64,000 nt of DNA from the NCBI RefSeq assembly GCF_029691405.1, contig NZ_CP121467.1, forward strand, positions 434,001 to 498,000. Direction: 5' to 3'. The position numbers were made by a program, and so were the translations under genes. The notes beneath the pieces were generated by a model that saw only the letters and a list, made by a program, of their open reading frames with translations, did not search any database and had not been told where the DNA came from. Positions 1-64,000 of this stretch are shown piece by piece. This DNA is from Streptococcus sp. D7B5 (GTDB lineage: Bacteria > Bacillota > Bacilli > Lactobacillales > Streptococcaceae). Positions within the stretch are counted from its first letter, which is position 1. Every line of letters starts with the position of its first letter.

Positions 1-1767
1 GCTCCATCGTGGTATCAAACCAATCTAAACACGTTTACTGAAACAGTTTCTGGTTATCTTGCTCCCAAGATTGATGGATTTTATTCTATCAAATTCCGCT
101 ACTCTAATAGTACAGATAGTATTTCTAAACTAAAAGAGTACATTGGTAGTTATAATTCTTCCATTCCAAACGAAATATTATCCGCTAACAATGAAAGGGA
201 ATTGAGAGAACAATTTAAGGAAATCACCAAGAAAATCCTTCCCCTAGCTGTTCACCATGTGACCATCAAGGATGTTTTGTCCAAATATGTTCAACTTCTT
301 CCCGATAACAGTTCAAATATTCGAGTTGTAAAAATCGAAAACGATAAAGAGGAAACCTTGGGATCAGATAAGGTTACGCTGGAAACAAGGAAGAATGAAA
401 ATGGTCTGGTCGAAGTAACAGCAAAATTTAATCCTAACTACATTCTTGATGATGGTGTGAAGTACGCCCTCAAATTCACTGTTACATCTAGTCAAGATGC
501 TCTGGATGCCATTGCTGGTGATAAAAAACTAGAGGCTGGTGATGCTGAAGGTTCGGATGTCAATAAACTCTACTCCAATAAAGGTGCCAGTGTCACCTAT
601 TCCTATGGAATAGGCACCTCTCAAACCAAGACCAAAGAATACTCTGACAACCCAACCTTTAAGCCTTCAGATCCATTAACGGTACCAGTGGAAGTTGAAT
701 GGCAAGGTGTGACGGGTGCGAGAACTGTCATTACAGCTGATCAACCGAGTAATGTTGAACTGAAACTGGTTCAAAAGAACAAGAACGGAGGTCCTGATAA
801 TCAAGACTATCGAAAGACCAATGTGAATGTTAGTAAAAACGTATCTAATGAAACGAGGAACTTTGAAAAAGTTGCCAAAGGATATCAATACGATTTAATT
901 GCACCAGACGTCCCCGCCTTTACCAAAGAAATAAAAAATGTTGGTACAGAAACTAAACCATCCTTCAAGGTAATCTATAAACAATTGCCAAGTCTGACGA
1001 TTAAGAAAGTGTTGGAAGCTGAAAGTAACTTGAACAAAGAGTTTAGGATTAAGGTAAAACTAACCTCTCCTAATTCTACGCCATTGAATGGAACTTTTGG
1101 CGAGATAACTGTTGTGAATGGAGAAGCGGAGATCCGTGTCGAAAAACGAAAACGTTGGAAAGGTATTCTAAGCTATCTTCCTCGAGGAACCCATTACAAG
1201 GTTGAAGAAGAAGCGGCATCAACGAATGGTTACCACGTTACATATGAGAATCAAGAGGGCGATCTGAATAAAGACGAGACCACCATTGTCACAAATCACA
1301 AGCTTCCAAGTTTATCAGTCACAAAAAAAGTTACAGGTGTATTTGCCAATCTATTAAAATCCTTCAAGATTACCATTAACATCAGGGATGCTCAGAACAG
1401 TCCATTGAATGGAACCTATAATGCAACGGTGAATAATAAAAGAATTCCTTTGCAATTTACGAACGGTCGAGCGTCTATAGATCTAAACAAAGATCAAACC
1501 ATAAAAATTGATGGACTTCCACTCAATAGTCACTACACTATTGAAGAGGAATCAAACTCTTCTCGTGGATATCAGGTATCTTATGAGAATCAAGAAGGCA
1601 AACTGGATGGGGATAAGTCCGCGACAGTCACGAATAATAAGAATAGTGTACCTGAAACCGGAGTTGACTTCCTCAGCAGTACACTCGTGTTAGGAATAAT
1701 CCTTCCTCTAGGAGGTATCTTCTTTACAATCCTACTCGGCTATCTAGTGGTACATAGGAGAAAATAA
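1..1767 (+). CDS. pitA: PitA-like ancillary pilin, 5' end outside window
   Basis: The frame is open from base 1 (588 residues visible), so this is the C-terminal part of a larger surface protein. Two similar Ig-like repeats lie at about nt 986-1300 and 1303-1640. Each starts with an LPSL strand and ends in a YENQEG...TVTN-type strand, as in repeated pilin domains. The C-terminus has a sortase sorting signal: VPETG at nt 1648-1662, a hydrophobic segment, then HRRK. Its stop overlaps the sipA start (TAATG). The neighbours sipA, pitB and two class C sortases make it the ancillary pilin of pilus islet 2. The family's N-terminal von Willebrand A domain would lie mostly upstream and is not verifiable here. 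Confidence 0.88.
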   Translation, partial: APSWYQTNLNTFTETVSGYLAPKIDGFYSIKFRYSNSTDSISKLKEYIGSYNSSIPNEILSANNERELREQFKEITKKILPLAVHHVTIKDVLSKYVQLLPDNSSNIRVVKIENDKEETLGSDKVTLETRKNENGLVEVTAKFNPNYILDDGVKYALKFTVTSSQDALDAIAGDKKLEAGDAEGSDVNKLYSNKGASVTYSYGIGTSQTKTKEYSDNPTFKPSDPLTVPVEVEWQGVTGARTVITADQPSNVELKLVQKNKNGGPDNQDYRKTNVNVSKNVSNETRNFEKVAKGYQYDLIAPDVPAFTKEIKNVGTETKPSFKVIYKQLPSLTIKKVLEAESNLNKEFRIKVKLTSPNSTPLNGTFGEITVVNGEAEIRVEKRKRWKGILSYLPRGTHYKVEEEAASTNGYHVTYENQEGDLNKDETTIVTNHKLPSLSVTKKVTGVFANLLKSFKITINIRDAQNSPLNGTYNATVNNKRIPLQFTNGRASIDLNKDQTIKIDGLPLNSHYTIEEESNSSRGYQVSYENQEGKLDGDKSATVTNNKNSVPETGVDFLSSTLVLGIILPLGGIFFTILLGYLVVHRRK

Positions 1768-2318
1768 TGCTACTTAAAAAGAAACATAAGAAAACAGTAA
1801 CACAAGTCAGTCGGGATAAGTCTCCGCCGAGTGTATGGGGAGATATCCTCTACTTAGTCAGTAAGCTTCTGATGGTTGGGTTTGTACTGGCCACCCTTTA
1901 CTTTTTTGTCTTTGGACTATTGAGATACAATGACGATGGCATGAAGCCAGCCTTAAAAGATGGCGACTTGGTTGTCTACTATAGGTTGGATAAACGTTAT
2001 TCGATTGGTGACCTGCTCGTCTATAGTTATAAGGGCAAGGAAAGAGTGGCGCGTGTCATAGCAACCGAAGGAAGTACGATCGATATAAACGAAAATGGTC
2101 TCATCATCAACGGTTCTCCTCAACAAGAGCAGGATATCTACAAAGAAACGCTGCTCTATAAGGAAGGGGCTACCTTCCCAATGAAAGTCCCAGCAGGACA
2201 ACTCTTTGTCCTCGGGGACAATCGAACAACGGCTGTAGATAGTCGTGCTTTTGGAACCATTCCTATACAGGATACCCATGGCAAGGTGGTAACAGTCTTA
2301 AGGCGACGGGGCTTTTGA
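1767..2318 (+). CDS. sipA: SipA, catalytically degenerate signal peptidase-like pilus assembly protein
   Basis: 183 residues with one N-terminal membrane segment (about residues 25-50) followed by a type I signal peptidase (S26) fold. The box that normally reads S-M-x-P-T-L is here DDGMKPAL, so the catalytic Ser is Gly. The position expected to hold the Lys (R-V-I strand) reads VARVIA, so it appears replaced by Ala. The GDNR box (VLGDNRTTAVDSR) is kept. It is probably not a peptidase. Family work on SipA-type proteins of class C-sortase pili assigns a chaperone-like role in backbone pilin assembly. It sits between the ancillary and backbone pilins and is translationally coupled to pitA. Confidence 0.88.
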   Translation: MLLKKKHKKTVTQVSRDKSPPSVWGDILYLVSKLLMVGFVLATLYFFVFGLLRYNDDGMKPALKDGDLVVYYRLDKRYSIGDLLVYSYKGKERVARVIATEGSTIDINENGLIINGSPQQEQDIYKETLLYKEGATFPMKVPAGQLFVLGDNRTTAVDSRAFGTIPIQDTHGKVVTVLRRRGF

Positions 2319-2362
2319 TGATAATTTATGAAAAAAGAAATTAAAAAATAAAAGGAATAATC

Positions 2363-3583
2363 ATGAAAAAAACATTTTTGAAAAAATTAGTTACTGCAAG
2401 TATTGCAGCTGTAACCGCCTTGTCGGTCTTTAGAGGAGTGCCAACATTTGCGGATGATAATGATGTGGCGACTGCCAAAGCAACTGGTGAAACAAGTGCA
2501 AAAGTTTCTATTAATAAGGTGTTGAACATTGCTGAAGGAATTACAACACCTGAAGCAACTTTTACATTTACTTTCACCCCAAAAACTGGTACATCATCAA
2601 ATGGTGCACCCTATGAAACAATTGATTCTTCTAATGGTCAAATTACAGATAAAAATGTATCTTATTCTGGAACAGACGTTTTAGCAACTGGCCAAACTAA
2701 CATTAAGAAAGATACCGGCGATATTTTTAGAGAAGTGAACTATACACATGCTGGTGAATATGTCTATACTGTTGCTGAAAAACAAAATGTTGGTTGGAAA
2801 GTTATTCAAAAAAATGGTTCACCTATTGATTTTATGACATATGATAATCGCAACTATGAAATGCACGTTATTGTTAAGAACAAAACTACAGGAGGAACAT
2901 ATATTTCTTCTGTGTATTTTAAACAAGTATCCCCAAGTGTGAATGGTAAAGTAAAACCATCTGAAAGTGGAACTACTTACAAATATGATCTTTTCACTAA
3001 CATTTATCGTAAAAATGCTGGTAAAATTACAGATCCAAATGAACCAAACCCTAATAAACCAAATGTTTCAAAAGTTGACCCAAATGCTAAATCTTTAGTA
3101 ATTAAAAAAGTTGTATCAGGTGCTACTGCAGATAAATCAAAAGATTTCACTTTCAAGCTTACTTTCACAAAAGCATCTACAGAAACTTCACAATCAATCA
3201 CTGGTAAAATCGGTGAAACCTCAAAAACATTTGTCTATGGTCAAGAAACGACTATAACACTACGTCACGATCAATCTTTAGTGTTTGACACAATTCCTGC
3301 TGGTACTCGTTATAAATTGGTTGAAACTGGATCTCAAGGTTACACAGCTTCAGCTGCATATAAGGAGAACGGAGCATCAAAAAATCAAGCTGGTACAGTT
3401 TCTACAAATTTCACTCAAGATAGTATCCTTATTGGTGAAAAACCAAACGATAACACTATCACAAATAGCTTACCAGACGTTACCCCTACTGGTCTCTTGA
3501 TTGACAACCTTCCTTTCATCTTGATGATTGGTCTTGGTTTGGCTGGATTTGTTGTTTTGTCTAAAAAACGCAGACAAGCTTAA
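2363..3583 (+). CDS. pitB: PitB-like backbone pilin
   Basis: 406 residues. A signal peptide ending near residue 30 (PTFADD) is followed by an FctA/Spy0128-like N-terminal pilin domain (about 40-210), a short Pro/Asn linker (DPNEPNPNKPN) and a second Ig-like domain (about 240-365). The sorting signal is VTPTG at residues 373-377, then a hydrophobic stretch and KKRRQA. VTPTG is the variant motif known for the PI-2 backbone. Several conserved-looking Lys/Glu/Asn positions could form isopeptide bonds, but I have not assigned them. The RBS is AAGGAATAATC before ATG. It is the likely polymerising subunit of the pilus, processed by SrtG1 and possibly SrtG2. Confidence 0.9.
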   Translation: MKKTFLKKLVTASIAAVTALSVFRGVPTFADDNDVATAKATGETSAKVSINKVLNIAEGITTPEATFTFTFTPKTGTSSNGAPYETIDSSNGQITDKNVSYSGTDVLATGQTNIKKDTGDIFREVNYTHAGEYVYTVAEKQNVGWKVIQKNGSPIDFMTYDNRNYEMHVIVKNKTTGGTYISSVYFKQVSPSVNGKVKPSESGTTYKYDLFTNIYRKNAGKITDPNEPNPNKPNVSKVDPNAKSLVIKKVVSGATADKSKDFTFKLTFTKASTETSQSITGKIGETSKTFVYGQETTITLRHDQSLVFDTIPAGTRYKLVETGSQGYTASAAYKENGASKNQAGTVSTNFTQDSILIGEKPNDNTITNSLPDVTPTGLLIDNLPFILMIGLGLAGFVVLSKKRRQA

Positions 3584-3599
3584 GCAAGTGGTTTGACCG

Positions 3600-4601
3600 A
3601 TGAAAATCAAGCGTGAGAAACCCAAAAGGAGTTTGTCTAGGCGTCTGGTCCTTGCTGTAGATGCATTGATGAATCATATCTTGCTCCTCTTGACAGCCTT
3701 AGTCTTTCTCTTTGGTTTCTACGCCCTCTGGGATGCCAATCAGGTTTATTCTCAGGCTTCATCAAGTGAGTATGAGGCCTATAGACCTGTTAGTACCAGT
3801 GAGAAGGATGAGCTTGCTAGTTTTTCTGGCTTTCACAAGCTACAGCAAGTCAATCCAGAGGTTCTCGGTTGGATCAATGTCTATGGCACCAATATCGACT
3901 ATCCCTTAGTTCAAGCCAAAGACAATGAAAAATACCTGAACAAGGATTCCAAGGGAGAATTTGCAGCTACAGGGGCTATTTTCCTTGAGGCTCGAAATGA
4001 ATCCAAGTTCGAAGACTTTAATACCATCATCTACGGACACCATGTAGAAAATGGGGTTATGTTTGGAGATGTAGCAAAGTTTTCTGATAAGGAATTTTTT
4101 GACCAGCATCGCTACGGCAGTATTTACTATAATGGCGTTGAAAAAGGTCTTGAAATCTTTGAAATGCTCGAGGTGGACGCCTATGACTTTAACATCTACG
4201 ATCCAGGTATTAATGGGGATGATCGGCGCCAAGAATATATCGATCACTTACTCTCGGTTGCCATTCACAAACGAGACATTACACTGGGGCCAAATGACCA
4301 TATCATTCTTCTCAGTACCTGTTTCCTAGACGTAACAAATGGGAGACATATCGTAGTTGCCAAGATTACGGATACAGTTCCAAAGAACACCTTCCATACG
4401 AAAAAATCAAAACCATTCCCTTATAGTGTCTTTGATGATTCGTCGCTCGGACGATTTCTCTCATCGATTCCTTTGTGGATATGGTATATCATCTTATTTA
4501 TCTTGCTCTTGCTATTGATCTTCTTGCTCATCATCCTCTATTTGATCTTGCGTCGTAGAAGAGAAGCAAAGGAAGAAGGAGCAGATACCATTACTGACTA
4601 A
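3600..4601 (+). CDS. srtG1: Class C sortase SrtG1
   Basis: 333 residues, with membrane segments at about 22-45 and 285-310 that leave the catalytic domain outside the cell. The sortase triad is visible: His147 in IYGHH, Cys241 in LLSTCF and Arg249 in NGRHI. A C-terminal membrane anchor with a basic tail is typical of class C pilus sortases. It starts 16 bp after pitB with only a weak ribosome-binding sequence, suggesting translation coupled to pitB. In PI-2 this enzyme is the one needed to polymerise the backbone pilin. About 45-50% of positions look shared with the adjacent SrtG2, indicating an old tandem duplication. Confidence 0.92.
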   Translation: MKIKREKPKRSLSRRLVLAVDALMNHILLLLTALVFLFGFYALWDANQVYSQASSSEYEAYRPVSTSEKDELASFSGFHKLQQVNPEVLGWINVYGTNIDYPLVQAKDNEKYLNKDSKGEFAATGAIFLEARNESKFEDFNTIIYGHHVENGVMFGDVAKFSDKEFFDQHRYGSIYYNGVEKGLEIFEMLEVDAYDFNIYDPGINGDDRRQEYIDHLLSVAIHKRDITLGPNDHIILLSTCFLDVTNGRHIVVAKITDTVPKNTFHTKKSKPFPYSVFDDSSLGRFLSSIPLWIWYIILFILLLLLIFLLIILYLILRRRREAKEEGADTITD

Positions 4602-4610
4602 ACTACCAAT

Positions 4611-4647
4611 AAAAGAGAAAGGGATAGCCTCTCTTGCTCTTTTATTT
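4611..4647 (+). terminator. Hairpin between srtG1 and srtG2
   Basis: AAAAGAG at 4611 pairs with CTCTTTT at 4637-4643, followed by ATTTT. It is a modest stem that could attenuate transcription into srtG2, and could explain different levels of the two sortases. Confidence 0.45.
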
Positions 4648-4676
4648 TCAAGGCTAGAAAGGAGAAAGAAGGAAAT

Positions 4677-5549
4677 ATGAAAACAAGTACGAGTCACAAG
4701 ACCATAATGGTCATTCTATCCCTCTTTCTAGTTTTTTTCTGTCTTTTTACAGCTGATAGAGCTCTTGCGAGCGACTACGATCATTATAATCCCATTGAAA
4801 AGGATGCCAGCAGTACGGGCTTTGAAACCTTGCAGCACCTCAACAAGGATGTTTGTGGTTGGATTAGCCTTGATGGGACCAAGGTAGACTATCCCCTCTT
4901 GCAGAGTCAGGACAATGTCAAATACCTTGACCGCAATGCTTTTGGCGATTATACTGTGTCAGGTTCTATATTCCTAGACTATCGTTTTAACCCAAATTTT
5001 ACGGACTTTAACACCATCATTTATGGTCACTCCATGGCTTCTGGTGCTATGTTTGGGGAGATTCAAAAATTTGCGGATCAAGATTTTTTTGAAAAGCATC
5101 GCTATGGTTCTATCTACTACAATGGTCGTGAACGTGGTCTTGAGATATTTGGGATTTTAGAAGTGGATGCCTATGACACGGAGATTTACCGAACTTTGAG
5201 TTCCAACGATGAGGAACACCAGGCTTACTATCAATATCTGCTAAGTAAAGCCAAGTACAAGCGAGATGTTTCTTTGACTTCAACAGACAAGATTGTTTTA
5301 TTAAGCACCTGTTTCCTTAATATTACCAACGGAAGACATATCCTCTTAGCTAAAATAACGGATGCACCAGTAAAAGCCTCCCAGTATAAAAGTGGGGAAG
5401 CAGTAGGAACACGCTATTTTGACCAAGGTATACCAACGCATTGGATTTATATCCTTGCCTTTCTTCTCCTGATTATCGTCATTTTACTCCTTGTCGTTAT
5501 CATCCTAATCATAAGACGAGATAGAAAAACAAAAGAACAAAAGAAATAG
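4677..5549 (+). CDS. srtG2: Class C sortase SrtG2
   Basis: 290 residues with an N-terminal signal/anchor segment (about 8-30) and a C-terminal membrane segment (about 255-280). Catalytic residues are visible: His118 in YGHS, Cys212 in LLSTCF and Arg220 in NGRHI. A good AAAGGAG-type RBS precedes ATG. It is the last gene of the pilus islet and is followed by a strong terminator. In characterised PI-2 islets the second sortase is less critical for polymerisation than SrtG1 and may act on the ancillary pilin or attach the pilus. That role is inferred from the family. Confidence 0.9.
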   Translation: MKTSTSHKTIMVILSLFLVFFCLFTADRALASDYDHYNPIEKDASSTGFETLQHLNKDVCGWISLDGTKVDYPLLQSQDNVKYLDRNAFGDYTVSGSIFLDYRFNPNFTDFNTIIYGHSMASGAMFGEIQKFADQDFFEKHRYGSIYYNGRERGLEIFGILEVDAYDTEIYRTLSSNDEEHQAYYQYLLSKAKYKRDVSLTSTDKIVLLSTCFLNITNGRHILLAKITDAPVKASQYKSGEAVGTRYFDQGIPTHWIYILAFLLLIIVILLLVVIILIIRRDRKTKEQKK

Positions 5550-5579
5550 TAGACGTCGGAAGCGTTTACTATTTTTTTC
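5544..5579 (+). terminator. Terminator after the pilus islet
   Basis: A stem of AAATAGTAGACG with CGTTTACTATTT and loop TCGGAAG is followed by a run of seven T. It overlaps the srtG2 stop and separates the pilus islet from hemH. Confidence 0.8.
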
Positions 5580-5626
5580 TTTCATGATAGAATAGATAGT
5601 GAAAATAATAACATAAGGATGATAAC

Positions 5627-6721
5627 ATGAAAAAAGCAATATTAATGATGACCTTTGGATCTCCAGAGGAGATTAGTTTTGAAGGAGTAGCAGAATTTTT
5701 TACAAATATTCGTCGTGGAATCAGGCCCAAGGATCACGAGATTCAGACTCTTTATGACAATTATGTTCGTATAGGTGGTACGCCCCTGCAGAGGATTACA
5801 CGTGAGGAGGTCAGTCTAGTCAAGGAACGTTTAGGAGAAGAGTATGGTATCTACTTTGCCAACAAATTTTCTCGTCCCTTTATTCCAGACGTGATCAAGC
5901 AGATGGAAACTGATGGTGTTGAAGAATGTATCTGCTTGATTTTGGAACCTCATTATTCTTTTTACTCAGTCATGGGGTATGAAAAGTTTCTGGAAAGCCA
6001 GCAGATCCGATTTTTAGTTATTAAGGACTGGTATCAACAACAGCCTTTGCTGGACTTCTGGACAGATGAGATTAGAAAAATTTTACGAAATGAGGTGGGA
6101 GAAGAATCCTTCAAGGTAATCTTTTCAGCCCATAGCGTCCCCATTTTTGCCTTGGACTTTGGAGATCCATATATTGATCAGATTTTCGATAATAGCAAGC
6201 TCATTGCTGAACAACTCGGCCTAATGACAGACCAGTATACCAATACTTGGCAGAGCGAAAGCGATATTGGAATCCCTTGGATCAAGCCAGATGTCTTAGA
6301 ATATTTACGAGAACAAAAGCAACATCCAGAACATTATATTTTTGTCCCGATAAGTTTTATCAGTGAGCATATCGAAGTCTTGTTCGATAATGATGTGGAA
6401 TGTTATGATTTGTGTCAAGAATTAGGTGTCACCTACCATCGTCCACCGATGCCCAATACGGATAGCCGTTTAATTGACGCTTTAGTTGCTACTGTACGAG
6501 CCAATGAAGACAAAGAATTTAAAGCTTTTCTCCCAGAAGAAGAAACCTTCGATGAGTTAGCGCCTTCGGCAACTACAAAGGACATCATGGAGGAGACAGA
6601 CGACCTTCAGATGCCAGAATTTGTCAAAAAACTCATTGAGAAAAAAGGCCGTGAAAATGTGAAGATGCCTTACTTGATTAAGAAAATGCTCGAAAAGGCT
6701 GGGAAGTTACCAAAAGAGTAA
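5627..6721 (+). CDS. hemH: Ferrochelatase (coproporphyrin ferrochelatase family)
   Basis: 364 residues. It starts with the ferrochelatase opening [11 protein letters not shown] and contains IFSAHSVP, carrying the conserved His that binds porphyrin/iron, [11 protein letters not shown] and the [16 protein letters not shown] block with the conserved Glu. It would insert iron into a porphyrin. The C-terminus carries an extra segment of about 60 residues rich in Lys/Glu ([12 protein letters not shown]...). No other heme biosynthesis gene is in the window, and streptococci generally lack the pathway, so this is an orphan ferrochelatase of uncertain substrate. RBS AAGGATG. In pneumococci hemH also flanks the PI-2 insertion site. 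Confidence 0.9.
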
Positions 6722-6727
6722 AGAAAA

Positions 6728-6755
6728 AAGGATTTAGCTTTAAGCTAAATCCTTT
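6728..6755. terminator. Bidirectional terminator hemH / mscL
   Basis: A near-perfect inverted repeat, AAGGATTTAGCTT / AAGCTAAATCCTT, lies between two convergent genes, with A-rich and T-rich flanks on the proper sides for both strands. Confidence 0.85.
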
Positions 6756-6762
6756 ATCTGTT

Positions 6763-7149
6763 TTATTTTTTCTCAAGAAGAGCTTTGATTTCTTGAAGAA
6801 CTTCAAGTTCAGTTGGAGCAGCAGGTGCTTCCTCAACCACTTCCTCTTTCTTACGAAGGTTTTGCGCTTTTTCCATAGCTTTAATAACGAAGAAAAGCAC
6901 AGTACCTACAACGAGAAAGTTGATAATAGCACTCAAGAATTTACCATATGTAACACCATTCCATGCAAGCTCAGCGATGTTTTGTACTTTCGCAGCTTCC
7001 AAAGCTGGGTTCAATAGAAGTGGAGTGATGATATCGTTAACAAATGAAGTAACGATAGCACCAAATGCAGAGGCAATGATCACACCGACAGCAAGGTCAA
7101 CGACATTACCACGAAGCAAAAATTCTTTAAGATCCTTTAACATTTTCAT
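6763..7149 (-). CDS. mscL: Large-conductance mechanosensitive channel MscL
   Basis: 128 residues, the usual MscL length. The N-terminal KEFLLRGNVVDLAVGVIIA segment is the gating helix TM1, the second membrane helix is near residues 68-90 (FLVVGTVLFFVIKAM), and the C-terminal charged helix reads LQEIKALLEK. It forms a pentameric pore that opens under membrane tension during hypo-osmotic shock. The start is supported by GGAAAGGA five bases before ATG. It is a single gene, convergent with hemH. Confidence 0.95.
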   Translation of the reverse strand: MKMLKDLKEFLLRGNVVDLAVGVIIASAFGAIVTSFVNDIITPLLLNPALEAAKVQNIAELAWNGVTYGKFLSAIINFLVVGTVLFFVIKAMEKAQNLRKKEEVVEEAPAAPTELEVLQEIKALLEKK

Positions 7150-7222
7150 AAATTCCTTTCCTAATTTTCTAATTTATTATATCCTAAATTGTGACAAAAA
7201 GCAACTTGAACGCTCAAAGTGG

Positions 7223-7660
7223 TCAGTTGTTCCCTTTAAAAATATAGATTTTACTGAAAATATAGTTTAAAATGATGATCAAGATTTGTGCTAGAATAGT
7301 TTCAATCGTATTAACCCTATCTATATTAAATTCGACAAACTGGCCAATAATATCAGGGAAAGTTGTAACAAAGATATAAGTTAAAAGAACGTCAAGACCA
7401 AGAGTAGAAAGACGAGCTAAGAAAAACTTAGCCAGGCGGGTTGGCCAATTCCTTCTCTCTTGTTTAAAGACGATTGTATCATTTGTGATAAAGGCAAAAA
7501 GAATACCGATAATATTAGCGAGGGCAGTTGCGAGGATTTCCTGGTGGCTGATATGGTAAATAACCAAACGTGATACAATAGAAACCAGAGTAGTAGCACC
7601 ACCAAAAAATAGGTAGGAGAGGATTTCGTTATTAAAGAAAGCTTTTATTCGTTTTTTCAT
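7223..7660 (-). CDS. GtrA-family membrane protein
   Basis: 145 residues with four predicted membrane helices. The opening FLSYLFFGGATTLVSIVSRLVIYH resembles the GtrA/PF04138 signature, with conserved FAFITNDTIVF in the second helix. GtrA proteins are small flippase-like partners in cell-surface polysaccharide or teichoic acid glycosylation. No glycosyltransferase is adjacent, so its partner is unknown. It is divergently placed from queT. Confidence 0.8.
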   Translation of the reverse strand: MKKRIKAFFNNEILSYLFFGGATTLVSIVSRLVIYHISHQEILATALANIIGILFAFITNDTIVFKQERRNWPTRLAKFFLARLSTLGLDVLLTYIFVTTFPDIIGQFVEFNIDRVNTIETILAQILIIILNYIFSKIYIFKGNN

Positions 7661-7721
7661 GATTTTAGTATAGCATAAAGCTGGCTAATGTGCTATACTA
7701 GTAAGGTTGATTCACTCAACC

Positions 7722-7779
7722 CTTGGTGCTTAGCTTCTTTCACCAAGCATATTTTACGCGGGAAACCGCCAAAGGAGAA
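7722..7779 (+). promoter_or_regulatory. preQ1-II riboswitch
   Basis: The sequence from CTTGGTGCTTAGC to AAAGGAGAA matches the streptococcal preQ1-II (COG4708) aptamer as I know it. Stem CTTGGTG/CACCAAG (7723-7729 with 7740-7746) is followed by the ACGCGG...CCGC hairpin and the terminal AAAGGAG. The last element is the Shine-Dalgarno of queT, so ligand binding would hide the RBS and lower translation when preQ1 is abundant. A TATACT -10 box is just upstream (7693-7698). Confidence 0.93.
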
Positions 7780-7782
7780 AAC

Positions 7783-8295
7783 ATGAAAAAATTAACTGTT
7801 CGTGACATGGCAGACATCGCTATTGTTGCTGCTATTTATGTGGTTTTGACTATTACACCACCAATCAATGTTCTTAGTTTTGGGGCGTATCAGTTCCGTA
7901 TTTCAGAAATGTTGAATTTCTTGGCTTTTTACAACCCTAAATACATCATTGGTGTGACAATTGGATGTATGATTGCTAATTTATTTAGTAGTTTTGGCCT
8001 AATAGATGTCTTTGTCGGTGGAGGTTCTACCCTAGTTTTCCTTAGTCTAGGGGTATGGCTCTTTAGCAAGTATAAGAAAGACTATTTGTTCAATGGTTTG
8101 ATTCGAAAAGATCATTTCTTCTTTTCAATCCTCTTTTCTATTTCAATGATTACCATTGCAGCAGAACTTCATATCGTTGCTGAAGCTCCATTCTTCTTCA
8201 CTTGGTTTTCTACAGGGATTGGAGAGTTTGCATCACTTATCGTGGGAGCGATTTTGATTGGTAAACTGGGACAGCGAATCGATCTAACAAAATAA
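7783..8295 (+). CDS. queT: QueT-family queuosine precursor transporter
   Basis: 170 residues starting at the ATG just after the riboswitch RBS. An in-frame extension upstream lies inside the aptamer and is not real. The protein has about five membrane helices (VRDMADIAIVAAIYVVLTI, then FRISEMLNFLAFYNPKYIIG). It belongs to the QueT/QrtT family, thought to be the substrate-binding (S) component of an ECF-type importer for preQ1 or preQ0. Its control by a preQ1 riboswitch supports that substrate. It is monocistronic, with a terminator directly after the stop. Confidence 0.92.
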   Translation: MKKLTVRDMADIAIVAAIYVVLTITPPINVLSFGAYQFRISEMLNFLAFYNPKYIIGVTIGCMIANLFSSFGLIDVFVGGGSTLVFLSLGVWLFSKYKKDYLFNGLIRKDHFFFSILFSISMITIAAELHIVAEAPFFFTWFSTGIGEFASLIVGAILIGKLGQRIDLTK

Positions 8296-8304
8296 GAAGT
8301 TTAT

Positions 8305-8335
8305 AAGCTAGATTCTTGCTAAATCTAGCTTTTTT
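8305..8335 (+). terminator. Terminator of queT
   Basis: Stem AAGCTAGATT / AATCTAGCTT with loop CTTGCTA, followed by a T run. Confidence 0.85.
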
Positions 8336-8361
8336 CATTCCATAAAATTAAAAGAGAGCGC

Positions 8362-8390
8362 TTGACAAGAACATAGAACTATAGTATACT
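8362..8390 (+). promoter_or_regulatory. Promoter of tRNA-Thr
   Basis: TTGACA (8362-8367), 17 bp, TATACT (8385-8390). This is near consensus, with the tRNA starting 11 bp after the -10 box. Confidence 0.85.
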
Positions 8391-8400
8391 TTTTAGGTAA

Positions 8401-8473
8401 GCTGATTTAGCTCAGTTGGCAGAGCGCATCCATGGTAAGGATGAGGTCGCCGGTTCAATCCCGGCAATTAGCA
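8401..8473 (+). tRNA. tRNA-Thr (anticodon GGT)
   Basis: A full cloverleaf is readable. The acceptor GCTGATT/AATTAGC has one G-T pair, the D arm is GCTC/GAGC, the anticodon stem CATCC/GGATG has loop ATGGTAA giving anticodon GGT, and the T arm is GCCGG..TTCAATC..CCGGC. Discriminator A73 is followed by TGAT, so CCA is not encoded. It reads ACC/ACT codons. Confidence 0.95.
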
Positions 8474-8486
8474 TGATATAGACAGG

Positions 8487-8515
8487 AAAACTCTTGATAT
8501 TTGAGAGTTTTTTAT
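8487..8515 (+). terminator. Terminator of tRNA-Thr
   Basis: Stem AAAACTCT / AGAGTTTT with loop TGATATTTG, followed by T residues. Confidence 0.8.
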
Positions 8516-8533
8516 ATTTACCCCGCATTAGCC

Positions 8534-8562
8534 TTGACAAAGTCAGCAAAGCATAGTAGAAT
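8534..8562 (+). promoter_or_regulatory. Promoter of the asd-type RNA
   Basis: TTGACA (8534-8539), 17 bp, TAGAAT (8557-8562). The predicted start, about 8568-8570, falls at the 5' edge of the structured RNA. Confidence 0.8.
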
Positions 8563-8567
8563 AAAAC

Positions 8568-8719
8568 CTGCGATGAGTCGATAGGTAGTCTTCGGACTGC
8601 TATTGAGCATAAGGAGGTCACAACGCAGGAGCGGACCTTGATGAGTTGTGTGAACCTGCTCATCACATGAAGATGCCTCTTAGTCCCTGGTCAATGACTA
8701 GGGATTTTTAATTTTCAGA
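8568..8719 (+). ncRNA. asd RNA motif (structured RNA upstream of asd)
   Basis: A structured segment of about 150 nt has its own promoter and ends in a terminator-like stem (CCCTGGTC / GACTAGGG then ATTTTTA at 8695-8719). ACCTGCG (8566-8572) pairs with CGCAGG at the middle of the element. A stable GTAGTCTTCGGACTGC hairpin and a GATGAG...CTCATC stem are also visible. Position and layout fit the asd RNA motif described for lactic acid bacteria upstream of aspartate-semialdehyde dehydrogenase. Whether it is a cis-regulator or a separate small RNA is not settled; the own promoter and terminator favour a separate transcript. asd has another -10 box (TATAAT, 8762-8767) downstream. Confidence 0.8.
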
Positions 8720-8812
8720 AAATATAACCCAAAAATGCTTTTCAATTTCTGGAAAAAGTAGTATAATACATCTATTATAGAAATTTTTAGAAAATTCCGA
8801 AAGAGGTTATTT

Positions 8813-9889
8813 ATGGGATATACAGTTGCTGTAGTCGGCGCGACAGGTGCTGTCGGAGCTCAGATGATAAAAATGTTGGAAGAATCAACACTTCCAATCG
8901 ATAAAATTCGTTACCTTGCTTCTGCACGTTCAGCAGGCAAGACTTTGAAATTTAAAGACCAAGATATTACGATTGAAGAAACGACTGAGACCGCTTTTGA
9001 GGGTGTTGATATTGCACTCTTCTCAGCAGGTGGTTCGACATCAGCTAAGTATGCACCATACGCAGTTCAAGCTGGAGCGGTAGTAGTAGATAACACATCT
9101 TATTTCCGTCAAAATCCAGATGTACCATTGGTTGTGCCGGAAGTCAATGCTCACGCACTTGATGCCCACAACGGGATTATTGCTTGCCCTAACTGTTCAA
9201 CAATCCAAATGATGGTGGCTCTTGAGCCTGTTCGTCAAAAATGGGGCTTGGACCGTATCATCGTTTCAACATACCAAGCAGTCTCTGGTGCTGGTATGGG
9301 AGCGATCCTTGAAACACAACGTGAACTTCGTGAAGTCTTGAATGACGGTGTGAATCCACGTGATTTGCATGCGGAAATCTTACCTTCAGGTGGTGACAAG
9401 AAACACTATCCTATTGCCTTTAACGCTCTTCCACAAATTGATGTCTTCACTGACAATGATTACACTTACGAAGAGATGAAGATGACTAAGGAAACGAAGA
9501 AAATCATGGAAGATGATAGCATCGCAGTGTCTGCAACATGTGTGCGTATTCCAGTCTTGTCAGCTCACTCTGAGTCAGTTTATATCGAAACAAAAGAAGT
9601 GGCTCCAATCGAAGAAGTGAAAGCAGCTATCGCAGCCTTTCCAGGTGCAGTTCTTGAGGATGACGTAGCGCATCAAATCTATCCGCAAGCCATCAATGCA
9701 GTTGGTTCACGTGATACCTTTGTTGGTCGTATCCGTAAAGACTTAGATGCTGAAAAAGGAATCCATATGTGGGTTGTTTCAGATAACCTTCTCAAAGGTG
9801 CTGCCTGGAACTCAGTTCAGATTGCAGAAACGCTTCACGAACGTGGATTGGTTCGTCCAACAGCTGAGTTGAAATTTGAATTAAAATAG
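8813..9889 (+). CDS. asd: Aspartate-semialdehyde dehydrogenase
   Basis: 358 residues. NADP-binding [10 protein letters not shown] sits at the N-terminus, catalytic Cys128 lies in CPNCSTIQ, and [11 protein letters not shown] and SVRIP-like [11 protein letters not shown] motifs follow. It makes aspartate semialdehyde from aspartyl phosphate, feeding lysine/diaminopimelate, threonine and methionine synthesis. RBS AGAGG-type sequence before ATG. It is followed 56 bp later by dapA, the first lysine-branch enzyme that uses its product, so the two probably form an operon. The upstream asd-type RNA may tie expression to another signal. Confidence 0.97.
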
Positions 9890-9945
9890 TCATATCGTTT
9901 AGGAGTTCAGATGAACTCCTTCTTTGAAATAGAGAGGTGTTTCTC

Positions 9946-10881
9946 ATGTCTTATCAAGATTTAAAAGAGTGTAAAATCATCACGGCCTTTATTACCCCTT
10001 TCCATGAGGATGGTTCCATCAACTTTGATGCTATTCCAGCCTTGATTGAGCATTTATTGGCCCATCACACAGATGCAATTCTTCTAGCTGGAACGACTGC
10101 TGAGAGTCCAACTTTGACCCACGATGAGGAGTTGGAACTCTTTGCGGCTGTACAAAAGATTGTTAATGGACGTGTTCCTTTGATTGCGGGTGTAGGTACC
10201 AATGATACGCGTGACTCGATTGAGTTTGTCAAAGAAGTCGCAGAATTTGGCGGTTTCGCTGCTGGACTTGCAATCGTACCATACTACAACAAACCTTCAC
10301 AAGAAGGCATGTATCAGCACTTTAAAGCTATTGCAGATGCTTCTGACTTGCCTATTATCATCTATAACATTCCAGGGCGTGTAGTAGTGGAATTAACTCC
10401 AGAAACCATGCTTCGTTTGGCTGACCATCCAAATATCATTGGTGTCAAAGAATGTACCAGCTTGGCAAATATGGCTTACTTGATTGAGCACAAGCCAGAA
10501 GAATTCTTGATTTATACAGGTGAAGATGGAGATGCCTTCCATGCCATGAACCTTGGTGCGGATGGGGTTATTTCTGTTGCCTCCCATACAAATGGAGATG
10601 AGATGCACGAGATGTTCACTGCCATTGCAGAAAGCGATATGAAGAAAGCTGCAGCTATTCAGCGTAAATTCATTCCTAAGGTCAATGCCCTCTTCTCTTA
10701 TCCAAGTCCTGCTCCAGTTAAGGCAGTTTTGAACTACATGGGATTTGAAGCGGGGCCAACTCGTCTACCTCTTGTTCCAGCACCAGAAGAAGATGCCAAA
10801 CGCATCATCAAAGTTGTCGTAGATGGCGACTACGAAGCGACTAAGGCAACTGTAACAGGTGTCCTTAGACCAGATTACTAA
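9946..10881 (+). CDS. dapA: 4-hydroxy-tetrahydrodipicolinate synthase
   Basis: 311 residues from the ATG preceded by AGAGAGG; the longer in-frame GTG start has no support. This is a class I aldolase barrel with the Schiff-base Lys168 in GVKECTS, the proton-relay Tyr140 in IIYNIPGR and the substrate-binding GTTAESPT. It condenses pyruvate with aspartate semialdehyde, committing carbon to diaminopimelate and lysine. A bidirectional terminator directly follows and separates it from convergent mnmE. Confidence 0.96.
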
Positions 10882-10891
10882 TAAAGACAAT

Positions 10892-10926
10892 AAAATCCAT
10901 GACCGAATGAACGATCATGGATTTTT
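10892..10926. terminator. Bidirectional terminator dapA / mnmE
   Basis: AAAATCCATGA pairs with TCATGGATTTTT, loop CCGAATGAACGA, between convergent genes. Confidence 0.88.
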
Positions 10927-10927
10927 C

Positions 10928-12301
10928 TTATTTTCCTAAACAGAATTGGCTAAAGAGTTGGGTGATGAGTTCATCAGGTGCGGCATCTCCAGTGATTTCT
11001 CCGAGAATTTCCCAAGTACGGGTCAAGTCAACTTGAAGCAAATCAACTGGCATACCCAGTTCAAGACCTTCATTAACTGCTTGTAGGCTTTCAACGGCCT
11101 TCTCAATCAAGGAAATATGACGGGCATTAGATAGGTAAGTAGCATCTTGCTCGACCAAACCAGCATTTTCAAAGAAGAGGTTGTTAATGCGTTCTTCAAT
11201 CTTATCGATGTTTCGATTTTTAAGGACTGAAATGCGGATGATATCTTCTGGAAGTTCCTCTGTTTCAATAGCTTCTTGCAGGTCAGTTTTGTTGAGGAGA
11301 ATGATTCGATTAGTATCTTGACTAATTTCAAGAAGTTGTCGGTCTTGGGCAGTTAGAGGTTCGCTAGCATTTAAGACAAGCAGGACCAAGTCAGCTTCCT
11401 TGAGGGCTTTTCTAGAACGTTCGACACCGATTTGTTCCACGATGTCATCTGTTTCACGGATACCAGCTGTATCAATCAATTTGAGAGGAACCCCGTTAAT
11501 GTTGACGTATTCTTCGATAACATCTCGTGTCGTACCAGCGATATCTGTTACAATAGCCTTGTCTTCACGAAGGAGATTGTTGAGAAGACTGGATTTCCCA
11601 ACGTTGGGGCGTCCGATGATAGCAGTGGAAATTCCTTCACGAAGGATTTTACCACGACGAGCTGTTCTAAGGAGATTGGTTAGCAATTGCTCAAACTCCA
11701 TTGTTTTCTCACGGACGACTGCAGTAGTGGCTTCCTCAACATCGTCATACTCAGGATAGTCGATATTAACCTCAACTTGGGCAAGTGTATTGAGGATTTC
11801 TTGGCGAGTATTATTAATGAGGTCAGAAAGAGAACCGTCCAATTGTTTGACTGCAATATTCATGGCCTTATCTGTCTTAGCACGGATGATGTCCATCACC
11901 GCCTCAGCCTGTGTTAAGTCCACACGACCGTTTAGAAAGGCACGCTTGGTAAATTCACCAGGTTCTGCTAACCGAGCTCCTTCACGGATAGCTAGTTGGA
12001 GAATCTCATTGGTCACCGCAATCCCACCGTGAGTGTTAATCTCGATAATATCCTCACGAGTGAAGGTCTTTGGAGACTTCATAGCTCCAACCATAACTTC
12101 GTCCATGACCTTCCCTGTCTGCGGGTCAACAATGTGACCGTAGTTGAGGGTATGGCTTGCAACCTTGCTCAAGTCTTTTCCTTTAAAAATCTTTTGCGCA
12201 ATGGCAAAACTATCTGTTCCGCTCAAGCGGACAATACCAATGGCTCCTTCACCTAGTGGAGTAGAGATAGCAGCGATGGTATCAAATTCACGTGTAATCA
12301 T
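10928..12301 (-). CDS. mnmE: tRNA modification GTPase MnmE
   Basis: 457 residues from the ATG preceded by AAAAGGAAATAGTA; an upstream in-frame extension is not supported. The N-terminal tetrahydrofolate-binding domain opens [20 protein letters not shown]. The helical domain and a G domain ([21 protein letters not shown]) follow, and the C-terminal FCLGK carries the family's Cys. With MnmG it makes the 5-carboxymethylaminomethyl modification of U34 in several tRNAs. It is on the minus strand, convergent with dapA. Confidence 0.97.
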
Positions 12302-12403
12302 ACTATTTCCTTTTGTATTTCTTTTCTTAGGATAGGTATCCAAGCATCTCTTCAAATTGTAACAAAATTAGACTATTTCTTCAATGGATGCTACTTGGAG
12401 ATT

Positions 12404-12432
12404 GAAAAAGCCTAAGCAATTCTGCTTAAGCT
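12404..12432 (-). terminator. Terminator of the tautomerase gene
   Basis: Read on the minus strand: AGCTTAAGC, loop AGAATT, GCTTAGGCT, then TTTTC. Confidence 0.75.
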
Positions 12433-12435
12433 AGA

Positions 12436-12618
12436 TTATTTGGTGCGCATTTCCCCTTGTGGGAAGTAAGTTCCTTCTGGCATGTCGTTGATGATGACAT
12501 GGACGGCTGATTGAGGGGCTCCAGTGTTGCGGACAACAGCTTCCGTTACTTCCTTAGCAAGAGCTTTCTTTTGCTCGAGCGTGCGACCTTCAAATAAATC
12601 GATGCGTACAAATGGCAT
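12436..12618 (-). CDS. 4-oxalocrotonate tautomerase-family protein
   Basis: 60 residues after Met, starting Pro-Phe-Val. The start at 12618 is chosen because the family needs Pro as the mature N-terminal catalytic base; a start five codons upstream would bury it. The sequence PFVRIDLFEGRT...QKKALAKEVT is typical of small (about 60 residue) tautomerases that assemble as hexamers. The physiological substrate in streptococci is unknown. Single gene with its own terminator. Confidence 0.9.
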   Translation of the reverse strand: MPFVRIDLFEGRTLEQKKALAKEVTEAVVRNTGAPQSAVHVIINDMPEGTYFPQGEMRTK

Positions 12619-12740
12619 AATAGCTTCCTCCACTAGTTTGTGATTTCTTCTATTTTACCACATTTTGCCGTTTAAAGCTTCAGGAAATTATGATATACTA
12701 GAATGTAGCAAAAATTTAGAAATGGACGTGAAATAGAAGC

Positions 12741-13331
12741 ATGGCACAGTTGTATTATCGTTATGGGACTATGAACTCAGGTAAAACGATTGAGATTCTC
12801 AAGGTGGCCTATAACTATGAGGAGCAAGGAAAGGGAGTTGTGATTATGACTTCGGCTCTGGATACGCGTGACGGTGTTGGCTATGTGTCGAGTCGAATCG
12901 GCATGAAACGCCCAGCAATTGCGATTGAGGAAACGACAGATATCTTCGGCTATATCCGAGACTTACCTGAGAAACCATACTGTGTGTTGGTCGATGAGGC
13001 CCAGTTTCTCAAGCGTCACCATGTTTACGACCTAGCTCGTGTTGTGGACGAGCTAGACATACCTGTCATGGCTTTTGGTTTGAAGAATGACTTTCGCAAT
13101 GAATTGTTCGAAGGCTCCAAATATCTCTTGCTTTTAGCAGATAAAATCGATGAGATTAAAACCATTTGTCAGTTTTGTAAGAAAAAGGCGACCATGGTGT
13201 TGCGTACGCAGGATGGTGTGCCAGTCTATGATGGCGAACAAATTCAGATCGGTGGAAATGAAACCTATATCTCAGTCTGCCGAAAACATTATTTTGCACC
13301 TGAAATCAATAAGGAGAATGAAGAAAAATGA
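12741..13331 (+). CDS. tdk: Thymidine kinase
   Basis: 196 residues. P-loop GTMNSGKT, the DEAQFL motif with the catalytic acid, and C-terminal zinc-binding Cys residues (CQFCKKKA and CRKHY) make it a type II thymidine kinase that salvages thymidine to dTMP. Its stop overlaps the prfA start by 4 bp (ATGA). It is the first gene of a long housekeeping run. Confidence 0.96.
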
Positions 13332-14407
13332 ACATCTATGATCAACTACAAGCTGTAGAAGACCGTTATGAAGAACTAGGAGAATTGCTGAGTGACCCTG
13401 ATGTCGTTTCTGACACCAAGCGATTCATGGAGCTTTCAAAAGAAGAGGCTTCAACTCGTGATACGGTAACAGCCTACCGTGAGTACAAACAAGTTCTTCA
13501 AAACATCGTTGATGCCGAAGAGATGATTAAGGAATCAGGTGGAGATGCGGACTTGGAAGAAATGGCCAAGCAAGAATTAAAAGATGCCAAGGCTGAAAAA
13601 GAAGAATACGAAGAAAAACTCAAAATCTTGCTCCTTCCAAAAGATCCTAATGATGACAAGAACATCATCCTTGAAATCCGTGGAGCAGCTGGTGGAGATG
13701 AAGCAGCGCTCTTCGCTGGAGATTTGCTAACTATGTACCAAAAGTATGCAGAAGCCCAAGGCTGGCGCTTTGAAGTCATGGAAGCTTCTATGAATGGTGT
13801 CGGTGGTTTCAAGGAAGTGGTTGCTATGGTTTCTGGTCAATCTGTATATTCTAAGCTTAAGTACGAATCAGGTGCCCACCGTGTGCAACGTGTCCCTGTG
13901 ACAGAAAGCCAAGGTCGTGTCCACACTTCAACTGCGACAGTTCTTGTTATGCCTGAAGTCGAAGAAGTAGAATACGATATTGATCCAAAAGACCTTCGTG
14001 TTGATATCTACCACGCATCAGGTGCTGGTGGACAGAACGTCAATAAGGTTGCGACTGCCGTTCGTATCGTTCACTTGCCAACCAATATCAAGGTTGAGAT
14101 GCAGGAAGAACGTACCCAGCAGAAAAACCGTGAGAAGGCCATGAAAATCATCCGTGCGCGTGTTGCTGACCACTTTGCACAAATTGCCCAGGATGAACAA
14201 GACGCTGAACGTAAGTCTACTATCGGTACTGGTGACCGTTCAGAACGTATTCGTACATATAACTTCCCACAAAACCGTGTCACAGACCACCGTATTGGCT
14301 TGACTCTCCAAAAACTAGATACCATCTTGTCTGGTAAATTGGATGAAGTTGTGGATGCCTTGGTTCTTTATGACCAAACACAAAAATTAGAAGAATTAAA
14401 CAAATAA
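13328..14407 (+). CDS. prfA: Peptide chain release factor 1
   Basis: 359 residues. The GGQ motif ([11 protein letters not shown]) triggers peptidyl-tRNA hydrolysis, and the tripeptide anticodon region PVT ([10 protein letters not shown]) reads UAA/UAG. Length is normal. It overlaps tdk by 4 bp and prmC by 1 bp (TAATG). prmC methylates the Gln of this GGQ, so the pair is functionally linked. Confidence 0.97.
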
Positions 14408-15243
14408 TGAAATTAGCTCAATTATTTTCAGATTTTGAAGAAGAGTTGGTTAGACAAGGAGAGGAAGCTGAAAGCCTCTCTTTTGTCTATCGTAGCCTAA
14501 AAAATCTCTCTTTTACGGACTTTGTCTTTGCTCTTCAGCAGGAAGTGACAAAAGAGGAAGAAAATTTTGTAGAAGAAATTTACCAGCAGTTAGTGGCTCA
14601 CAAACCGGCGCAGTACATCATTGGTCACGCAGATTTCTTTGGAATGCAGTTAAAAGTGGATGAGCGGGTTTTGATTCCTCGTCCAGAAACAGAAGAGTTG
14701 GTGGAACTTATCCTAGTCGAAAATCTTGAGGATAAGCTTAAGGTCCTAGATATCGGAACTGGAAGTGGCGCCATAGCTCTCGCATTAGCAAAAAACAGAC
14801 CAGATTGGTCAGTGACAGCAGCAGATATTTCCCAAGATGCCTTAGAGCTTGCATCAGAGAATGCTAAAAATCAAAATCTTAATATATTTTTTAAAAAATC
14901 TGATTGTTTTGCAGAAATTTCTGAAAAATATGATATAATTGTATCCAATCCACCCTATATCTCTCGTGAAGATGAGTCAGAGGTTGGTTTGAATGTTTTG
15001 CATTCAGAACCTCATCTAGCTCTCTTTGCAGATGAGGATGGCCTAGCTATTTATCGCAGAATTGCGGAAGATGCAAAAGACTATCTCACAGATGGTGGTA
15101 AGATTTACCTTGAAATTGGATACAAGCAAGGTCAAAGTGTTCCTGCGCTTTTTAGGAAATATCTTCCTGAAAAACGAGTACGAACACTCAAAGACCAATT
15201 TGGTCAAGATAGGATGGTTGTAGTTGATGATGGACAGGATTAG
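14407..15243 (+). CDS. prmC: Release factor glutamine methyltransferase
   Basis: 278 residues. SAM-binding LDIGTGSGAIAL and the catalytic NPPY (SNPPYIS) identify a HemK/PrmC N5-glutamine methyltransferase. It modifies the GGQ glutamine of release factors 1 and 2. It is translationally coupled to prfA and overlaps the next gene by about 17 bp. Confidence 0.96.
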   Translation: MKLAQLFSDFEEELVRQGEEAESLSFVYRSLKNLSFTDFVFALQQEVTKEEENFVEEIYQQLVAHKPAQYIIGHADFFGMQLKVDERVLIPRPETEELVELILVENLEDKLKVLDIGTGSGAIALALAKNRPDWSVTAADISQDALELASENAKNQNLNIFFKKSDCFAEISEKYDIIVSNPPYISREDESEVGLNVLHSEPHLALFADEDGLAIYRRIAEDAKDYLTDGGKIYLEIGYKQGQSVPALFRKYLPEKRVRTLKDQFGQDRMVVVDDGQD

Positions 15244-15829
15244 ACAAGAGTTGGAAAAGGGCGGAGCTGTTGTTTTGCCTACAGAGACAGTTTATGGTCT
15301 CTTTGCTAAGGCCTTAGACGAAAAAGCTGTCGACCATGTTTACAAACTCAAACGTCGTCCTAGAGATAAGGCACTCAATCTTAATGTCGCTTTTCTAGAG
15401 GACATCTTGCACTTTTCAAAGAATCAGCCAACTTATCTACAAAAGCTTGTAGAGGCCTTTTTACCGGGTCCCTTGACCATTATCCTCGAAGCCAATGACC
15501 GAGTTCCCTATTGGGTCAATTCTGGTCTTTCAACGGTGGGATTTCGGATGCCGAGTTATCCCATTACACTGGATTTGATTCGAGAGACAGGACCCTTGAT
15601 TGGGCCGTCTGCCAATATCTCGGGTCAGGCGAGTGGAGTGACCTTTGCTCAAATTCTAGAGGATTTTGACCAAGAGGTTTTGGGTCTGGAGGACGACGCT
15701 TTTCTAACTGGACAGGATTCGACTATTTTGGATTTGTCTGGAGACAAGGTGAAAATCTTGCGCCAGGGGGCGATTAAGCGAGAAGATATTCTTGCTCGGT
15801 TGCCAGAGATTTCTTTTGAGGAGGAATGA
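15227..15829 (+). CDS. YrdC/Sua5-family threonylcarbamoyl-AMP synthase
   Basis: About 200 residues of a single YrdC domain: VLPTETVYGLFAKA, KLKRRPRDKALNL, FLPGPLTIIL and GPSANISGQ. The fold makes threonylcarbamoyl-AMP for the t6A37 tRNA modification. The C-terminal Sua5 domain is absent or very short, so this is the short TsaC-like form. TTG, ATG and ATG codons are consecutive at 15224, 15227 and 15230, with AGGATGG just upstream; I chose the first ATG. It sits inside the prfA-prmC translation-quality cluster. Confidence 0.88.
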   Translation: MMDRIRQELEKGGAVVLPTETVYGLFAKALDEKAVDHVYKLKRRPRDKALNLNVAFLEDILHFSKNQPTYLQKLVEAFLPGPLTIILEANDRVPYWVNSGLSTVGFRMPSYPITLDLIRETGPLIGPSANISGQASGVTFAQILEDFDQEVLGLEDDAFLTGQDSTILDLSGDKVKILRQGAIKREDILARLPEISFEEE

Positions 15830-15830
15830 G

Positions 15831-16262
15831 ATGCTAAGAGATTTGCAAGAAACAGATGTGAATGCTATATGTGAGATTAACCAAGAGGCTTTGGGTTATT
15901 CTTTTAGTCCAGAGGACACAGCTAGTCAACTAGCTAGACTGTCTCAGGATTCTCATCATTTCCTACTTGGCTATGAGGATGAGGTCAGCCATGTCCTACT
16001 TGGATATGTCCATGCTGAAGTTTATGAATCCCTCTATTCCAAAGCAGGATTTAATATTTTAGGCTTAGCAGTTTCGCCTCAAGCACAAGGACGAGGTATC
16101 GGTAAAAGTTTACTGCAAGGGTTGGATCAAGAAGCAAAAAGACGGGGTTATGGGTTTATCCGCTTAAACTCTGCTGATCATCGTCTGGGAGCTCATGCAT
16201 TTTATGAAAAAGTTGGTTATACTTGTGATAAAGTGCAGAAACGGTTTATTCGCATCTTTTAG
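15831..16262 (+). CDS. GNAT-family acetyltransferase
   Basis: 143 residues from the ATG after GAGGAGGAATGAG; a longer frame upstream lies inside the previous gene. The acetyl-CoA motif reads VSPQAQGRGIGKSLL and the C-terminal HAFYEKVGY strand-helix is typical of GNAT enzymes. The substrate cannot be told. It starts one base after the YrdC-family stop, so it is co-translated, and it precedes glyA. Confidence 0.88.
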   Translation: MLRDLQETDVNAICEINQEALGYSFSPEDTASQLARLSQDSHHFLLGYEDEVSHVLLGYVHAEVYESLYSKAGFNILGLAVSPQAQGRGIGKSLLQGLDQEAKRRGYGFIRLNSADHRLGAHAFYEKVGYTCDKVQKRFIRIF

Positions 16263-16311
16263 TATAATTTCTTAAACTAAAGGACCAGTCACACTATAAA
16301 GGAGAAGACCT

Positions 16312-17568
16312 ATGATTTTTGATAAAGACGATTTTAAAGCATACGATGCTGATCTATGGAATGCTATTGCCAAAGAAGAAGAACGCCAACAAAACAATAT
16401 CGAGTTGATTGCTTCGGAAAACGTTGTTTCCAAGGCTGTTATGGCAGCTCAAGGGTCTATCTTGACAAACAAATATGCCGAGGGTTACCCAGGACGCCGT
16501 TATTATGGTGGAACTGATGTAGTAGACGTGGTAGAAACTCTAGCTATTGAACGTGCAAAAGAAATTTTCGGTGCTAAATTCGCCAATGTCCAACCTCACT
16601 CAGGAAGCCAAGCCAACTGTGCGGCTTACATGGCCTTGATTGAGCCAGGTGATACCGTTATGGGGATGGATTTGGCAGCAGGTGGACACTTGACCCACGG
16701 AGCTCCAGTTAGCTTCTCTGGTCAAACCTACAACTTTGTTTCTTACAGTGTGGATCCTGAAACGGAACTCTTGGACTTTGATGCAATCTTGAAACAAGCC
16801 CAAGAAGTAAAACCAAAACTAATCGTAGCAGGTGCATCAGCTTATTCTCAAATTATCGACTTCTCAAAATTCCGTGAAATCGCAGATGCTGTTGGGGCTA
16901 AGCTTATGGTCGATATGGCCCATATCGCTGGTTTGGTTGCAGCTGGACTTCATCCAAGCCCAGTACCATACGCTCATATCACTACAACAACGACCCACAA
17001 AACTCTTCGTGGACCGCGTGGTGGTTTGATCTTGACAAATGATGAGGACCTAGCTAAGAAAATCAACTCAGCTATTTTCCCAGGTATTCAAGGCGGTCCT
17101 TTAGAGCATGTTGTTGCTGCTAAGGCGGTTTCATTCAAAGAAGTTTTGGACCCAGCCTTCAAGGAATATGCTGCTAATGTCATCAAAAACAGCAAGGCTA
17201 TGGTTGAAGTCTTCTTGAAAGACCCTGATTTCCGTATCATCTCAGGTGGTACTGAAAATCATCTCTTCCTAGTGGATGTGACTAAGGTTGTAGAAAACGG
17301 AAAAGTTGCTCAAAACTTGCTGGATGAAGTTAATATTACCCTAAATAAAAACTCAATTCCATACGAAACCTTGTCACCATTCAAGACAAGTGGAATTCGT
17401 ATCGGAGCAGCAGCCATCACTGCACGTGGATTTGGTGAAGAAGAAAGCCGTAAAGTGGCTGAACTCATCATTAAAACCCTTAAAAATGCAGAAAATGAGG
17501 CTGTATTAGAAGAAGTGAGAAGTGAAGTCAAAGCGTTGACAGATGCCTTCCCACTATACGAGGACTAA
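16312..17568 (+). CDS. glyA: Serine hydroxymethyltransferase
   Basis: 418 residues. [24 protein letters not shown] and the PLP-binding Lys in [14 protein letters not shown] are diagnostic. It interconverts serine and glycine with tetrahydrofolate, the main source of one-carbon units. RBS AAGGAG before ATG. The following nucleoid-associated gene begins 7 bp after its stop. Confidence 0.97.
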
Positions 17569-17575
17569 TACTTTT

Positions 17576-18550
17576 ATGGACATTTATATTAAGAAAGCTA
17601 TTATCCATCAGTTCAGCCCAGACGATACTGAGTTGTTCTTAGCGGATAAGTTTCTCAATATCACTCCAAAAATCGAAGAATACCTGCGCAAAAAAATTGA
17701 ACGTGTGTATTCAGATGAAGCTAAGACTGGGATTTTCGAGGAAGAAAATCCCTTCTTCAATCACATCACAGACGATTTGTTGGAGACATCAGTAACACTG
17801 GCTAATCTCTGGAAAGAGGAGTTCAGCATTTCTGAAAATCTCAAGACCAATGACTTGGTTTTTGTTCAGTTTTATAAAGAAGGCGTAGAGCATTTCGCTT
17901 TCTTGCGAATTGCTCTACGTGAGACCTTGACTCACCTTGGAGGAGAAGTTGATAATCCAATCAAGATGACTCAGAATAACCTGCCTGGATTTGGAACGGG
18001 GGCTGATGAGGCTTTGGTCATCAATCTTCAAAGTCGCAAGTACCATTTGATCGAAAAACGAATCAAGTACAACGGGGCTTTCTTGAACTATTTTTCAGAC
18101 AATCTCTTAAACGTTGCCCCTAAGATTTCGCCAAAAAAATCCATCAAGGAACTGGAAAAAACAGCTCAGAGAATTGCAGAGTCCTTTAACACAGATGATT
18201 TTCAATTCCAATCCAAGGTCAAATCAGCGATTTTCAACAATCTTGAAGAAAGCAACGAACTGTCACCTGAGAAATTGGCTAATGACCTTTTTGATAACAA
18301 CCTGACAGCTCGTCTAAGTTTTATCGACCAAGTCAAGGAAGCTGTACCAGAACCGGTTCAGTTCGATGAAATTGATGCCAGTCGCCAACTCAAGAAATTT
18401 GAAAACCAAAAACTTTCCTTGTCAAATGGAATCGAACTTATCGTTCCAAATAATGTATACCAAGACGCGGAGTCTGTTGAATTTATCCAAAACGACAATG
18501 GAACCTATTCTATCTTAATCAAAAATATTGAGGATATTCAAAGTAAATAA
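17576..18550 (+). CDS. Nucleoid-associated protein (NdpA/YejK-like, NA37 family)
   Basis: 324 residues from the ATG 7 bp after glyA, with GAGGA within the glyA end as RBS; an upstream in-frame start inside glyA is unlikely. It opens with [15 protein letters not shown] and has the family-like [24 protein letters not shown] region. Homologues bind DNA and are found with nucleoids, but their role is poorly defined. It overlaps the next gene by one base (TAATG). Confidence 0.8.
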
Positions 18551-19152
18551 TGTTTAAATTTATAAGAAGAATGCTAGTGCTAGCAGTCCTCCTTTTTGCT
18601 GGATACAAAGCCTACCACATTCGTCAGGATGTAAAGCAAGTCATGACCTACCAACCTATGGTTCGGGAAATTCTCAGTGAAAGAGATACTCCAGCCAATG
18701 AAGAGTTGGTGCTCGCCATGATTTATACCGAAACCAAAGGAAAAGAAGGCGATGTTATGCAGTCTAGTGAGTCTGCAAGTGGCTCCACCAACACCATCAA
18801 TGATAATGCCTCTAGCATTCGGCAAGGCATTCAAACTCTTACAGATAACCTTTATCTTGCTCAAAACAAAGGAGTGGATGTCTGGACGGCCGTTCAAGCC
18901 TATAATTTTGGACCTGCCTATATAGACTTTATCGCTCAGAATGGTAAGGAAAATACACTAGCATTAGCCAAGCGTTATTCCCGAGAAACGGTCGCTCCTA
19001 TCCTTGGAAATACCACTGGGAAGACCTATACCTACATCAACCCAATTTCTATCTTTCATGGTGCAGAACTCTATGAAAATGGTGGAAATTATTACTATTC
19101 GCGACAGGTACGCTTTAACCTGTACATCATGAAATTCTTTAATTTCTTCTAA
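18550..19152 (+). CDS. Secreted lysozyme-like protein (PvaA-type)
   Basis: 200 residues. An N-terminal signal-anchor (residues 1-20) is followed by a lysozyme-like domain. [13 protein letters not shown] holds the probable catalytic Glu, SSESASG and VQAYNFG match the goose/Slt-type fold of the lysozyme_like (PF13702) family, and [11 protein letters not shown] closes it. It probably cleaves glycan strands of peptidoglycan at the membrane surface. Pneumococcal PvaA belongs to this family and, from memory, lies near glyA. Coupled to the preceding gene. Confidence 0.83.
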
Positions 19153-19238
19153 GCATCTGGTTTTTCCAGGTGTTTTTCGCTATAAGCTTTCTTTAAGATT
19201 GTTTTATTACCCTAGAAAGGTAAAGGAGGGAATATCCC

Positions 19239-20213
19239 ATGAGAAAGAAACTCTTTCTAACAAGCGCTGCAGTTTTGTGGGCAGCAACAGCTATGACGAG
19301 TGTCCACGCAGCAACAGATGTTCAAAAAGTAATCGATGAAACCTATGTACAACCTGAATATGTGCTTGGTTCTTCACTAACTGAAGACCAGAAAAATAGA
19401 ACTCTTAGCAAACTTGGCTATGACGCATCAAAAGACACCAAAGATATCAAAACAATGACACCTGATATCTATTCGAAAATTATGAATGTGGCTAATGATG
19501 CTAGTCTACAACTCTATTCATCGGCTAAGATTCAAAAGCTAGGTGACAAATCACCTCTAGAGGTCAAGATTGAAACGCCTGAAAATATCACAAAGGTGAC
19601 GCAGGATATGTACCGTAATGCAGCAGTGACCCTGGGAGTTGAGCATGCCAAAATCACAGTTGCAGCTCCCATACCAGTTACAGGTGAGAGCGCCCTAGCT
19701 GGGATTTACTACTCATTAGAGGCCAATGGTGCTAAAGTACCGCAAGCCAATAAAGACCTAGCCCAAGAAGAACTAAAAGCCTTGTCCGATATCAATGCTG
19801 AAAACAAGGACAAGTCAGGCTACGATGCCAATAAGCTCAATGCGGCTATGACAGATATCAAAGCAGGAATCGCAAAGGCAAAAGAAGCCAAAGGAAATCT
19901 GACAGAAGAAGATGTCCGAAAAATCGTTGAAGACACTCTAAAAAACTACAAACTCGATCAGGTTATAACAGGAAACCAGGTCAATATCATCATCAATTTT
20001 GCGCTCAACCTCTCAAAGAGTGACATCTTGAAAAATGCTGATTTTACTAAAACCCTAAATGATCTCAAACAAAGCATCGTTTCCCAAGCTGGTGATAGTT
20101 TTAAAAATATCAACCTCAACTTTGATGCCAATAAAGCGCTAGAAGAGGGGGGCAACTTCTTTAGCTCTCTTTGGCAAGCCATTGTCAACTTCTTCAAGAG
20201 TTTTGGTGCTTAG
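19239..20213 (+). CDS. Secreted DUF1002 (YpuA-like) protein
   Basis: 324 residues with a clear signal peptide (cleavage after SVHA, about residue 25). The body has the DUF1002 look: LGSSLTEDQKNRTLSKLGYD near the N-terminus, then VTQDMYRNAAVTLGVEHAKI and TGESALAGIY. The C-terminus ends in an amphipathic FFSSLWQAIVNFFKSFGA segment. Function is unknown; related proteins are extracellular. RBS AAAGGAGGG before ATG. Confidence 0.78.
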   Translation: MRKKLFLTSAAVLWAATAMTSVHAATDVQKVIDETYVQPEYVLGSSLTEDQKNRTLSKLGYDASKDTKDIKTMTPDIYSKIMNVANDASLQLYSSAKIQKLGDKSPLEVKIETPENITKVTQDMYRNAAVTLGVEHAKITVAAPIPVTGESALAGIYYSLEANGAKVPQANKDLAQEELKALSDINAENKDKSGYDANKLNAAMTDIKAGIAKAKEAKGNLTEEDVRKIVEDTLKNYKLDQVITGNQVNIIINFALNLSKSDILKNADFTKTLNDLKQSIVSQAGDSFKNINLNFDANKALEEGGNFFSSLWQAIVNFFKSFGA

Positions 20214-20275
20214 GTCATTTCATGATATAATAGATGGTAACAGAAATGTTGCCGTCTTTTTTTGTCGGCCGATAG

Positions 20276-21693
<1,418 letters not shown>

Positions 21694-22222
21694 GTTATAA
21701 AGGGGATAAGTATCAGAGTGAGAATACAAGTTGTGTGTCTTAATATGCTAACCTGATAGGTTCTCAATCTATTTCCATAAACCCTAGGGGATACAGTGTT
21801 GTTTCCATTGACAAGGAGTTTGTGGGAATAGAAACGTAGCCACTCTGTTTTATGATAACTAACTCAATCTGAAATCGTTCTATGGAATTAAAGTCGGATC
21901 TGTCTTGGCTTTCTTTTGAAACTGTTACTATGAAAATTTTTATGATAAAATACGTTCATCCGTACAAACACATAAACTAATAAACATAAAGAAGAAGTAT
22001 TTTATCTATTCAAAAGTTTTATAACATTAATCAGCAGATACTATTGCATGTTGAAAAAAGTTAATTGAATTAGTTGAATATAGTCCTTATCACATTTTAT
22101 AGTCGAATGAATTAGCTTTCAGATAAAAGACTGTGACTGGGAAGTTTCAGTCTTTTTCGGGTTTTAATGGTATAATGAGATTATAAATTTGGATATTGTT
22201 TAAATTCTCTGGAGGACGCATA
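21694..22222. other. AT-rich intergenic stretch after rlmD
   Basis: About 530 bp without a convincing gene. The only features I can support are a terminator-like hairpin at 22125-22157 (AAAAGACTG / CAGTCTTTTT) and a TATAAT-like -10 (GGTATAATGAG, near 22170) before the next gene. Its position between rlmD and the first cargo gene fits the left end of an inserted element. Confidence 0.6.
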
Positions 22223-22822
22223 ATGTTGAATTTAGTAAAAGGTCACCAAGTTAGCTTGGTAGAAAATCTATTTGAATCATTTACAAAGTTAACTGAACAT
22301 CATTTTACGGCGAATGTACACGCAGAAAAAATATTAGAGGTTTTTCAACACTTTATTGCGATTCATGACGAGCCCTTGTTTTTTATTTTGGAATTGCCTG
22401 TCAGTATTGATAGAGAAAAAGTGATAGCAAAGAATATTATCAAGGAATCCCATAAGGATGTTTATTATATTGATGGTTGTTCAAGAGAGGAATGCCTAGC
22501 ACTGTTGATTAGATACGGTGATTTGCTTGTTAATGATGGACTAAGTAAGTTTGGATTTGGTGGGCATAAAAGTCATGATGAGATTATGCTTGATAGCTAT
22601 AATGTTGTGACAATTTATAGTGAAGAACTATCGAAATTTAATGACTTTTTTGAACCTCATAATATTCAATTTGTAGAAGAACTAGTGACAGCTTGGAAAA
22701 CTTTTTCTAAGACCTCACCAGGAATCTCTGAACTCTATGAGAGTAATGGAAAAACTGTTTATGATTTGCCTGAAGAATTAGCTGAATGTGGAATATATTT
22801 AGCTGAGACTCGAACAGAATAG
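22223..22822 (+). CDS. Uncharacterised acidic protein in the rlmD hotspot
   Basis: 199 residues from the ATG after GGAGGACGCATA; the longer in-frame start has no RBS. I do not recognise a family. It is soluble, without signal peptide or membrane helices, and acidic with scattered aromatics (HDEIMLDSYNVVTIYSEE, FNDFFEPHNIQFVEELVTAWKTF-type helices). Size, acidity and context among orphan genes resemble immunity proteins of polymorphic toxins, but no toxin is nearby. A terminator follows at 22922-22945. Confidence 0.7.
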   Translation: MLNLVKGHQVSLVENLFESFTKLTEHHFTANVHAEKILEVFQHFIAIHDEPLFFILELPVSIDREKVIAKNIIKESHKDVYYIDGCSREECLALLIRYGDLLVNDGLSKFGFGGHKSHDEIMLDSYNVVTIYSEELSKFNDFFEPHNIQFVEELVTAWKTFSKTSPGISELYESNGKTVYDLPEELAECGIYLAETRTE

Positions 22823-22921
22823 GCATATCTATAGGATTAGAAAGAGAATACTTCAATTCCTTAAAATTTGATTTAGAGCAAGGTGGAGATTGAAGTTGTA
22901 AGATAAATAATGGTTATTTAT

Positions 22922-22945
22922 GGCAGAACTCTGGTTCTGCCTTTT
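22922..22945 (+). terminator. Terminator after the 22.2 kb gene
   Basis: GGCAGAA / TTCTGCC, loop CTCTGG, then TTTT. Confidence 0.75.
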
Positions 22946-23040
22946 GTGATTTATGAAGTATACGAAATATGGTATAATAAAATATAGTCAACAAGAATTA
23001 AAAATGTAAGATATAATAAGAATTTACATGGGGGAATAAA

Positions 23041-23778
23041 GTGACAGAAAAAGAAAATACAGTTTATAAAATATTACTTACTCCTATCAAATGTGATAAA
23101 AATGTCCCTAAAATTTGTTTGAAAGATAATGTTATATATAGCCCACAGTTATATAAAAGTACTCCGGATGAAGACATGTCAGATTTTAGTGTGGGTTTCT
23201 ATAAAATAGTATATAAGGACATTTTAGGGGGGAATAATGTAGAAATTTTAAATGAAGATGGGACATATAAAAATGAGAATTATATGGGAGATACTATTCA
23301 TTCATTTAATTCACTTGCGAATGTGATTTTGGGTAATAGATCGCAAAAAGAACGAAGTCTAAAAGAAGAGTGGCCTAAAGAATTAATTGACTATCAGTCT
23401 AAGTATCATTGTTTAGCTAATTTTTGGGTTATTCCTATGTGTCATGGAAGAACAAGTGCAAAACTCAATCGCTATGATTCTCTAGATTCGTATTTAAACA
23501 AAGTATATTCAGGGGTTATAAAAAATACAGATGAGTATTTTCAGAAGTTTACATATGAATCTTTTTTAGAAATTCATGGTATGTCAGGGTACAAAATATC
23601 AGATAATCCATTAGAAATATATATATCAAAAGATAAGAAAGGTTGTATTGATGAAATACAACGTATATATAGTTTTTGGAATAAAAGGGCTAGTGAAATT
23701 GTAAAAAAATATAATAGTGAACTGTATGATTACTTTGATGGTCTTGGATTGATAAATGTGGCTGAGACTACGAATTAA
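23041..23778 (+). CDS. Uncharacterised protein with YHCLANFW/PMCHGRTS motif
   Basis: 245 residues starting with GTG, supported by GGGGGAATAAA just before it. It is AT-rich compared with the core genes, a sign of transfer. No membrane segment or signal. A central block with YHCLANFWVIPMCHGRTS looks conserved and resembles a family of phage/accessory proteins of unknown function (possibly the DUF6994 group, from memory, unverified). A promoter with TATAAT (GGTATAATAAAATA) lies about 65 bp upstream. Cargo of the first repeat-bounded segment. Confidence 0.65.
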   Translation: MTEKENTVYKILLTPIKCDKNVPKICLKDNVIYSPQLYKSTPDEDMSDFSVGFYKIVYKDILGGNNVEILNEDGTYKNENYMGDTIHSFNSLANVILGNRSQKERSLKEEWPKELIDYQSKYHCLANFWVIPMCHGRTSAKLNRYDSLDSYLNKVYSGVIKNTDEYFQKFTYESFLEIHGMSGYKISDNPLEIYISKDKKGCIDEIQRIYSFWNKRASEIVKKYNSELYDYFDGLGLINVAETTN

Positions 23779-23948
23779 TGGTTATTACTTGGCTAAGTTG
23801 TTGTAATAAAAATGGTTAGGATTATGACAAATCTAAATTTATCTGTCTGATACTTTTTAACGATAACCTTATGCTATCGTTAAAAGGTTTATAGATATGT
23901 TCCCACATACGAACGTAACTACTTGACATACTTGGTGTTCACTCGTTT

Positions 23949-24034
23949 CACGTTGAGTGTGTAGCTTTGCTGGTAAAAGCCTAGAAACCTTGTAACGAAA
24001 GGGATAATCAAAAGCCTTGATTGTAAGGCATTTT
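23949..24034 (+). repeat. Direct repeat copy 2: detached rlmD 3' end plus terminator
   Basis: CACGTTGAGTGTGTAG... repeats 21608-21693 nearly exactly, including the frame ECVALLVKA-stop and the terminator, although no rlmD body precedes it. This is the pattern expected of the far junction (attR/attL) of an element inserted in the rlmD 3' end. The segment between copies is 2.3 kb. The 170 bp before it (23779-23948) hold no gene. Confidence 0.88.
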
Positions 24035-24131
24035 TGTGTTTTTATGATAGAATATAGGTAGTTATAATCGATAGCAACTAAGAAGCAGTAAAAATATTAT
24101 TCATAAAATAATCAAGATCAGGAAGAAAAAA

Positions 24132-24875
24132 ATGACAGAAATTGATAAAAGGAATTTAAAAAATTATCTTTGTTTTACATTTGGAATTACTTATATATCT
24201 TGGGGGCTTCTTGCCATATTTACACAATCTTATATTTTGGGATTAGAGACATTTATAGGAAGAATATTACATATAGTTGGTGCACTTGGACCAGCTATTG
24301 CAAGTGGCTTTTATTTAAAAAGTAATAATATAAAATTTAAACATTTTTTATTTAATAAGATAGAAAATAGCAGTATTTATTTCATTTATCATATGTTAGC
24401 AATTTTGATACTATTTTCTGTATCTTCCTTAGAATTAAACGGAGTATCAATTTATCTGATGCCATTATTCTTTATACAACTAATTTTTTTTGGTGGTGGA
24501 CATGAAGAATTAGGATGGAGAGGAATATTACAACCATTACTTGACAAAAAATATACTTATTGGCAATCTAATTTGATTGTAGGATCAATTTGGGGAATAT
24601 GGCATCTGCCTTTATGGTTTATAGTTGGAGAAAGTCATCAAGGATTTCCTTTTATTTTATTTTTTATATATACATTATTTTTAAGTTTTGTTTTAGGGCT
24701 TCTTTACCGTCAAACGAAATCTGTGGGATACTGTGTATTATTTCATGCATTCGCAAATTTGTTAAATCTCTATTTTGTGTTAAAAATTAATCTTATTTTT
24801 ATTATCATTTTTATTGGTTATTTGATTTATACTATATTGGCGAGTAATAGAATTAGTAAGGAAACAACATTTTAA
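24132..24875 (+). CDS. CPBP-family intramembrane metalloprotease
   Basis: 247 residues with about eight membrane helices. The three CPBP (Abi) motifs are present: the double-Glu with Arg, HEELGWRGILQPL; the His motif, SIWGIWHLPLWF; and the C-terminal FHAFANL. Family members cleave membrane substrates, and several in lactic acid bacteria act in bacteriocin immunity or production. No bacteriocin gene is seen alongside, so an immunity role is only a guess. AT-rich, first gene after repeat copy 2. RBS AGGAAG. Confidence 0.87.
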   Translation: MTEIDKRNLKNYLCFTFGITYISWGLLAIFTQSYILGLETFIGRILHIVGALGPAIASGFYLKSNNIKFKHFLFNKIENSSIYFIYHMLAILILFSVSSLELNGVSIYLMPLFFIQLIFFGGGHEELGWRGILQPLLDKKYTYWQSNLIVGSIWGIWHLPLWFIVGESHQGFPFILFFIYTLFLSFVLGLLYRQTKSVGYCVLFHAFANLLNLYFVLKINLIFIIIFIGYLIYTILASNRISKETTF

Positions 24876-25029
24876 AATTTAGATCAGGATATCCATTATT
24901 GAAAGTAACGTGTAGTCATTCTAGATAATCAATGTTAGAGACTTTTCTATTTGATGAGACATCACTGCTTGTACGAGCTGATTAAACATGGGTGTAGCTA
25001 GTGAAAGTTCTACAGTAAGGAGTTTAAAC

Positions 25030-25836
25030 ATGAAATTCCATGAATTTGGTGATAAGAATTTGCCTCCTATTTTACTGATACATGGTGGTGGAAGTTCTTG
25101 GTGGAATTATCTTCGTCAAGCACGAATCTTGTCAGAAGAATACCGTATTATTCTACCCACTTTGAATGGCCACGGCGAGGAATATCAACTTGATTATGTT
25201 TCTACTGAAGATTCTGCTTTGGAGATTCTAGACTATATCAAAGCAAACTGTGGTGGGAAATTATTTGCAATCGGTGGTGTTTCACTTGGTGGTCAAATTG
25301 CCATAGAGCTTTTGTCTTTAGACAGTGAAATTGCTGAGAAGGCCATCATAGATGGAAGCCTCTGTATTCCTCAACCAAGGTTAGCTAAAATCAGCATCTT
25401 TCTAGTGTCTCTATTTGGTAAACTGATGTTCAATAAAATCTCTTGCAAACTTCAGTTAAGCATGATGAACAAACTCTATCCTAAACTCGCTTATCCAGAG
25501 GAAATAAAAACTTATTATTTGGAGGATTTGCCGAGGACGCCTATCAAAACATTGGTGACCATTTACAAAAACTATATGGGATGTTACAAGCTGAAAGATA
25601 TGATTTCTGCTAGCAAGGCTCAGGTTCTGTATATCTATGGTGAAAAAGAATTGAACTGTGTGAAAGAATCAGCGAAATTATTTCATCAGCTACATTCAAA
25701 TACAATTTTGTATGAAGCAAAGGGCTATAACCACGGCTATTTATCAGCTTACCTGCCTTATGAGTGGATTGATTTGGTGGTGCCATTTTTAAAGAGTGAC
25801 TCATTAGAAATGTGTAACGAATCTGATATGCAATAA
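25030..25836 (+). CDS. Alpha/beta hydrolase
   Basis: 268 residues from the ATG after TAAGGAG; the in-frame ATG 14 codons earlier lacks an RBS. Oxyanion region LIHGGGSSWW, nucleophile elbow GVSLGG (Ser nucleophile), a likely acid in YIYGEKE and the catalytic His in YNHGYLS match a MEST/lipase-like alpha/beta hydrolase without signal peptide. Substrate unknown. The truncated glycohydrolase start follows 11 bp later. Confidence 0.85.
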   Translation: MKFHEFGDKNLPPILLIHGGGSSWWNYLRQARILSEEYRIILPTLNGHGEEYQLDYVSTEDSALEILDYIKANCGGKLFAIGGVSLGGQIAIELLSLDSEIAEKAIIDGSLCIPQPRLAKISIFLVSLFGKLMFNKISCKLQLSMMNKLYPKLAYPEEIKTYYLEDLPRTPIKTLVTIYKNYMGCYKLKDMISASKAQVLYIYGEKELNCVKESAKLFHQLHSNTILYEAKGYNHGYLSAYLPYEWIDLVVPFLKSDSLEMCNESDMQ

Positions 25837-25847
25837 GGAGGAAACGG

Positions 25848-25976
25848 ATGCTCGGAGTAATTGTTGGAGACATTGTAGGTTCTGTTTACGAATGGAACAA
25901 TATCAAAACGAAGGATTTTCCTTTATTTTGTGAGGATTGTTTTTTCACGGATGATACGGTAAGTCCGAACCTCTGA
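25848..25976 (+). pseudogene. ADP-ribosylglycohydrolase 5' fragment, copy 1
   Basis: RBS AAGGAGG and ATG, then MLGVIVGDIVGSVYEWNN...CFFTDDTV, the typical N-terminus of DraG-type ADP-ribosylglycohydrolases including the metal-binding TDDT. The homology stops exactly after DDTV and the frame ends five codons later at TGA, giving 42 codons instead of about 260. The cut coincides with the join to an rlmD-like tail. The same fragment, cut at the same base, recurs at 26739. Confidence 0.85.
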
Positions 25977-26045
25977 GTGTGTAAGCTTGTTAGTGAAACG
26001 TAGTTAATCCTCAAAATAAAGAAACTAAAACTCCATTATTTTGAG
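25975..26045 (+). repeat. rlmD-like 3' tail, diverged copy 3, with terminator
   Basis: GAGTGTGTAAGCTTG...CGTAGTTAA reads ECVSLLVKRS-stop, closely matching the native rlmD end ECVALLVKA-stop, but it is fused behind a truncated glycohydrolase gene. A perfect 10-bp inverted repeat CTCAAAATAA / TTATTTTGAG follows (26010-26045), in the place of the rlmD terminator. Confidence 0.8.
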
Positions 26046-26080
26046 ATGAAAACCTAAACTGTTTTTAAGGAGGTGAAATA

Positions 26081-26698
26081 TTGATAGAAAGCAGACCTAT
26101 GTTTGAAAAAATCTCATCCTTTGATGAATTTAATAAATATTACTGGTATCGTGATGAACTTTCACAGATATGCAGGTCATTAGGACTTGAATATAGAGGT
26201 ACAAAACAGGAACTCAATGATATTATTGAGCAGTACTTCAAGGGGAATTTGATTAAAAAGTCATCAGTAAAAAAAAATAAGAAACGAGTAGAAGTCGTTA
26301 CCTTAGATTCGCCCTTACTTGAATGTGGATTCTCCTTTAATGCACACTTTAGAGAATATTTCTCAACTTTAACAGGTGTTTCGCCCTTTAAATTTACTGC
26401 TGATATGGCCACTGCCTGGAGAAAAGTCAAAAGAGAACATGATTTGAGTTTTACAATCCAAGATATGCTAAAAGTTTATTATGGAGATTCAGATTATGCC
26501 AAGTATGACCATTCGGTTTGTCAATGGAATCAATTTTTAAAGGATTTCTGTGCAGACGAAAATAGTGGCAACTACTCGAACAAACTAAAAGTAGCTTCTA
26601 TTCTTTGGAAAGAAGTTCGAGACTCAAAGAAAGAAAAAGTTTATTCAAAAAAACTTTTGACTAAATATGCAGATAAAATAAAAGAGTATGACAAATAG
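26081..26698 (+). CDS. SAP-domain protein (DUF6434-like)
   Basis: 205 residues. The start is TTG at 26081, decided by the near-perfect AAGGAGGTGAAATA before it; the first ATG, 6 codons in, has none. The N-terminal third is a SAP-like helix-extended-loop-helix (DELSQICRSLGLEYRGTKQELNDIIEQY), a nucleic-acid-binding motif. The rest (ECGFSFNAHFREYF...FKFTADMATAWRKVKRE) matches a small conserved domain often joined to SAP in Firmicutes. Function unknown. It is the only gene between two [glycohydrolase fragment + rlmD tail] modules, so it behaves like a single-gene cassette. Confidence 0.78.
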   Translation: MIESRPMFEKISSFDEFNKYYWYRDELSQICRSLGLEYRGTKQELNDIIEQYFKGNLIKKSSVKKNKKRVEVVTLDSPLLECGFSFNAHFREYFSTLTGVSPFKFTADMATAWRKVKREHDLSFTIQDMLKVYYGDSDYAKYDHSVCQWNQFLKDFCADENSGNYSNKLKVASILWKEVRDSKKEKVYSKKLLTKYADKIKEYDK

Positions 26699-26738
26699 AA
26701 ATGTCTGTCTAAACCAATAGTTTATAAGGAGAAATGCC

Positions 26739-26867
26739 ATGCTAGGATCTATTATTGGAGATATTGTAGGTTCAGTTTACGAATGGAACAATATTAAAAC
26801 AAAAGACTTTCCATTATTTCGTGAGGATTGTTTTTTCACGGATGATACGGTAAATCCGAACCGCTGA
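26739..26867 (+). pseudogene. ADP-ribosylglycohydrolase 5' fragment, copy 2
   Basis: Same 42-codon fragment as at 25848 (MLGSIIGDIVGSVYEWNN...TDDTV), again cut right after DDTV. The two copies differ at about 18 of 165 positions, mostly third codon positions, so they diverged as functional genes and were truncated separately at one site. RBS AAGGAG before ATG. Confidence 0.85.
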
Positions 26868-26898
26868 ATGTGTAAGTTTGTTAGTGAAACGTAGCTAA
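26866..26898 (+). repeat. rlmD-like 3' tail, diverged copy 4
   Basis: GAATGTGTAAGTTTG...CGTAGCTAA reads ECVSLLVKRS-stop. Differences from copy 3 are mainly synonymous in the rlmD frame. A weak hairpin (AAGAAGG / CCTGCTT then TTTTTT, about 26933-26945) follows in the terminator position. Confidence 0.78.
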
Positions 26899-26991
26899 TC
26901 CTCTCACCTTTTCATTTTAAGGTAAGAAGGCTTCCTGCTTTTTTAATCCTACGGACGAAAAATACGGCAAAACCTTATTTTATACAGTAAA

Positions 26992-27009
26992 TTTTCTAAC
27001 GTTAGAAAA
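26992..27009. promoter_or_regulatory. Perfect 18-bp palindrome before the 27.1 kb gene
   Basis: TTTTCTAAC|GTTAGAAAA is perfectly symmetric, with no loop and no T run suited to termination, 48 bp before the next start codon. It could be an operator for a dimeric repressor. No candidate regulator gene is adjacent. Confidence 0.45.
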
Positions 27010-27056
27010 ATAGATTTGATGCATTTAGATAAAAAAATTATAAATAGGAGAATCAA

Positions 27057-28028
27057 ATGTTTAGTTTTTTTAAAAAGAAAGGTCCTAAAAACCTCGAAAT
27101 CAATTTTCATGACAATTCAATGGTATTGAACGGAACCAGCTTGTCTTTTCCATTATCTTTGAAAGATATTGAGGCTGTATTAGGAAAGCCTGATCAGGTT
27201 GTAAAAAAAGAAAATAAATACATAAAGTACATTTACGACAATGCTGGTATTGTATTTGAACATTCGTTTTCTGTCAAGAATCATTTAAAGAAATGCAGGG
27301 TCTATCTTGATGATGAGCATCTACTTTCTACTATCAGTTTCTACTACGGTGATGTTGTAAAACCTATGTTTGGAGAAGAAGAATTACCCAAGATGCCTTG
27401 TCAAGCCGTAGTATCCACTGATGGGAAGCCTCCCTATTTTCTTTATGATAGACACAGAACTGGGGATTTCAATTTTATTTTATGGACCCCTCGCGGAACC
27501 AATTTTAATGGAAGACCAGATGTAATGAGATATCCACTCACCATTTCCTACTATCCAGAAATCAAGCATGAACGTCAAAAATCAAATCCAAAAGTTGTTC
27601 AAGAAAAATATCTTCATTTTGATAATCTGAATTTTAAACTAGCTATTATCCAAGTATTGATGTATGATTTAGAGGTTTTAAAGCCAGCTTTTGATATTTT
27701 TGATTTTTCAGAGGAATTTAGCGAGTTGGATATTGATACAGAAAGTACAGAACTTGTCGAGCCTGCATTAGAATACTTTAAAAATTTTCAGATTTCACAG
27801 AAGTATGCAAGTCTTGTAAAAGAGATTGATATGGATGGCGGTAATGAAATCTTTATGAATCTGATTCCTCAGTGGGATGGTGAGGATAGTATTTTTGATT
27901 TGAACGAGGTTAGTTTGGCTGAATTAAAGCAGTTTCCAAATTTAAAACAAGCGACAATCATGTCAAGTAATTTTGAACAAGTTAAGGAAATTTTTGCTGA
28001 AGCTGGAATTGACGCAGAACTAGTGTAA
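27057..28028 (+). CDS. Uncharacterised two-part protein (DUF7738/DUF6892-like)
   Basis: 323 residues, soluble. The N-terminal part (NSMVLNGTSLSFPLSLKDIEAVLGKP...) resembles a domain found in orphan immunity-type genes. The C-terminal 130 residues (LNFKLAIIQVLMYDLEVLKP...) resemble a second domain whose end, LKQFPNLKQATIMSS, looks like a leucine-rich-repeat-type strand. I recall the pair as DUF7738 and DUF6892 but cannot verify that. RBS AGGAGAATCA. Possibly an immunity protein; no cognate toxin seen. Confidence 0.65.
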   Translation: MFSFFKKKGPKNLEINFHDNSMVLNGTSLSFPLSLKDIEAVLGKPDQVVKKENKYIKYIYDNAGIVFEHSFSVKNHLKKCRVYLDDEHLLSTISFYYGDVVKPMFGEEELPKMPCQAVVSTDGKPPYFLYDRHRTGDFNFILWTPRGTNFNGRPDVMRYPLTISYYPEIKHERQKSNPKVVQEKYLHFDNLNFKLAIIQVLMYDLEVLKPAFDIFDFSEEFSELDIDTESTELVEPALEYFKNFQISQKYASLVKEIDMDGGNEIFMNLIPQWDGEDSIFDLNEVSLAELKQFPNLKQATIMSSNFEQVKEIFAEAGIDAELV

Positions 28029-28099
28029 GTTAAACTAAACATTTATAAATTTTTGAAAAAATCTTACTGTTATGACTCGAAAAAAGGATTAAATAAAAT

Positions 28100-28771
28100 A
28101 TGAAAAAGTTTAAATGGTGTTTATGGGTAACTGGATTTCTTGTTATTCTTTTGACAGCTTCTTCATTGAATGCTTGTAGTTTTGGTGGTGAAACTATTCC
28201 CCAAAATAGAACAAAGGAACAGTACGAGTTTGAAAAAACGTTTGATCCCATGTTTAAATTTTTGGAACAAGAGCAGAAAGATTTTAATGGCCTAGAAACT
28301 TATAAAAGCAGAGTCTATATAAAGAATGGAGACGAAGTCAAAAGATATGAAATTGACCTAGATATTACCAAGGCAGATGGTAAGGGTGACTATAGAATAC
28401 AAATCGGAGAAAACAAAAAAACGGTTCCCGTTAGTTATTCTAATGGCAAGTTGCATTACGATTCGGAGATAGACCCTTTATTTGACGAAGAGATTCTTAA
28501 CTTAGTTGTCAAAAGAGATTATTTTGACTCCTTGAATGTAAAAAGAACGTTAAGAACCGGAACAACAGAGCTTAGTGAAATTATCTACCAGCCAGAAAAT
28601 AACTCTGACCTCTTTCAGAAACTGAAAAGCAAATATGATCTACCAGAGGAAACAACGTGCCAAATTAGAATAGATCACTCAGATAAAACAAATTATGGGA
28701 TCACAATACAGTTAACATCGAAAGAGATGTCTGTCAAAATTGGTTTAACTATTATTAAAAAACGGGGCTAA
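28100..28771 (+). CDS. Putative lipoprotein
   Basis: 223 residues. Basic start MKKFKW, a hydrophobic stretch, and a lipobox SLNAC with Cys at about residue 26, so it should be lipid-anchored outside the membrane. The mature part (EYELDITK-like strands: YKSRVYIKNGDEVKRYEIDLD) is beta-rich. No family recognised. It follows the previous gene by 71 bp and precedes a membrane protein, like paired lipoprotein/membrane genes in Gram-positive immunity clusters. Confidence 0.72.
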   Translation: MKKFKWCLWVTGFLVILLTASSLNACSFGGETIPQNRTKEQYEFEKTFDPMFKFLEQEQKDFNGLETYKSRVYIKNGDEVKRYEIDLDITKADGKGDYRIQIGENKKTVPVSYSNGKLHYDSEIDPLFDEEILNLVVKRDYFDSLNVKRTLRTGTTELSEIIYQPENNSDLFQKLKSKYDLPEETTCQIRIDHSDKTNYGITIQLTSKEMSVKIGLTIIKKRG

Positions 28772-28830
28772 CGATTTAGGAATGTTATTGAAAAGAGTTT
28801 TTTAACTCTGAGAAGAATTTAAAGGTGACT

Positions 28831-29493
28831 ATGAAAGTAAAATTTAAAGAAACGAATAAAGTATTTTTCAAAATAGTAGAAGTAGAGGGAGAAAAGTATA
28901 TTCTAGATTTGACGACTGTTAGACCAAAATCCTATTTCTGGGGGTCTCTTCCCGATGAAATTACTGCAAAAATGCAAAAGTTAGATAAAAGAGATATGCG
29001 TTTTGAGAGTGTAGCTCCAACTATGAGTAAATCAATTGGGATTGCAATTGGTACAGCAATAGGGGGATCTGGCTATCGGCTTGTGACAAATTTTTTTAGA
29101 AACAATGGGATTAGTCACAACCTTCCTTTAAAGATAGGCTTATATGGCCTATTCATTTTCCTAGCTTATCTTGCTTTCTGGTTCATTGCCATAAGAGCTC
29201 GTCATAGCGTCAAAAAAAGACTTGAGAATAAAGTTTCAAACTATCAAATAACCTTTAAACCAGTTGGAAATAAGCGTCAATTAAAACATTACAAACTTCT
29301 TCCTTTTATCCTTGTTCCGACTCTTGGATGTTTTACTTTCTATCTAAATATTGTTGATGGGACAGAGGGTGCCATACTCGTTATTAATAGTATTCTATTA
29401 TTGGGATTTTTTACAGTGATTTTAGGCATGTCACCACTCCGAGAAAGTGTCGAAAAGCAAGAGATTGTTTTTGATAGAATAGAGAAGTTATAA
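28831..29493 (+). CDS. DUF443-like multi-pass membrane protein
   Basis: 220 residues from the ATG after AAAGG; a GTG two codons upstream is in frame. The N-terminal cytoplasmic part KIVEVEGEKYILDLTT is typical of DUF443, followed by four or five membrane helices (about 70-90, 100-125, 160-180, 190-210). In Staphylococcus aureus a DUF443 protein (TsaI) is the immunity protein for the type VII-secreted toxin TspA. That makes an immunity function plausible here, but no type VII secretion gene is in the window. Confidence 0.68.
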   Translation: MKVKFKETNKVFFKIVEVEGEKYILDLTTVRPKSYFWGSLPDEITAKMQKLDKRDMRFESVAPTMSKSIGIAIGTAIGGSGYRLVTNFFRNNGISHNLPLKIGLYGLFIFLAYLAFWFIAIRARHSVKKRLENKVSNYQITFKPVGNKRQLKHYKLLPFILVPTLGCFTFYLNIVDGTEGAILVINSILLLGFFTVILGMSPLRESVEKQEIVFDRIEKL

Positions 29494-29657
29494 GTTAAGA
29501 TGAAAGCCGTTTTATGATCCTCTTTTGCAGGTCACATTGGGCTATTTTATCAGAAAAATTAGGGAATTAATTAGAAAGTATTTGAGTGGTCAATGACTCA
29601 TTTAAGATTCAGGACTGTTCTCGCAATGCCACATTGTAATTTAGAAAAGGAGTAATA

Positions 29658-30419
29658 ATGAATTACTTAGAATTACGTAAAAGATATGCTTTTTATAGAA
29701 AAGTTGCGATTGTTTTGGCCGTTCTTCTTATTCTTTTTGTAGCTTTGATGGTGAAAGATAGGACTATTCAAACCCTTTGTATTATACTCATAAATGTACT
29801 CTTATTCCTTTCGATCTCGATAATCAGAAGAGGGTATTTAAGAAGTGGTACTAAGTTACTACATATGGACTTAGATTTACCATCTTGGAAGCAATACATT
29901 GAGTTGAAGAAAGTTGCAAAAAGAGCTATTATAAAAATGGATGTGACGCTAACATCTGTTGGGTATTCCTATATGATTGGTGATTTCGATGCTGCCATTA
30001 AGGAGGCTTCTGAAGCAATGACTGATCAAAAACTGAAGCTGAAATACAGGGATTTCTTAGTGAGTTACCTCGTTCGCTCGACAGTTCTTGCAAATCCAAA
30101 CCTGACCAGAGATGAGCTTGATCTTATACTAAACAAAATGTCCATATCAGATCTTTCTGTAGCCGAGAAAACAAAAAGCGTAAGTATTGCGCTTTACGAT
30201 TTAACAATTGCTCATCAATCCAATGATTACTTTGAAGACTTGGAAAACGAATTTAAATATCAACAATTGGAAATCACTTACTATCAAGCCTTGAACTCTA
30301 AATTAAAAGGAGATATGACTAGGGCGAATGAGTTGTTTAGTAAACTCGCTCAAGAAGATGAACAGCTCTATATCGTACGGAAGTCTAAAGAATTTTTAAA
30401 TAGTGAATCTATTAATTAG
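29658..30419 (+). CDS. Membrane-anchored helical-repeat protein
   Basis: 253 residues. Two membrane helices lie near the N-terminus (about 14-32 and 38-57), then a long helical cytoplasmic part with TPR-like helix pairs (SYMIGDFDAAIKEASEAM, NSKLKGDMTRANELFSKLAQ). No family recognised. RBS AAAGGAG. It starts 164 bp after the DUF443-like gene, and the spacer holds no other gene. The next gene starts 3 bp after its stop. Confidence 0.65.
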   Translation: MNYLELRKRYAFYRKVAIVLAVLLILFVALMVKDRTIQTLCIILINVLLFLSISIIRRGYLRSGTKLLHMDLDLPSWKQYIELKKVAKRAIIKMDVTLTSVGYSYMIGDFDAAIKEASEAMTDQKLKLKYRDFLVSYLVRSTVLANPNLTRDELDLILNKMSISDLSVAEKTKSVSIALYDLTIAHQSNDYFEDLENEFKYQQLEITYYQALNSKLKGDMTRANELFSKLAQEDEQLYIVRKSKEFLNSESIN

Positions 30420-30421
30420 CG

Positions 30422-30808
30422 ATGAATAAGTACAGAAAAGGATTAAGTGTGAAATCAAACAGTTTATTTTTTTTTAATGGAATTTTTGCTTTAACATGCT
30501 CTCCCATTATTGCATTTGCATTTTTCTATAGATGGGAGATAAGATTTATCAATGGGGCTCTTCATTTTGTTGATAAACCAGCATGGGCTTTCTCAGTAAA
30601 TTTAATTAGTTTTATATTTCTTGTTTGTTCCATACTTGCAATTTTCATTTATAGAAAAGAATCAAACGGTCGTAAGAAAAGTTTTTTGTTTCTCTTAGTT
30701 GCATCTATCACAGGTTTTATCCCCTTCCTTTCATTTTTTTCAGCAATTTTTGCTCTTATTTCTGGGATTTTATATTTGGTTGATTTTAATCGATTGGTAA
30801 AAAAATAA
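30422..30808 (+). CDS. Small four-helix membrane protein
   Basis: 128 residues, largely hydrophobic, with four membrane helices (FNGIFALTCSPIIAFAFFY, FSVNLISFIFLVCSILAIFI, FLFLLVASITGFIPFLSFF and the last FAALISGILYL-like helix). It resembles small DUF4064-type proteins but the match is weak. It starts 3 bp after the preceding gene, so the two are probably translated together as a membrane pair. Confidence 0.65.
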   Translation: MNKYRKGLSVKSNSLFFFNGIFALTCSPIIAFAFFYRWEIRFINGALHFVDKPAWAFSVNLISFIFLVCSILAIFIYRKESNGRKKSFLFLLVASITGFIPFLSFFSAIFALISGILYLVDFNRLVKK

Positions 30809-30978
30809 ACTAGAAGGTATTTATCATTTTCAGCATATCCAACTTTTTTTAGAACTGATTCTCTCAATCTCCGGTACGTCAGATTTCTCTTTTCTGTATT
30901 TTCATTGTATAATAGGGGTACATTTAGTTTCATATAATGAAATATAAAGGTTTCAAACGAATATTAAGGAGAAAATCA

Positions 30979-31860
30979 ATGAAAAAAGTAATGTTAATTA
31001 TTAACCCTACCTCTGGTGGAGAAAAGGCTTTGGATTATAAGGTCAAGCTGGAGAATAAAGCCAAAGATTATTTTGAGCAGGTGGAAACCAAAATTACTGA
31101 AAAAGCCTTAGATGCAACACATTTTGCTGAAGAAGCTTCTCGTGAGCAGTACGATGCAGTGGTTGTGTTTGGTGGAGACGGGACTGTCAATGAAGTCATT
31201 TCTGGTATTGCTGAGAGAGACTACATTCCTAAGTTAGGGATTATCCCTGGTGGGACGGGTAACCTCATTACGAAACTATTGGAAATCAATCAAGACATCG
31301 ATGGCGCGATAGATGAACTCGATTTTAATTTAACCAACAAGATTGATATTGGTAAAGCGAATGATAACTATTTTGGTTATATCTTTAGTATCGGTTCTCT
31401 GCCTGAGGCGATTCACAATGTGGAAATCGAGGACAAGACAAAATTCGGTATTCTTGCCTATGCTGTAAATACCATGAAGTCTGTCATGACGGATCAGGTT
31501 TTTAACATTAAGATTGAGACGGAAAATGGAAATTATGATGGTGAAGCTAGTCATGTTTTGGTTCTCTTGACAAATTACTTCGCTGATAAGAAAATCTTTG
31601 AAGAAGACAAAGATGGCTATGCCAATATTTTGATTCTAAAAGATGCTTCTATATTCTCTAAATTATCCGTCATTCCGGATTTACTAAAAGGAGATGTTGT
31701 CGGCAATGATAATATTGAGTATATCAGAGCGCGTAATATTAAGATCTCTTCAGATAGTGAATTGGAGTCAGATGTTGACGGCGATAAATCGGATAACCTA
31801 CCTGTTGAAATCAAAGTCCTAGCTCAGCGAGTAGAAGTATTTTCAAAACCGAAAGAGTAG
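30979..31860 (+). CDS. Diacylglycerol/lipid kinase (DagK-type)
   Basis: 293 residues from the ATG after AAGGAG; the in-frame upstream ATG lacks support. MLIINPTSGG opens the DAGK catalytic domain, and VVFGGDGTVNEVISG and GIIPGGTGN are the nucleotide-binding GGDGT and GGTGN motifs. It phosphorylates diacylglycerol or related lipids with ATP, recycling lipid from teichoic acid synthesis. A -10 TATAAT (TTGTATAATAGG, 30906-30911) lies upstream. This looks like the first core-type gene after the hotspot cargo. Confidence 0.88.
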   Translation: MKKVMLIINPTSGGEKALDYKVKLENKAKDYFEQVETKITEKALDATHFAEEASREQYDAVVVFGGDGTVNEVISGIAERDYIPKLGIIPGGTGNLITKLLEINQDIDGAIDELDFNLTNKIDIGKANDNYFGYIFSIGSLPEAIHNVEIEDKTKFGILAYAVNTMKSVMTDQVFNIKIETENGNYDGEASHVLVLLTNYFADKKIFEEDKDGYANILILKDASIFSKLSVIPDLLKGDVVGNDNIEYIRARNIKISSDSELESDVDGDKSDNLPVEIKVLAQRVEVFSKPKE

Positions 31861-31923
31861 AAGGTAGAAGTTAGTTTATTTTTCACTGCGAAATCGAGTT
31901 TCATATCAACGATTGGAGGAGGA

Positions 31924-32415
31924 ATGAATTCTCTATTTGATGAATTTCGAACAATTTGTTCTCATTTAAACCAAGTCGGAATCACTCCGACGCTCATGGG
32001 GTCTTTGGGGTTTGAATACCGTTCAAATGAAGAATGGGGGCCGTCTGACATTGACATTCATGTGCCTGGTGACCCTAGAGGTTGGGAAGCACCTGATCAT
32101 CTCAGAATTTATTCGTGGGACAAGATAATGAAAGTGATGAAACACTTAGGCTATGCCTTAATAGATATTCATGAGCATGAATTCCAAAAAGATGGTCTGA
32201 GTGTTGAATTCGGAAGTATCGATTCTTTACCTGATTTTGCAGGAGTTTCGGAATCAGATATAGAGCTGATTCATCTCGAGGACATCACGTTTCGTGTTCC
32301 AAGTTTAGAACAGTATTTAAGTATTTACAAGGCTTCTTCCCAAGATTCCTATCGAAATAACCACAATAACAATAAGGATTTTAAAAAGATAGAATGGTTA
32401 GAAAGACAGTTGTAA
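31924..32415 (+). CDS. Nucleotidyltransferase-fold protein
   Basis: 163 residues. LMGSLGFEYRS...GPSDIDIHVPGD contains the GS...DxD signature of the nucleotidyltransferase fold, and a third acid may lie in VEFGS. Related proteins include MNT-like and aminoglycoside nucleotidyltransferases and toxin-antitoxin NTases. No HEPN partner is adjacent. RBS GGAGGAGGA before ATG. Function unknown. Confidence 0.7.
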   Translation: MNSLFDEFRTICSHLNQVGITPTLMGSLGFEYRSNEEWGPSDIDIHVPGDPRGWEAPDHLRIYSWDKIMKVMKHLGYALIDIHEHEFQKDGLSVEFGSIDSLPDFAGVSESDIELIHLEDITFRVPSLEQYLSIYKASSQDSYRNNHNNNKDFKKIEWLERQL

Positions 32416-32593
32416 ATCATCATTTGAAAAGTAGCAAGTTGTAAGACTGGCTGCTTTTTTATATTCTCAAAATCAAACCACTCGAAACTGCGGACAAGCC
32501 TTGCAAATAAAATACGAAAGTAGTATACTAGAATCACAATTATGAAAACGTTTGCGCAGCAAGATGAATAAAAGTAAACTAGGAGACAGAACA

Positions 32594-34336
32594 ATGGAAT
32601 TAACAGCCATTTACCACAGATCAGAGTCGGAGTATGCTTATCTTTATAAAGACAAGACAATGCACATTCGCATCCGGACCAAGAAAGATGATATTGAAAG
32701 CATCAACTTACATTATGGTGATCCTTTTATCTTTATAGAGGACCGTTATGAAGATAGTAAGGAGATGGTCAAAGTAACTTCTGATGCCTTATTTGATTAC
32801 TGGCAAGCGGAAGTTTCAGTTGGCTATGCACGACTCCAGTATCTCTTTGAACTCAAGGATAAGCAGGGTCAGAGTATTTTGTATGGCGATAAGGGATGTG
32901 TTGAAAATATGCTAGAAAACCTTCATTATGAAGGAAATGGCTTTAAAATTCCGTATATCCATGAGATTGATGCTTGCCACGTTCCTGACTGGGTAGCAGA
33001 GACGGTATGGTACCAGATTTTCCCAGAACGTTTTGCTAATGGGAACCCTGAAATTTCTCCAGAAGGGGTCCTAGATTGGGATTCCTCTATCAAGCCAAAG
33101 ACGAGCGATTTCTTTGGTGGTGATTTACAAGGTATTATTGACTATCTGGATTACTTGCAAGATTTGGGGATTACAGGACTTTATCTCTGTCCAATCTTTG
33201 AATCCCCAAGCAATCACAAGTATAATACGACGGATTATTTCGAAATTGACCGTCATTTTGGAGATAAGGAGACCTTCCGTCAACTGGTGGAGGAGGCACA
33301 TCAGAGAGACATGAAAATCATGCTGGACGCTGTTTTCAATCATATCGGGGATCAGTCTCCGCAGTGGCAGGATGTTCTCAAGCATGGTGAAAAGTCGGAA
33401 TATAAAGACTGGTTCCATGTTCAAGAGTTCCCAGTTACCAAGGATAAGCTGGGTGATCCAAGAAAACTCCCTTACCATACCTTTGCCTTTGCCAGCTATA
33501 TGCCCAAGCTAAATACGGCCAATCCTCAAGTGAGGGACTATTTGTTGAGCGTTGCGACCTACTGGATTGAAGAGTTTGATATTGATGCTTGGCGCCTGGA
33601 TGTGGCAAATGAAGTAGACCATCAATTTTGGAGAGATTTCCGTAAGGCTGTCTTGGCTAAAAAGCCTGACCTTTATATTCTTGGAGAGGTCTGGCACACC
33701 TCCCATCCTTGGTTAAATGGCGATGAATTCCACGCAGTTATGAACTATCCTCTCTCCGACAGCATCAAGGATTATTTCTTGCGAGGGGTTAAGAATCCTT
33801 ATCAGTTTATCAATGAAATCAATAGCCAATCAATGTACTATAGACAACAGATTTCGGAAGTGATGTTCAATCTTTTGGATTCGCACGATACGGAGCGCAT
33901 TTTGGCTACTGCTAAGGGAGATGTTCAACTCGTTAAGTCGGCACTTGCCTGTCTCTTTTTACAAAGGGGGACACCGTGTTTCTACTATGGAACGGAGTTG
34001 GAGTTAGGTGGAGGACCAGATCCAGATTGTCGTCGTGTCATGCCTTGGGAACGTGTTTCAGACAGTAATGAGATGCTTAATTTTATGAAGAAATTGATTC
34101 AACTTCGTAAGGATGTTTCAGGCATTATCCAACATGGCACCTATAGTCTGCAAGAAATCAAGCCAGATGTTCTAGCTCTAGAATGGAATTATGATGGAAA
34201 AAAAATCCAAGCTATTTTTAACCAATCAACTGAAAACTATCTTTTAGAAGACAGTGATGCTGTAGCGCTAGCCAGTCATTGCCAAGAATTGGACCAGCAA
34301 CTTGCGCTTTTGCCTAAAGGTTTCGTCATTCAATAA
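32594..34336 (+). CDS. GH13 alpha-glucosidase family enzyme (neopullulanase/cyclomaltodextrinase-like)
   Basis: 580 residues from the ATG after AGGAGACAGAACA. An N-terminal carbohydrate-binding domain of about 125 residues (LTAIYHRSESEYAYLYKD) precedes the amylase barrel. Conserved GH13 regions: DAVFNHIG (I), WRLDVANEVD (II, nucleophile Asp), LGEVWH (III, acid Glu) and LLDSHDTERI (IV). VWYQIFPERFANG is typical of neopullulanase/maltogenic amylase. With no signal peptide it should degrade imported maltodextrins in the cytoplasm. A terminator follows. Confidence 0.92.
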   Translation: MELTAIYHRSESEYAYLYKDKTMHIRIRTKKDDIESINLHYGDPFIFIEDRYEDSKEMVKVTSDALFDYWQAEVSVGYARLQYLFELKDKQGQSILYGDKGCVENMLENLHYEGNGFKIPYIHEIDACHVPDWVAETVWYQIFPERFANGNPEISPEGVLDWDSSIKPKTSDFFGGDLQGIIDYLDYLQDLGITGLYLCPIFESPSNHKYNTTDYFEIDRHFGDKETFRQLVEEAHQRDMKIMLDAVFNHIGDQSPQWQDVLKHGEKSEYKDWFHVQEFPVTKDKLGDPRKLPYHTFAFASYMPKLNTANPQVRDYLLSVATYWIEEFDIDAWRLDVANEVDHQFWRDFRKAVLAKKPDLYILGEVWHTSHPWLNGDEFHAVMNYPLSDSIKDYFLRGVKNPYQFINEINSQSMYYRQQISEVMFNLLDSHDTERILATAKGDVQLVKSALACLFLQRGTPCFYYGTELELGGGPDPDCRRVMPWERVSDSNEMLNFMKKLIQLRKDVSGIIQHGTYSLQEIKPDVLALEWNYDGKKIQAIFNQSTENYLLEDSDAVALASHCQELDQQLALLPKGFVIQ

Positions 34337-34348
34337 AAAATAGGATTA

Positions 34349-34389
34349 AAAAGACTGTAATGAATAGGTGATTCGTGCAGTCTTTTTTT
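34349..34389 (+). terminator. Terminator after the GH13 gene
   Basis: AAAAGACTG / CAGTCTTTTTTT enclosing about 20 nt. Confidence 0.75.
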
Positions 34390-34492
34390 GACTTATGTAG
34401 TATAATAAAGCTAAATCACGGATTACTTGTTGATGGATTAGTGAAGAGTGTTTAAAAAGTAATAGAGAATGGTACTCTAGAAGGAGAATTGC

Positions 34493-35368
34493 ATGAAACG
34501 AACGAGAAAAGTAGTAGCCTTGGGACTGTGTTTGCCCTTATTTCTTGGATTGGCTGCTTGTCAGCAAAATAATACGAGCACTGAAGCTGCAAACCAGACA
34601 CAGACCAGTTCGGATAAAGTTCCTTGGACGGCTTCATATACCAATCTGAACAATCAGGTCAGTACCGAAGAGGTCAAATCTCTCTTATCAGCTCACTTGG
34701 ACCCAAATAGTGTTGATGCATTTTTCAATCTTGTCACAGATTATAATGCGACTGTCGGTTCTACTGGCTTAAGTGGGGATTTTGCCTCCTTTACGAAGAC
34801 AGAATACGACGTAGAGAAAATCAGCAATCTCTGGAATCAAAAAAAGGGTGACTTTGTCGGGACCAACTGCCGTATTAATAGCTATGCGTTATTAAAAAAT
34901 TCAGTCACGATCCCAAAACTTGAAAAGAATGACCAGCTACTTTTTGTGGATAACGATGCTATCGATAAGGGAAAAGTATTTGACGCGAAAGATAAGGAAG
35001 AGTTTGATATTCTATTTTCTAGGGTGGAGACGGAAGCGACAACGGATGTAAAAGTTCACGCGCAGAAGATGGAGAAATTCTTCTCCCAGTTTCAATTTAA
35101 TGATAAAGCTCGGATGTTGTCTGTTGTGTTGCATGACAATTTGGATGGAGAGTATCTTTTTGTCGGTCACGTTGGTATTTTAGTGCCAGCTGAGGAGGGT
35201 TTCTTATTTGTAGAGAAACTGACTTTTGAAGAGCCTTATCAAGCTATTAAGTTTGCGAGTAAGGAAGATTGTTACAAATATTTGGCTACCAAGTATGCAG
35301 ATTACACAGGTGATGGCCTAGCTAAGCCTTTCATCATGGATAATGAAAAGTGGGTTGAAGCTTATTAA
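34493..35368 (+). CDS. DUF4300-like lipoprotein
   Basis: 291 residues. Signal peptide with lipobox LAAC, Cys at about residue 23, followed by a Gln/Asn/Thr-rich spacer (QQNNTSTEAANQTQ). The mature domain (SAHLDPNSVDAFFNLVTDYN, GDFVGTNCRINSYALLK) looks like the DUF4300 family of Firmicute lipoproteins, function unknown. RBS AAGGAG. A 58-codon membrane ORF follows 20 bp after its stop. Confidence 0.78.
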   Translation: MKRTRKVVALGLCLPLFLGLAACQQNNTSTEAANQTQTSSDKVPWTASYTNLNNQVSTEEVKSLLSAHLDPNSVDAFFNLVTDYNATVGSTGLSGDFASFTKTEYDVEKISNLWNQKKGDFVGTNCRINSYALLKNSVTIPKLEKNDQLLFVDNDAIDKGKVFDAKDKEEFDILFSRVETEATTDVKVHAQKMEKFFSQFQFNDKARMLSVVLHDNLDGEYLFVGHVGILVPAEEGFLFVEKLTFEEPYQAIKFASKEDCYKYLATKYADYTGDGLAKPFIMDNEKWVEAY

Positions 35369-35388
35369 GAAAGGTTAGGTAGAATCGC

Positions 35389-35565
35389 ATGGAGACTGTA
35401 ATAGCGCTTTTAGTTCTCATTCTTATCGGGTTCTGGGCTATAAACATTCTCAAACCTCGTAAGGCAAATAATAAAGAGCGATTTTTAGGCTATACTCAGC
35501 GCTATGATATTGACGGCGAGGGATACCAGTCAGAAGTCTGGGAAGTGACAGAAGATGAGGATTAG
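35389..35565 (+). CDS. Small membrane-anchored protein (58 aa)
   Basis: A 58-codon frame starting ATG after AAAGGTTAGG. The N-terminal hydrophobic helix (ETVIALLVLILIGFWAINIL) is followed by a charged, mostly acidic cytoplasmic tail ending EVTEDED. It fits tightly behind the lipoprotein gene and is probably co-transcribed. No family recognised. The composition (one clean membrane helix, then a polar tail) argues that it is a real gene. Confidence 0.6.
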   Translation: METVIALLVLILIGFWAINILKPRKANNKERFLGYTQRYDIDGEGYQSEVWEVTEDED

Positions 35566-35662
35566 AAATAAGGAGGAGAGTCCAAAAACAGTATTATGTC
35601 TTTTCAAGAAAGGGAAATAGTAAAATCAGTGCTATCCTAAGAAACGAATAGGAGGAAACATT

Positions 35663-36169
35663 ATGGGAATGATTGCTAATTATCGATATCTATCTGACAA
35701 TGAATTAAGCCAAATAATGCGAGATTCTCGTCAGGAAGAGGAATTGCTTGACTTAGTAGAGGATTCTACTAAGGAAAATGAGACGTTGATAGATATTGAC
35801 AAAATGTGGGACGCCTTACTCTTTGTTATGACAGGCTTTAGTAGTTCAGAATTTATGGATGACGATCCTTTGAGAGAAGCTGTCTTGGGAGTGACCCCTT
35901 TAGAAAATGTGTCGGAATATATAGCCTATACTGAAAAGTCAAAGATAGCTGAGATTGTTCAAGCTTTAGAGAATTTTGACATGGATAGGGCTCTAGCTAA
36001 CTTTAGCATGGAAGCATGCAAGAAGGCAGATTTGTATCCCGATATTTGGGATTATCTTGATGAAGAGGAAGAAATCAAGGATGATATTCGAACCTGTTTT
36101 GTAAAAATGAAGGATTTTTATAAGAAAATCTTAGTTCTCAAGGGGAATATCTTAGTGACTATTTGTTAA
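35663..36169 (+). CDS. DUF1877 (YfbM-like) protein
   Basis: 168 residues, acidic and soluble. The opening MGMIANYRYLSDNELSQI and the block IDKMWDALLFVMTG are typical of the YfbM/DUF1877 fold. Function unknown. RBS AGGAGGAAACATT. The C-terminus (VLKGNILVTIC) differs from the usual ending and a short open frame continues in another frame after the stop, so the end could have been altered. Confidence 0.8.
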   Translation: MGMIANYRYLSDNELSQIMRDSRQEEELLDLVEDSTKENETLIDIDKMWDALLFVMTGFSSSEFMDDDPLREAVLGVTPLENVSEYIAYTEKSKIAEIVQALENFDMDRALANFSMEACKKADLYPDIWDYLDEEEEIKDDIRTCFVKMKDFYKKILVLKGNILVTIC

Positions 36170-36347
36170 GTACTTTCTCCAACTGTTAGTCAGGTGCGTG
36201 ATGAATGCACATCTAGAAAATTGTACACCTGATGACTTGTCTGGTGAAGAAAATATTCCACAGTATAGTTGGACGGAATAGATAGAAATTGGTTATAGAA
36301 TTTGTAAGCATAATAGATTTTAAGCTTTAAGATGGAGGACTAAAGAG

Positions 36348-36902
36348 ATGGGAAGAATTGAATGGGAAAATGCCAAGACACGTTTAGATGCCTTACTTGT
36401 CATTGATGAGTATCGAACAGATCCAAATGAGACCTGGCTTCGATTGATCGTTAAGACTGAGGGAAGCTATGGGGCTCGTTACCTTATCGACAATGGCTCT
36501 GGTGATTCTCTAGATGTGATTTTGACTGATAAAATGATCCTCATAAAAGGTTTTGATCATGAAAGTAGTTTGAGTCAATTTGCTGCGAATGAGTGGAATC
36601 AAGACATCATAGACGGATTTTATAAAGGACTGGATGAAAAGTATCAAAACCTATACTCAGAAGAACAAAAAGATGAAACAACCTTCTTTATCTGGTATGA
36701 TGGACAAGAGCATCAAAATACCTACCAAGATCAGGACGGTGGTGAATGGTTATTATCCTACTTCTTTGACAGTTTTGAGCGATTTCATGAGTTTGTGACG
36801 GATTACTATTCAATTACCGTAGATGAGGACTTACTTAGAAAACTTTACAATCAAGGACAGCTTTCAGAAGTAGAATTGGAGCAGTTGATTCCCACTTCCT
36901 AG
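36348..36902 (+). CDS. Uncharacterised acidic protein
   Basis: 184 residues, acidic, no membrane segment or signal. The order of short strands and aromatic-rich helices (DGGEWLLSYFFDSFERFHEFV) recalls SMI1/immunity-like folds, but I cannot assign a family. RBS GGAGG seven or so bases before ATG. It is the last gene before the structured RNA and the polyamine operon. Confidence 0.68.
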   Translation: MGRIEWENAKTRLDALLVIDEYRTDPNETWLRLIVKTEGSYGARYLIDNGSGDSLDVILTDKMILIKGFDHESSLSQFAANEWNQDIIDGFYKGLDEKYQNLYSEEQKDETTFFIWYDGQEHQNTYQDQDGGEWLLSYFFDSFERFHEFVTDYYSITVDEDLLRKLYNQGQLSEVELEQLIPTS

Positions 36903-37096
36903 CTGGAAATATTTATGAAATCTGATGAAAAGAATTGATTTTCAATATCAAGTTATACTTTAAGATTATTGAAGCAGCTAATGGTTGTAGTTTCTTTTTT
37001 CTTATGCAGATAACGATTTAAAACGATTTCTTTTTATTGTTGAAAGATATTTCGCGAACAAAAAACAAGATTATTAAAAAAAGTTTAACAAAATCC

Positions 37097-37125
37097 TTTA
37101 CAAGCTCTTATAAACATGATATAGT
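37097..37125 (+). promoter_or_regulatory. Promoter of the structured RNA upstream of the polyamine operon
   Basis: TTTACA (37097-37102), 17 bp, TATAGT (37120-37125). The predicted start is about 37131-37133. The preceding stretch 36903-37096 holds no gene that I can see. Confidence 0.75.
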
Positions 37126-37131
37126 TATAAG

Positions 37132-37458
37132 GCTTAGAAAATGAGATGATGTTTTCTAGCAAATATAAACCCGAGTAAAAAATGCCTACGGACAGGCAGG
37201 GTTGAATGCCGAAGCGTGGTTGAAAAGCCACATTATTGATAGGGTTAAAAGCCTACTTTTATAAGTTGATGTTAGGATATTTGTCCTAATTCATAAATTT
37301 TAGTGTGGTGAAAGCACACGTCATCTTGTGAAACGATCAATAAAGTACGTAATATTTGCTACTAGAGAGTTAGGAAACATCAGGAACAGACATACTCAAC
37401 AGAAACCAAAATAAACACGTCAGAAGATTGCAGAGCAGGTGAAAACCTGCTCTTTTTT
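37132..37458 (+). ncRNA. Structured non-coding RNA of unknown family upstream of speA
   Basis: About 325 nt with no reading frame but many stems: GCTTAGAAAA/TTTTCTAGC at the 5' end; AACCC(37168-37172)/GGGTT(37199-37203) enclosing TGCCT/AGGCA; GTGG/CCAC (37216-37231); TTAGGA/TCCTAA (37272-37289); GTGTG/CACAC (37303-37319). It ends in a strong terminator, GAGCAGGT-GAAA-ACCTGCTC-T6 (37433-37458), 47 bp before the decarboxylase start. It is either a stand-alone small RNA or a leader that stops transcription before the polyamine genes. I do not recognise the family: it is not tmRNA, RNase P RNA, a T-box or a standard lysine riboswitch. Confidence 0.65.
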
Positions 37459-37504
37459 CATAAGTCAACCTTTAGCGCCTTTATCTTCTTGAGGTGCTAA
37501 AAAT

Positions 37505-38983
37505 ATGGTAAAGGAGTATGTCTTGAAGAAGTTAGATCAAAACCAAGCCCCAATTTATGAGGCCTTGGTCAAGCTACGCAAGAAAAGAATTGTCCCCTTT
37601 GATGTGCCAGGTCACAAGCGTGGACGAGGAAATCCAGAACTTGTCGAACTGTTAGGAGAAAAATGTGTTGGCATTGATGTCAATTCTATGAAACCCTTGG
37701 ATAATCTTGGTCATCCCATTTCGATTATTCGGGATGCGGAGGAATTAGCTGCGGATGCTTTTGGTGCAGCCCATGCCTTTCTCATGATTGGAGGTACAAC
37801 CTCATCAGTTCAAACCATGATTCTTTCCACCTGCAAGGCGGGAGATAAGATTATTCTTCCACGAAATGTCCACAAATCTGCTATCAATGCGTTGGTTCTA
37901 TGTGGTGCCATTCCCATCTATATCGAGATGAGTGTAGATCCCAAAATCGGCATCGCATTAGGACTTGAAAATGACCGTGTTGCCCAGGCAATTAAGGAGC
38001 ATCCAGATGCTAAAGCTATCCTAATCAACAATCCTACTTACTATGGGATTTGTTCGGATCTGAGAGGATTAACAGAGATGGCTCACGAAGTGGGCATGCT
38101 AGTTTTAGTGGATGAAGCTCATGGTGCGCATTTGCATTTTACAGATAAACTTCCAATTTCTGCTATGGATGCAGGTGCTGATATGGCGGCGGTCTCTATG
38201 CATAAGTCTGGTGGGAGTCTGACCCAAAGCTCCATTTTACTTATCGGGGAGCAGATGAATCCTGAATACGTTCGTCAGATTATCAACCTGACCCAGTCTA
38301 CATCAGCATCTTACCTGCTGATGGCAAGTCTCGATGTTTCTCGTAGAAACCTAGCCCTTCGTGGTAAAGAGTCCTTTGAGAAAGTTATTGAGTTATCTGA
38401 GTATGCTCGTCGTGAAATCAATGCCATCGGTGGCTACTACGCCTACTCAAAAGAGTTAATAGACGGTGTCTCGGTTTGTGATTTTGACGTGACTAAGTTA
38501 TCAGTCTACACTCAGGGGATTGGTTTAACAGGGATTGAAGTTTATGATCTCTTACGGGATGAATATGACATTCAGATCGAGTTTGGTGATATTGGCAATA
38601 TCTTAGCTTATATTTCCATTGGCGACCGCATCCAAGACATCGAGCGCTTAGTCGGTGCTTTGGCTGATATTAAGAGACTCTATTCTCGAGATGGGAAGGA
38701 CTTGATTGCTGGAGAATATATCCAGCCCGAGTTGGTGCTGTCTCCACAAGAAGCCTTCTATTCAGAAAGAAAAAGTTTAACCTTGGATGATTCTGTTGGA
38801 CAAGTCTGTGGGGAATTTGTCATGTGCTATCCTCCAGGGATACCAATCCTAGCACCAGGTGAACGGATTACACGAGAGATTGTGGATTATATACAATTCG
38901 CCAAGGAACGTGGTTGCTCCCTCCAAGGGACGGAAGATCCAGAAGTCAATCACATCAACATCATTGAGAGAAAGGAGAACTAG
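37505..38983 (+). CDS. speA: Orn/Lys/Arg decarboxylase, likely arginine decarboxylase of the polyamine operon
   Basis: 492 residues. VPGHKRGRG at the N-terminus, VDEAHGAHL and the PLP-binding Lys in SMHKSGGSLTQSS define the fold-type I basic amino acid decarboxylases (short, Bacillus SpeA-like form). The pneumococcal homologue is often labelled lysine decarboxylase (cad). Its place with aguA and aguB, which process agmatine, fits arginine as substrate, and published work on the pneumococcal gene points the same way as I recall. GAGGTG supports ATG 37505; a TTG six codons later also has AGGAG before it. The speE start abuts the stop. Confidence 0.88.
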   Translation: MVKEYVLKKLDQNQAPIYEALVKLRKKRIVPFDVPGHKRGRGNPELVELLGEKCVGIDVNSMKPLDNLGHPISIIRDAEELAADAFGAAHAFLMIGGTTSSVQTMILSTCKAGDKIILPRNVHKSAINALVLCGAIPIYIEMSVDPKIGIALGLENDRVAQAIKEHPDAKAILINNPTYYGICSDLRGLTEMAHEVGMLVLVDEAHGAHLHFTDKLPISAMDAGADMAAVSMHKSGGSLTQSSILLIGEQMNPEYVRQIINLTQSTSASYLLMASLDVSRRNLALRGKESFEKVIELSEYARREINAIGGYYAYSKELIDGVSVCDFDVTKLSVYTQGIGLTGIEVYDLLRDEYDIQIEFGDIGNILAYISIGDRIQDIERLVGALADIKRLYSRDGKDLIAGEYIQPELVLSPQEAFYSERKSLTLDDSVGQVCGEFVMCYPPGIPILAPGERITREIVDYIQFAKERGCSLQGTEDPEVNHINIIERKEN

Positions 38984-39844
38984 ATGGATTTATGGTTTTC
39001 TGAAGTTCATACTCCAGATGTGAAACTGTCCCTGAGAACAGCCAAGCAACTCTATGCTGGAAAAAGTGAGTGGCAGGATATTGAGGTATTAGATACACCA
39101 GCTTTTGGAAAGATATTGATCTTAAATGGCCATGTCTTGTTTTCAGATGCAGATGATTTTGTTTACAATGAAATGACCGTCCACGTACCCATGGCTGTCC
39201 ATCCGAATCCAAAGAAAGTATTGGTTATTGGGGGTGGTGACGGGGGTGTTGCCCAAGTATTAACACTCTATCCTGAACTGGAACAAATCGATATTGTGGA
39301 ACCGGATGAGATGTTGGTTGAAGTCTGTCGTGAGTATTTCCCAGACTTTGCTGCAGGGCTAGATGATCCTCGTGTTACCATTTACTACCAAAATGGGCTT
39401 CGTTTTTTACGAAACTGTGAGGATGATTACGATATCATTATCAACGATGCGACAGATCCATTTGGGCATACGGAAGGGCTTTTTACCAAGGAATTTTACG
39501 GGAACAGCTACAGAGCTTTGAAAGAAGATGGTATCATGATTTACCAGCATGGGAGTCCGTTTTTTGACGAGGATGAGTCAGCTTGCCGAAGCATGCACCG
39601 CAAGGTCAATCAAGCCTTTCCAATCAGCCGGGTCTATCAGGCCCATATCCCAACCAGTCCAGCGGGCTATTGGTTGTTTGGATTTGCATCGAAAAAATAC
39701 CACCCTGTCAAAGATTTTGACAAGGAAGGCTGGAAAAAACGCCAGCTTTTTACAGAATACTATACTGCAAACTTACATGTGGGAGCCTTTATGTTGCCTA
39801 AGTATGTTGAGGATATTTTAGAAGAAGAGGAAGGAAAAAAATGA
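38984..39844 (+). CDS. speE: Spermidine synthase
   Basis: 286 residues. LWFSEVHTPDVKLSLR opens the N-terminal beta domain; the aminopropyltransferase core has GGGDGG (VIGGGDGGVAQ), DIVEPDE and NDATDPFGH with the catalytic Asp. It would transfer aminopropyl from decarboxylated SAM to putrescine. No SAM decarboxylase is in the operon, so its donor must come from elsewhere or its reaction differs. It overlaps the next gene by 4 bp (ATGA). Confidence 0.93.
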   Translation: MDLWFSEVHTPDVKLSLRTAKQLYAGKSEWQDIEVLDTPAFGKILILNGHVLFSDADDFVYNEMTVHVPMAVHPNPKKVLVIGGGDGGVAQVLTLYPELEQIDIVEPDEMLVEVCREYFPDFAAGLDDPRVTIYYQNGLRFLRNCEDDYDIIINDATDPFGHTEGLFTKEFYGNSYRALKEDGIMIYQHGSPFFDEDESACRSMHRKVNQAFPISRVYQAHIPTSPAGYWLFGFASKKYHPVKDFDKEGWKKRQLFTEYYTANLHVGAFMLPKYVEDILEEEEGKK

Positions 39845-41100
39845 GTCGTTTATTAGTTATCGGATGTGGGGGCGTTGCCCAAGTTGCTATTTCAAAGATT
39901 TGCCAAGATAGCGAAACATTTACAGAGATTATGATTGCTAGTCGTACTAAGTCAAAATGTGATGACTTGAAAGCTAAATTAGAAGGCACAACAAGTACAA
40001 AGATTGAGACAGCTGCTCTTGATGCTGACAAGGTTCAAGAAGTGATTGCCTTGATTGAAAGCTACAAACCAGAAGCTGTTTTGAATGTAGCACTCCCATA
40101 TCAAGACTTGACTATTATGGACGCTTGTTTAGCAACAGGAGTCCACTATATTGACACAGCCAACTACGAAGCTGAGGACACAGAAGACCCTGAATGGCGT
40201 GCGATTTATGAAAAACGCTGCAAGGAGCTTGGTTTTACAGCTTACTTTGACTACTCATGGCAATGGGCTTATCAGGAAAAATTTAAAGAAGCAGGCTTGA
40301 CCGCTCTGCTTGGATCTGGTTTTGACCCAGGTGTGACCAGCGTCTTTTCTGCTTACGCACTTAAACACTATTTTGATGAAATCCACTATATCGACATTTT
40401 AGACTGTAATGGTGGTGACCACGGTTATCCATTTGCAACAAACTTTAACCCAGAAATCAATCTCCGCGAGGTTTCTGCGCCAGGTTCTTACTGGGAAGAT
40501 GGAAAATGGGTCGAAGTTGAAGCTATGTCTATCAAACGTGAGTATGATTTCCCACAAGTTGGACAGAAAGACATGTATCTCCTTCACCATGAAGAAATCG
40601 AATCACTGGCAAAAAATATTCCAGGCGTTAAACGGATTCGTTTCTTTATGACTTTTGGTCAATCCTATCTAACGCATATGAAATGCTTGGAAAACGTTGG
40701 TCTCCTTCGTACGGATGCTATTAACTTCAACGGACAAGAAATAGTGCCAATCCAATTCTTAAAAGCCTTGCTTCCAGACCCTGCAAGCCTTGGCCCACGC
40801 ACTGTTGGAAAAACCAATATCGGTTGTATCTTTACAGGTGTCAAAGACGGAGTTGAAAAGACCATCTACATCTACAATGTTTGCGACCATCAGGAATGTT
40901 ACGCTGAGGTTGGCTCCCAAGCTATTTCTTACACGACTGGAGTTCCAGCTATGATTGGAACAAAATTAGTTATGAACGGTACTTGGAAACAACCTGGAGT
41001 TTACAACCTTGAAGAGTTGGATCCAGATCCATTTATGGAAGCTTTGAATGAGTACGGCTTGCCTTGGGTTGTGGTTGAAAACCCTCAAATGGTGGACTAA
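39841..41100 (+). CDS. Carboxynorspermidine/carboxyspermidine dehydrogenase (saccharopine dehydrogenase family)
   Basis: 419 residues. A Rossmann nucleotide-binding start LLVIGCGGVAQVA and the saccharopine-dehydrogenase-like layout (LNVALPYQDLTIMDACLATG, GSGFDPGVTSVF) match carboxyspermidine dehydrogenases, which join a diamine to aspartate semialdehyde with NADPH. Its product is the substrate of NspC, encoded directly after it with a one-base overlap. It is frequently mislabelled saccharopine dehydrogenase/lys1; the context makes lysine breakdown unlikely. Confidence 0.9.
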   Translation: MSRLLVIGCGGVAQVAISKICQDSETFTEIMIASRTKSKCDDLKAKLEGTTSTKIETAALDADKVQEVIALIESYKPEAVLNVALPYQDLTIMDACLATGVHYIDTANYEAEDTEDPEWRAIYEKRCKELGFTAYFDYSWQWAYQEKFKEAGLTALLGSGFDPGVTSVFSAYALKHYFDEIHYIDILDCNGGDHGYPFATNFNPEINLREVSAPGSYWEDGKWVEVEAMSIKREYDFPQVGQKDMYLLHHEEIESLAKNIPGVKRIRFFMTFGQSYLTHMKCLENVGLLRTDAINFNGQEIVPIQFLKALLPDPASLGPRTVGKTNIGCIFTGVKDGVEKTIYIYNVCDHQECYAEVGSQAISYTTGVPAMIGTKLVMNGTWKQPGVYNLEELDPDPFMEALNEYGLPWVVVENPQMVD

Positions 41101-42227
41101 TGAAGTTAGAACAAGTACCCACACCAGCTTATGTCATTGACTTGGCCAAGTTAGAAGCCAACTGCCGTATTTTACAATATGTTCAGGAAGAAGCGGGCTG
41201 CAAGGTTTTACTGGCCCAGAAGGCTTATTCTCTCTACAAAACCTACCCCATGATTAGCCAGTATCTATCTGGTACAACGGCTAGTGGACTCTATGAGGCT
41301 AAACTAGCACGAGAAGAGTTTCCAGGGGAAGTCCATGTATTTGCACCTGCTTTCAAGGATGCAGACTTGGAGGAATTGCTGGAAATAACGGACCATATCG
41401 TCTTCAACTCAGAGAGACAGTTGCGTAAACATGGTCCTCGTTGCCGAGAGGCTGGTATCAGTGTCGGTTTGCGCCTCAACCCTCAATGTTCTACCCAAGG
41501 TGATCACGCGCTCTATGACCCTTGTGCTCCGGGATCTCGGTTTGGAGTTACTTTAGACAAGATACCGAGTGATTTGCTGGACTTAGTAGATGGTCTTCAT
41601 TTTCATACCCTTTGTGAGCAGGGGGCAGATGATTTAGAAACAACTTTGAAAGCTGTAGAAGCGCAGTTTGGACCTTATTTATATAAGGTCAAATGGCTCA
41701 ATATGGGTGGAGGACACCACATAACGAGAGAAGACTATGATGTGGATTTGCTGACTTCTGAAATCAAGCGTATCCGAGAAACTTACAATCTTGAAGTCTA
41801 TATCGAGCCGGGTGAAGCTATTGCGCTCAATGCGGGTTCTCTAGCAACTGAAGTATTGGACATTGTCGAAAACGGTATGGATATTTTGGTTTTAGATGCC
41901 TCCGCGACCTGCCATATGCCAGATGTACTTGAAATGCCCTATCGTCCACCTTTGAGAAATGGATTTGAACCGCAGGAAAAAGCCCATACCTATAGACTTT
42001 CTTCCAATACCTGTCTGACGGGTGATGTGATTGGTGATTATAGTTTTGAAAATCCAGTCCAAATCGGTGATAGACTTTACTTTGAAGACATGGCAATCTA
42101 CTCCTTTGTCAAAAATAATACCTTTAACGGTATTGGCTTGCCAAGTCTCTATCTTATGGACGAGCAGGGTGACTGCAGCTTAGTCAAAGCCTTTGGCTAT
42201 CAAGACTTTAAAGGGAGATTATCATGA
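41100..42227 (+). CDS. nspC: Carboxynorspermidine/carboxyspermidine decarboxylase
   Basis: 375 residues of an alanine-racemase-fold (fold III) PLP decarboxylase. The Lys in LLAQKAYS is the expected PLP anchor; [20 protein letters not shown] and the C-terminal SSNTCLTGD with the catalytic Cys are typical. It decarboxylates carboxyspermidine to spermidine, completing the SAM-independent route. It overlaps both neighbours by 1-4 bp, so it is strictly co-translated. Confidence 0.93.
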
Positions 42228-43309
42228 TAGAAACTCCGAAAAAAGCAGGCTATCGTATGCCAGCAGAGTACGAACCCCATCATGGCACCCTCATGATATG
42301 GCCGACTCGACCAGGTTCATGGCCTTTTCAAGGAAAGGCTGCTAAAAGAGCATTTACTCAGATTATCAAGACCATAGCAGAAGTGGAAAGAGTCTATCTT
42401 TTGGTGGAGCAGGACCATCTATCTGAAGCTCAATCCTATCTTGGAGACAAGGTTGTTTATTTAGATATTCCTACTAATGATGCCTGGGCGCGTGATACTG
42501 GGCCAACCATTCTCGTCAATGAAAAAAGAGAAAAGTTGGCAGTCGATTGGTCTTTTAATGCCTGGGGTGGTACAGTCGATGGCCTCTACCAAGATTATGA
42601 AGATGATGACCAAGTAGCCAGTCGTTTTGCTGAGGCATTGGAAATGCCTGTTTACGATGCCAAACCTTTTGTACTGGAAGGCGGGGCAATCCAAAGCGAT
42701 GGTCAAGGGACCATTCTTGTGACTGAAAGTTGCCTACTAAGCGCTGGTCGCAATCCTCATCTCAGTAAAGAGGAAATCGAAAACACCTTATTAGAGAGCC
42801 TTGGCGCTGAAAAAGTTATCTGGCTGCCTTATGGTATTTATCAGGACGAAACCAATGAACACGTTGACAATGTTGCCGCTTTCGTTGGTCCTGCAGAACT
42901 TGTCTTGGCTTGGACAGATGACCAGAACGATCCCCAGTATGCTATGTCTGTAGCTGATTTAGCTCTTTTAGAGAAGGAAACGGATGCAAAAGGTCGTCCA
43001 TTCACTATTCATAAATTGCCAATCCCAGCGCTTCATCAAGTTGTAACCGAAGATGATTTGCCAGGCTACATCTATGAAGAAGGGGAAGAAGAGCGTTATG
43101 CAGGTGAACGTCTTGCAGCTTCCTATGTCAATTTTTATATTGCCAACAAGTCTGTCTTAGTGCCCCAGTTTGAGGATGTAAACGACCAAGTGGCCCTAGA
43201 TATCCTCAGCAAGTGTTTCCCAGACCGTAAAGTTGTCGGAATTCCAGCCAGAGATATTCTATTAGGTGGTGGCAATATCCACTGTATCACCCAACAAATC
43301 CCAGAATAG
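42224..43309 (+). CDS. aguA: Agmatine deiminase
   Basis: 361 residues. [50 protein letters not shown] and the C-terminal catalytic Cys in [13 protein letters not shown] are the guanidine-modifying enzyme signatures. It hydrolyses agmatine to N-carbamoylputrescine and ammonia. It overlaps nspC by 4 bp, and aguB follows 9 bp later. Confidence 0.96.
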
Positions 43310-43318
43310 GAGAAAAAG

Positions 43319-44194
43319 ATGAGAAATGTTAGAGTTGCAGCAATCCAGATGCAATGTGCTAAGGATGTAGCAACAAATATCCAAACAGCGGAACGTCTAG
43401 TACGTCAAGCTACGGAACAAGGCGCACAAATCATCCTCTTACCCGAGTTGTTTGAACGCCCCTATTTCTGTCAGGAACGCCAGTATGACTACTACCAATA
43501 TGCTCAGTCAGTGACAGAAAATACCGCCATCCAGCATTTTAAAGTGATTGCTAAGGAACTACAGGTTGTTCTGCCGATTAGTTTCTACGAAAAAGATGGC
43601 AATGTCTTGTATAACTCTATTGCCGTTATTGATGCAGATGGAGACATGCTGGGCGTTTATCGAAAGACCCACATACCAGATGACCATTATTATCAAGAAA
43701 AGTTTTATTTTACGCCTGGTAACACTGGTTTCAAGGTCTGGGATACTCGCTACGCTAAGATTGGGATTGGCATCTGTTGGGATCAATGGTTCCCTGAAAC
43801 AGCGCGCTGTCTTGCGTTGAATGGGGCAGAATTGCTCTTTTACCCAACCGCTATCGGTTCAGAGCCTATCTTAGATACGGATAGTTGTGGTCACTGGCAA
43901 CGTACCATGCAAGGGCACGCAGCAGCAAATATTGTCCCAGTTATTGCAGCCAATCGTTACGGTTTGGAAGAAGTCACTCCTAGTGAGGAAAATGGTGGAC
44001 AAAGTTCCAGTCTTGACTTCTACGGTTCCTCCTTTATGACGGATGAAACAGGAGCTATTTTAGAGAAAGCTGAAAGACAAGGTGAAGCTGTTCTGTTAGC
44101 CACTTATGACCTGGATAAGGGAGCAAGTGAACGCCTCAACTGGGGACTGTTTCGTGATAGGAGACCCGAAATGTACCAACGAATTACGAACTAG
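43319..44194 (+). CDS. aguB: N-carbamoylputrescine amidohydrolase
   Basis: 291 residues of the nitrilase superfamily. The catalytic Glu is in LLPELFERPYF, the Lys in YRKTHIPDD and the Cys in GICWDQWFPE. It hydrolyses N-carbamoylputrescine to putrescine, CO2 and ammonia, the step after AguA. Last gene of the polyamine operon; a hairpin region follows. Confidence 0.96.
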   Translation: MRNVRVAAIQMQCAKDVATNIQTAERLVRQATEQGAQIILLPELFERPYFCQERQYDYYQYAQSVTENTAIQHFKVIAKELQVVLPISFYEKDGNVLYNSIAVIDADGDMLGVYRKTHIPDDHYYQEKFYFTPGNTGFKVWDTRYAKIGIGICWDQWFPETARCLALNGAELLFYPTAIGSEPILDTDSCGHWQRTMQGHAAANIVPVIAANRYGLEEVTPSEENGGQSSSLDFYGSSFMTDETGAILEKAERQGEAVLLATYDLDKGASERLNWGLFRDRRPEMYQRITN

Positions 44195-44227
44195 AAGGTA
44201 ACTTTCATAATAAACTTTTGATATTCA

Positions 44228-44277
44228 CACCTGTCTTACAAAAATGTAAGATAGGCTTTTTAAATGTAAGATAGGTG
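44228..44277 (+). terminator. Terminator with an alternative pairing partner after aguB
   Basis: CACCTGTCTTACA (44228-44240) can pair with TGTAAGATAGG at 44245-44255, giving a hairpin followed by CTTTTT. It can also pair with a second, longer copy TGTAAGATAGGTG at 44265-44277. The two pairings exclude each other. Confidence 0.6.
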
Positions 44278-44338
44278 TACGATTATACGCGGAAATGTAT
44301 GCTATACTCTATGTAGATTAAAAAGAAAGAGGTTTATT

Positions 44339-45076
44339 ATGAAAAAATGGAATGCAACGCAGTTGAAGTATCTGATGGCGGCAGTAATGGTTCTGGACCA
44401 TATCCCTCATATCACCGGAATCGTTTCTCCTTTGTGGGAAGGTATCTTTCACGCCTTGACCCGTTGTGTGGGAGTTTGGTTTGCCTATATAGCTATGGAA
44501 GGTTTTATCTATACTCGAAACTTGAAAAACTACCTCATCCGTCTCTGGTCTTGGGCGCTGATCATGTTTGCTGGAAATAGCCTTCTCAATGCCCTATTTG
44601 CAACCAAAGGAGTAATGGTCAATAATAATATTTTCTTTACTTTGGCCATCGGTGTCACCATGCTTTGGCTTGGTTTTCCCAGCAAAGCGCTGGATAAAAA
44701 AGAGAAGTTGTGGCGTCGGATTGGGGTTGCAGGTCTCTTGATTTTCGGTTGTCTTTTTACTGAGGGTGGTATCACCATGCTACCATTTCTCTTGATTAGT
44801 TACTCTTGCCGAAATCGCAAGGGCTTGCGAAATCTCCTATATGCCTTTCTGTGGGCCTTCTTGTTAGTGACTTCCATCCAAATTTACGACACTTGGCACC
44901 AAACACTAGAAATGATGCTTTACAATTCTGACTGGCTCTTTGTCACCGTCTTTCCTTTTATGGCCTTGTATAATGGACAGCGAGGAAAAGAAACAAGTTG
45001 GAGTAAATATTTCTTTTATATTTTCTACCCAGCTCATCTATGGATCATAACCTTGATTGCTTATTTGGTTAAATAG
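44339..45076 (+). CDS. TraX-family membrane protein
   Basis: 245 residues with seven or eight membrane helices. The opening LKYLMAAVMVLDHIPH, with the conserved LMxxDH, matches TraX (F-pilin acetylase-like, acyltransferase-3 related) proteins that are chromosomal in many Firmicutes. It probably acetylates or modifies a cell-surface molecule; the substrate is unknown. Own promoter (TATACT, GCTATACTCTATG) and RBS AAAGAGG. Confidence 0.82.
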   Translation: MKKWNATQLKYLMAAVMVLDHIPHITGIVSPLWEGIFHALTRCVGVWFAYIAMEGFIYTRNLKNYLIRLWSWALIMFAGNSLLNALFATKGVMVNNNIFFTLAIGVTMLWLGFPSKALDKKEKLWRRIGVAGLLIFGCLFTEGGITMLPFLLISYSCRNRKGLRNLLYAFLWAFLLVTSIQIYDTWHQTLEMMLYNSDWLFVTVFPFMALYNGQRGKETSWSKYFFYIFYPAHLWIITLIAYLVK

Positions 45077-45182
45077 ATTCAACATTCATTAGCTCCTTCC
45101 TGCTTAAAATGTGAGAGGAGCTTTTCTGTATCTGGAATTCCTAACAAAACATGTTATAATAGTTTTAGAAAGGACGAGGTTT

Positions 45183-45881
45183 ATGGCGAGCATTCTTGTA
45201 ATTGAAGATAATAATGAAATCCAGGAAATTTTAAGAACCCTTCTTGCAGAGGAACACGAGGTTCTTCAAGCATTTTCTGGCACAGAAGGTATCATGCAAT
45301 TTGATAAAGGTGGCATTGATCTCGTTTTGCTAGATATCATGCTCCCTGGGAAAAATGGCGACCAAGTCTTGCAAGCTATTCGACAAACTAGTCAGACTCC
45401 GGTCATCATGCTTACTGCTTTGAGTGATAAAAAGCTTATCAGCCAATATCTCTTAGATGGTGCCAATGATTATATAGTAAAACCTTTTGATTTGGACGAA
45501 GTCTTTGCCAGAGTCACTGTGCAATTACGCCAAAGTGGTGAACATCAGTCAGAAGATCGAAGAGAAATTGATAATCTCGTACAAAACTTTAAAAATATCC
45601 AGTTCGATGCGGATAGTTTTGAAATAAGTAGCACAACTGAAACCATTCGCCTTGCAAAGAAAGAGTGCCAGATTCTCCAAATGTTGCTCCAGCATCCTAA
45701 AAAGATCTTCACCAAGGAAGAACTCTATGAATTAATTTGGGAAGAAAGTTACCTGCCTGGAGACAATACGCTCAACACCCATCTAAGCAATCTCCGTAAA
45801 AAACTGCATCAACTGGATCCAAATCACGAGTACATCGAAACCATTTGGGGAGTTGGTGTTCGATTAAAAGGAGATAAGTAA
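45183..45881 (+). CDS. OmpR/PhoB-family response regulator
   Basis: 232 residues from the ATG after AAAGGACGAGG; the longer in-frame start is unsupported. Receiver domain with phospho-acceptor Asp51 (VLLDIMLPG) and conserved Lys in YIVKPFD; C-terminal winged helix ending NLRKKLHQ...WGVGVRLKGDK. Overlaps the sensor kinase by one base (TAATG). The convergent ABC exporter genes just downstream are the obvious target candidates. Confidence 0.92.
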   Translation: MASILVIEDNNEIQEILRTLLAEEHEVLQAFSGTEGIMQFDKGGIDLVLLDIMLPGKNGDQVLQAIRQTSQTPVIMLTALSDKKLISQYLLDGANDYIVKPFDLDEVFARVTVQLRQSGEHQSEDRREIDNLVQNFKNIQFDADSFEISSTTETIRLAKKECQILQMLLQHPKKIFTKEELYELIWEESYLPGDNTLNTHLSNLRKKLHQLDPNHEYIETIWGVGVRLKGDK

Positions 45882-46759
45882 TGATTTACATTTTGATATC
45901 TATATTGCTCCTCATTAACATCATTTTGGCGATTTCTTTGATTCGCTATCATATAGCAATTAGAGATTTAAGCAGACAAATCGAAGAAAAGATTCGCTCT
46001 GGTAGCATGAAGAGGATCGGTGTAAATTTCTTTTCAAAGACCATTTTGCGTCTACATAACCAAATTGAGAATCTATTTCAAGAAGTGGAGCAAAACCAGC
46101 TAATCATGAAGCGTGAAAAACACACTCTAGATATGGCGATCAGTAATATCGCTCATGATATTCGGACACCTTTGACAATCGCTTCAGGATATACTCAGCA
46201 ACTAATAAAACATCCCGATAATAGTGCAGAAACCTTAAAAAAAATAGTTCATCATCAGGATTTGGTTTCCAAACGTTTGGAGGCTCTCCTCGAATACCGT
46301 CATTTGATGGAAGGAGCAGTCAAACCAAAACTGGAAGAACTTGATTTATCTACTTTTATAACGAAAAAGACTTTAGCTTATTACGACGTTTTTCAATCAT
46401 CACAGATTGTTCTTGATTTTAACGTTGAACCAGGATTGAAAACGACGACTGATGAGGACTTGCTTGATCGAATTATACAAAACCTTCTTGGAAATGTTCT
46501 CAAGCACGGCAAGGAGAAGGCTCGACTTTCTTTGAAAAAGGAAGACAATAGCCTTGTTTTGAAAATTGATAACCTAGTCAAAAAATCTATCAAGAATATA
46601 GACAATCTCAGCAATCGTTTTTATTCTGAAAATATGTCAGATACCGAAGAATCCTCTGGTTTAGGTCTCTATATTACTGAGGAATTGGTTCATCTTCTTG
46701 GAGCGGAAATGAAGCTAGCCACTGATGGAGAATGGTTTTCAGTCTTTATTTATCTTTAA
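45881..46759 (+). CDS. Sensor histidine kinase with a minimal sensor
   Basis: 292 residues. Only one membrane helix (about 2-22) and no extracellular domain, then a coiled-coil linker. The H box is AISNIAHDIRTPLT, the N box QNLLGNVLKHGK and the G box SSGLGLYITEELV. Kinases of this short type often need a partner ABC transporter to sense cell-wall antibiotics or lantibiotics. Here a two-gene ABC transporter lies directly beyond, convergently. Confidence 0.9.
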   Translation: MIYILISILLLINIILAISLIRYHIAIRDLSRQIEEKIRSGSMKRIGVNFFSKTILRLHNQIENLFQEVEQNQLIMKREKHTLDMAISNIAHDIRTPLTIASGYTQQLIKHPDNSAETLKKIVHHQDLVSKRLEALLEYRHLMEGAVKPKLEELDLSTFITKKTLAYYDVFQSSQIVLDFNVEPGLKTTTDEDLLDRIIQNLLGNVLKHGKEKARLSLKKEDNSLVLKIDNLVKKSIKNIDNLSNRFYSENMSDTEESSGLGLYITEELVHLLGAEMKLATDGEWFSVFIYL

Positions 46760-46767
46760 CAGAAGAA

Positions 46768-46798
46768 ACCTCCTCTATATCCTAGAGGAGGTCCTTTT
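46768..46798. terminator. Bidirectional terminator, histidine kinase / ABC permease
   Basis: CCTCCTCT / AGAGGAGG with loop ATATCCT, between convergent genes. Confidence 0.85.
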
Positions 46799-47550
46799 TA
46801 TAAGCTTTTCTTCTTGAAAATAATCAGTCCACTGAAAGAGAAGAAAAGTATGACTGTTACGCAAACCGTGATGGTATAGAGAATAGCTTGACTATTAGTA
46901 GTCATAGCATAGGCAAAATCTAGAATTAAATATCGAAGAATTTCAATGTCTGGGAAAACAAGAATTGGAATAGAAACGACAATAGAGCTAATCAGATAAC
47001 CAATAAATACGGCAAGATAAGAATGAGTTAGGTAGAGAATAAAGGAGACAATCGAAAGCCAAGCGAGTAGGCATAGAAATTGAAGGGAAATCGTCAAGAG
47101 GAGATTAGTAACAAAACCATCAGGCATTGTACCAAGTCCGTTTAGTAGAGTCGCGGGAATAAAGGCAATCACAAGACTGGTGATGAGTTGTAAGAGAGCG
47201 ATACTTGCTAGTACAAAGAATTTAGCAAGGAAAAATTCTGTACGAGAAACGCCAACTGTCAAACTATTTTTATAAAGCTTGCCGATTAAATCGACCCCAA
47301 GAACTAAACACACTAGAATAATACAGAGGAAAACGAGGTTTGAGCCGTTATTTGACGCGTTGATTAGAGCTTCTATCCCATTCCAACCATGGGTAGGAAG
47401 CTCAGGTGGTGCTGCCTGAACTGACATTAGATGCCCTGTAGCTCCAATAGTAGCACCCAGTAACATAAGTACAAAGAGAATGAATTCTGTAATCCAGAAT
47501 CCTTTTGAGCGGAAAAGACGGTAAAAATCTGCTTGAATGGTATGTATCAT
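46798..47550 (-). CDS. ABC-2 type transporter permease
   Basis: 250 residues with six membrane helices, opening IQADFYRLFRSKGFWITEF as in lantibiotic-immunity type (EcsB/ABC2) permeases. The preceding ATP-binding gene ends 10 bp upstream, forming an exporter. Together with the convergent two-component system it looks like a cell-envelope stress or bacteriocin resistance module. Confidence 0.87.
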   Translation of the reverse strand: MIHTIQADFYRLFRSKGFWITEFILFVLMLLGATIGATGHLMSVQAAPPELPTHGWNGIEALINASNNGSNLVFLCIILVCLVLGVDLIGKLYKNSLTVGVSRTEFFLAKFFVLASIALLQLITSLVIAFIPATLLNGLGTMPDGFVTNLLLTISLQFLCLLAWLSIVSFILYLTHSYLAVFIGYLISSIVVSIPILVFPDIEILRYLILDFAYAMTTNSQAILYTITVCVTVILFFSFSGLIIFKKKSL

Positions 47551-47560
47551 GATTTTTCTC

Positions 47561-48469
47561 CTATTCTACCAATTGGGTGAAGTATTCTTCTAGGTTTTGA
47601 CGGGCAAAGTAAATCTCATCAATAGCAACATCGGACAAAGTTAGTTGCTTAAGAATCTGTTTGACATCTTGTTCATTACCAAAGATATGGATTTCCTTTT
47701 CAGGGTTTACAACCTTAAACTGGAGCTGGATTTGTTCTTTCAATACCTGACAAGCTCTTTCCTTGTCGCTTGTTTTAAGCACAATATAATCCTCGCTCAG
47801 TGTTTCAAACTCAGCTTTACTGATTTCACGGATAATCTTACCTTGATCCAGAATACCAAAGCGATTAGCTAAGAGATAGAGTTCTGACAAGATATGGCTA
47901 GAGATGAGGATGGTTATGCCTTTTTCTTGATTTAGCCGCTGGATCATGAGACGAAATTCTTTGATTCCAATTGGGTCGAGACCATTAATAGGTTCATCAA
48001 GAATAAGGAAGTCGGGTTTGGACAGAAGAGCAATAGCGATACCAAGTCTTTGTTTCATTCCTAGCGAGAAATCACGAAAGACTTTCTTACCTGTATCAGA
48101 CAAACCTACATAATCTAGTGTTTCTTGAATAACTTTATCAGCATTTGGAATATGGCGGATCATACAATAATATTTCAGATTTTGATAGGCTGTTAAGTGA
48201 TTATGAGCTACAGGTGATTCGATAACTGAACCTACTCGAGATAAGCCCTTGGTCCACTCATTTTGTTCTTGGCTAGAAAAGAGGGAAATAGTTCCTTTAT
48301 CCGCAAACAGTAGTTGTGTGATGATTTTTATCAAGGTGGTTTTACCAGCTCCATTTTTTCCAATTAGACCATAAATATCTCCCTCTTTTATGGTTAGACT
48401 AAGATCTTGAAGAATAGCTTGTTGTCCGAATTGTTTGGTCAGTCCATGAATTTCGAGTACTGTTTTCAT
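47561..48469 (-). CDS. ABC transporter ATP-binding protein
   Basis: 302 residues from the ATG preceded by AGGAGAAAATC; an 18-residue upstream extension is not supported. Walker A GKNGAGKTT, signature FSLGMKQRLGIA, Walker B FLILDEPINGLDP and the switch His in ISSHILSE are intact. The C-terminal accessory region is typical of BcrA/lantibiotic-type exporters. Works with the permease encoded directly after it. Confidence 0.93.
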   Translation of the reverse strand: MKTVLEIHGLTKQFGQQAILQDLSLTIKEGDIYGLIGKNGAGKTTLIKIITQLLFADKGTISLFSSQEQNEWTKGLSRVGSVIESPVAHNHLTAYQNLKYYCMIRHIPNADKVIQETLDYVGLSDTGKKVFRDFSLGMKQRLGIAIALLSKPDFLILDEPINGLDPIGIKEFRLMIQRLNQEKGITILISSHILSELYLLANRFGILDQGKIIREISKAEFETLSEDYIVLKTSDKERACQVLKEQIQLQFKVVNPEKEIHIFGNEQDVKQILKQLTLSDVAIDEIYFARQNLEEYFTQLVE

Positions 48470-48582
48470 GATTTTCTCCTTTTGATTTATTTTTCTAACT
48501 TTAGTATAAGGTATAGAAATCAAAGAAAGCTCAAGTAATTCTAAAGAGTTTCTAAAGTTTTGTGATTCTTAAAAAAACAAAA

Positions 48583-48610
48583 CCCAGTTGACATTGAACT
48601 GGGCTTTTTT
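48583..48610 (-). terminator. Terminator of the HAD hydrolase gene
   Basis: AACTGGG/CCCAGTT stem; read on the minus strand it is followed by TTTTGTTTTTTT. Confidence 0.8.
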
Positions 48611-48611
48611 A

Positions 48612-49421
48612 CTATAAGATATACTTCTCAATGGCACGTGCAACGCCTTCTTCTTCATTGCTGGCTGTAACGTCATTGGCTAAGGATTTGACATGGTCGC
48701 TGGCATTTCCCATTGCAATGCCAAGTCCTGCAAACTGAAGCATTTCGATATCGTTATTGGCATCGCCCATGGCCATAATTTCTGAGGGCTCGATCTTCAA
48801 AATCGCTGCTAGTCGAGAAAGAGCAGTAGCCTTTGTTGTTCCAAGTGGCATGGCTTCATAAATGACAGGCTGCGAACGAACGCCGCTAAATCGTTGGCAG
48901 AGCTCCTCAGCAAACCGCTGCTCAAAATCGTCTGTTTGTTCTTCGTTGCCCAAAAACATGCCTTGGAACATACGATACTTGCCACTAGTCGCTTCTTCAA
49001 GAGAGATTTCAGTCAGGTCTGAAAAGACTAGCTTGGCATCATTTTGAACGATTTGATTAGGCTTGCCACCGAGTACAAAATAATGTTCCTCATCAAAAAG
49101 GGTCAACTGGACGTCGCTTTTTTCTGCTAGGTCATAGAGGTATTCGATGTCAGCTGGACTGAGTTCTTGCCAGTCAACTAGCCCCCAGTCACTGGTCTGG
49201 TGGGTTGAACAACCATTATTGACAATGACATACTCATTCTGAAGGTCCAGTCCTAGTTTTTTATAGTAGGGAAGGACACCGAAAAGCGGGCGACCTGTAC
49301 AGAGAACCAGTTTGACACCTTTTTCAATGGCTCGGTGAATGGCAGTGATGTGGGCTTGCGGGATTTCCTTGGCTTCGTTAAGGAGGGTTCCGTCCATATC
49401 CAAGGCAAGTAGTTTAATCAT
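48612..49421 (-). CDS. Cof-type HAD-superfamily phosphatase
   Basis: 269 residues. Motif I LLALDMDGTLLN with the nucleophile Asp, motif II LCTGRP, and the C-terminal MAMGDANNDIEML place it in the Cof/YidA (HAD-IIB) group. These remove phosphate from sugar phosphates and other small metabolites; the exact substrate is unknown. Single gene on the minus strand, divergent from the MarR gene. Confidence 0.92.
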   Translation of the reverse strand: MIKLLALDMDGTLLNEAKEIPQAHITAIHRAIEKGVKLVLCTGRPLFGVLPYYKKLGLDLQNEYVIVNNGCSTHQTSDWGLVDWQELSPADIEYLYDLAEKSDVQLTLFDEEHYFVLGGKPNQIVQNDAKLVFSDLTEISLEEATSGKYRMFQGMFLGNEEQTDDFEQRFAEELCQRFSGVRSQPVIYEAMPLGTTKATALSRLAAILKIEPSEIMAMGDANNDIEMLQFAGLGIAMGNASDHVKSLANDVTASNEEEGVARAIEKYIL

Positions 49422-49567
49422 AAGACTTCCTTTTCTAGGTGTTTTGCTTTTATTATAGCATATAGACTATAAAATGTCTGACAGAATTGTAACATTTGAC
49501 TTTCCTTTTCTTGAAAAACAAAATAAATTCTTATATAATATGTATACTTAATATTTTAGGAGAAAAA

Positions 49568-50029
49568 ATGTCAAAGTATCACTTTAATTCAATTTACAAA
49601 AATGATGAAACAGAGTCTACAGGTCTTCTGTTCATCAAAGTCTACAACAAGTGGGAAAGCAACTTAAAAAGAGTCTTGAAATCAGTTGGACTCACTTTGC
49701 CTCAATTTATCGTTTTGACTTCGCTTTTGTTTCTGTCTAATAGAGAGGAATATGTAACGCAAGTTGATATCGCTAGGTTCACTGGTATGGATGTCATGAC
49801 GGTTTCCCAGATTGTTAGACTATTAGAGAAGAAAGACTACATTAAACGTGATCAACACCCAAAGGATAGTCGAGCAAAACTGGTCTCAGTGACGAAGTTT
49901 GGTGCAGAGAAGGTCAATCTAGCTTTACCCTTAGTAGAAGGGGTTGATGAAGATTTTTTTGAAAAACTTTCTAACGATAGAGAAAGTTTTAATCGCATGT
50001 TAGTAGAACTGGAGGATAAAAATACCTAG
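49568..50029 (+). CDS. MarR-family transcriptional regulator
   Basis: 153 residues from the ATG after TTTTAGGAG; a longer in-frame version is not supported. The winged helix reads TQVDIARFTGMDVMTVSQIVRLLEKKDYIKRDQHPKDSRAKLVSVT, a clear MarR wing. It is likely a dimeric repressor responding to a small molecule. Promoter with TATAAT (TTATATAATATG) upstream. Its last bases overlap the beginning of the EVE-domain gene, a likely co-regulated partner. Confidence 0.9.
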   Translation: MSKYHFNSIYKNDETESTGLLFIKVYNKWESNLKRVLKSVGLTLPQFIVLTSLLFLSNREEYVTQVDIARFTGMDVMTVSQIVRLLEKKDYIKRDQHPKDSRAKLVSVTKFGAEKVNLALPLVEGVDEDFFEKLSNDRESFNRMLVELEDKNT

Positions 50030-50441
50030 ATATTGGGTTGGTGTTGTTTCGAAGAACCATGTTTTAAGAGGAGTTGAAGGGAATTCTTGTCAGGTCTGTC
50101 ATGGAAAGGGAGGCCCCTTAAATCGTATGAAAAAAGGTGACTATCTTTTATACTATAGCCCCAAATACGATATAAATGGTCAAGATAAGTTACAGGCTTT
50201 TGTAGCCGTAGGTAAAATTATAGATGACAAAGCCTATCAAGTAGAGCAGTTCGAAGGATTCTTTCCCTTTAGACGAAATGTCGAGTATTATCAACCAGTC
50301 AAAGATTGCTCCATAGAAATAGCCAGACAGCATCCTGAATGGAGAGACTATACTTCTCGACTTCGTTATGGACATTTTGAAGTTTCCAAAGACTTTTTCC
50401 TCTATATCTTTCAGCATATGAAAGTGGATGATGAAGGATGA
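50022..50441 (+). CDS. EVE-domain protein, apparent ATA start codon
   Basis: The conserved EVE-domain N-terminus (PRYWVGVVSKNHVLRGVEG, then CQVCHGKGGPLNRMKKGD) is encoded well upstream of the first ATG (50127). In this frame there is no ATG, GTG or TTG between the stop at 50004 and that point. The codon at the right place is ATA at 50022, behind a perfect GGAGG with 6-bp spacing. One G-to-A change from ATG would explain it. EVE domains bind modified nucleic acid bases. Either initiation occurs at ATA (139 residues) or only a 104-residue truncated form is made. Partner of the upstream MarR gene. Confidence 0.75.
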   Translation: MPRYWVGVVSKNHVLRGVEGNSCQVCHGKGGPLNRMKKGDYLLYYSPKYDINGQDKLQAFVAVGKIIDDKAYQVEQFEGFFPFRRNVEYYQPVKDCSIEIARQHPEWRDYTSRLRYGHFEVSKDFFLYIFQHMKVDDEG

Positions 50442-50547
50442 TTGATTTGCTAGTTAAATGATTGTCAACTAGAATTTTGGATTTGGACTGTGAAGCGAAC
50501 TTTGCTATAATAGAGTAAGAAACTTTGATAAACCAAACGAGGCAGAG

Positions 50548-53500
50548 ATGAAATTACTTTATACTGATATTCGGACTTCTTTGACAGAAATCTTGACTAG
50601 AGAGGCGGAAGAGCTGGTTGCTGCTGGTAAGCGGGTTTTCTACATTGCTCCCAACTCTCTTTCTTTTGAAAAGGAACGTGCCGTGCTGGAATGCTTGTCC
50701 CAGCAGGCTTCTTTTGCTATTACCGTCACGCGCTTTGCTCAAATGGCTCGTTACCTGGTTTTAAATGACTTGCCGACTAAAACTAGTCTTGATGACATCG
50801 GCCTTGGGATGGCCTTTTATAAGTGCCTTGCGGAACTCGATCCCAAGGACTTGCGTGTTTATGGTGCAATTAAACAAGATCCTCAATTTATCCAGCAGTT
50901 GGTTGAACTTTATCATGAGATGACAACTGCTCAGATGAATTTTTTAGACTTGAAAAGTTTGACGGATGAGGATAAACGAGCAGATTTACTCTTGATTTTT
51001 GAGCAAGTAACAGCCTATCTTAATCAAGGTCAGTTGGCTCAGGGAAGTCAGTTATCCCATTTGATTGAGGCTATTGAGAATGATAAGGTAAGTAGTGATT
51101 TTAATAAGCTGGCCTTGGTTATTGATGGATTTACCCGTTTTTCAGCTGAGGAGGAGTATGTGGTGGATCTGCTCCATCGTAAAGGTGCCGAGATTGTTAT
51201 TGGGGCTTATGCAAGCAAGAAGGCTTATAGCAGTCCGTTCACAGAAGGGAATCTCTACCAAGCCAGTGTGGAATTTCTTCATCATTTGGGGGCAAAATAC
51301 CAAACACCTGCTCAGGATCGTTCTCAGACTCATGAGAAAATAGATAGTTTTGACAAGGCATCTCGTTTGCTGGAGTCTTCTTATGATTTTTCAGAACTTG
51401 CTTTAGATGTAGATGAGAAGGACAGTGAAAACCTGCAAATCTGGTCTTGTTTGACGCAAAAAGAGGAGTTGGAGCTGGTGGCTCGCGCTATTCGTCAGAA
51501 ATTACATGACCATCCAGAACTGAGTTACAAGAATTTTCGCATTCTCTTAGGTGATGTGGCATCTTACCAGCTATCACTGAAAACTATTTTTGACCAGTAC
51601 CAGATTCCTTTCTATCTTGGTAGAAGTGAATCCATGGCTCATCATCCCTTGACTCAGTATGTCGAATCTATTTTGCGTTTGAAACGTTACCGTTTCCGTC
51701 AGGAGGATTTGATTAATCTCCTCAGAACTGGTCTGTATTCTGACCTTAGCCAGGCTGATATTGATGCTTTTGAGCAATATCTCCGCTATCTTGGCATCAA
51801 TGGCATGCCAGCTTTTCAGCAGACCTTTACAAAATCCCATCATGGAAAATTTGATTTAGAGCGTCTAAATGCTCTTCGTCTGCGAGTTTTGGCGCCACTT
51901 GAAACCTTATTTGCGAGTCGGAAGCAAAAGACTGAAAATCTCTTGCAAAAGTGGAATACTTTTCTAAAAAATGCTACTTTAAGCAAGCAGATGCAAGGAT
52001 TGACAGCTACTATGGAAACTCTAGAACAGGAAAGACAAGCCGAAGTTTGGAAGGCTTTCTGCCATGTTTTAGAACAATTTGCGACCGTTTTCGCTGGTAC
52101 ACAGGTTAGTCTAGAGGATTTCCTAGCCTTGCTCCATTCTGGAATGAGCTTGTCCCAGTATCGCACCATTCCAGCAACTGTTGACACCGTTCTGGTGCAG
52201 AGTTACGATTTGATTGCGCCCTTAACGGCTGATTTTGTCTATGCCATTGGTCTGACTCAGGATCATTTACCAAAAATTGCGCAAAACACCAGCCTGTTAA
52301 CAGACGAAGAAAGACAAAGCCTAAACCAAGCGACTGAAGAGGGAGCGCAATTACTGATTGCAAGTAGTGAAAACCTCAAGAAAAATCGCTATACTATGCT
52401 TTCCTTAGTTAATGCTGCCCGCAAGCAGTTGGTGTTATCAGCTCCAAGTCTTCTCAATGAAAATGAGAGTAAGGAATCGGCCTATCTTCAAGAGCTAGTC
52501 CATTTTGGATTTAGCCGGATAGAGAAGAAGATTCATCACAAAGGTCTGTCTAAGGATGATATGGGGTCATATCATAGTCTCCTCTCTAGCCTGGTTGCCT
52601 ATCATCAGCAGGCAGGTTCAAGTGAAAATGAGCAAGATGTCACCTTTGTCAAGGTTTTGGCTCGTGTCATGGGGAAAAAACTAGATCAAAAAGGTCTTAC
52701 AAATCCAGCACTCCCAACCAGTCCAAGCAGCAAGCCATTAGAGAAAGAGACCTTGCAGGCTCTCTATCCCGCTGACAAGGAGTTTTACCTTTCTACGTCT
52801 GGTTTGACGGAGTTTTACCGCAATGAATACAGTTATTTCCTCCGTTATGTCTTAGGTTTGCAGGAAGAATTGCGCCTACGTCCTGATGCTCGCAGTCATG
52901 GGAATTTCTTGCATCGTATTTTTGAACGGGCCTTGAAACTGCCTGATGAAGATTCCTTTGATAAGCGTTTGGAACAAGCCATTAAGGAAACCAGCCAAGA
53001 ACGCGAATTTGAGGCTATTTATCAGGAAAGTTTGGAAGCCCAGTTTACAAAGGAAATTCTACTTGATGTTGCGCGAACTACGGGCCACATCCTTCGTCAT
53101 AATCCAGCCATTGAAACCATCCAAGAGGAAGCAACATTTGGTGGTAAAGATCAAGCCTTTATTCAATTGGATAATGGTCGGAGTGTCCATGTGCGAGGCA
53201 AGGTTGATCGCATTGACCGCCTGAAAGCTGATGGAGCGCTAGGAGTGGTGGACTATAAGTCTAGTTTGACCCAATTCCAGTTTCCTCATTTCTTTAATGG
53301 GCTTAATTCCCAACTGCCTACCTATCTTGCTGCCCTAAAAAGAGAAGGGGAGCAGAACTTTTTCGGTGCCATGTACTTGGAAATGGCTGAGCCTGTCCAA
53401 TCTTTATTAGCTGTTAAAAGTCTGGCAGGAGCAGTAGCAGAAGTCAGCAAGTCTATGAAATACCAGGGACTCTTTTTAGAGAAAGAAAGCAGTCACTTGG

Positions 53501-53823
53501 GAGAGTTTTATAACAAAAACAAGGCTAATCAGCTGACAGACGAGGAATTCCAGCTCTTACTGGATTACAATGCCCATCTGTACAAAAAGGCAGCTGAGAA
53601 GATTTTACAAGGCCAGTTTGCCATCAATCCATACACAGAGAATGGCAGAAGTATTGCCCCGTACGTTCAGCAACACCAAGCCATCACTGGATTTGAAGCC
53701 AATTATCACTTAGGACAAGCACGTTTCCTAGAGAAGTTGGACTTAGCTGATGGCAAGCGTCTGGTTGGAGAAAAGCTCAAGCAAGCTTGGTTTGAGAAAA
53801 TGAGAGAGGAGTTGAATCGATGA
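50548..53823 (+). CDS. rexB: ATP-dependent nuclease subunit B (RexB/AddB)
   Basis: 1091 residues. A degenerate helicase-like N-terminal half ([19 protein letters not shown]) is followed by a C-terminal nuclease domain with the GVVDYKSS motif (metal-binding Asp and catalytic Lys). With RexA it forms the double-strand-break repair helicase-nuclease that replaces RecBCD in lactococci and streptococci. Its stop overlaps the rexA start (ATGA). A promoter with TATAAT (GCTATAATAGAG) lies about 35 bp before the start. Confidence 0.94.
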
Positions 53824-56800
53824 AGCCCATTTCCTTTTTAACTGAGGAAGAGATTCAAAAATTGCAAGAAGCAGAAGCGAGTTCGAACAAGGAACAAAAG
53901 AAAACAGCCGAGCAAATCGAAGCCATTTATACCGCAGGGCAAAATATCCTTGTTTCAGCGTCTGCTGGTTCAGGGAAGACCTTTGTTATGGCAGAGCGTA
54001 TTCTGGACCAATTAGCACGTGGCGTGGAAATCAGCCAACTCTTTATCTCGACCTTTACCGTCAAGGCTGCTACTGAACTCAAAGAGCGCTTGGAGAAAAA
54101 AATCAGCCAACAAATCCAAGAAACCGATGATGTTGATCTCAAACAACACTTGGGACGTCAATTGGCAGATCTACCAAACGCTGCCATTGGAACCATGGAC
54201 TCTTTCACACAAAAATTCCTTGGCAAACATGGCTATCTGATTGATATCGCACCGAACTTCCGTATTCTGCAAAATGAAAGTGAACAGTTACTCTTAAAGA
54301 ACGAAGTTTTTCATCAAGTTTTTGAAGAGCATTATCAAGGTGAGAATAAAGAGAAATTTAGTAGTTTGGTGAAGAACTTTGCAGGGCGTGGCAAGGATGA
54401 ACGAGGTCTGCGCCAACAAGTCTACAAAATCTATGACTTTTTACAATCCACCAGCAGTCCCCAAAAATGGCTGAACGAGTCTTTTCTCAAAGGGTTTGAA
54501 GAAGCTGACTTTGCAAAAGAGAAAGAGAAACTAACTGAGCAAATTAAGCAGGCGCTTTGGGACTTGGAAAGTTACTTCCGTTATCATCTGGATAACGATG
54601 CCAAGGAGTTTCCAAAAGCTGCCTATTTAGAAGCTGTTCAACAGGTTTTGGATGAAATTAGCTCCTTAAATCAAGAGTCCGATAGCCAGGCTTATCAAGC
54701 TGTGCTTGCGCGTATTGTCGCCATCTCTAAGGAAAAAAATGGTCGAGCTCTGGCTAACTCCAGTCGTAAGGCCGATTTGAAACCACTGGCTGATGCCTAT
54801 AACGATGAGAGAAAGGTCCAGTTTGCTAAACTAGGACAACTGGCGGACCAGATAACGATTCTCGACTACCAAGAACATTATCATGAAGATACTTGGGATC
54901 TAGCTAAAACCTTCCAAAACTTTATGAGTGATTTTGTGAATGCTTATCGTGAACGTAAACGCCAGGAAAATGCCTTTGAATTTGCTGATATCAGTCATTA
55001 CACCATTGAGGTTTTAGAGAATTTCCCACAAGTCCGCGAGGCTTATCAGGAACGATTCCATGAAGTCATGGTCGATGAGTATCAGGATACCAACCACATT
55101 CAAGAACGAATGCTGGAATTGCTGTCGAATGGTCACAATCGCTTTATGGTGGGAGATATCAAGCAGTCCATCTACCGGTTCCGTCAGGCAGATCCTCAGA
55201 TCTTCAATGAAAAATTCCAACGCTATGCGCAAAATCCCCAAGAAGGCAAGTTGATTCTCCTCAAGGAAAATTTCCGTAGTAGTTCAGAAGTTCTGTCAGC
55301 AACCAATGATGTTTTTGCACGCCTTATGGACCAAGAAGTCGGAGAAATCAACTACGATAGCATGCACCAGCTTGTTTTTGCCAATACCAAACTGACTCCT
55401 AATCCAGACAACAAGGCAGAATTTCTCCTCTACGACAAGGACGACAGTGAGCAAGAGGACGAAGAGAGCCAAGTAGAAACAAAACTAACAGGTGAAATGC
55501 GCCTAGTCATCAAGGAAATCCTAAAGCTCCATCAAGAAAATGGTGTAGCCTTTAAGGAAATTGCTCTTTTGACTTCCAGTCGCAGTCGTAATGACCAGAT
55601 ACTCCTCGCTCTTTCAGAGTATGGAATTCCTGTAAAAACAGACGGAGAACAAAATAATTACCTCCAATCCCTAGAAGTACAAGTTATGCTGGACACACTG
55701 CGTGTCATTCACAATCCCCTGCAAGACTATGCCTTGGTTGCTCTGATGAAGTCTCCTATGTTTAGTTTTGACGAGGACGAGTTGGCACGCTTGTCCCTTC
55801 AGAAAGTAGAAGATAAGGTCCAAGAAAATCTCTATGAGAAACTGGTCAATGCTCAAAAACTGGTAACAAACCAGAAAGAGTTAATTCATACAGCTCTAGC
55901 TGAAAAACTAAATCAATTCATGGATATTTTGGATTCTTGGCGCTTATATACCAAAACTCACTCTCTCTATGACTTGATTTGGAAGATTTACAACGACCGT
56001 TTTTATTATGACTATGTTGGGGCTTTGCCGAACGGACCTGCTAGACAGGCCAATCTCTATGCCCTAGCGCTACGTGCTGACCAGTTTGAAAAGAGTAATT
56101 TCAAGGGCTTGTCGCGTTTTATACGTATGATTGACCAAGTCCTAGAAGCCCAGCACGATCTCGCAAGCGTAGCCGTCGCACCGCCTAAAGATGCCGTGGA
56201 ACTTATGACCATTCACAAGAGCAAAGGATTGGAATTTCCTTACGTCTTTATCCTCAACATGGATCAGGACTTCAACAAGCAAGACTCGATGTCAGAAGTT
56301 ATTCTCAATCGTCAAAATGGGCTTGGTGTCAAATACATTGCCAAGGTGGAAACAGGAGCAGTGGAAGCACACTATCCTAAAACCATCAAACTCTCCATTC
56401 CTAGCCTGACCTATACGCAGAATGAGAAAGAACTGCAACTGGCTAGCTATTCAGAGCAGATGCGTCTGCTGTATGTTGCCATGACAAGGGCTGAGAAAAA
56501 GCTCTATCTTGTTGGCAAGGGCTCTCGCGAAAAGCTAGAAGCCAAGGAATACCCAGCAGCAAACAATGGAAAATTAGATAGCAATACCAGACTGCAAGCA
56601 AGAAATTTCCAAGATTGGGTCTGGGCTATCAGCAAAGTATTTGCCAAGGACAATCTCAACTTTAGCTATCGTTTTGTTGGTGAAGACCAGCTGACCAGAG
56701 AAGCTATCGGAGAATTGGAAAACAAGAGCCCTCTCCAAGATAGCTCTCAAGCAAGCAACCGCCAGTCAGAAACCATCAAAGAAGCTCTGGAAATGCTGAA

Positions 56801-57473
56801 AGAGGTGGAAGTTTATAATACTCTTCACCGCGCAGCCATTGAACTACCAAGTGTTCAAACCCCAAGTCAAATCAAGAAATTCTACGAACCCGTTATGGAT
56901 ATGGAGGGTGTTCAAATTGCTAGTCAAACTCAATCAACTGAGAAGAAAATCAGCTTTGATTTACCAGATTTCTCAACTAAAGAAAAGGTAACAGGAGCTG
57001 AGATTGGTAGTGCCACTCACGAACTCATGCAGAGAATGGACCTTAGTCAGCAACCAACACTTACTAGCCTGACAGAAACTCTCAAACAAGTTCAGACTAG
57101 TCCAGCAGTCAGAGACAGGATCAATCTTTCTAAAATTCTCGCATTCTTTGATACAGCACTTGGTCAGGAAATTCTCGCTAATACCGACCATCTCTACCGC
57201 GAGCAACCTTTCTCCATGCTTAAACGAGACCAAAAGAGTCAGGAAGACTTCGTTGTTCGTGGGATCTTGGATGGCTATCTACTTTATGAGAATCGTATCG
57301 TTCTTTTCGACTACAAGACAGACCGCTACGATGAGCCAAGTCAACTCATAGACCGCTATCGTGGTCAGTTAGCCTTATACGGAGAGGCTTTATCTAGAAC
57401 CTATTCGATTGAAAACATAAAAAAATACTTGATTTTGCTCGGCAAAGACGAGGTTCAAGTTGTAAAAGTATAA
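53820..57473 (+). CDS. rexA: ATP-dependent helicase-nuclease subunit A (RexA/AddA)
   Basis: 1217 residues. UvrD-type helicase with Walker [10 protein letters not shown] (about residues 43-51), VDEYQDTN (Walker B), [11 protein letters not shown] and the VATRAEKK-like [11 protein letters not shown] motif VI. The C-terminal nuclease has LFDYKTDRY. It is the motor and 3' strand nuclease of the RexAB complex, which processes DNA ends to Chi sites for RecA loading. Near the chromosome terminus this position is common in the mitis group. Confidence 0.95.
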
Positions 57474-57490
57474 CCTAGAAAGGAGACCTC

Positions 57491-58669
57491 ATGCCACTTC
57501 CAGTTAGAAAATCCCTGCACGATGCGGTTTTACAGGCTTCAAAAGCCGATACTTGGGATCAAGCTACCAAGGAATGGAATGAAGTTTCCTTGATTTTTAA
57601 TGGCATTGGCCGTAGTAACTGTGTCTGTGGGAACGCTATCAAATACGCCTACGAACTCTTTAACGGAGTTACAGGCCAACGTCTCTTTCCTATAGGAAGC
57701 GACTGTGTTCGCCATTTTCATCGAATGACTTTAGACCAGCAACTCGAAGAGGAAGAAAAACTGCTCAGAAAGGTTGAAAATCTAACCAGAAAGGCTCAGA
57801 AAAAGGAAAAAATCAAGGTCACTAAAAGCGATTTTGACGAACGACTTCTAAAATGGTTTTGGGAAAAAGGTGTTTTCAAAGCCAATCGTGGCAATCATTT
57901 TGCTCCTGAGAGAGACTATCAGCTCTTCCTAGAGGTCTTTCAAGGCGGAAGTTGGACCAAGGCAGAGCCAAAGAAGAAGGCTCGTATGGAAGAAGTGCTG
58001 GAAAAGTGTATCAAACCTTTTCTACTTGGTAAGACCGATGACCAACTCTACCTTGTCAAACTAGGCAAGGAGAAAATTGACTACGAGCAGCATTTACGGA
58101 TTCAAGCAGAGAAAGAACGCAAGAAAAGAGATAAAATCGCCAAGCAATACGCTGACAACCTCATTCTTGCTATGGGACCTGCAGAACGAGCCTATCAAGA
58201 TTACTTTGGCTTTACAGAAACCTTGACCCAAGAAGAACGAAAATGGGAAAAAATCCTCTTTGGTAAGAATAGAGACGAACGGGCTATCAAGGCTAAACAA
58301 AACCAAAAGGAGTTGGAAAAGGATCAGCGAATTGCAAATCAAGATCCGATTGAACGAAAGCAGAAGCAGACTTGGCTTCTTAATTCCTATTTTCGTGATT
58401 TGCCTGATGAAAAATCCAGATTTGCTCGACTCTTATTAGAATTTCGAAAAAGTGGAGAAGTAGCTTTTTCAGATGATTACTTATCTGAGCATCTCAAAGA
58501 CTTTTTCTACAAGATGAAAGTCTTTGAGTTTGAAATTGCTCCGGATCAAGCTGCTGAATTTTTAAAAGAATGTTTAAGAGCTGATTATTTATCCCCAGCG
58601 CAAATTCTCTGGAGTGAAACGATTGTCACAAATTGTATCAGCCCTTTTCTCTCAAGAATACTCTTATAA
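57491..58669 (+). CDS. Uncharacterised protein following rexA, possible zinc site
   Basis: 392 residues, basic and highly charged. The N-terminal block has SNCVCGNAIKYAYELFNG and GSDCVRHF, with Cys-x-Cys and a further Cys, as in a small metal-binding module. The middle is rich in Lys/Glu helices (about 80-100 and 200-215) that look like coiled coils. The same gene follows rexAB in pneumococci (SP_1153, from memory). RBS AAAGGAG. A role in DNA processing is only suggested by neighbourhood. Confidence 0.8.
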   Translation: MPLPVRKSLHDAVLQASKADTWDQATKEWNEVSLIFNGIGRSNCVCGNAIKYAYELFNGVTGQRLFPIGSDCVRHFHRMTLDQQLEEEEKLLRKVENLTRKAQKKEKIKVTKSDFDERLLKWFWEKGVFKANRGNHFAPERDYQLFLEVFQGGSWTKAEPKKKARMEEVLEKCIKPFLLGKTDDQLYLVKLGKEKIDYEQHLRIQAEKERKKRDKIAKQYADNLILAMGPAERAYQDYFGFTETLTQEERKWEKILFGKNRDERAIKAKQNQKELEKDQRIANQDPIERKQKQTWLLNSYFRDLPDEKSRFARLLLEFRKSGEVAFSDDYLSEHLKDFFYKMKVFEFEIAPDQAAEFLKECLRADYLSPAQILWSETIVTNCISPFLSRILL

Positions 58670-58670
58670 G

Positions 58671-58710
58671 AAAAATACCTATAGTCAATATGACTTGATA
58701 GGTATTTTCT
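58671..58710 (+). terminator. Terminator after the rexAB cluster
   Basis: AAAATACCTAT / ATAGGTATTTT enclosing about 15 nt, then CT-rich sequence. The gap 58670-58872 contains no gene; in pneumococci the IgA1 protease gene is found here. Confidence 0.75.
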
Positions 58711-58872
58711 CGTACTTTGATATAACAATACATTATTTATGCAAACATTTTTACTATATATACTCATTTTTGTAGACAAAAGCCTATGCAAAGAGGGATC
58801 ATTTATGATAGAATAGATGGTAAGAAAGAAAACGTTTTTATCACGTTTTTTTTAGTCGGAAGGGGAATTATT

Positions 58873-59724
58873 ATGGCTACTATTCAATGGTTTCCGGGTC
58901 ACATGTCAAAGGCTCGGCGACAAGTTCAGGAGAATTTAAAATTTATTGATTTTGTGACGATTTTGGTGGATGCTCGCCTACCTTTATCTAGTCAAAATCC
59001 TATGTTAAACAAGATTGTGGGAGATAAACCCAAACTCTTGATTTTAAACAAGGCAGACCTAGCTGATCCAGCAATGACAAAAGAATGGCGTCAGTACTTT
59101 GAATCACAAGGGATTCAAACTCTGGCAATCAACTCCAAAGAGCAAGTTACCGTAAAAGTTGTGACAGATGCAGCCAAAAAGCTTATGGCTGATAAGATTG
59201 CACGCCAGAAAGAACGTGGCATTCAGATTGAAACCTTGCGTACCATGATTATCGGAATTCCAAATGCTGGCAAATCAACTCTGATGAACCGTTTGGCTGG
59301 GAAAAAGATTGCGGTGGTCGGCAATAAACCAGGTGTTACCAAGGGGCAACAATGGCTCAAAACCAATAAAGACCTTGAAATCCTAGACACACCAGGGATT
59401 CTTTGGCCTAAGTTTGAAGATGATGCTGTCGCACTGAAATTAGCCTTAACTGGAGCAATTAAAGACCAGTTGCTTCCTATGGATGAAGTCACCATTTTTG
59501 GTCTCAATTATTTCAAAAAACATTATCCAGATAAGCTAGCTGAACGCTTCAAACAAATGAAAATTGAAGAAGATGCTCCTGTTATTATCATGGATATGAC
59601 ACGTGCCCTCGGTTTCCGAGACGACTACGACCGTTTTTACAGCCTCTTCGTGAAGGAAGTTCGTGATGGAAAACTCGGTAACTACACCTTAGATACATTG
59701 GACGATATCGATGACGACGATTAA
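58873..59724 (+). CDS. rbgA: Ribosome biogenesis GTPase RbgA (YlqF)
   Basis: 283 residues from the ATG at the conserved [15 protein letters not shown] start; an upstream extension is excluded. The G motifs are circularly permuted: NKADLAD (G4) precedes [12 protein letters not shown] (G1) and DTPG (G3). It assists late 50S subunit assembly. It overlaps rnhB by 14 bp. Promoter-like TATGATAGAATAG at 58803-58815. Confidence 0.96.
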
Positions 59725-60490
59725 AGAAATCAAAGAACTTCTTGCCACGGTCAAAGACTTATACAATCCCCTTTTTCTTGAACTGGAAAAAGATAGCCGA
59801 ACTGGAGTTCAAAAGGAAATCAGCAAGCGTAAAAAAGCCATACAGGCTGAACTGGATGAGGACCTTCGTTTGGAATCCATGCTTTCCTATGAAAAAGAGC
59901 TTTACAAGCAAGGAGTGACCTTAATAGCAGGTGTTGATGAGGTTGGCCGTGGTCCTCTGGCTGGACCTGTAGTCGCTGCAGCTGTTATTTTACCTAAAAA
60001 TTGTAAGATTAAAGGCCTCAACGATAGCAAAAAGATCCCCAAAAAGAAACATCTGGAAATTTATCAAGCTGTTCAAGACCAAGCCTTAGCAATCGGGATT
60101 GGTATCATGGATAATCAAGTCATTGACCAAGTCAATATCTATGAAGCTACCAAACTAGCTATGAAGGAAGCAATCTCCCAGCTCAGTCCGCAACCTGAGC
60201 ATCTCTTGATAGATGCCATGAAACTGGAGTTACCAATTTCACAAACCTCCATTATCAAAGGAGATGCCAACTCCCTCTCCATCGCAGCTGCATCTATAGT
60301 GGCCAAGGTGACACGGGATGAATTGATGATGGAATACGATCAGCAATATCCTGGCTATGATTTCACGGCTAATGCAGGTTATGGAACAGCAAAACACCTA
60401 GAAGGACTAGAAAAACTAGGTGTCACCCCAATTCACCGAACCAGTTTTGAACCAGTCAAAACACTGGTTTCAACTAAGAAAGACAAGTAA
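59711..60490 (+). CDS. rnhB: Ribonuclease HII
   Basis: 259 residues. [18 protein letters not shown] contains the catalytic Asp-Glu pair; LLIDAMKL and the [14 protein letters not shown] stretch supply the remaining acids. It removes RNA from RNA-DNA hybrids, including single misincorporated ribonucleotides. It overlaps rbgA by 14 bp, and the next gene starts 12 bp later. Confidence 0.97.
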
Positions 60491-60502
60491 GAGGAAATGA
60501 TT

Positions 60503-62053
60503 ATGGAGGAACAGTCAGAAACACTCAGTTCCAAGAAAGAATTTGCCTTTGCCTCAAGCACCATATTATCCCAAGTTGGGCGAGGAGTCATTGTTGGTCT
60601 CGTCGTCGGGCTCATTGTCGGATCCTTTCGTTTCTTAATCGAAAAGGGCTTCCACCTGATACAAGGACTTTATCAAGATCAAGCGCACCTAGTGCGCAAT
60701 CTTTTTATCATTGGTCTATTTTATTTAATCGTTTGCTGGCTTAGTGCGAAACTAACTCGGTCAGAAAAAGATATCAAGGGTTCAGGAATTCCTCAAGTCG
60801 AAGCCGAACTAAAAGGACTCATGTCTCTTAACTGGTGGAGTGTCCTCTGGAAGAAATATGTATTAGGGATTCTTGCTATTGCCAGTGGCCTTATGCTAGG
60901 TCGAGAAGGACCAAGTATTCAACTTGGAGCAGTTGGTGGTAAAGGCATCGCCAAGTGGCTCAAATCTAGCCCAGTAGAGGAACGTTCCCTGATCGCCAGT
61001 GGAGCTGCTGCAGGTTTAGCCGCTGCCTTTAATGCACCAATCGCAGGTCTCCTCTTTGTTGTAGAAGAAGTCTATCATCATTTTTCCCGCTTTTTCTGGG
61101 TCTCAACTCTAGCAGCCAGTCTCGTAGCAAACTTTGTCTCACTACTCATATTCGGCCTAACACCCGTACTAGATATGCCAGACAACATTCCTCTCATGAC
61201 CCTAGACCAGTATTGGATATACCTCCTTATGGGAGTTTTTCTCGGGCTTTCTGCTTTTCTCTATGAGAAAGCTGTACTCAATATTGGTCGAATTTATGAC
61301 TGGATTGGTCAAAAAATCCATTTGGATAAAGCTTATTATCCAATCCTAGCCTTTATCCTTATCATACCAGTCGGGATTTTCTTGCCACAAATTCTTGGTG
61401 GTGGAAATCAGCTGGTTCTTTCCTTAACTGAGCAAAATTTTAATTTCCAAGTTCTATTAGCTTACTTTTTGATTCGCTTTGTTTGGAGCATGATTAGTTA
61501 TGGAAGTGGTCTCTCAGGAGGAATTTTCCTACCCATTTTGGCGCTTGGTTCCTTACTTGGTGCCCTAGTCGGTGTCATTTGTGTCAATCTTGGGCTTGTC
61601 AGTCAGGAGCAATTCCCTATATTTGTCATTCTGGGAATGAGTGGCTACTTTGGAGCAATATCTAAAGCTCCCTTAACCGCTATGATTCTGGTAACCGAAA
61701 TGGTAGGTGACATTCGCAATCTCATGCCACTGGGCTTAGTGACCTTAGTCGCCTACATCGTCATGGATCTGCTCAAGGGGGCACCAGTCTATGAGGCCAT
61801 GCTTGAAAAAATGCTACCAGAAGAAGCAACAGACGAAGGAGAAGTCACCCTCATAGAAATCCCTGTGTCTGACAAAATCGCTGGAAAACAGGTTCACGAA
61901 CTCAACTTGCCACATAACGTACTCATTACCACCCAAGTCCATAATGGCAAGAGCCAAACAGTTAACGGCTCAACTAGAATGTATCTGGGTGATATGATTC
62001 ACCTGGTGATTCCAAAAAGTGAAATTGGAAAAGTCAAAGATTTGTTGTTGTAA
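60503..62053 (+). CDS. ClC-family chloride channel/antiporter with RCK-type tail
   Basis: 516 residues from the ATG properly spaced after GAGG; another ATG two codons earlier is too close to the RBS. The ClC signatures GSGIPQVEAEL, GREGPSIQLGA and SGGIFLPILALG are present across about ten membrane helices. The gating Glu in GREGP suggests a Cl-/H+ antiporter. The C-terminal 80 residues resemble a TrkA-C (RCK_C) regulatory domain. Follows rnhB closely. Confidence 0.92.
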   Translation: MEEQSETLSSKKEFAFASSTILSQVGRGVIVGLVVGLIVGSFRFLIEKGFHLIQGLYQDQAHLVRNLFIIGLFYLIVCWLSAKLTRSEKDIKGSGIPQVEAELKGLMSLNWWSVLWKKYVLGILAIASGLMLGREGPSIQLGAVGGKGIAKWLKSSPVEERSLIASGAAAGLAAAFNAPIAGLLFVVEEVYHHFSRFFWVSTLAASLVANFVSLLIFGLTPVLDMPDNIPLMTLDQYWIYLLMGVFLGLSAFLYEKAVLNIGRIYDWIGQKIHLDKAYYPILAFILIIPVGIFLPQILGGGNQLVLSLTEQNFNFQVLLAYFLIRFVWSMISYGSGLSGGIFLPILALGSLLGALVGVICVNLGLVSQEQFPIFVILGMSGYFGAISKAPLTAMILVTEMVGDIRNLMPLGLVTLVAYIVMDLLKGAPVYEAMLEKMLPEEATDEGEVTLIEIPVSDKIAGKQVHELNLPHNVLITTQVHNGKSQTVNGSTRMYLGDMIHLVIPKSEIGKVKDLLL

Positions 62054-62104
62054 GTTCTGTTTACATAATTTATTTTACGTAAAACATTATCGAAAGGATT
62101 CTCT

Positions 62105-62849
62105 ATGAAAAGAAATAAGGCAATTGCGGTATATTTGCTAGGCACATTTAGCCAGTTAGTATCAGTTTGTCTCCTTTTCTTTCTCTTGAATCATTTTTCT
62201 GTTCAGTCCAATAATCTATTATCTATTTTAGGAATCTTTCTAGGTGGCATTTCTTCAGCTCTTTGGGGAATAATTGTTGCAAATCACTATTTTCATATTC
62301 ATTTTAAGAAGATTGTAAACGATTTTTTTTAGCATTCATACCAGTTATAAACACTATTTATTATCTTTTTTCCTTATTGTCCTTGATTTTTCTTTTCTAA
62401 TGTTTGGTGGGAAAATAGTAGAATTTAGCTGGTATCTCCCGTTTTTGATGTTCTTCAAATTTATTGTCTTTGGTGGTATAGAAGAGATTGGATGGCGATA
62501 TGTCTTTCAACCAATTTTACAAGAGAAGCTACCGTATTTTCCCTCAACAATCCTAACCTTTTTCAGCTGGGCGATTTGGCATCTGTTGTTCTTTTACATT
62601 GATGGTTCCCTAGCAACTCTGCAAATTCTACCGTTTTTATTTGGATTGCTGACGAATTCTTTCATACTCTCAGCTCTATATAACAAAACAAAGAATCTCT
62701 GGATTTGCGTTATGACACATTCGATCATTAATGTCTTGTCTCAGATAACCATAGACACTGATCGATCCGAAACCTACCTGCTTAAAATCTTCATCATCTT
62801 GGTATCCTGCTATATGGTAATACATAAAAAAGATGAGTATAGTCGGTAG
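62105..62849 (+). pseudogene. CPBP intramembrane protease gene broken by a frameshift
   Basis: The first 75 codons (62105-62332) end in a stop right after a run of eight T (62323-62330). The C-terminal half in the +1 frame (62400-62849) carries CPBP motifs GGIEEIGWRYVFQPIL and SWAIWHLLFF and the late MTHSIIN. Removing one T joins the two halves without any stop into 247 residues, the exact length of the intact CPBP protein at 24132. It is therefore a homopolymer-slippage pseudogene, a phase-variable gene or a sequencing error. Confidence 0.85.
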
Positions 62850-62914
62850 CTGATTTTGTTGGAAACAGTATTATTCTTTGGAAAAGTTATTTGCTAAGGA
62901 GGATATACATCATA

Positions 62915-63351
62915 ATGAAAATACTCGATGTTTTATATAATTTTTATGGTGATTTTGATTTCATTGAAGAAAAATACAATGAAAAATACGAAGGTATTCT
63001 TATCAATATAAAGGAAGAGCAAGGGTATAAAAGATGCCGCTTGGCAAAAAGAACACCAAAAAAAGAAGGATATTTTACAGTTTTTTGGAAAAAGACCAAA
63101 ACAACAAGAACATTCCTTATACCAATGAGGATTTAGGAAATGAACTTATAATCGTTATCATTGATAATGATAAGAGGGGACTATTCATTATTCCAAACGA
63201 GGTGGCTATTCGTAAAAACATTCTGTCGACAAAAGATAGCAATGGAAAAATGTCTATGCGATTTTATCCTCCTTGGTGCTCAAATTTAAATACAACAGCT
63301 CGAGCAACACAAAAATGGCAATTTCAATATTTTAGAGAAATTAAAGTATAA
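62915..63351 (+). pseudogene. MepB-family gene with a frameshift
   Basis: RBS AGGAGG and ATG 62915 (ILDVLYNFYGDFDFIEEKYN). The frame reads CRLAKRTPKKEGYFTVFW and then loses homology at about 63087. The expected continuation, EKDQNNKNIPYTNEDLG...GKMSMRFYPPW...ATQKWQFQYF, is in another frame down to 63351. Adding one G after TTTTTTGG (63081-63088) would restore FWEKD and a protein of about 145 residues. MepB is a small protein of unknown function known from the staphylococcal mepRAB operon. Confidence 0.8.
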
Positions 63352-63377
63352 ACATATTGCCGGATTACATACACACA

Positions 63378-63420
63378 AAAGACCTGTTTCTTATGATTGC
63401 AGAATCAGGTCTTTGTTTTT
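63378..63420 (+). terminator. Terminator before the dif region
   Basis: AAAGACCTG / CAGGTCTTT followed by GTTTTTT. Confidence 0.8.
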
Positions 63421-63448
63421 TCTAGAATCCATCAAACACTTATAACGT

Positions 63449-63479
63449 CTTTCCGAAAAACTATAATTTTCTTGAAAAA
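63449..63479. other. dif(SL)-like chromosome dimer resolution site
   Basis: The 31-bp segment has TTTCCGAAAAA, a central CTATAA and TTTTCTTGAAA, which closely matches the streptococcal/lactococcal dif(SL) site as I remember it. It lies 51 bp before the xerS start, the standard arrangement of this single-recombinase system. It marks the replication terminus. Confidence 0.88.
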
Positions 63480-63529
63480 TATATAAGTCTATGCTATACT
63501 ACTAGTAGACCTAATTATGGAGAAAATAC

Positions 63530-64000
63530 ATGAAACGTGAGATTTTACTGGAACGGATCGACAAACTAAAACAAATCATGCCCTGGTATGTTCTGGAATA
63601 CTATCAATCAAAGCTTGCTGTTCCCTACAGTTTTACAACTCTGTACGAATACCTCAAGGAATACGATCGATTTTTCAGCTGGGTTTTAGAGTCTGGAATT
63701 TCAAATGCTGATAAAATGTCTGACATTCCTTTATCGGTCTTGGAAAATATGTCTAAAAAAGACATGGAATCCTTTATTCTTTATCTACGTGAACGTCCAT
63801 TGCTGAATGCTAATACAACCAAGCAAGGTGTCTCTCAGACGACCATCAATCGGACCTTGTCAGCACTTTCCAGTCTTTACAAGTATCTGACCGAGGAAGT
63901 TGAAAACGACCAAGGAGAGCCTTATTTCTATCGTAATGTAATGAAGAAAGTTTCAACCAAGAAAAAGAAAGAAACTCTTGCTGCCAGAGCTGAAAACATC
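63530..64000 (+). CDS. xerS: Tyrosine recombinase XerS, 3' end outside window
   Basis: 157 codons visible without a stop. [21 protein letters not shown] and the SAM-like N-terminal core-binding domain ([15 protein letters not shown]) are typical of XerS. The catalytic RHRY domain lies beyond the window. XerS acts alone at dif(SL), with FtsK, to resolve chromosome dimers. The promoter has TATACT (GCTATACTAC) and the RBS is GGAG. Confidence 0.93.

Follow-up and report, generated by a model that had tools for sequence, protein, structure and literature searches.

The polyamine operon of Streptococcus sp. D7B5 is preceded by a structured RNA of about 327 nucleotides (nts) that is its 5′ untranslated leader and that, judged by comparative analysis, is probably a polyamine riboswitch, most likely for spermidine, switching the operon OFF by transcription termination. 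Related leaders before carboxyspermidine and SpeD/SpeE operons across the Bacillota suggest, with rather less assurance, a new and widespread class of spermidine riboswitch unrelated to SAM-I. Positions are those of the window, that is, the whole 64,000-nt stretch of DNA that was analyzed, and the elements of the locus are as follows.

37097-37125, + strand: sigma-70 promoter, TTTACA-17 nt-TATAGT, 10/12 consensus, TG before the -10 element, kept in streptococcal orthologs
37132-37458, + strand: leader RNA, homolog of SN20/srn235/F59/Spd_sr49, putative sensor core plus terminator, about 327 nts
37167-37212, + strand: match to RF02440 (SpF59_sRNA), cmscan 28.5 bits (gathering score 37.2), E = 0.0035
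37432-37458, + strand: intrinsic terminator AGAGCAGGTGAAAACCTGCTCTTTTTT before speA, about -15 kcal/mol
37510-38983, + strand: speA, SP_0916-type arginine decarboxylase, including its Shine-Dalgarno sequence (SD) AAAGGAG at 37510-37516
38984-39844, + strand: speE
39841-41100, + strand: carboxynorspermidine synthase (CASDH)
41100-42227, + strand: nspC
42224-43309, + strand: aguA
43319-44194, + strand: aguB

A preliminary description of the region, made from the sequence, had reported a structured RNA of about 325 nts with a near-consensus promoter, a two-tier stem, no reading frame and a strong terminator 47 bp before speA, and nearly all of this holds. Promoter-like sites are not enriched in the region (4 vs. 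4.6 in shuffles); the site at 37097-37125, however, is conserved in relatives. From it we infer a transcription start at ~37132, which fits the published 327-nt length of srn235/M7. The leader (329 nts folded) reaches -88.7 kcal/mol compared to -65.2 ± 5.4 for dinucleotide shuffles (z = -4.39; 0/100), and no open reading frame (ORF) of at least 60 amino acids was found inside it. The terminator, composed of AGAGCAGGTG-AAAACCTGCTCT-TTTTT, ends 46 bp, rather than 47, before the ATG at 37505. Since the SD lies downstream of this ATG, speA probably starts at TTG 37523 instead; its orthologs begin just past the counterpart of the SD. The window speA and CASDH score under their NCBIfam cut-offs, and the name speA comes from the pneumococcal ortholog, SP_0916, which is an arginine decarboxylase and prefers arginine (PMC7990898, a review).

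The same RNA has been encountered before in the pneumococcus, under several names. In the gap between SP0915 and SP0916 of strain TIGR4, the SN20 transcript was mapped to 869478-869791 (PMC2887815) and found again as F59 (PMC3395615), and a merged entry, M7 (srn235/F59/Spd_sr49), spans 869478-869804 (PMC12323649), its 327 nts being exactly the length of 37132-37458. Pneumococcal lists treat SN20/srn235/F59 as a small RNA (sRNA), and an FMN-switch-like motif was once guessed for it (PMC2887815); no description of the RNA as a riboswitch was found in the open-access literature. The current annotation implies an independent, trans-acting sRNA that merely adjoins speA. A discrete transcript of ~320 nts with its own promoter and terminator agrees with that annotation, as does the lung fitness of 0.05 for Tn-seq insertions in srn235/SN20 (PMC3395615), although such insertions may be polar on speA. 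The preliminary description had seen no known family here and had suggested an Rfam/Infernal search. Within the region, the search returned only the sub-threshold RF02440 match (28.5 vs. 37.2 bits), with no other family at its gathering threshold and none credible at E ≤ 10. No known riboswitch class in Rfam was matched at the thresholds used. The judgment that no family fits needs amending, given the RF02440 match and the known pneumococcal transcript. Elsewhere in the window, a preQ1-II riboswitch and a MarS (asd) sRNA, at 7689-7785 and 8568-8710, lie above Rfam thresholds, with a tRNA-Thr gene (8401-8473) nearby.

Comparison of the leader with its relatives resolves a conserved core of ~200 nts, defined by covariance models, which is followed on its 3′ side by a linker and then the terminator. 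From 5′ to 3′, it consists of these elements, together with a hairpin, P0, at its upstream edge.

37133-37159, + strand: P0 hairpin CTTAGAAAA...TTTTCTAG, overlapping the P1 5′ strand, by inspection
37157-37166, + strand: P1 5′ strand TAGCAAATAT, pairing with 37352-37361
37168-37203, + strand: P2/P2b two-tier stem, AACCC/GGGTT and TGCCT/AGGCA, enclosing the near-invariant loop ACGGAC
37203-37214, + strand: TGAATGCCGAAG, holding the near-invariant AATGCCGA, mostly unpaired
37216-37231, + strand: P3 hairpin GTGGTTGAAAAGCCAC, two-sided changes in 4/5 pairs
37233-37240 / 37336-37343, + strand: P4 long-range helix TTATTGAT / ATCAATAA, 99% of cells paired, almost invariant
37240-37255, + strand: P4a hairpin TAGGGTTAAAAGCCTA, two pairs changing on both sides
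37257-37270 / 37320-37333, + strand: P5 helix TTTTATAAGTTGAT / GTCATCTTGTGAAA, containing P5a and P5b
37272-37289, + strand: P5a hairpin TTAGGATATTTGTCCTAA, variable, elsewhere replaced by a short GGTT..AACC loop
37303-37319, + strand: P5b hairpin GTGTGGTGAAAGCACAC, 5/5 pairs with two-sided changes in the wide alignment
37352-37361, + strand: P1 3′ strand ATATTTGCTA, pairing with 37157-37166

Support for this secondary structure comes from two alignments of different character. In a MAFFT alignment of 15 sequences (A3), on which the structure was drawn by hand, 97.6% of cells are paired while slid versions of the structure reach 34-47%, and 39 cells have changed on both sides compared to 12.1 in shuffles (0/500). 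The covariance-model alignment (48 members, 43 distinct), which is fitted to the structure and so leans toward the model, gives 96.5% paired cells with 34-48% for slid structures, and 105 cells changed on both sides vs. 31.2 in shuffles (0/500); the covariance analysis that the preliminary description had suggested thus finds helices that do covary. Most of the covariation sits in P3 and P5b, and P4 and P5, being nearly invariant, are by themselves little informative. The register of P4a is ambiguous in mitis-type sequences. The closing helix P1 lies outside the covariance models and was judged by strand swapping: its own strands pair at -11.7 kcal/mol and strands swapped between sequences at -9.2 kcal/mol (permutation p < 5e-5), with L257, whose anchor was misplaced in this test, read separately. 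Indeed, the helix is built from quite different sequences, AGCAAATAT/ATATTTGCT in the window, GAACTAC/GTAGTTC in L254, CAAGAATT/AATTCTTG in L255 and AGCAAT/ATTGCT in L256. The two-tier stem, P2, was judged by inspection, because MAFFT misaligns it between groups; its AACCC/GGGTT tier is exchanged in relatives for GACC/GGTC, CCCC/GGGG, AGAC/GTCT (L256) and GGACC/GGTCC (L252). Likewise by inspection, P0 is kept in most streptococci, and GGAAAG..CTTTCC occupies the equivalent place in other genera. Taken together, the alignments indicate that the leader carries a conserved, covarying, aptamer-like structure of the kind a riboswitch calls for.

Two further elements were noted around this core. A GAGU just after P4 (L217-L236, L249-L261) can pair with a conserved ACUC (in GACUCUG) past the P1 3′ strand (P1-3′). 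This predicted pairing would leave P1-3′ inside a loop, and it represents a pseudoknot or else takes the place of P1. The Bacilli leaders L217-L236 commonly carry a long hairpin with a variable top, GATATAY...RTATATC, in the stretch from P1-3′ to the terminator; it has no clear counterpart among streptococci.

The upstream edge of the structure also bears on ribosome-mediated attenuation through a leader peptide, for which a 10-codon ORF, MMFSSKYKPE at 37146-37178, would be the natural candidate. This ORF overlaps P0 and P1, which explains its sequence; it has no good SD, and in our reading of the alignments it is not conserved, other streptococci and other genera having it displaced or lacking it altogether. 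A leader-peptide mechanism is thus very improbable.

Among streptococci, the RNA closely tracks the gene behind it. BLAST finds it in 62 of 147 streptococcal genomes, and a covariance model of 188 positions built from streptococcal copies only (R1) gives the same number; speA is present in 61, and 60 genomes carry both, leaving two with the RNA only and one with speA only (Fisher p about 1e-37, phylogeny ignored). Wherever speA adjoins, it follows the RNA in the same orientation, whereas the gene on the upstream side of the RNA differs between genomes. Over nine divergent streptococci, identity to the window averages 0.77 for the core and 0.87 for the terminator but drops to 0.24 ahead of the promoter and 0.19 from terminator to SD. 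The exceptions are instructive. One RNA-only genome (G014) has a contig end at the locus. The other (G109, locus L044) has an intact RNA but no longer the operon behind it, whose place is taken by an IS200-like transposase ORF and the tmRNA region. Retention of the RNA without speA is what an independent sRNA would predict, but the G109 copy is 98.9% identical to that of an intact relative (L043 in G013), so that the operon was probably lost recently. The speA-only genome (G025, locus L063) has a diverged speA-speE-agmatinase-CASDH operon, its speA 63% identical, without the RNA. In G120 (L037), speA is truncated and the RNA has lost a portion of P5/P5b; the two seem to have decayed together, contrary to expectation for an sRNA acting in trans. 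In three further genomes (L010, L016 and L017 in G098, G108 and G066), the speA matches are incomplete or in two pieces and the RNA is 94-99% identical; frameshifts or an insertion are possible.

Beyond Streptococcus, R1 finds no match across 79 other Lactobacillales genera, but it does match nine other Bacilli genera at full length, with 73-85 bits and E 1e-17 to 1e-14. A joint core model of 139 positions from which P2 was excluded (R2) extends the family by 11 genera beyond class Bacilli, with E as low as 1e-30. L262, a further match with R2 E 0.04, was counted as a weak member because it is correctly placed before speD-speA. The best R1/R2 E-values in other Bacilli genera reach 1e-35. In total, ~21 other Bacillota genera carry the RNA, 12 of them outside class Bacilli including the genus of L262. 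One R1 match (L235, E 0.2) had no polyamine genes nearby and gave nothing with R2, and was rejected as false. A degenerate pattern scan of genome contigs returned mostly chance hits, 2 of 80 re-scored loci, both streptococcal, being real by R2.

The genes behind these distant copies argue for regulation in cis. With L235 excluded, all 33 non-streptococcal loci examined have a spermidine-biosynthesis operon directly behind the RNA in the same orientation, so that the position of the RNA is not independent of the neighboring gene. These operons begin in three different ways, with CASDH-nspC (21 loci, 18 in Bacilli and 3 outside), with speA (6) or with speD (6), and take the forms CASDH-nspC, speA-speE-(speB)-CASDH and speD-speA-speE-speB-CASDH. 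The locus counts overstate independence, since many Bacilli members are close relatives and a single operon arrangement is common to 18 of the 19 loci from this class. At representative loci, NCBIfam identified SpeD (TIGR03331, 400 bits), agmatinase, a CASDH homolog and nspC; the remaining speD calls rest on a common N-terminal sequence. Within class Bacilli outside Streptococcus, RNA-bearing genomes have an nspC 58-61% identical to that of the window, and genomes with an nspC of ≤57% identity are absent among the RNA matches. A first gene that varies within a pathway that stays constant is as expected of a cis-regulator, not of a neighboring sRNA gene, and the best explanation of these comparisons is that the RNA belongs to a large cis-regulatory class before spermidine operons across the Bacillota. 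Set against this and against the co-occurrence with speA across Streptococcus, the independent sRNA becomes improbable. The preliminary description had left open an attenuator or an independent sRNA, and it is the cis-acting attenuator that these loci, the terminators and the co-evolution of the terminator arm described below strongly favor.

The distant loci also clarify the standing of RF02440. The window copy falls below its gathering score, but most relatives lie above it: L044 scores 39.8 bits with cmscan, and 22 of 25 reliable non-streptococcal loci score 40-76 bits, comprising 12/12 reliable Bacilli loci (L235 excluded) and 10/13 reliable loci outside the class. Since most non-streptococcal loci pass, the two are the same family, and since R1 in turn finds the RF02440-positive Bacilli loci at full length (E 1e-14 to 1e-17), homology extends beyond the 54 nts of the Rfam model. 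Whereas RF02440 ("ldcC RNA", type Gene; sRNA) models those 54 nts, the conserved unit here is ~200 nts plus a terminator, lying in cis ahead of spermidine operons. On these model scores, the window RNA is a divergent member of RF02440, which is itself only a 54-nt fragment.

A terminator is found between core and first gene in nearly every leader scored. The exceptions, where the terminator finder gave no result, are three streptococcal leaders and the weak L262; two of the three show a stem and T-run by eye, and the third, L045, without a T-run, lies near a contig end. When upstream sequence was scanned without bias for the segment that pairs best with the terminator 5′ arm, most non-streptococcal genera gave the P5 3′ strand (P5-3′, ACUUGUG). 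Across 21 representatives, a reduced set in which some come from one genus, own pairs of terminator arm and P5-3′ reach -11.6 kcal/mol and swapped pairs -10.0 kcal/mol (permutation p = 2e-4), and outside Bacilli the values are -11.9 and -9.2 kcal/mol (p < 5e-5). Individually, 19 of the 21 beat shuffled arms at p < 0.05, L231 and L260 failing. For L257-L259, a first scan with a shorter arm chose another segment; a longer L257 arm pairs well with P5-3′. By this measure, the terminator 5′ arm has co-evolved with P5-3′ outside Streptococcus, as for an expression platform and against expectation for an sRNA acting in trans. Because P5-3′ cannot pair with both the P5 5′ strand and the terminator arm, the folded core should favor termination.

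In Streptococcus itself, neither candidate pairing beats shuffled arms convincingly, with p about 0.03-0.15 for P1-3′ in mitis-type leaders and about 0.04-0.1 for P5-3′ in four others. The complementarity is nonetheless suggestive of P1-3′ (UUUGCU with AGCAGG) as the partner of the terminator arm in mitis-type leaders and of P5-3′ in some others. P1-3′ was also considered as a universal antiterminator and was rejected, as it fits only mitis-type streptococci and a few Bacilli, and the scan favors P5-3′ in most other genera.

These features suggest how the leader would operate. Abundant spermidine, or a close polyamine, would by binding directly stabilize the P1-P5b core, the downstream terminator would form freely, and transcription would stop after ~327 nts; the terminated leader would then be the stable "sRNA" of the pneumococcus. 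At low ligand levels, the core would open and free a strand to capture the terminator 5′ arm, so that polymerase reads through into speA, CASDH or speD; this strand would be P5-3′ in most genera and might be P1-3′ in mitis-type streptococci. Polyamine control of this leader is plausible, also in light of a potABCD polyamine-importer mutant with low intracellular polyamines, in which speA and speE rose 16.9-fold and 14.4-fold by qRT-PCR, a rise absent from the RNA-seq of the same study (PMC8540371).

Conservation by itself cannot separate a metabolite from a protein ligand. The comparative evidence for cis-acting attenuation would equally accommodate a polyamine- or nucleotide-responsive RNA-binding protein, without direct metabolite binding, and the large invariant unpaired stretches could be its site. 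However, no regulator gene was noticed among the neighbors examined, and the conservation of ~200 nts with several junctions is, in our judgment, more aptamer-like than an antiterminator-protein site, making protein control unlikely. Only slightly less unlikely is a riboswitch for another ligand, such as putrescine, agmatine, carboxyspermidine, spermine or a cation; the operons span arginine through agmatine and putrescine to spermidine, and several intermediates could serve. Yet 21 of the 33 loci are directly followed only by CASDH-nspC and others have speD/speE, and spermidine is the product expected to be common to the CASDH-nspC and speD/speE steps. It is as the expected shared product of CASDH/nspC-only, speA-first and speD-first operons that we infer spermidine to be the preferred ligand, in keeping with the SAM-I-type polyamine riboswitch, where spermidine is the OFF ligand (PMC10853860).

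Should the spermidine reading be right, this large RNA with its covarying helices, found ahead of spermidine operons of ~22 Bacillota genera, would constitute a widespread polyamine riboswitch, and a pneumococcal sRNA with a virulence phenotype would be recast as a cis-regulator of speA, a gene whose deletion is reported to reduce capsule. RF02440 calls for correction in both extent and type: a "small RNA" fragment in the database is probably part of a large sensor that turns off polyamine synthesis once the product is abundant.

Claims of polyamine riboswitches long lacked convincing proof. The one accepted spermidine riboswitch is a variant of SAM-I, with 13 examples from Oceanobacillus, Bacillus, Trichococcus and others (PMC10853860). 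Like the leader described here, it precedes polyamine genes (speB, speD, speE and ldcC), and it exerts end-product OFF control over them by premature transcription termination (PMC10853860), as is proposed for the present leader; unlike it, the present leader has a different and larger fold in place of four stems, and a much wider set of genera. The SAM-I family (RF00162) had no match in the window at E ≤ 10, nor in L249, L217, L252 or L257 at E ≤ 1. The leader would therefore work like the SAM-I-type spermidine riboswitch without being a member of that class. Large transcription-terminating riboswitches in general have an aptamer closed by P1 and exchange strands with a terminator, and the leader resembles them in its candidate P1-closed aptamer, its candidate strand exchange with the terminator and the biosynthetic operon that lies downstream.
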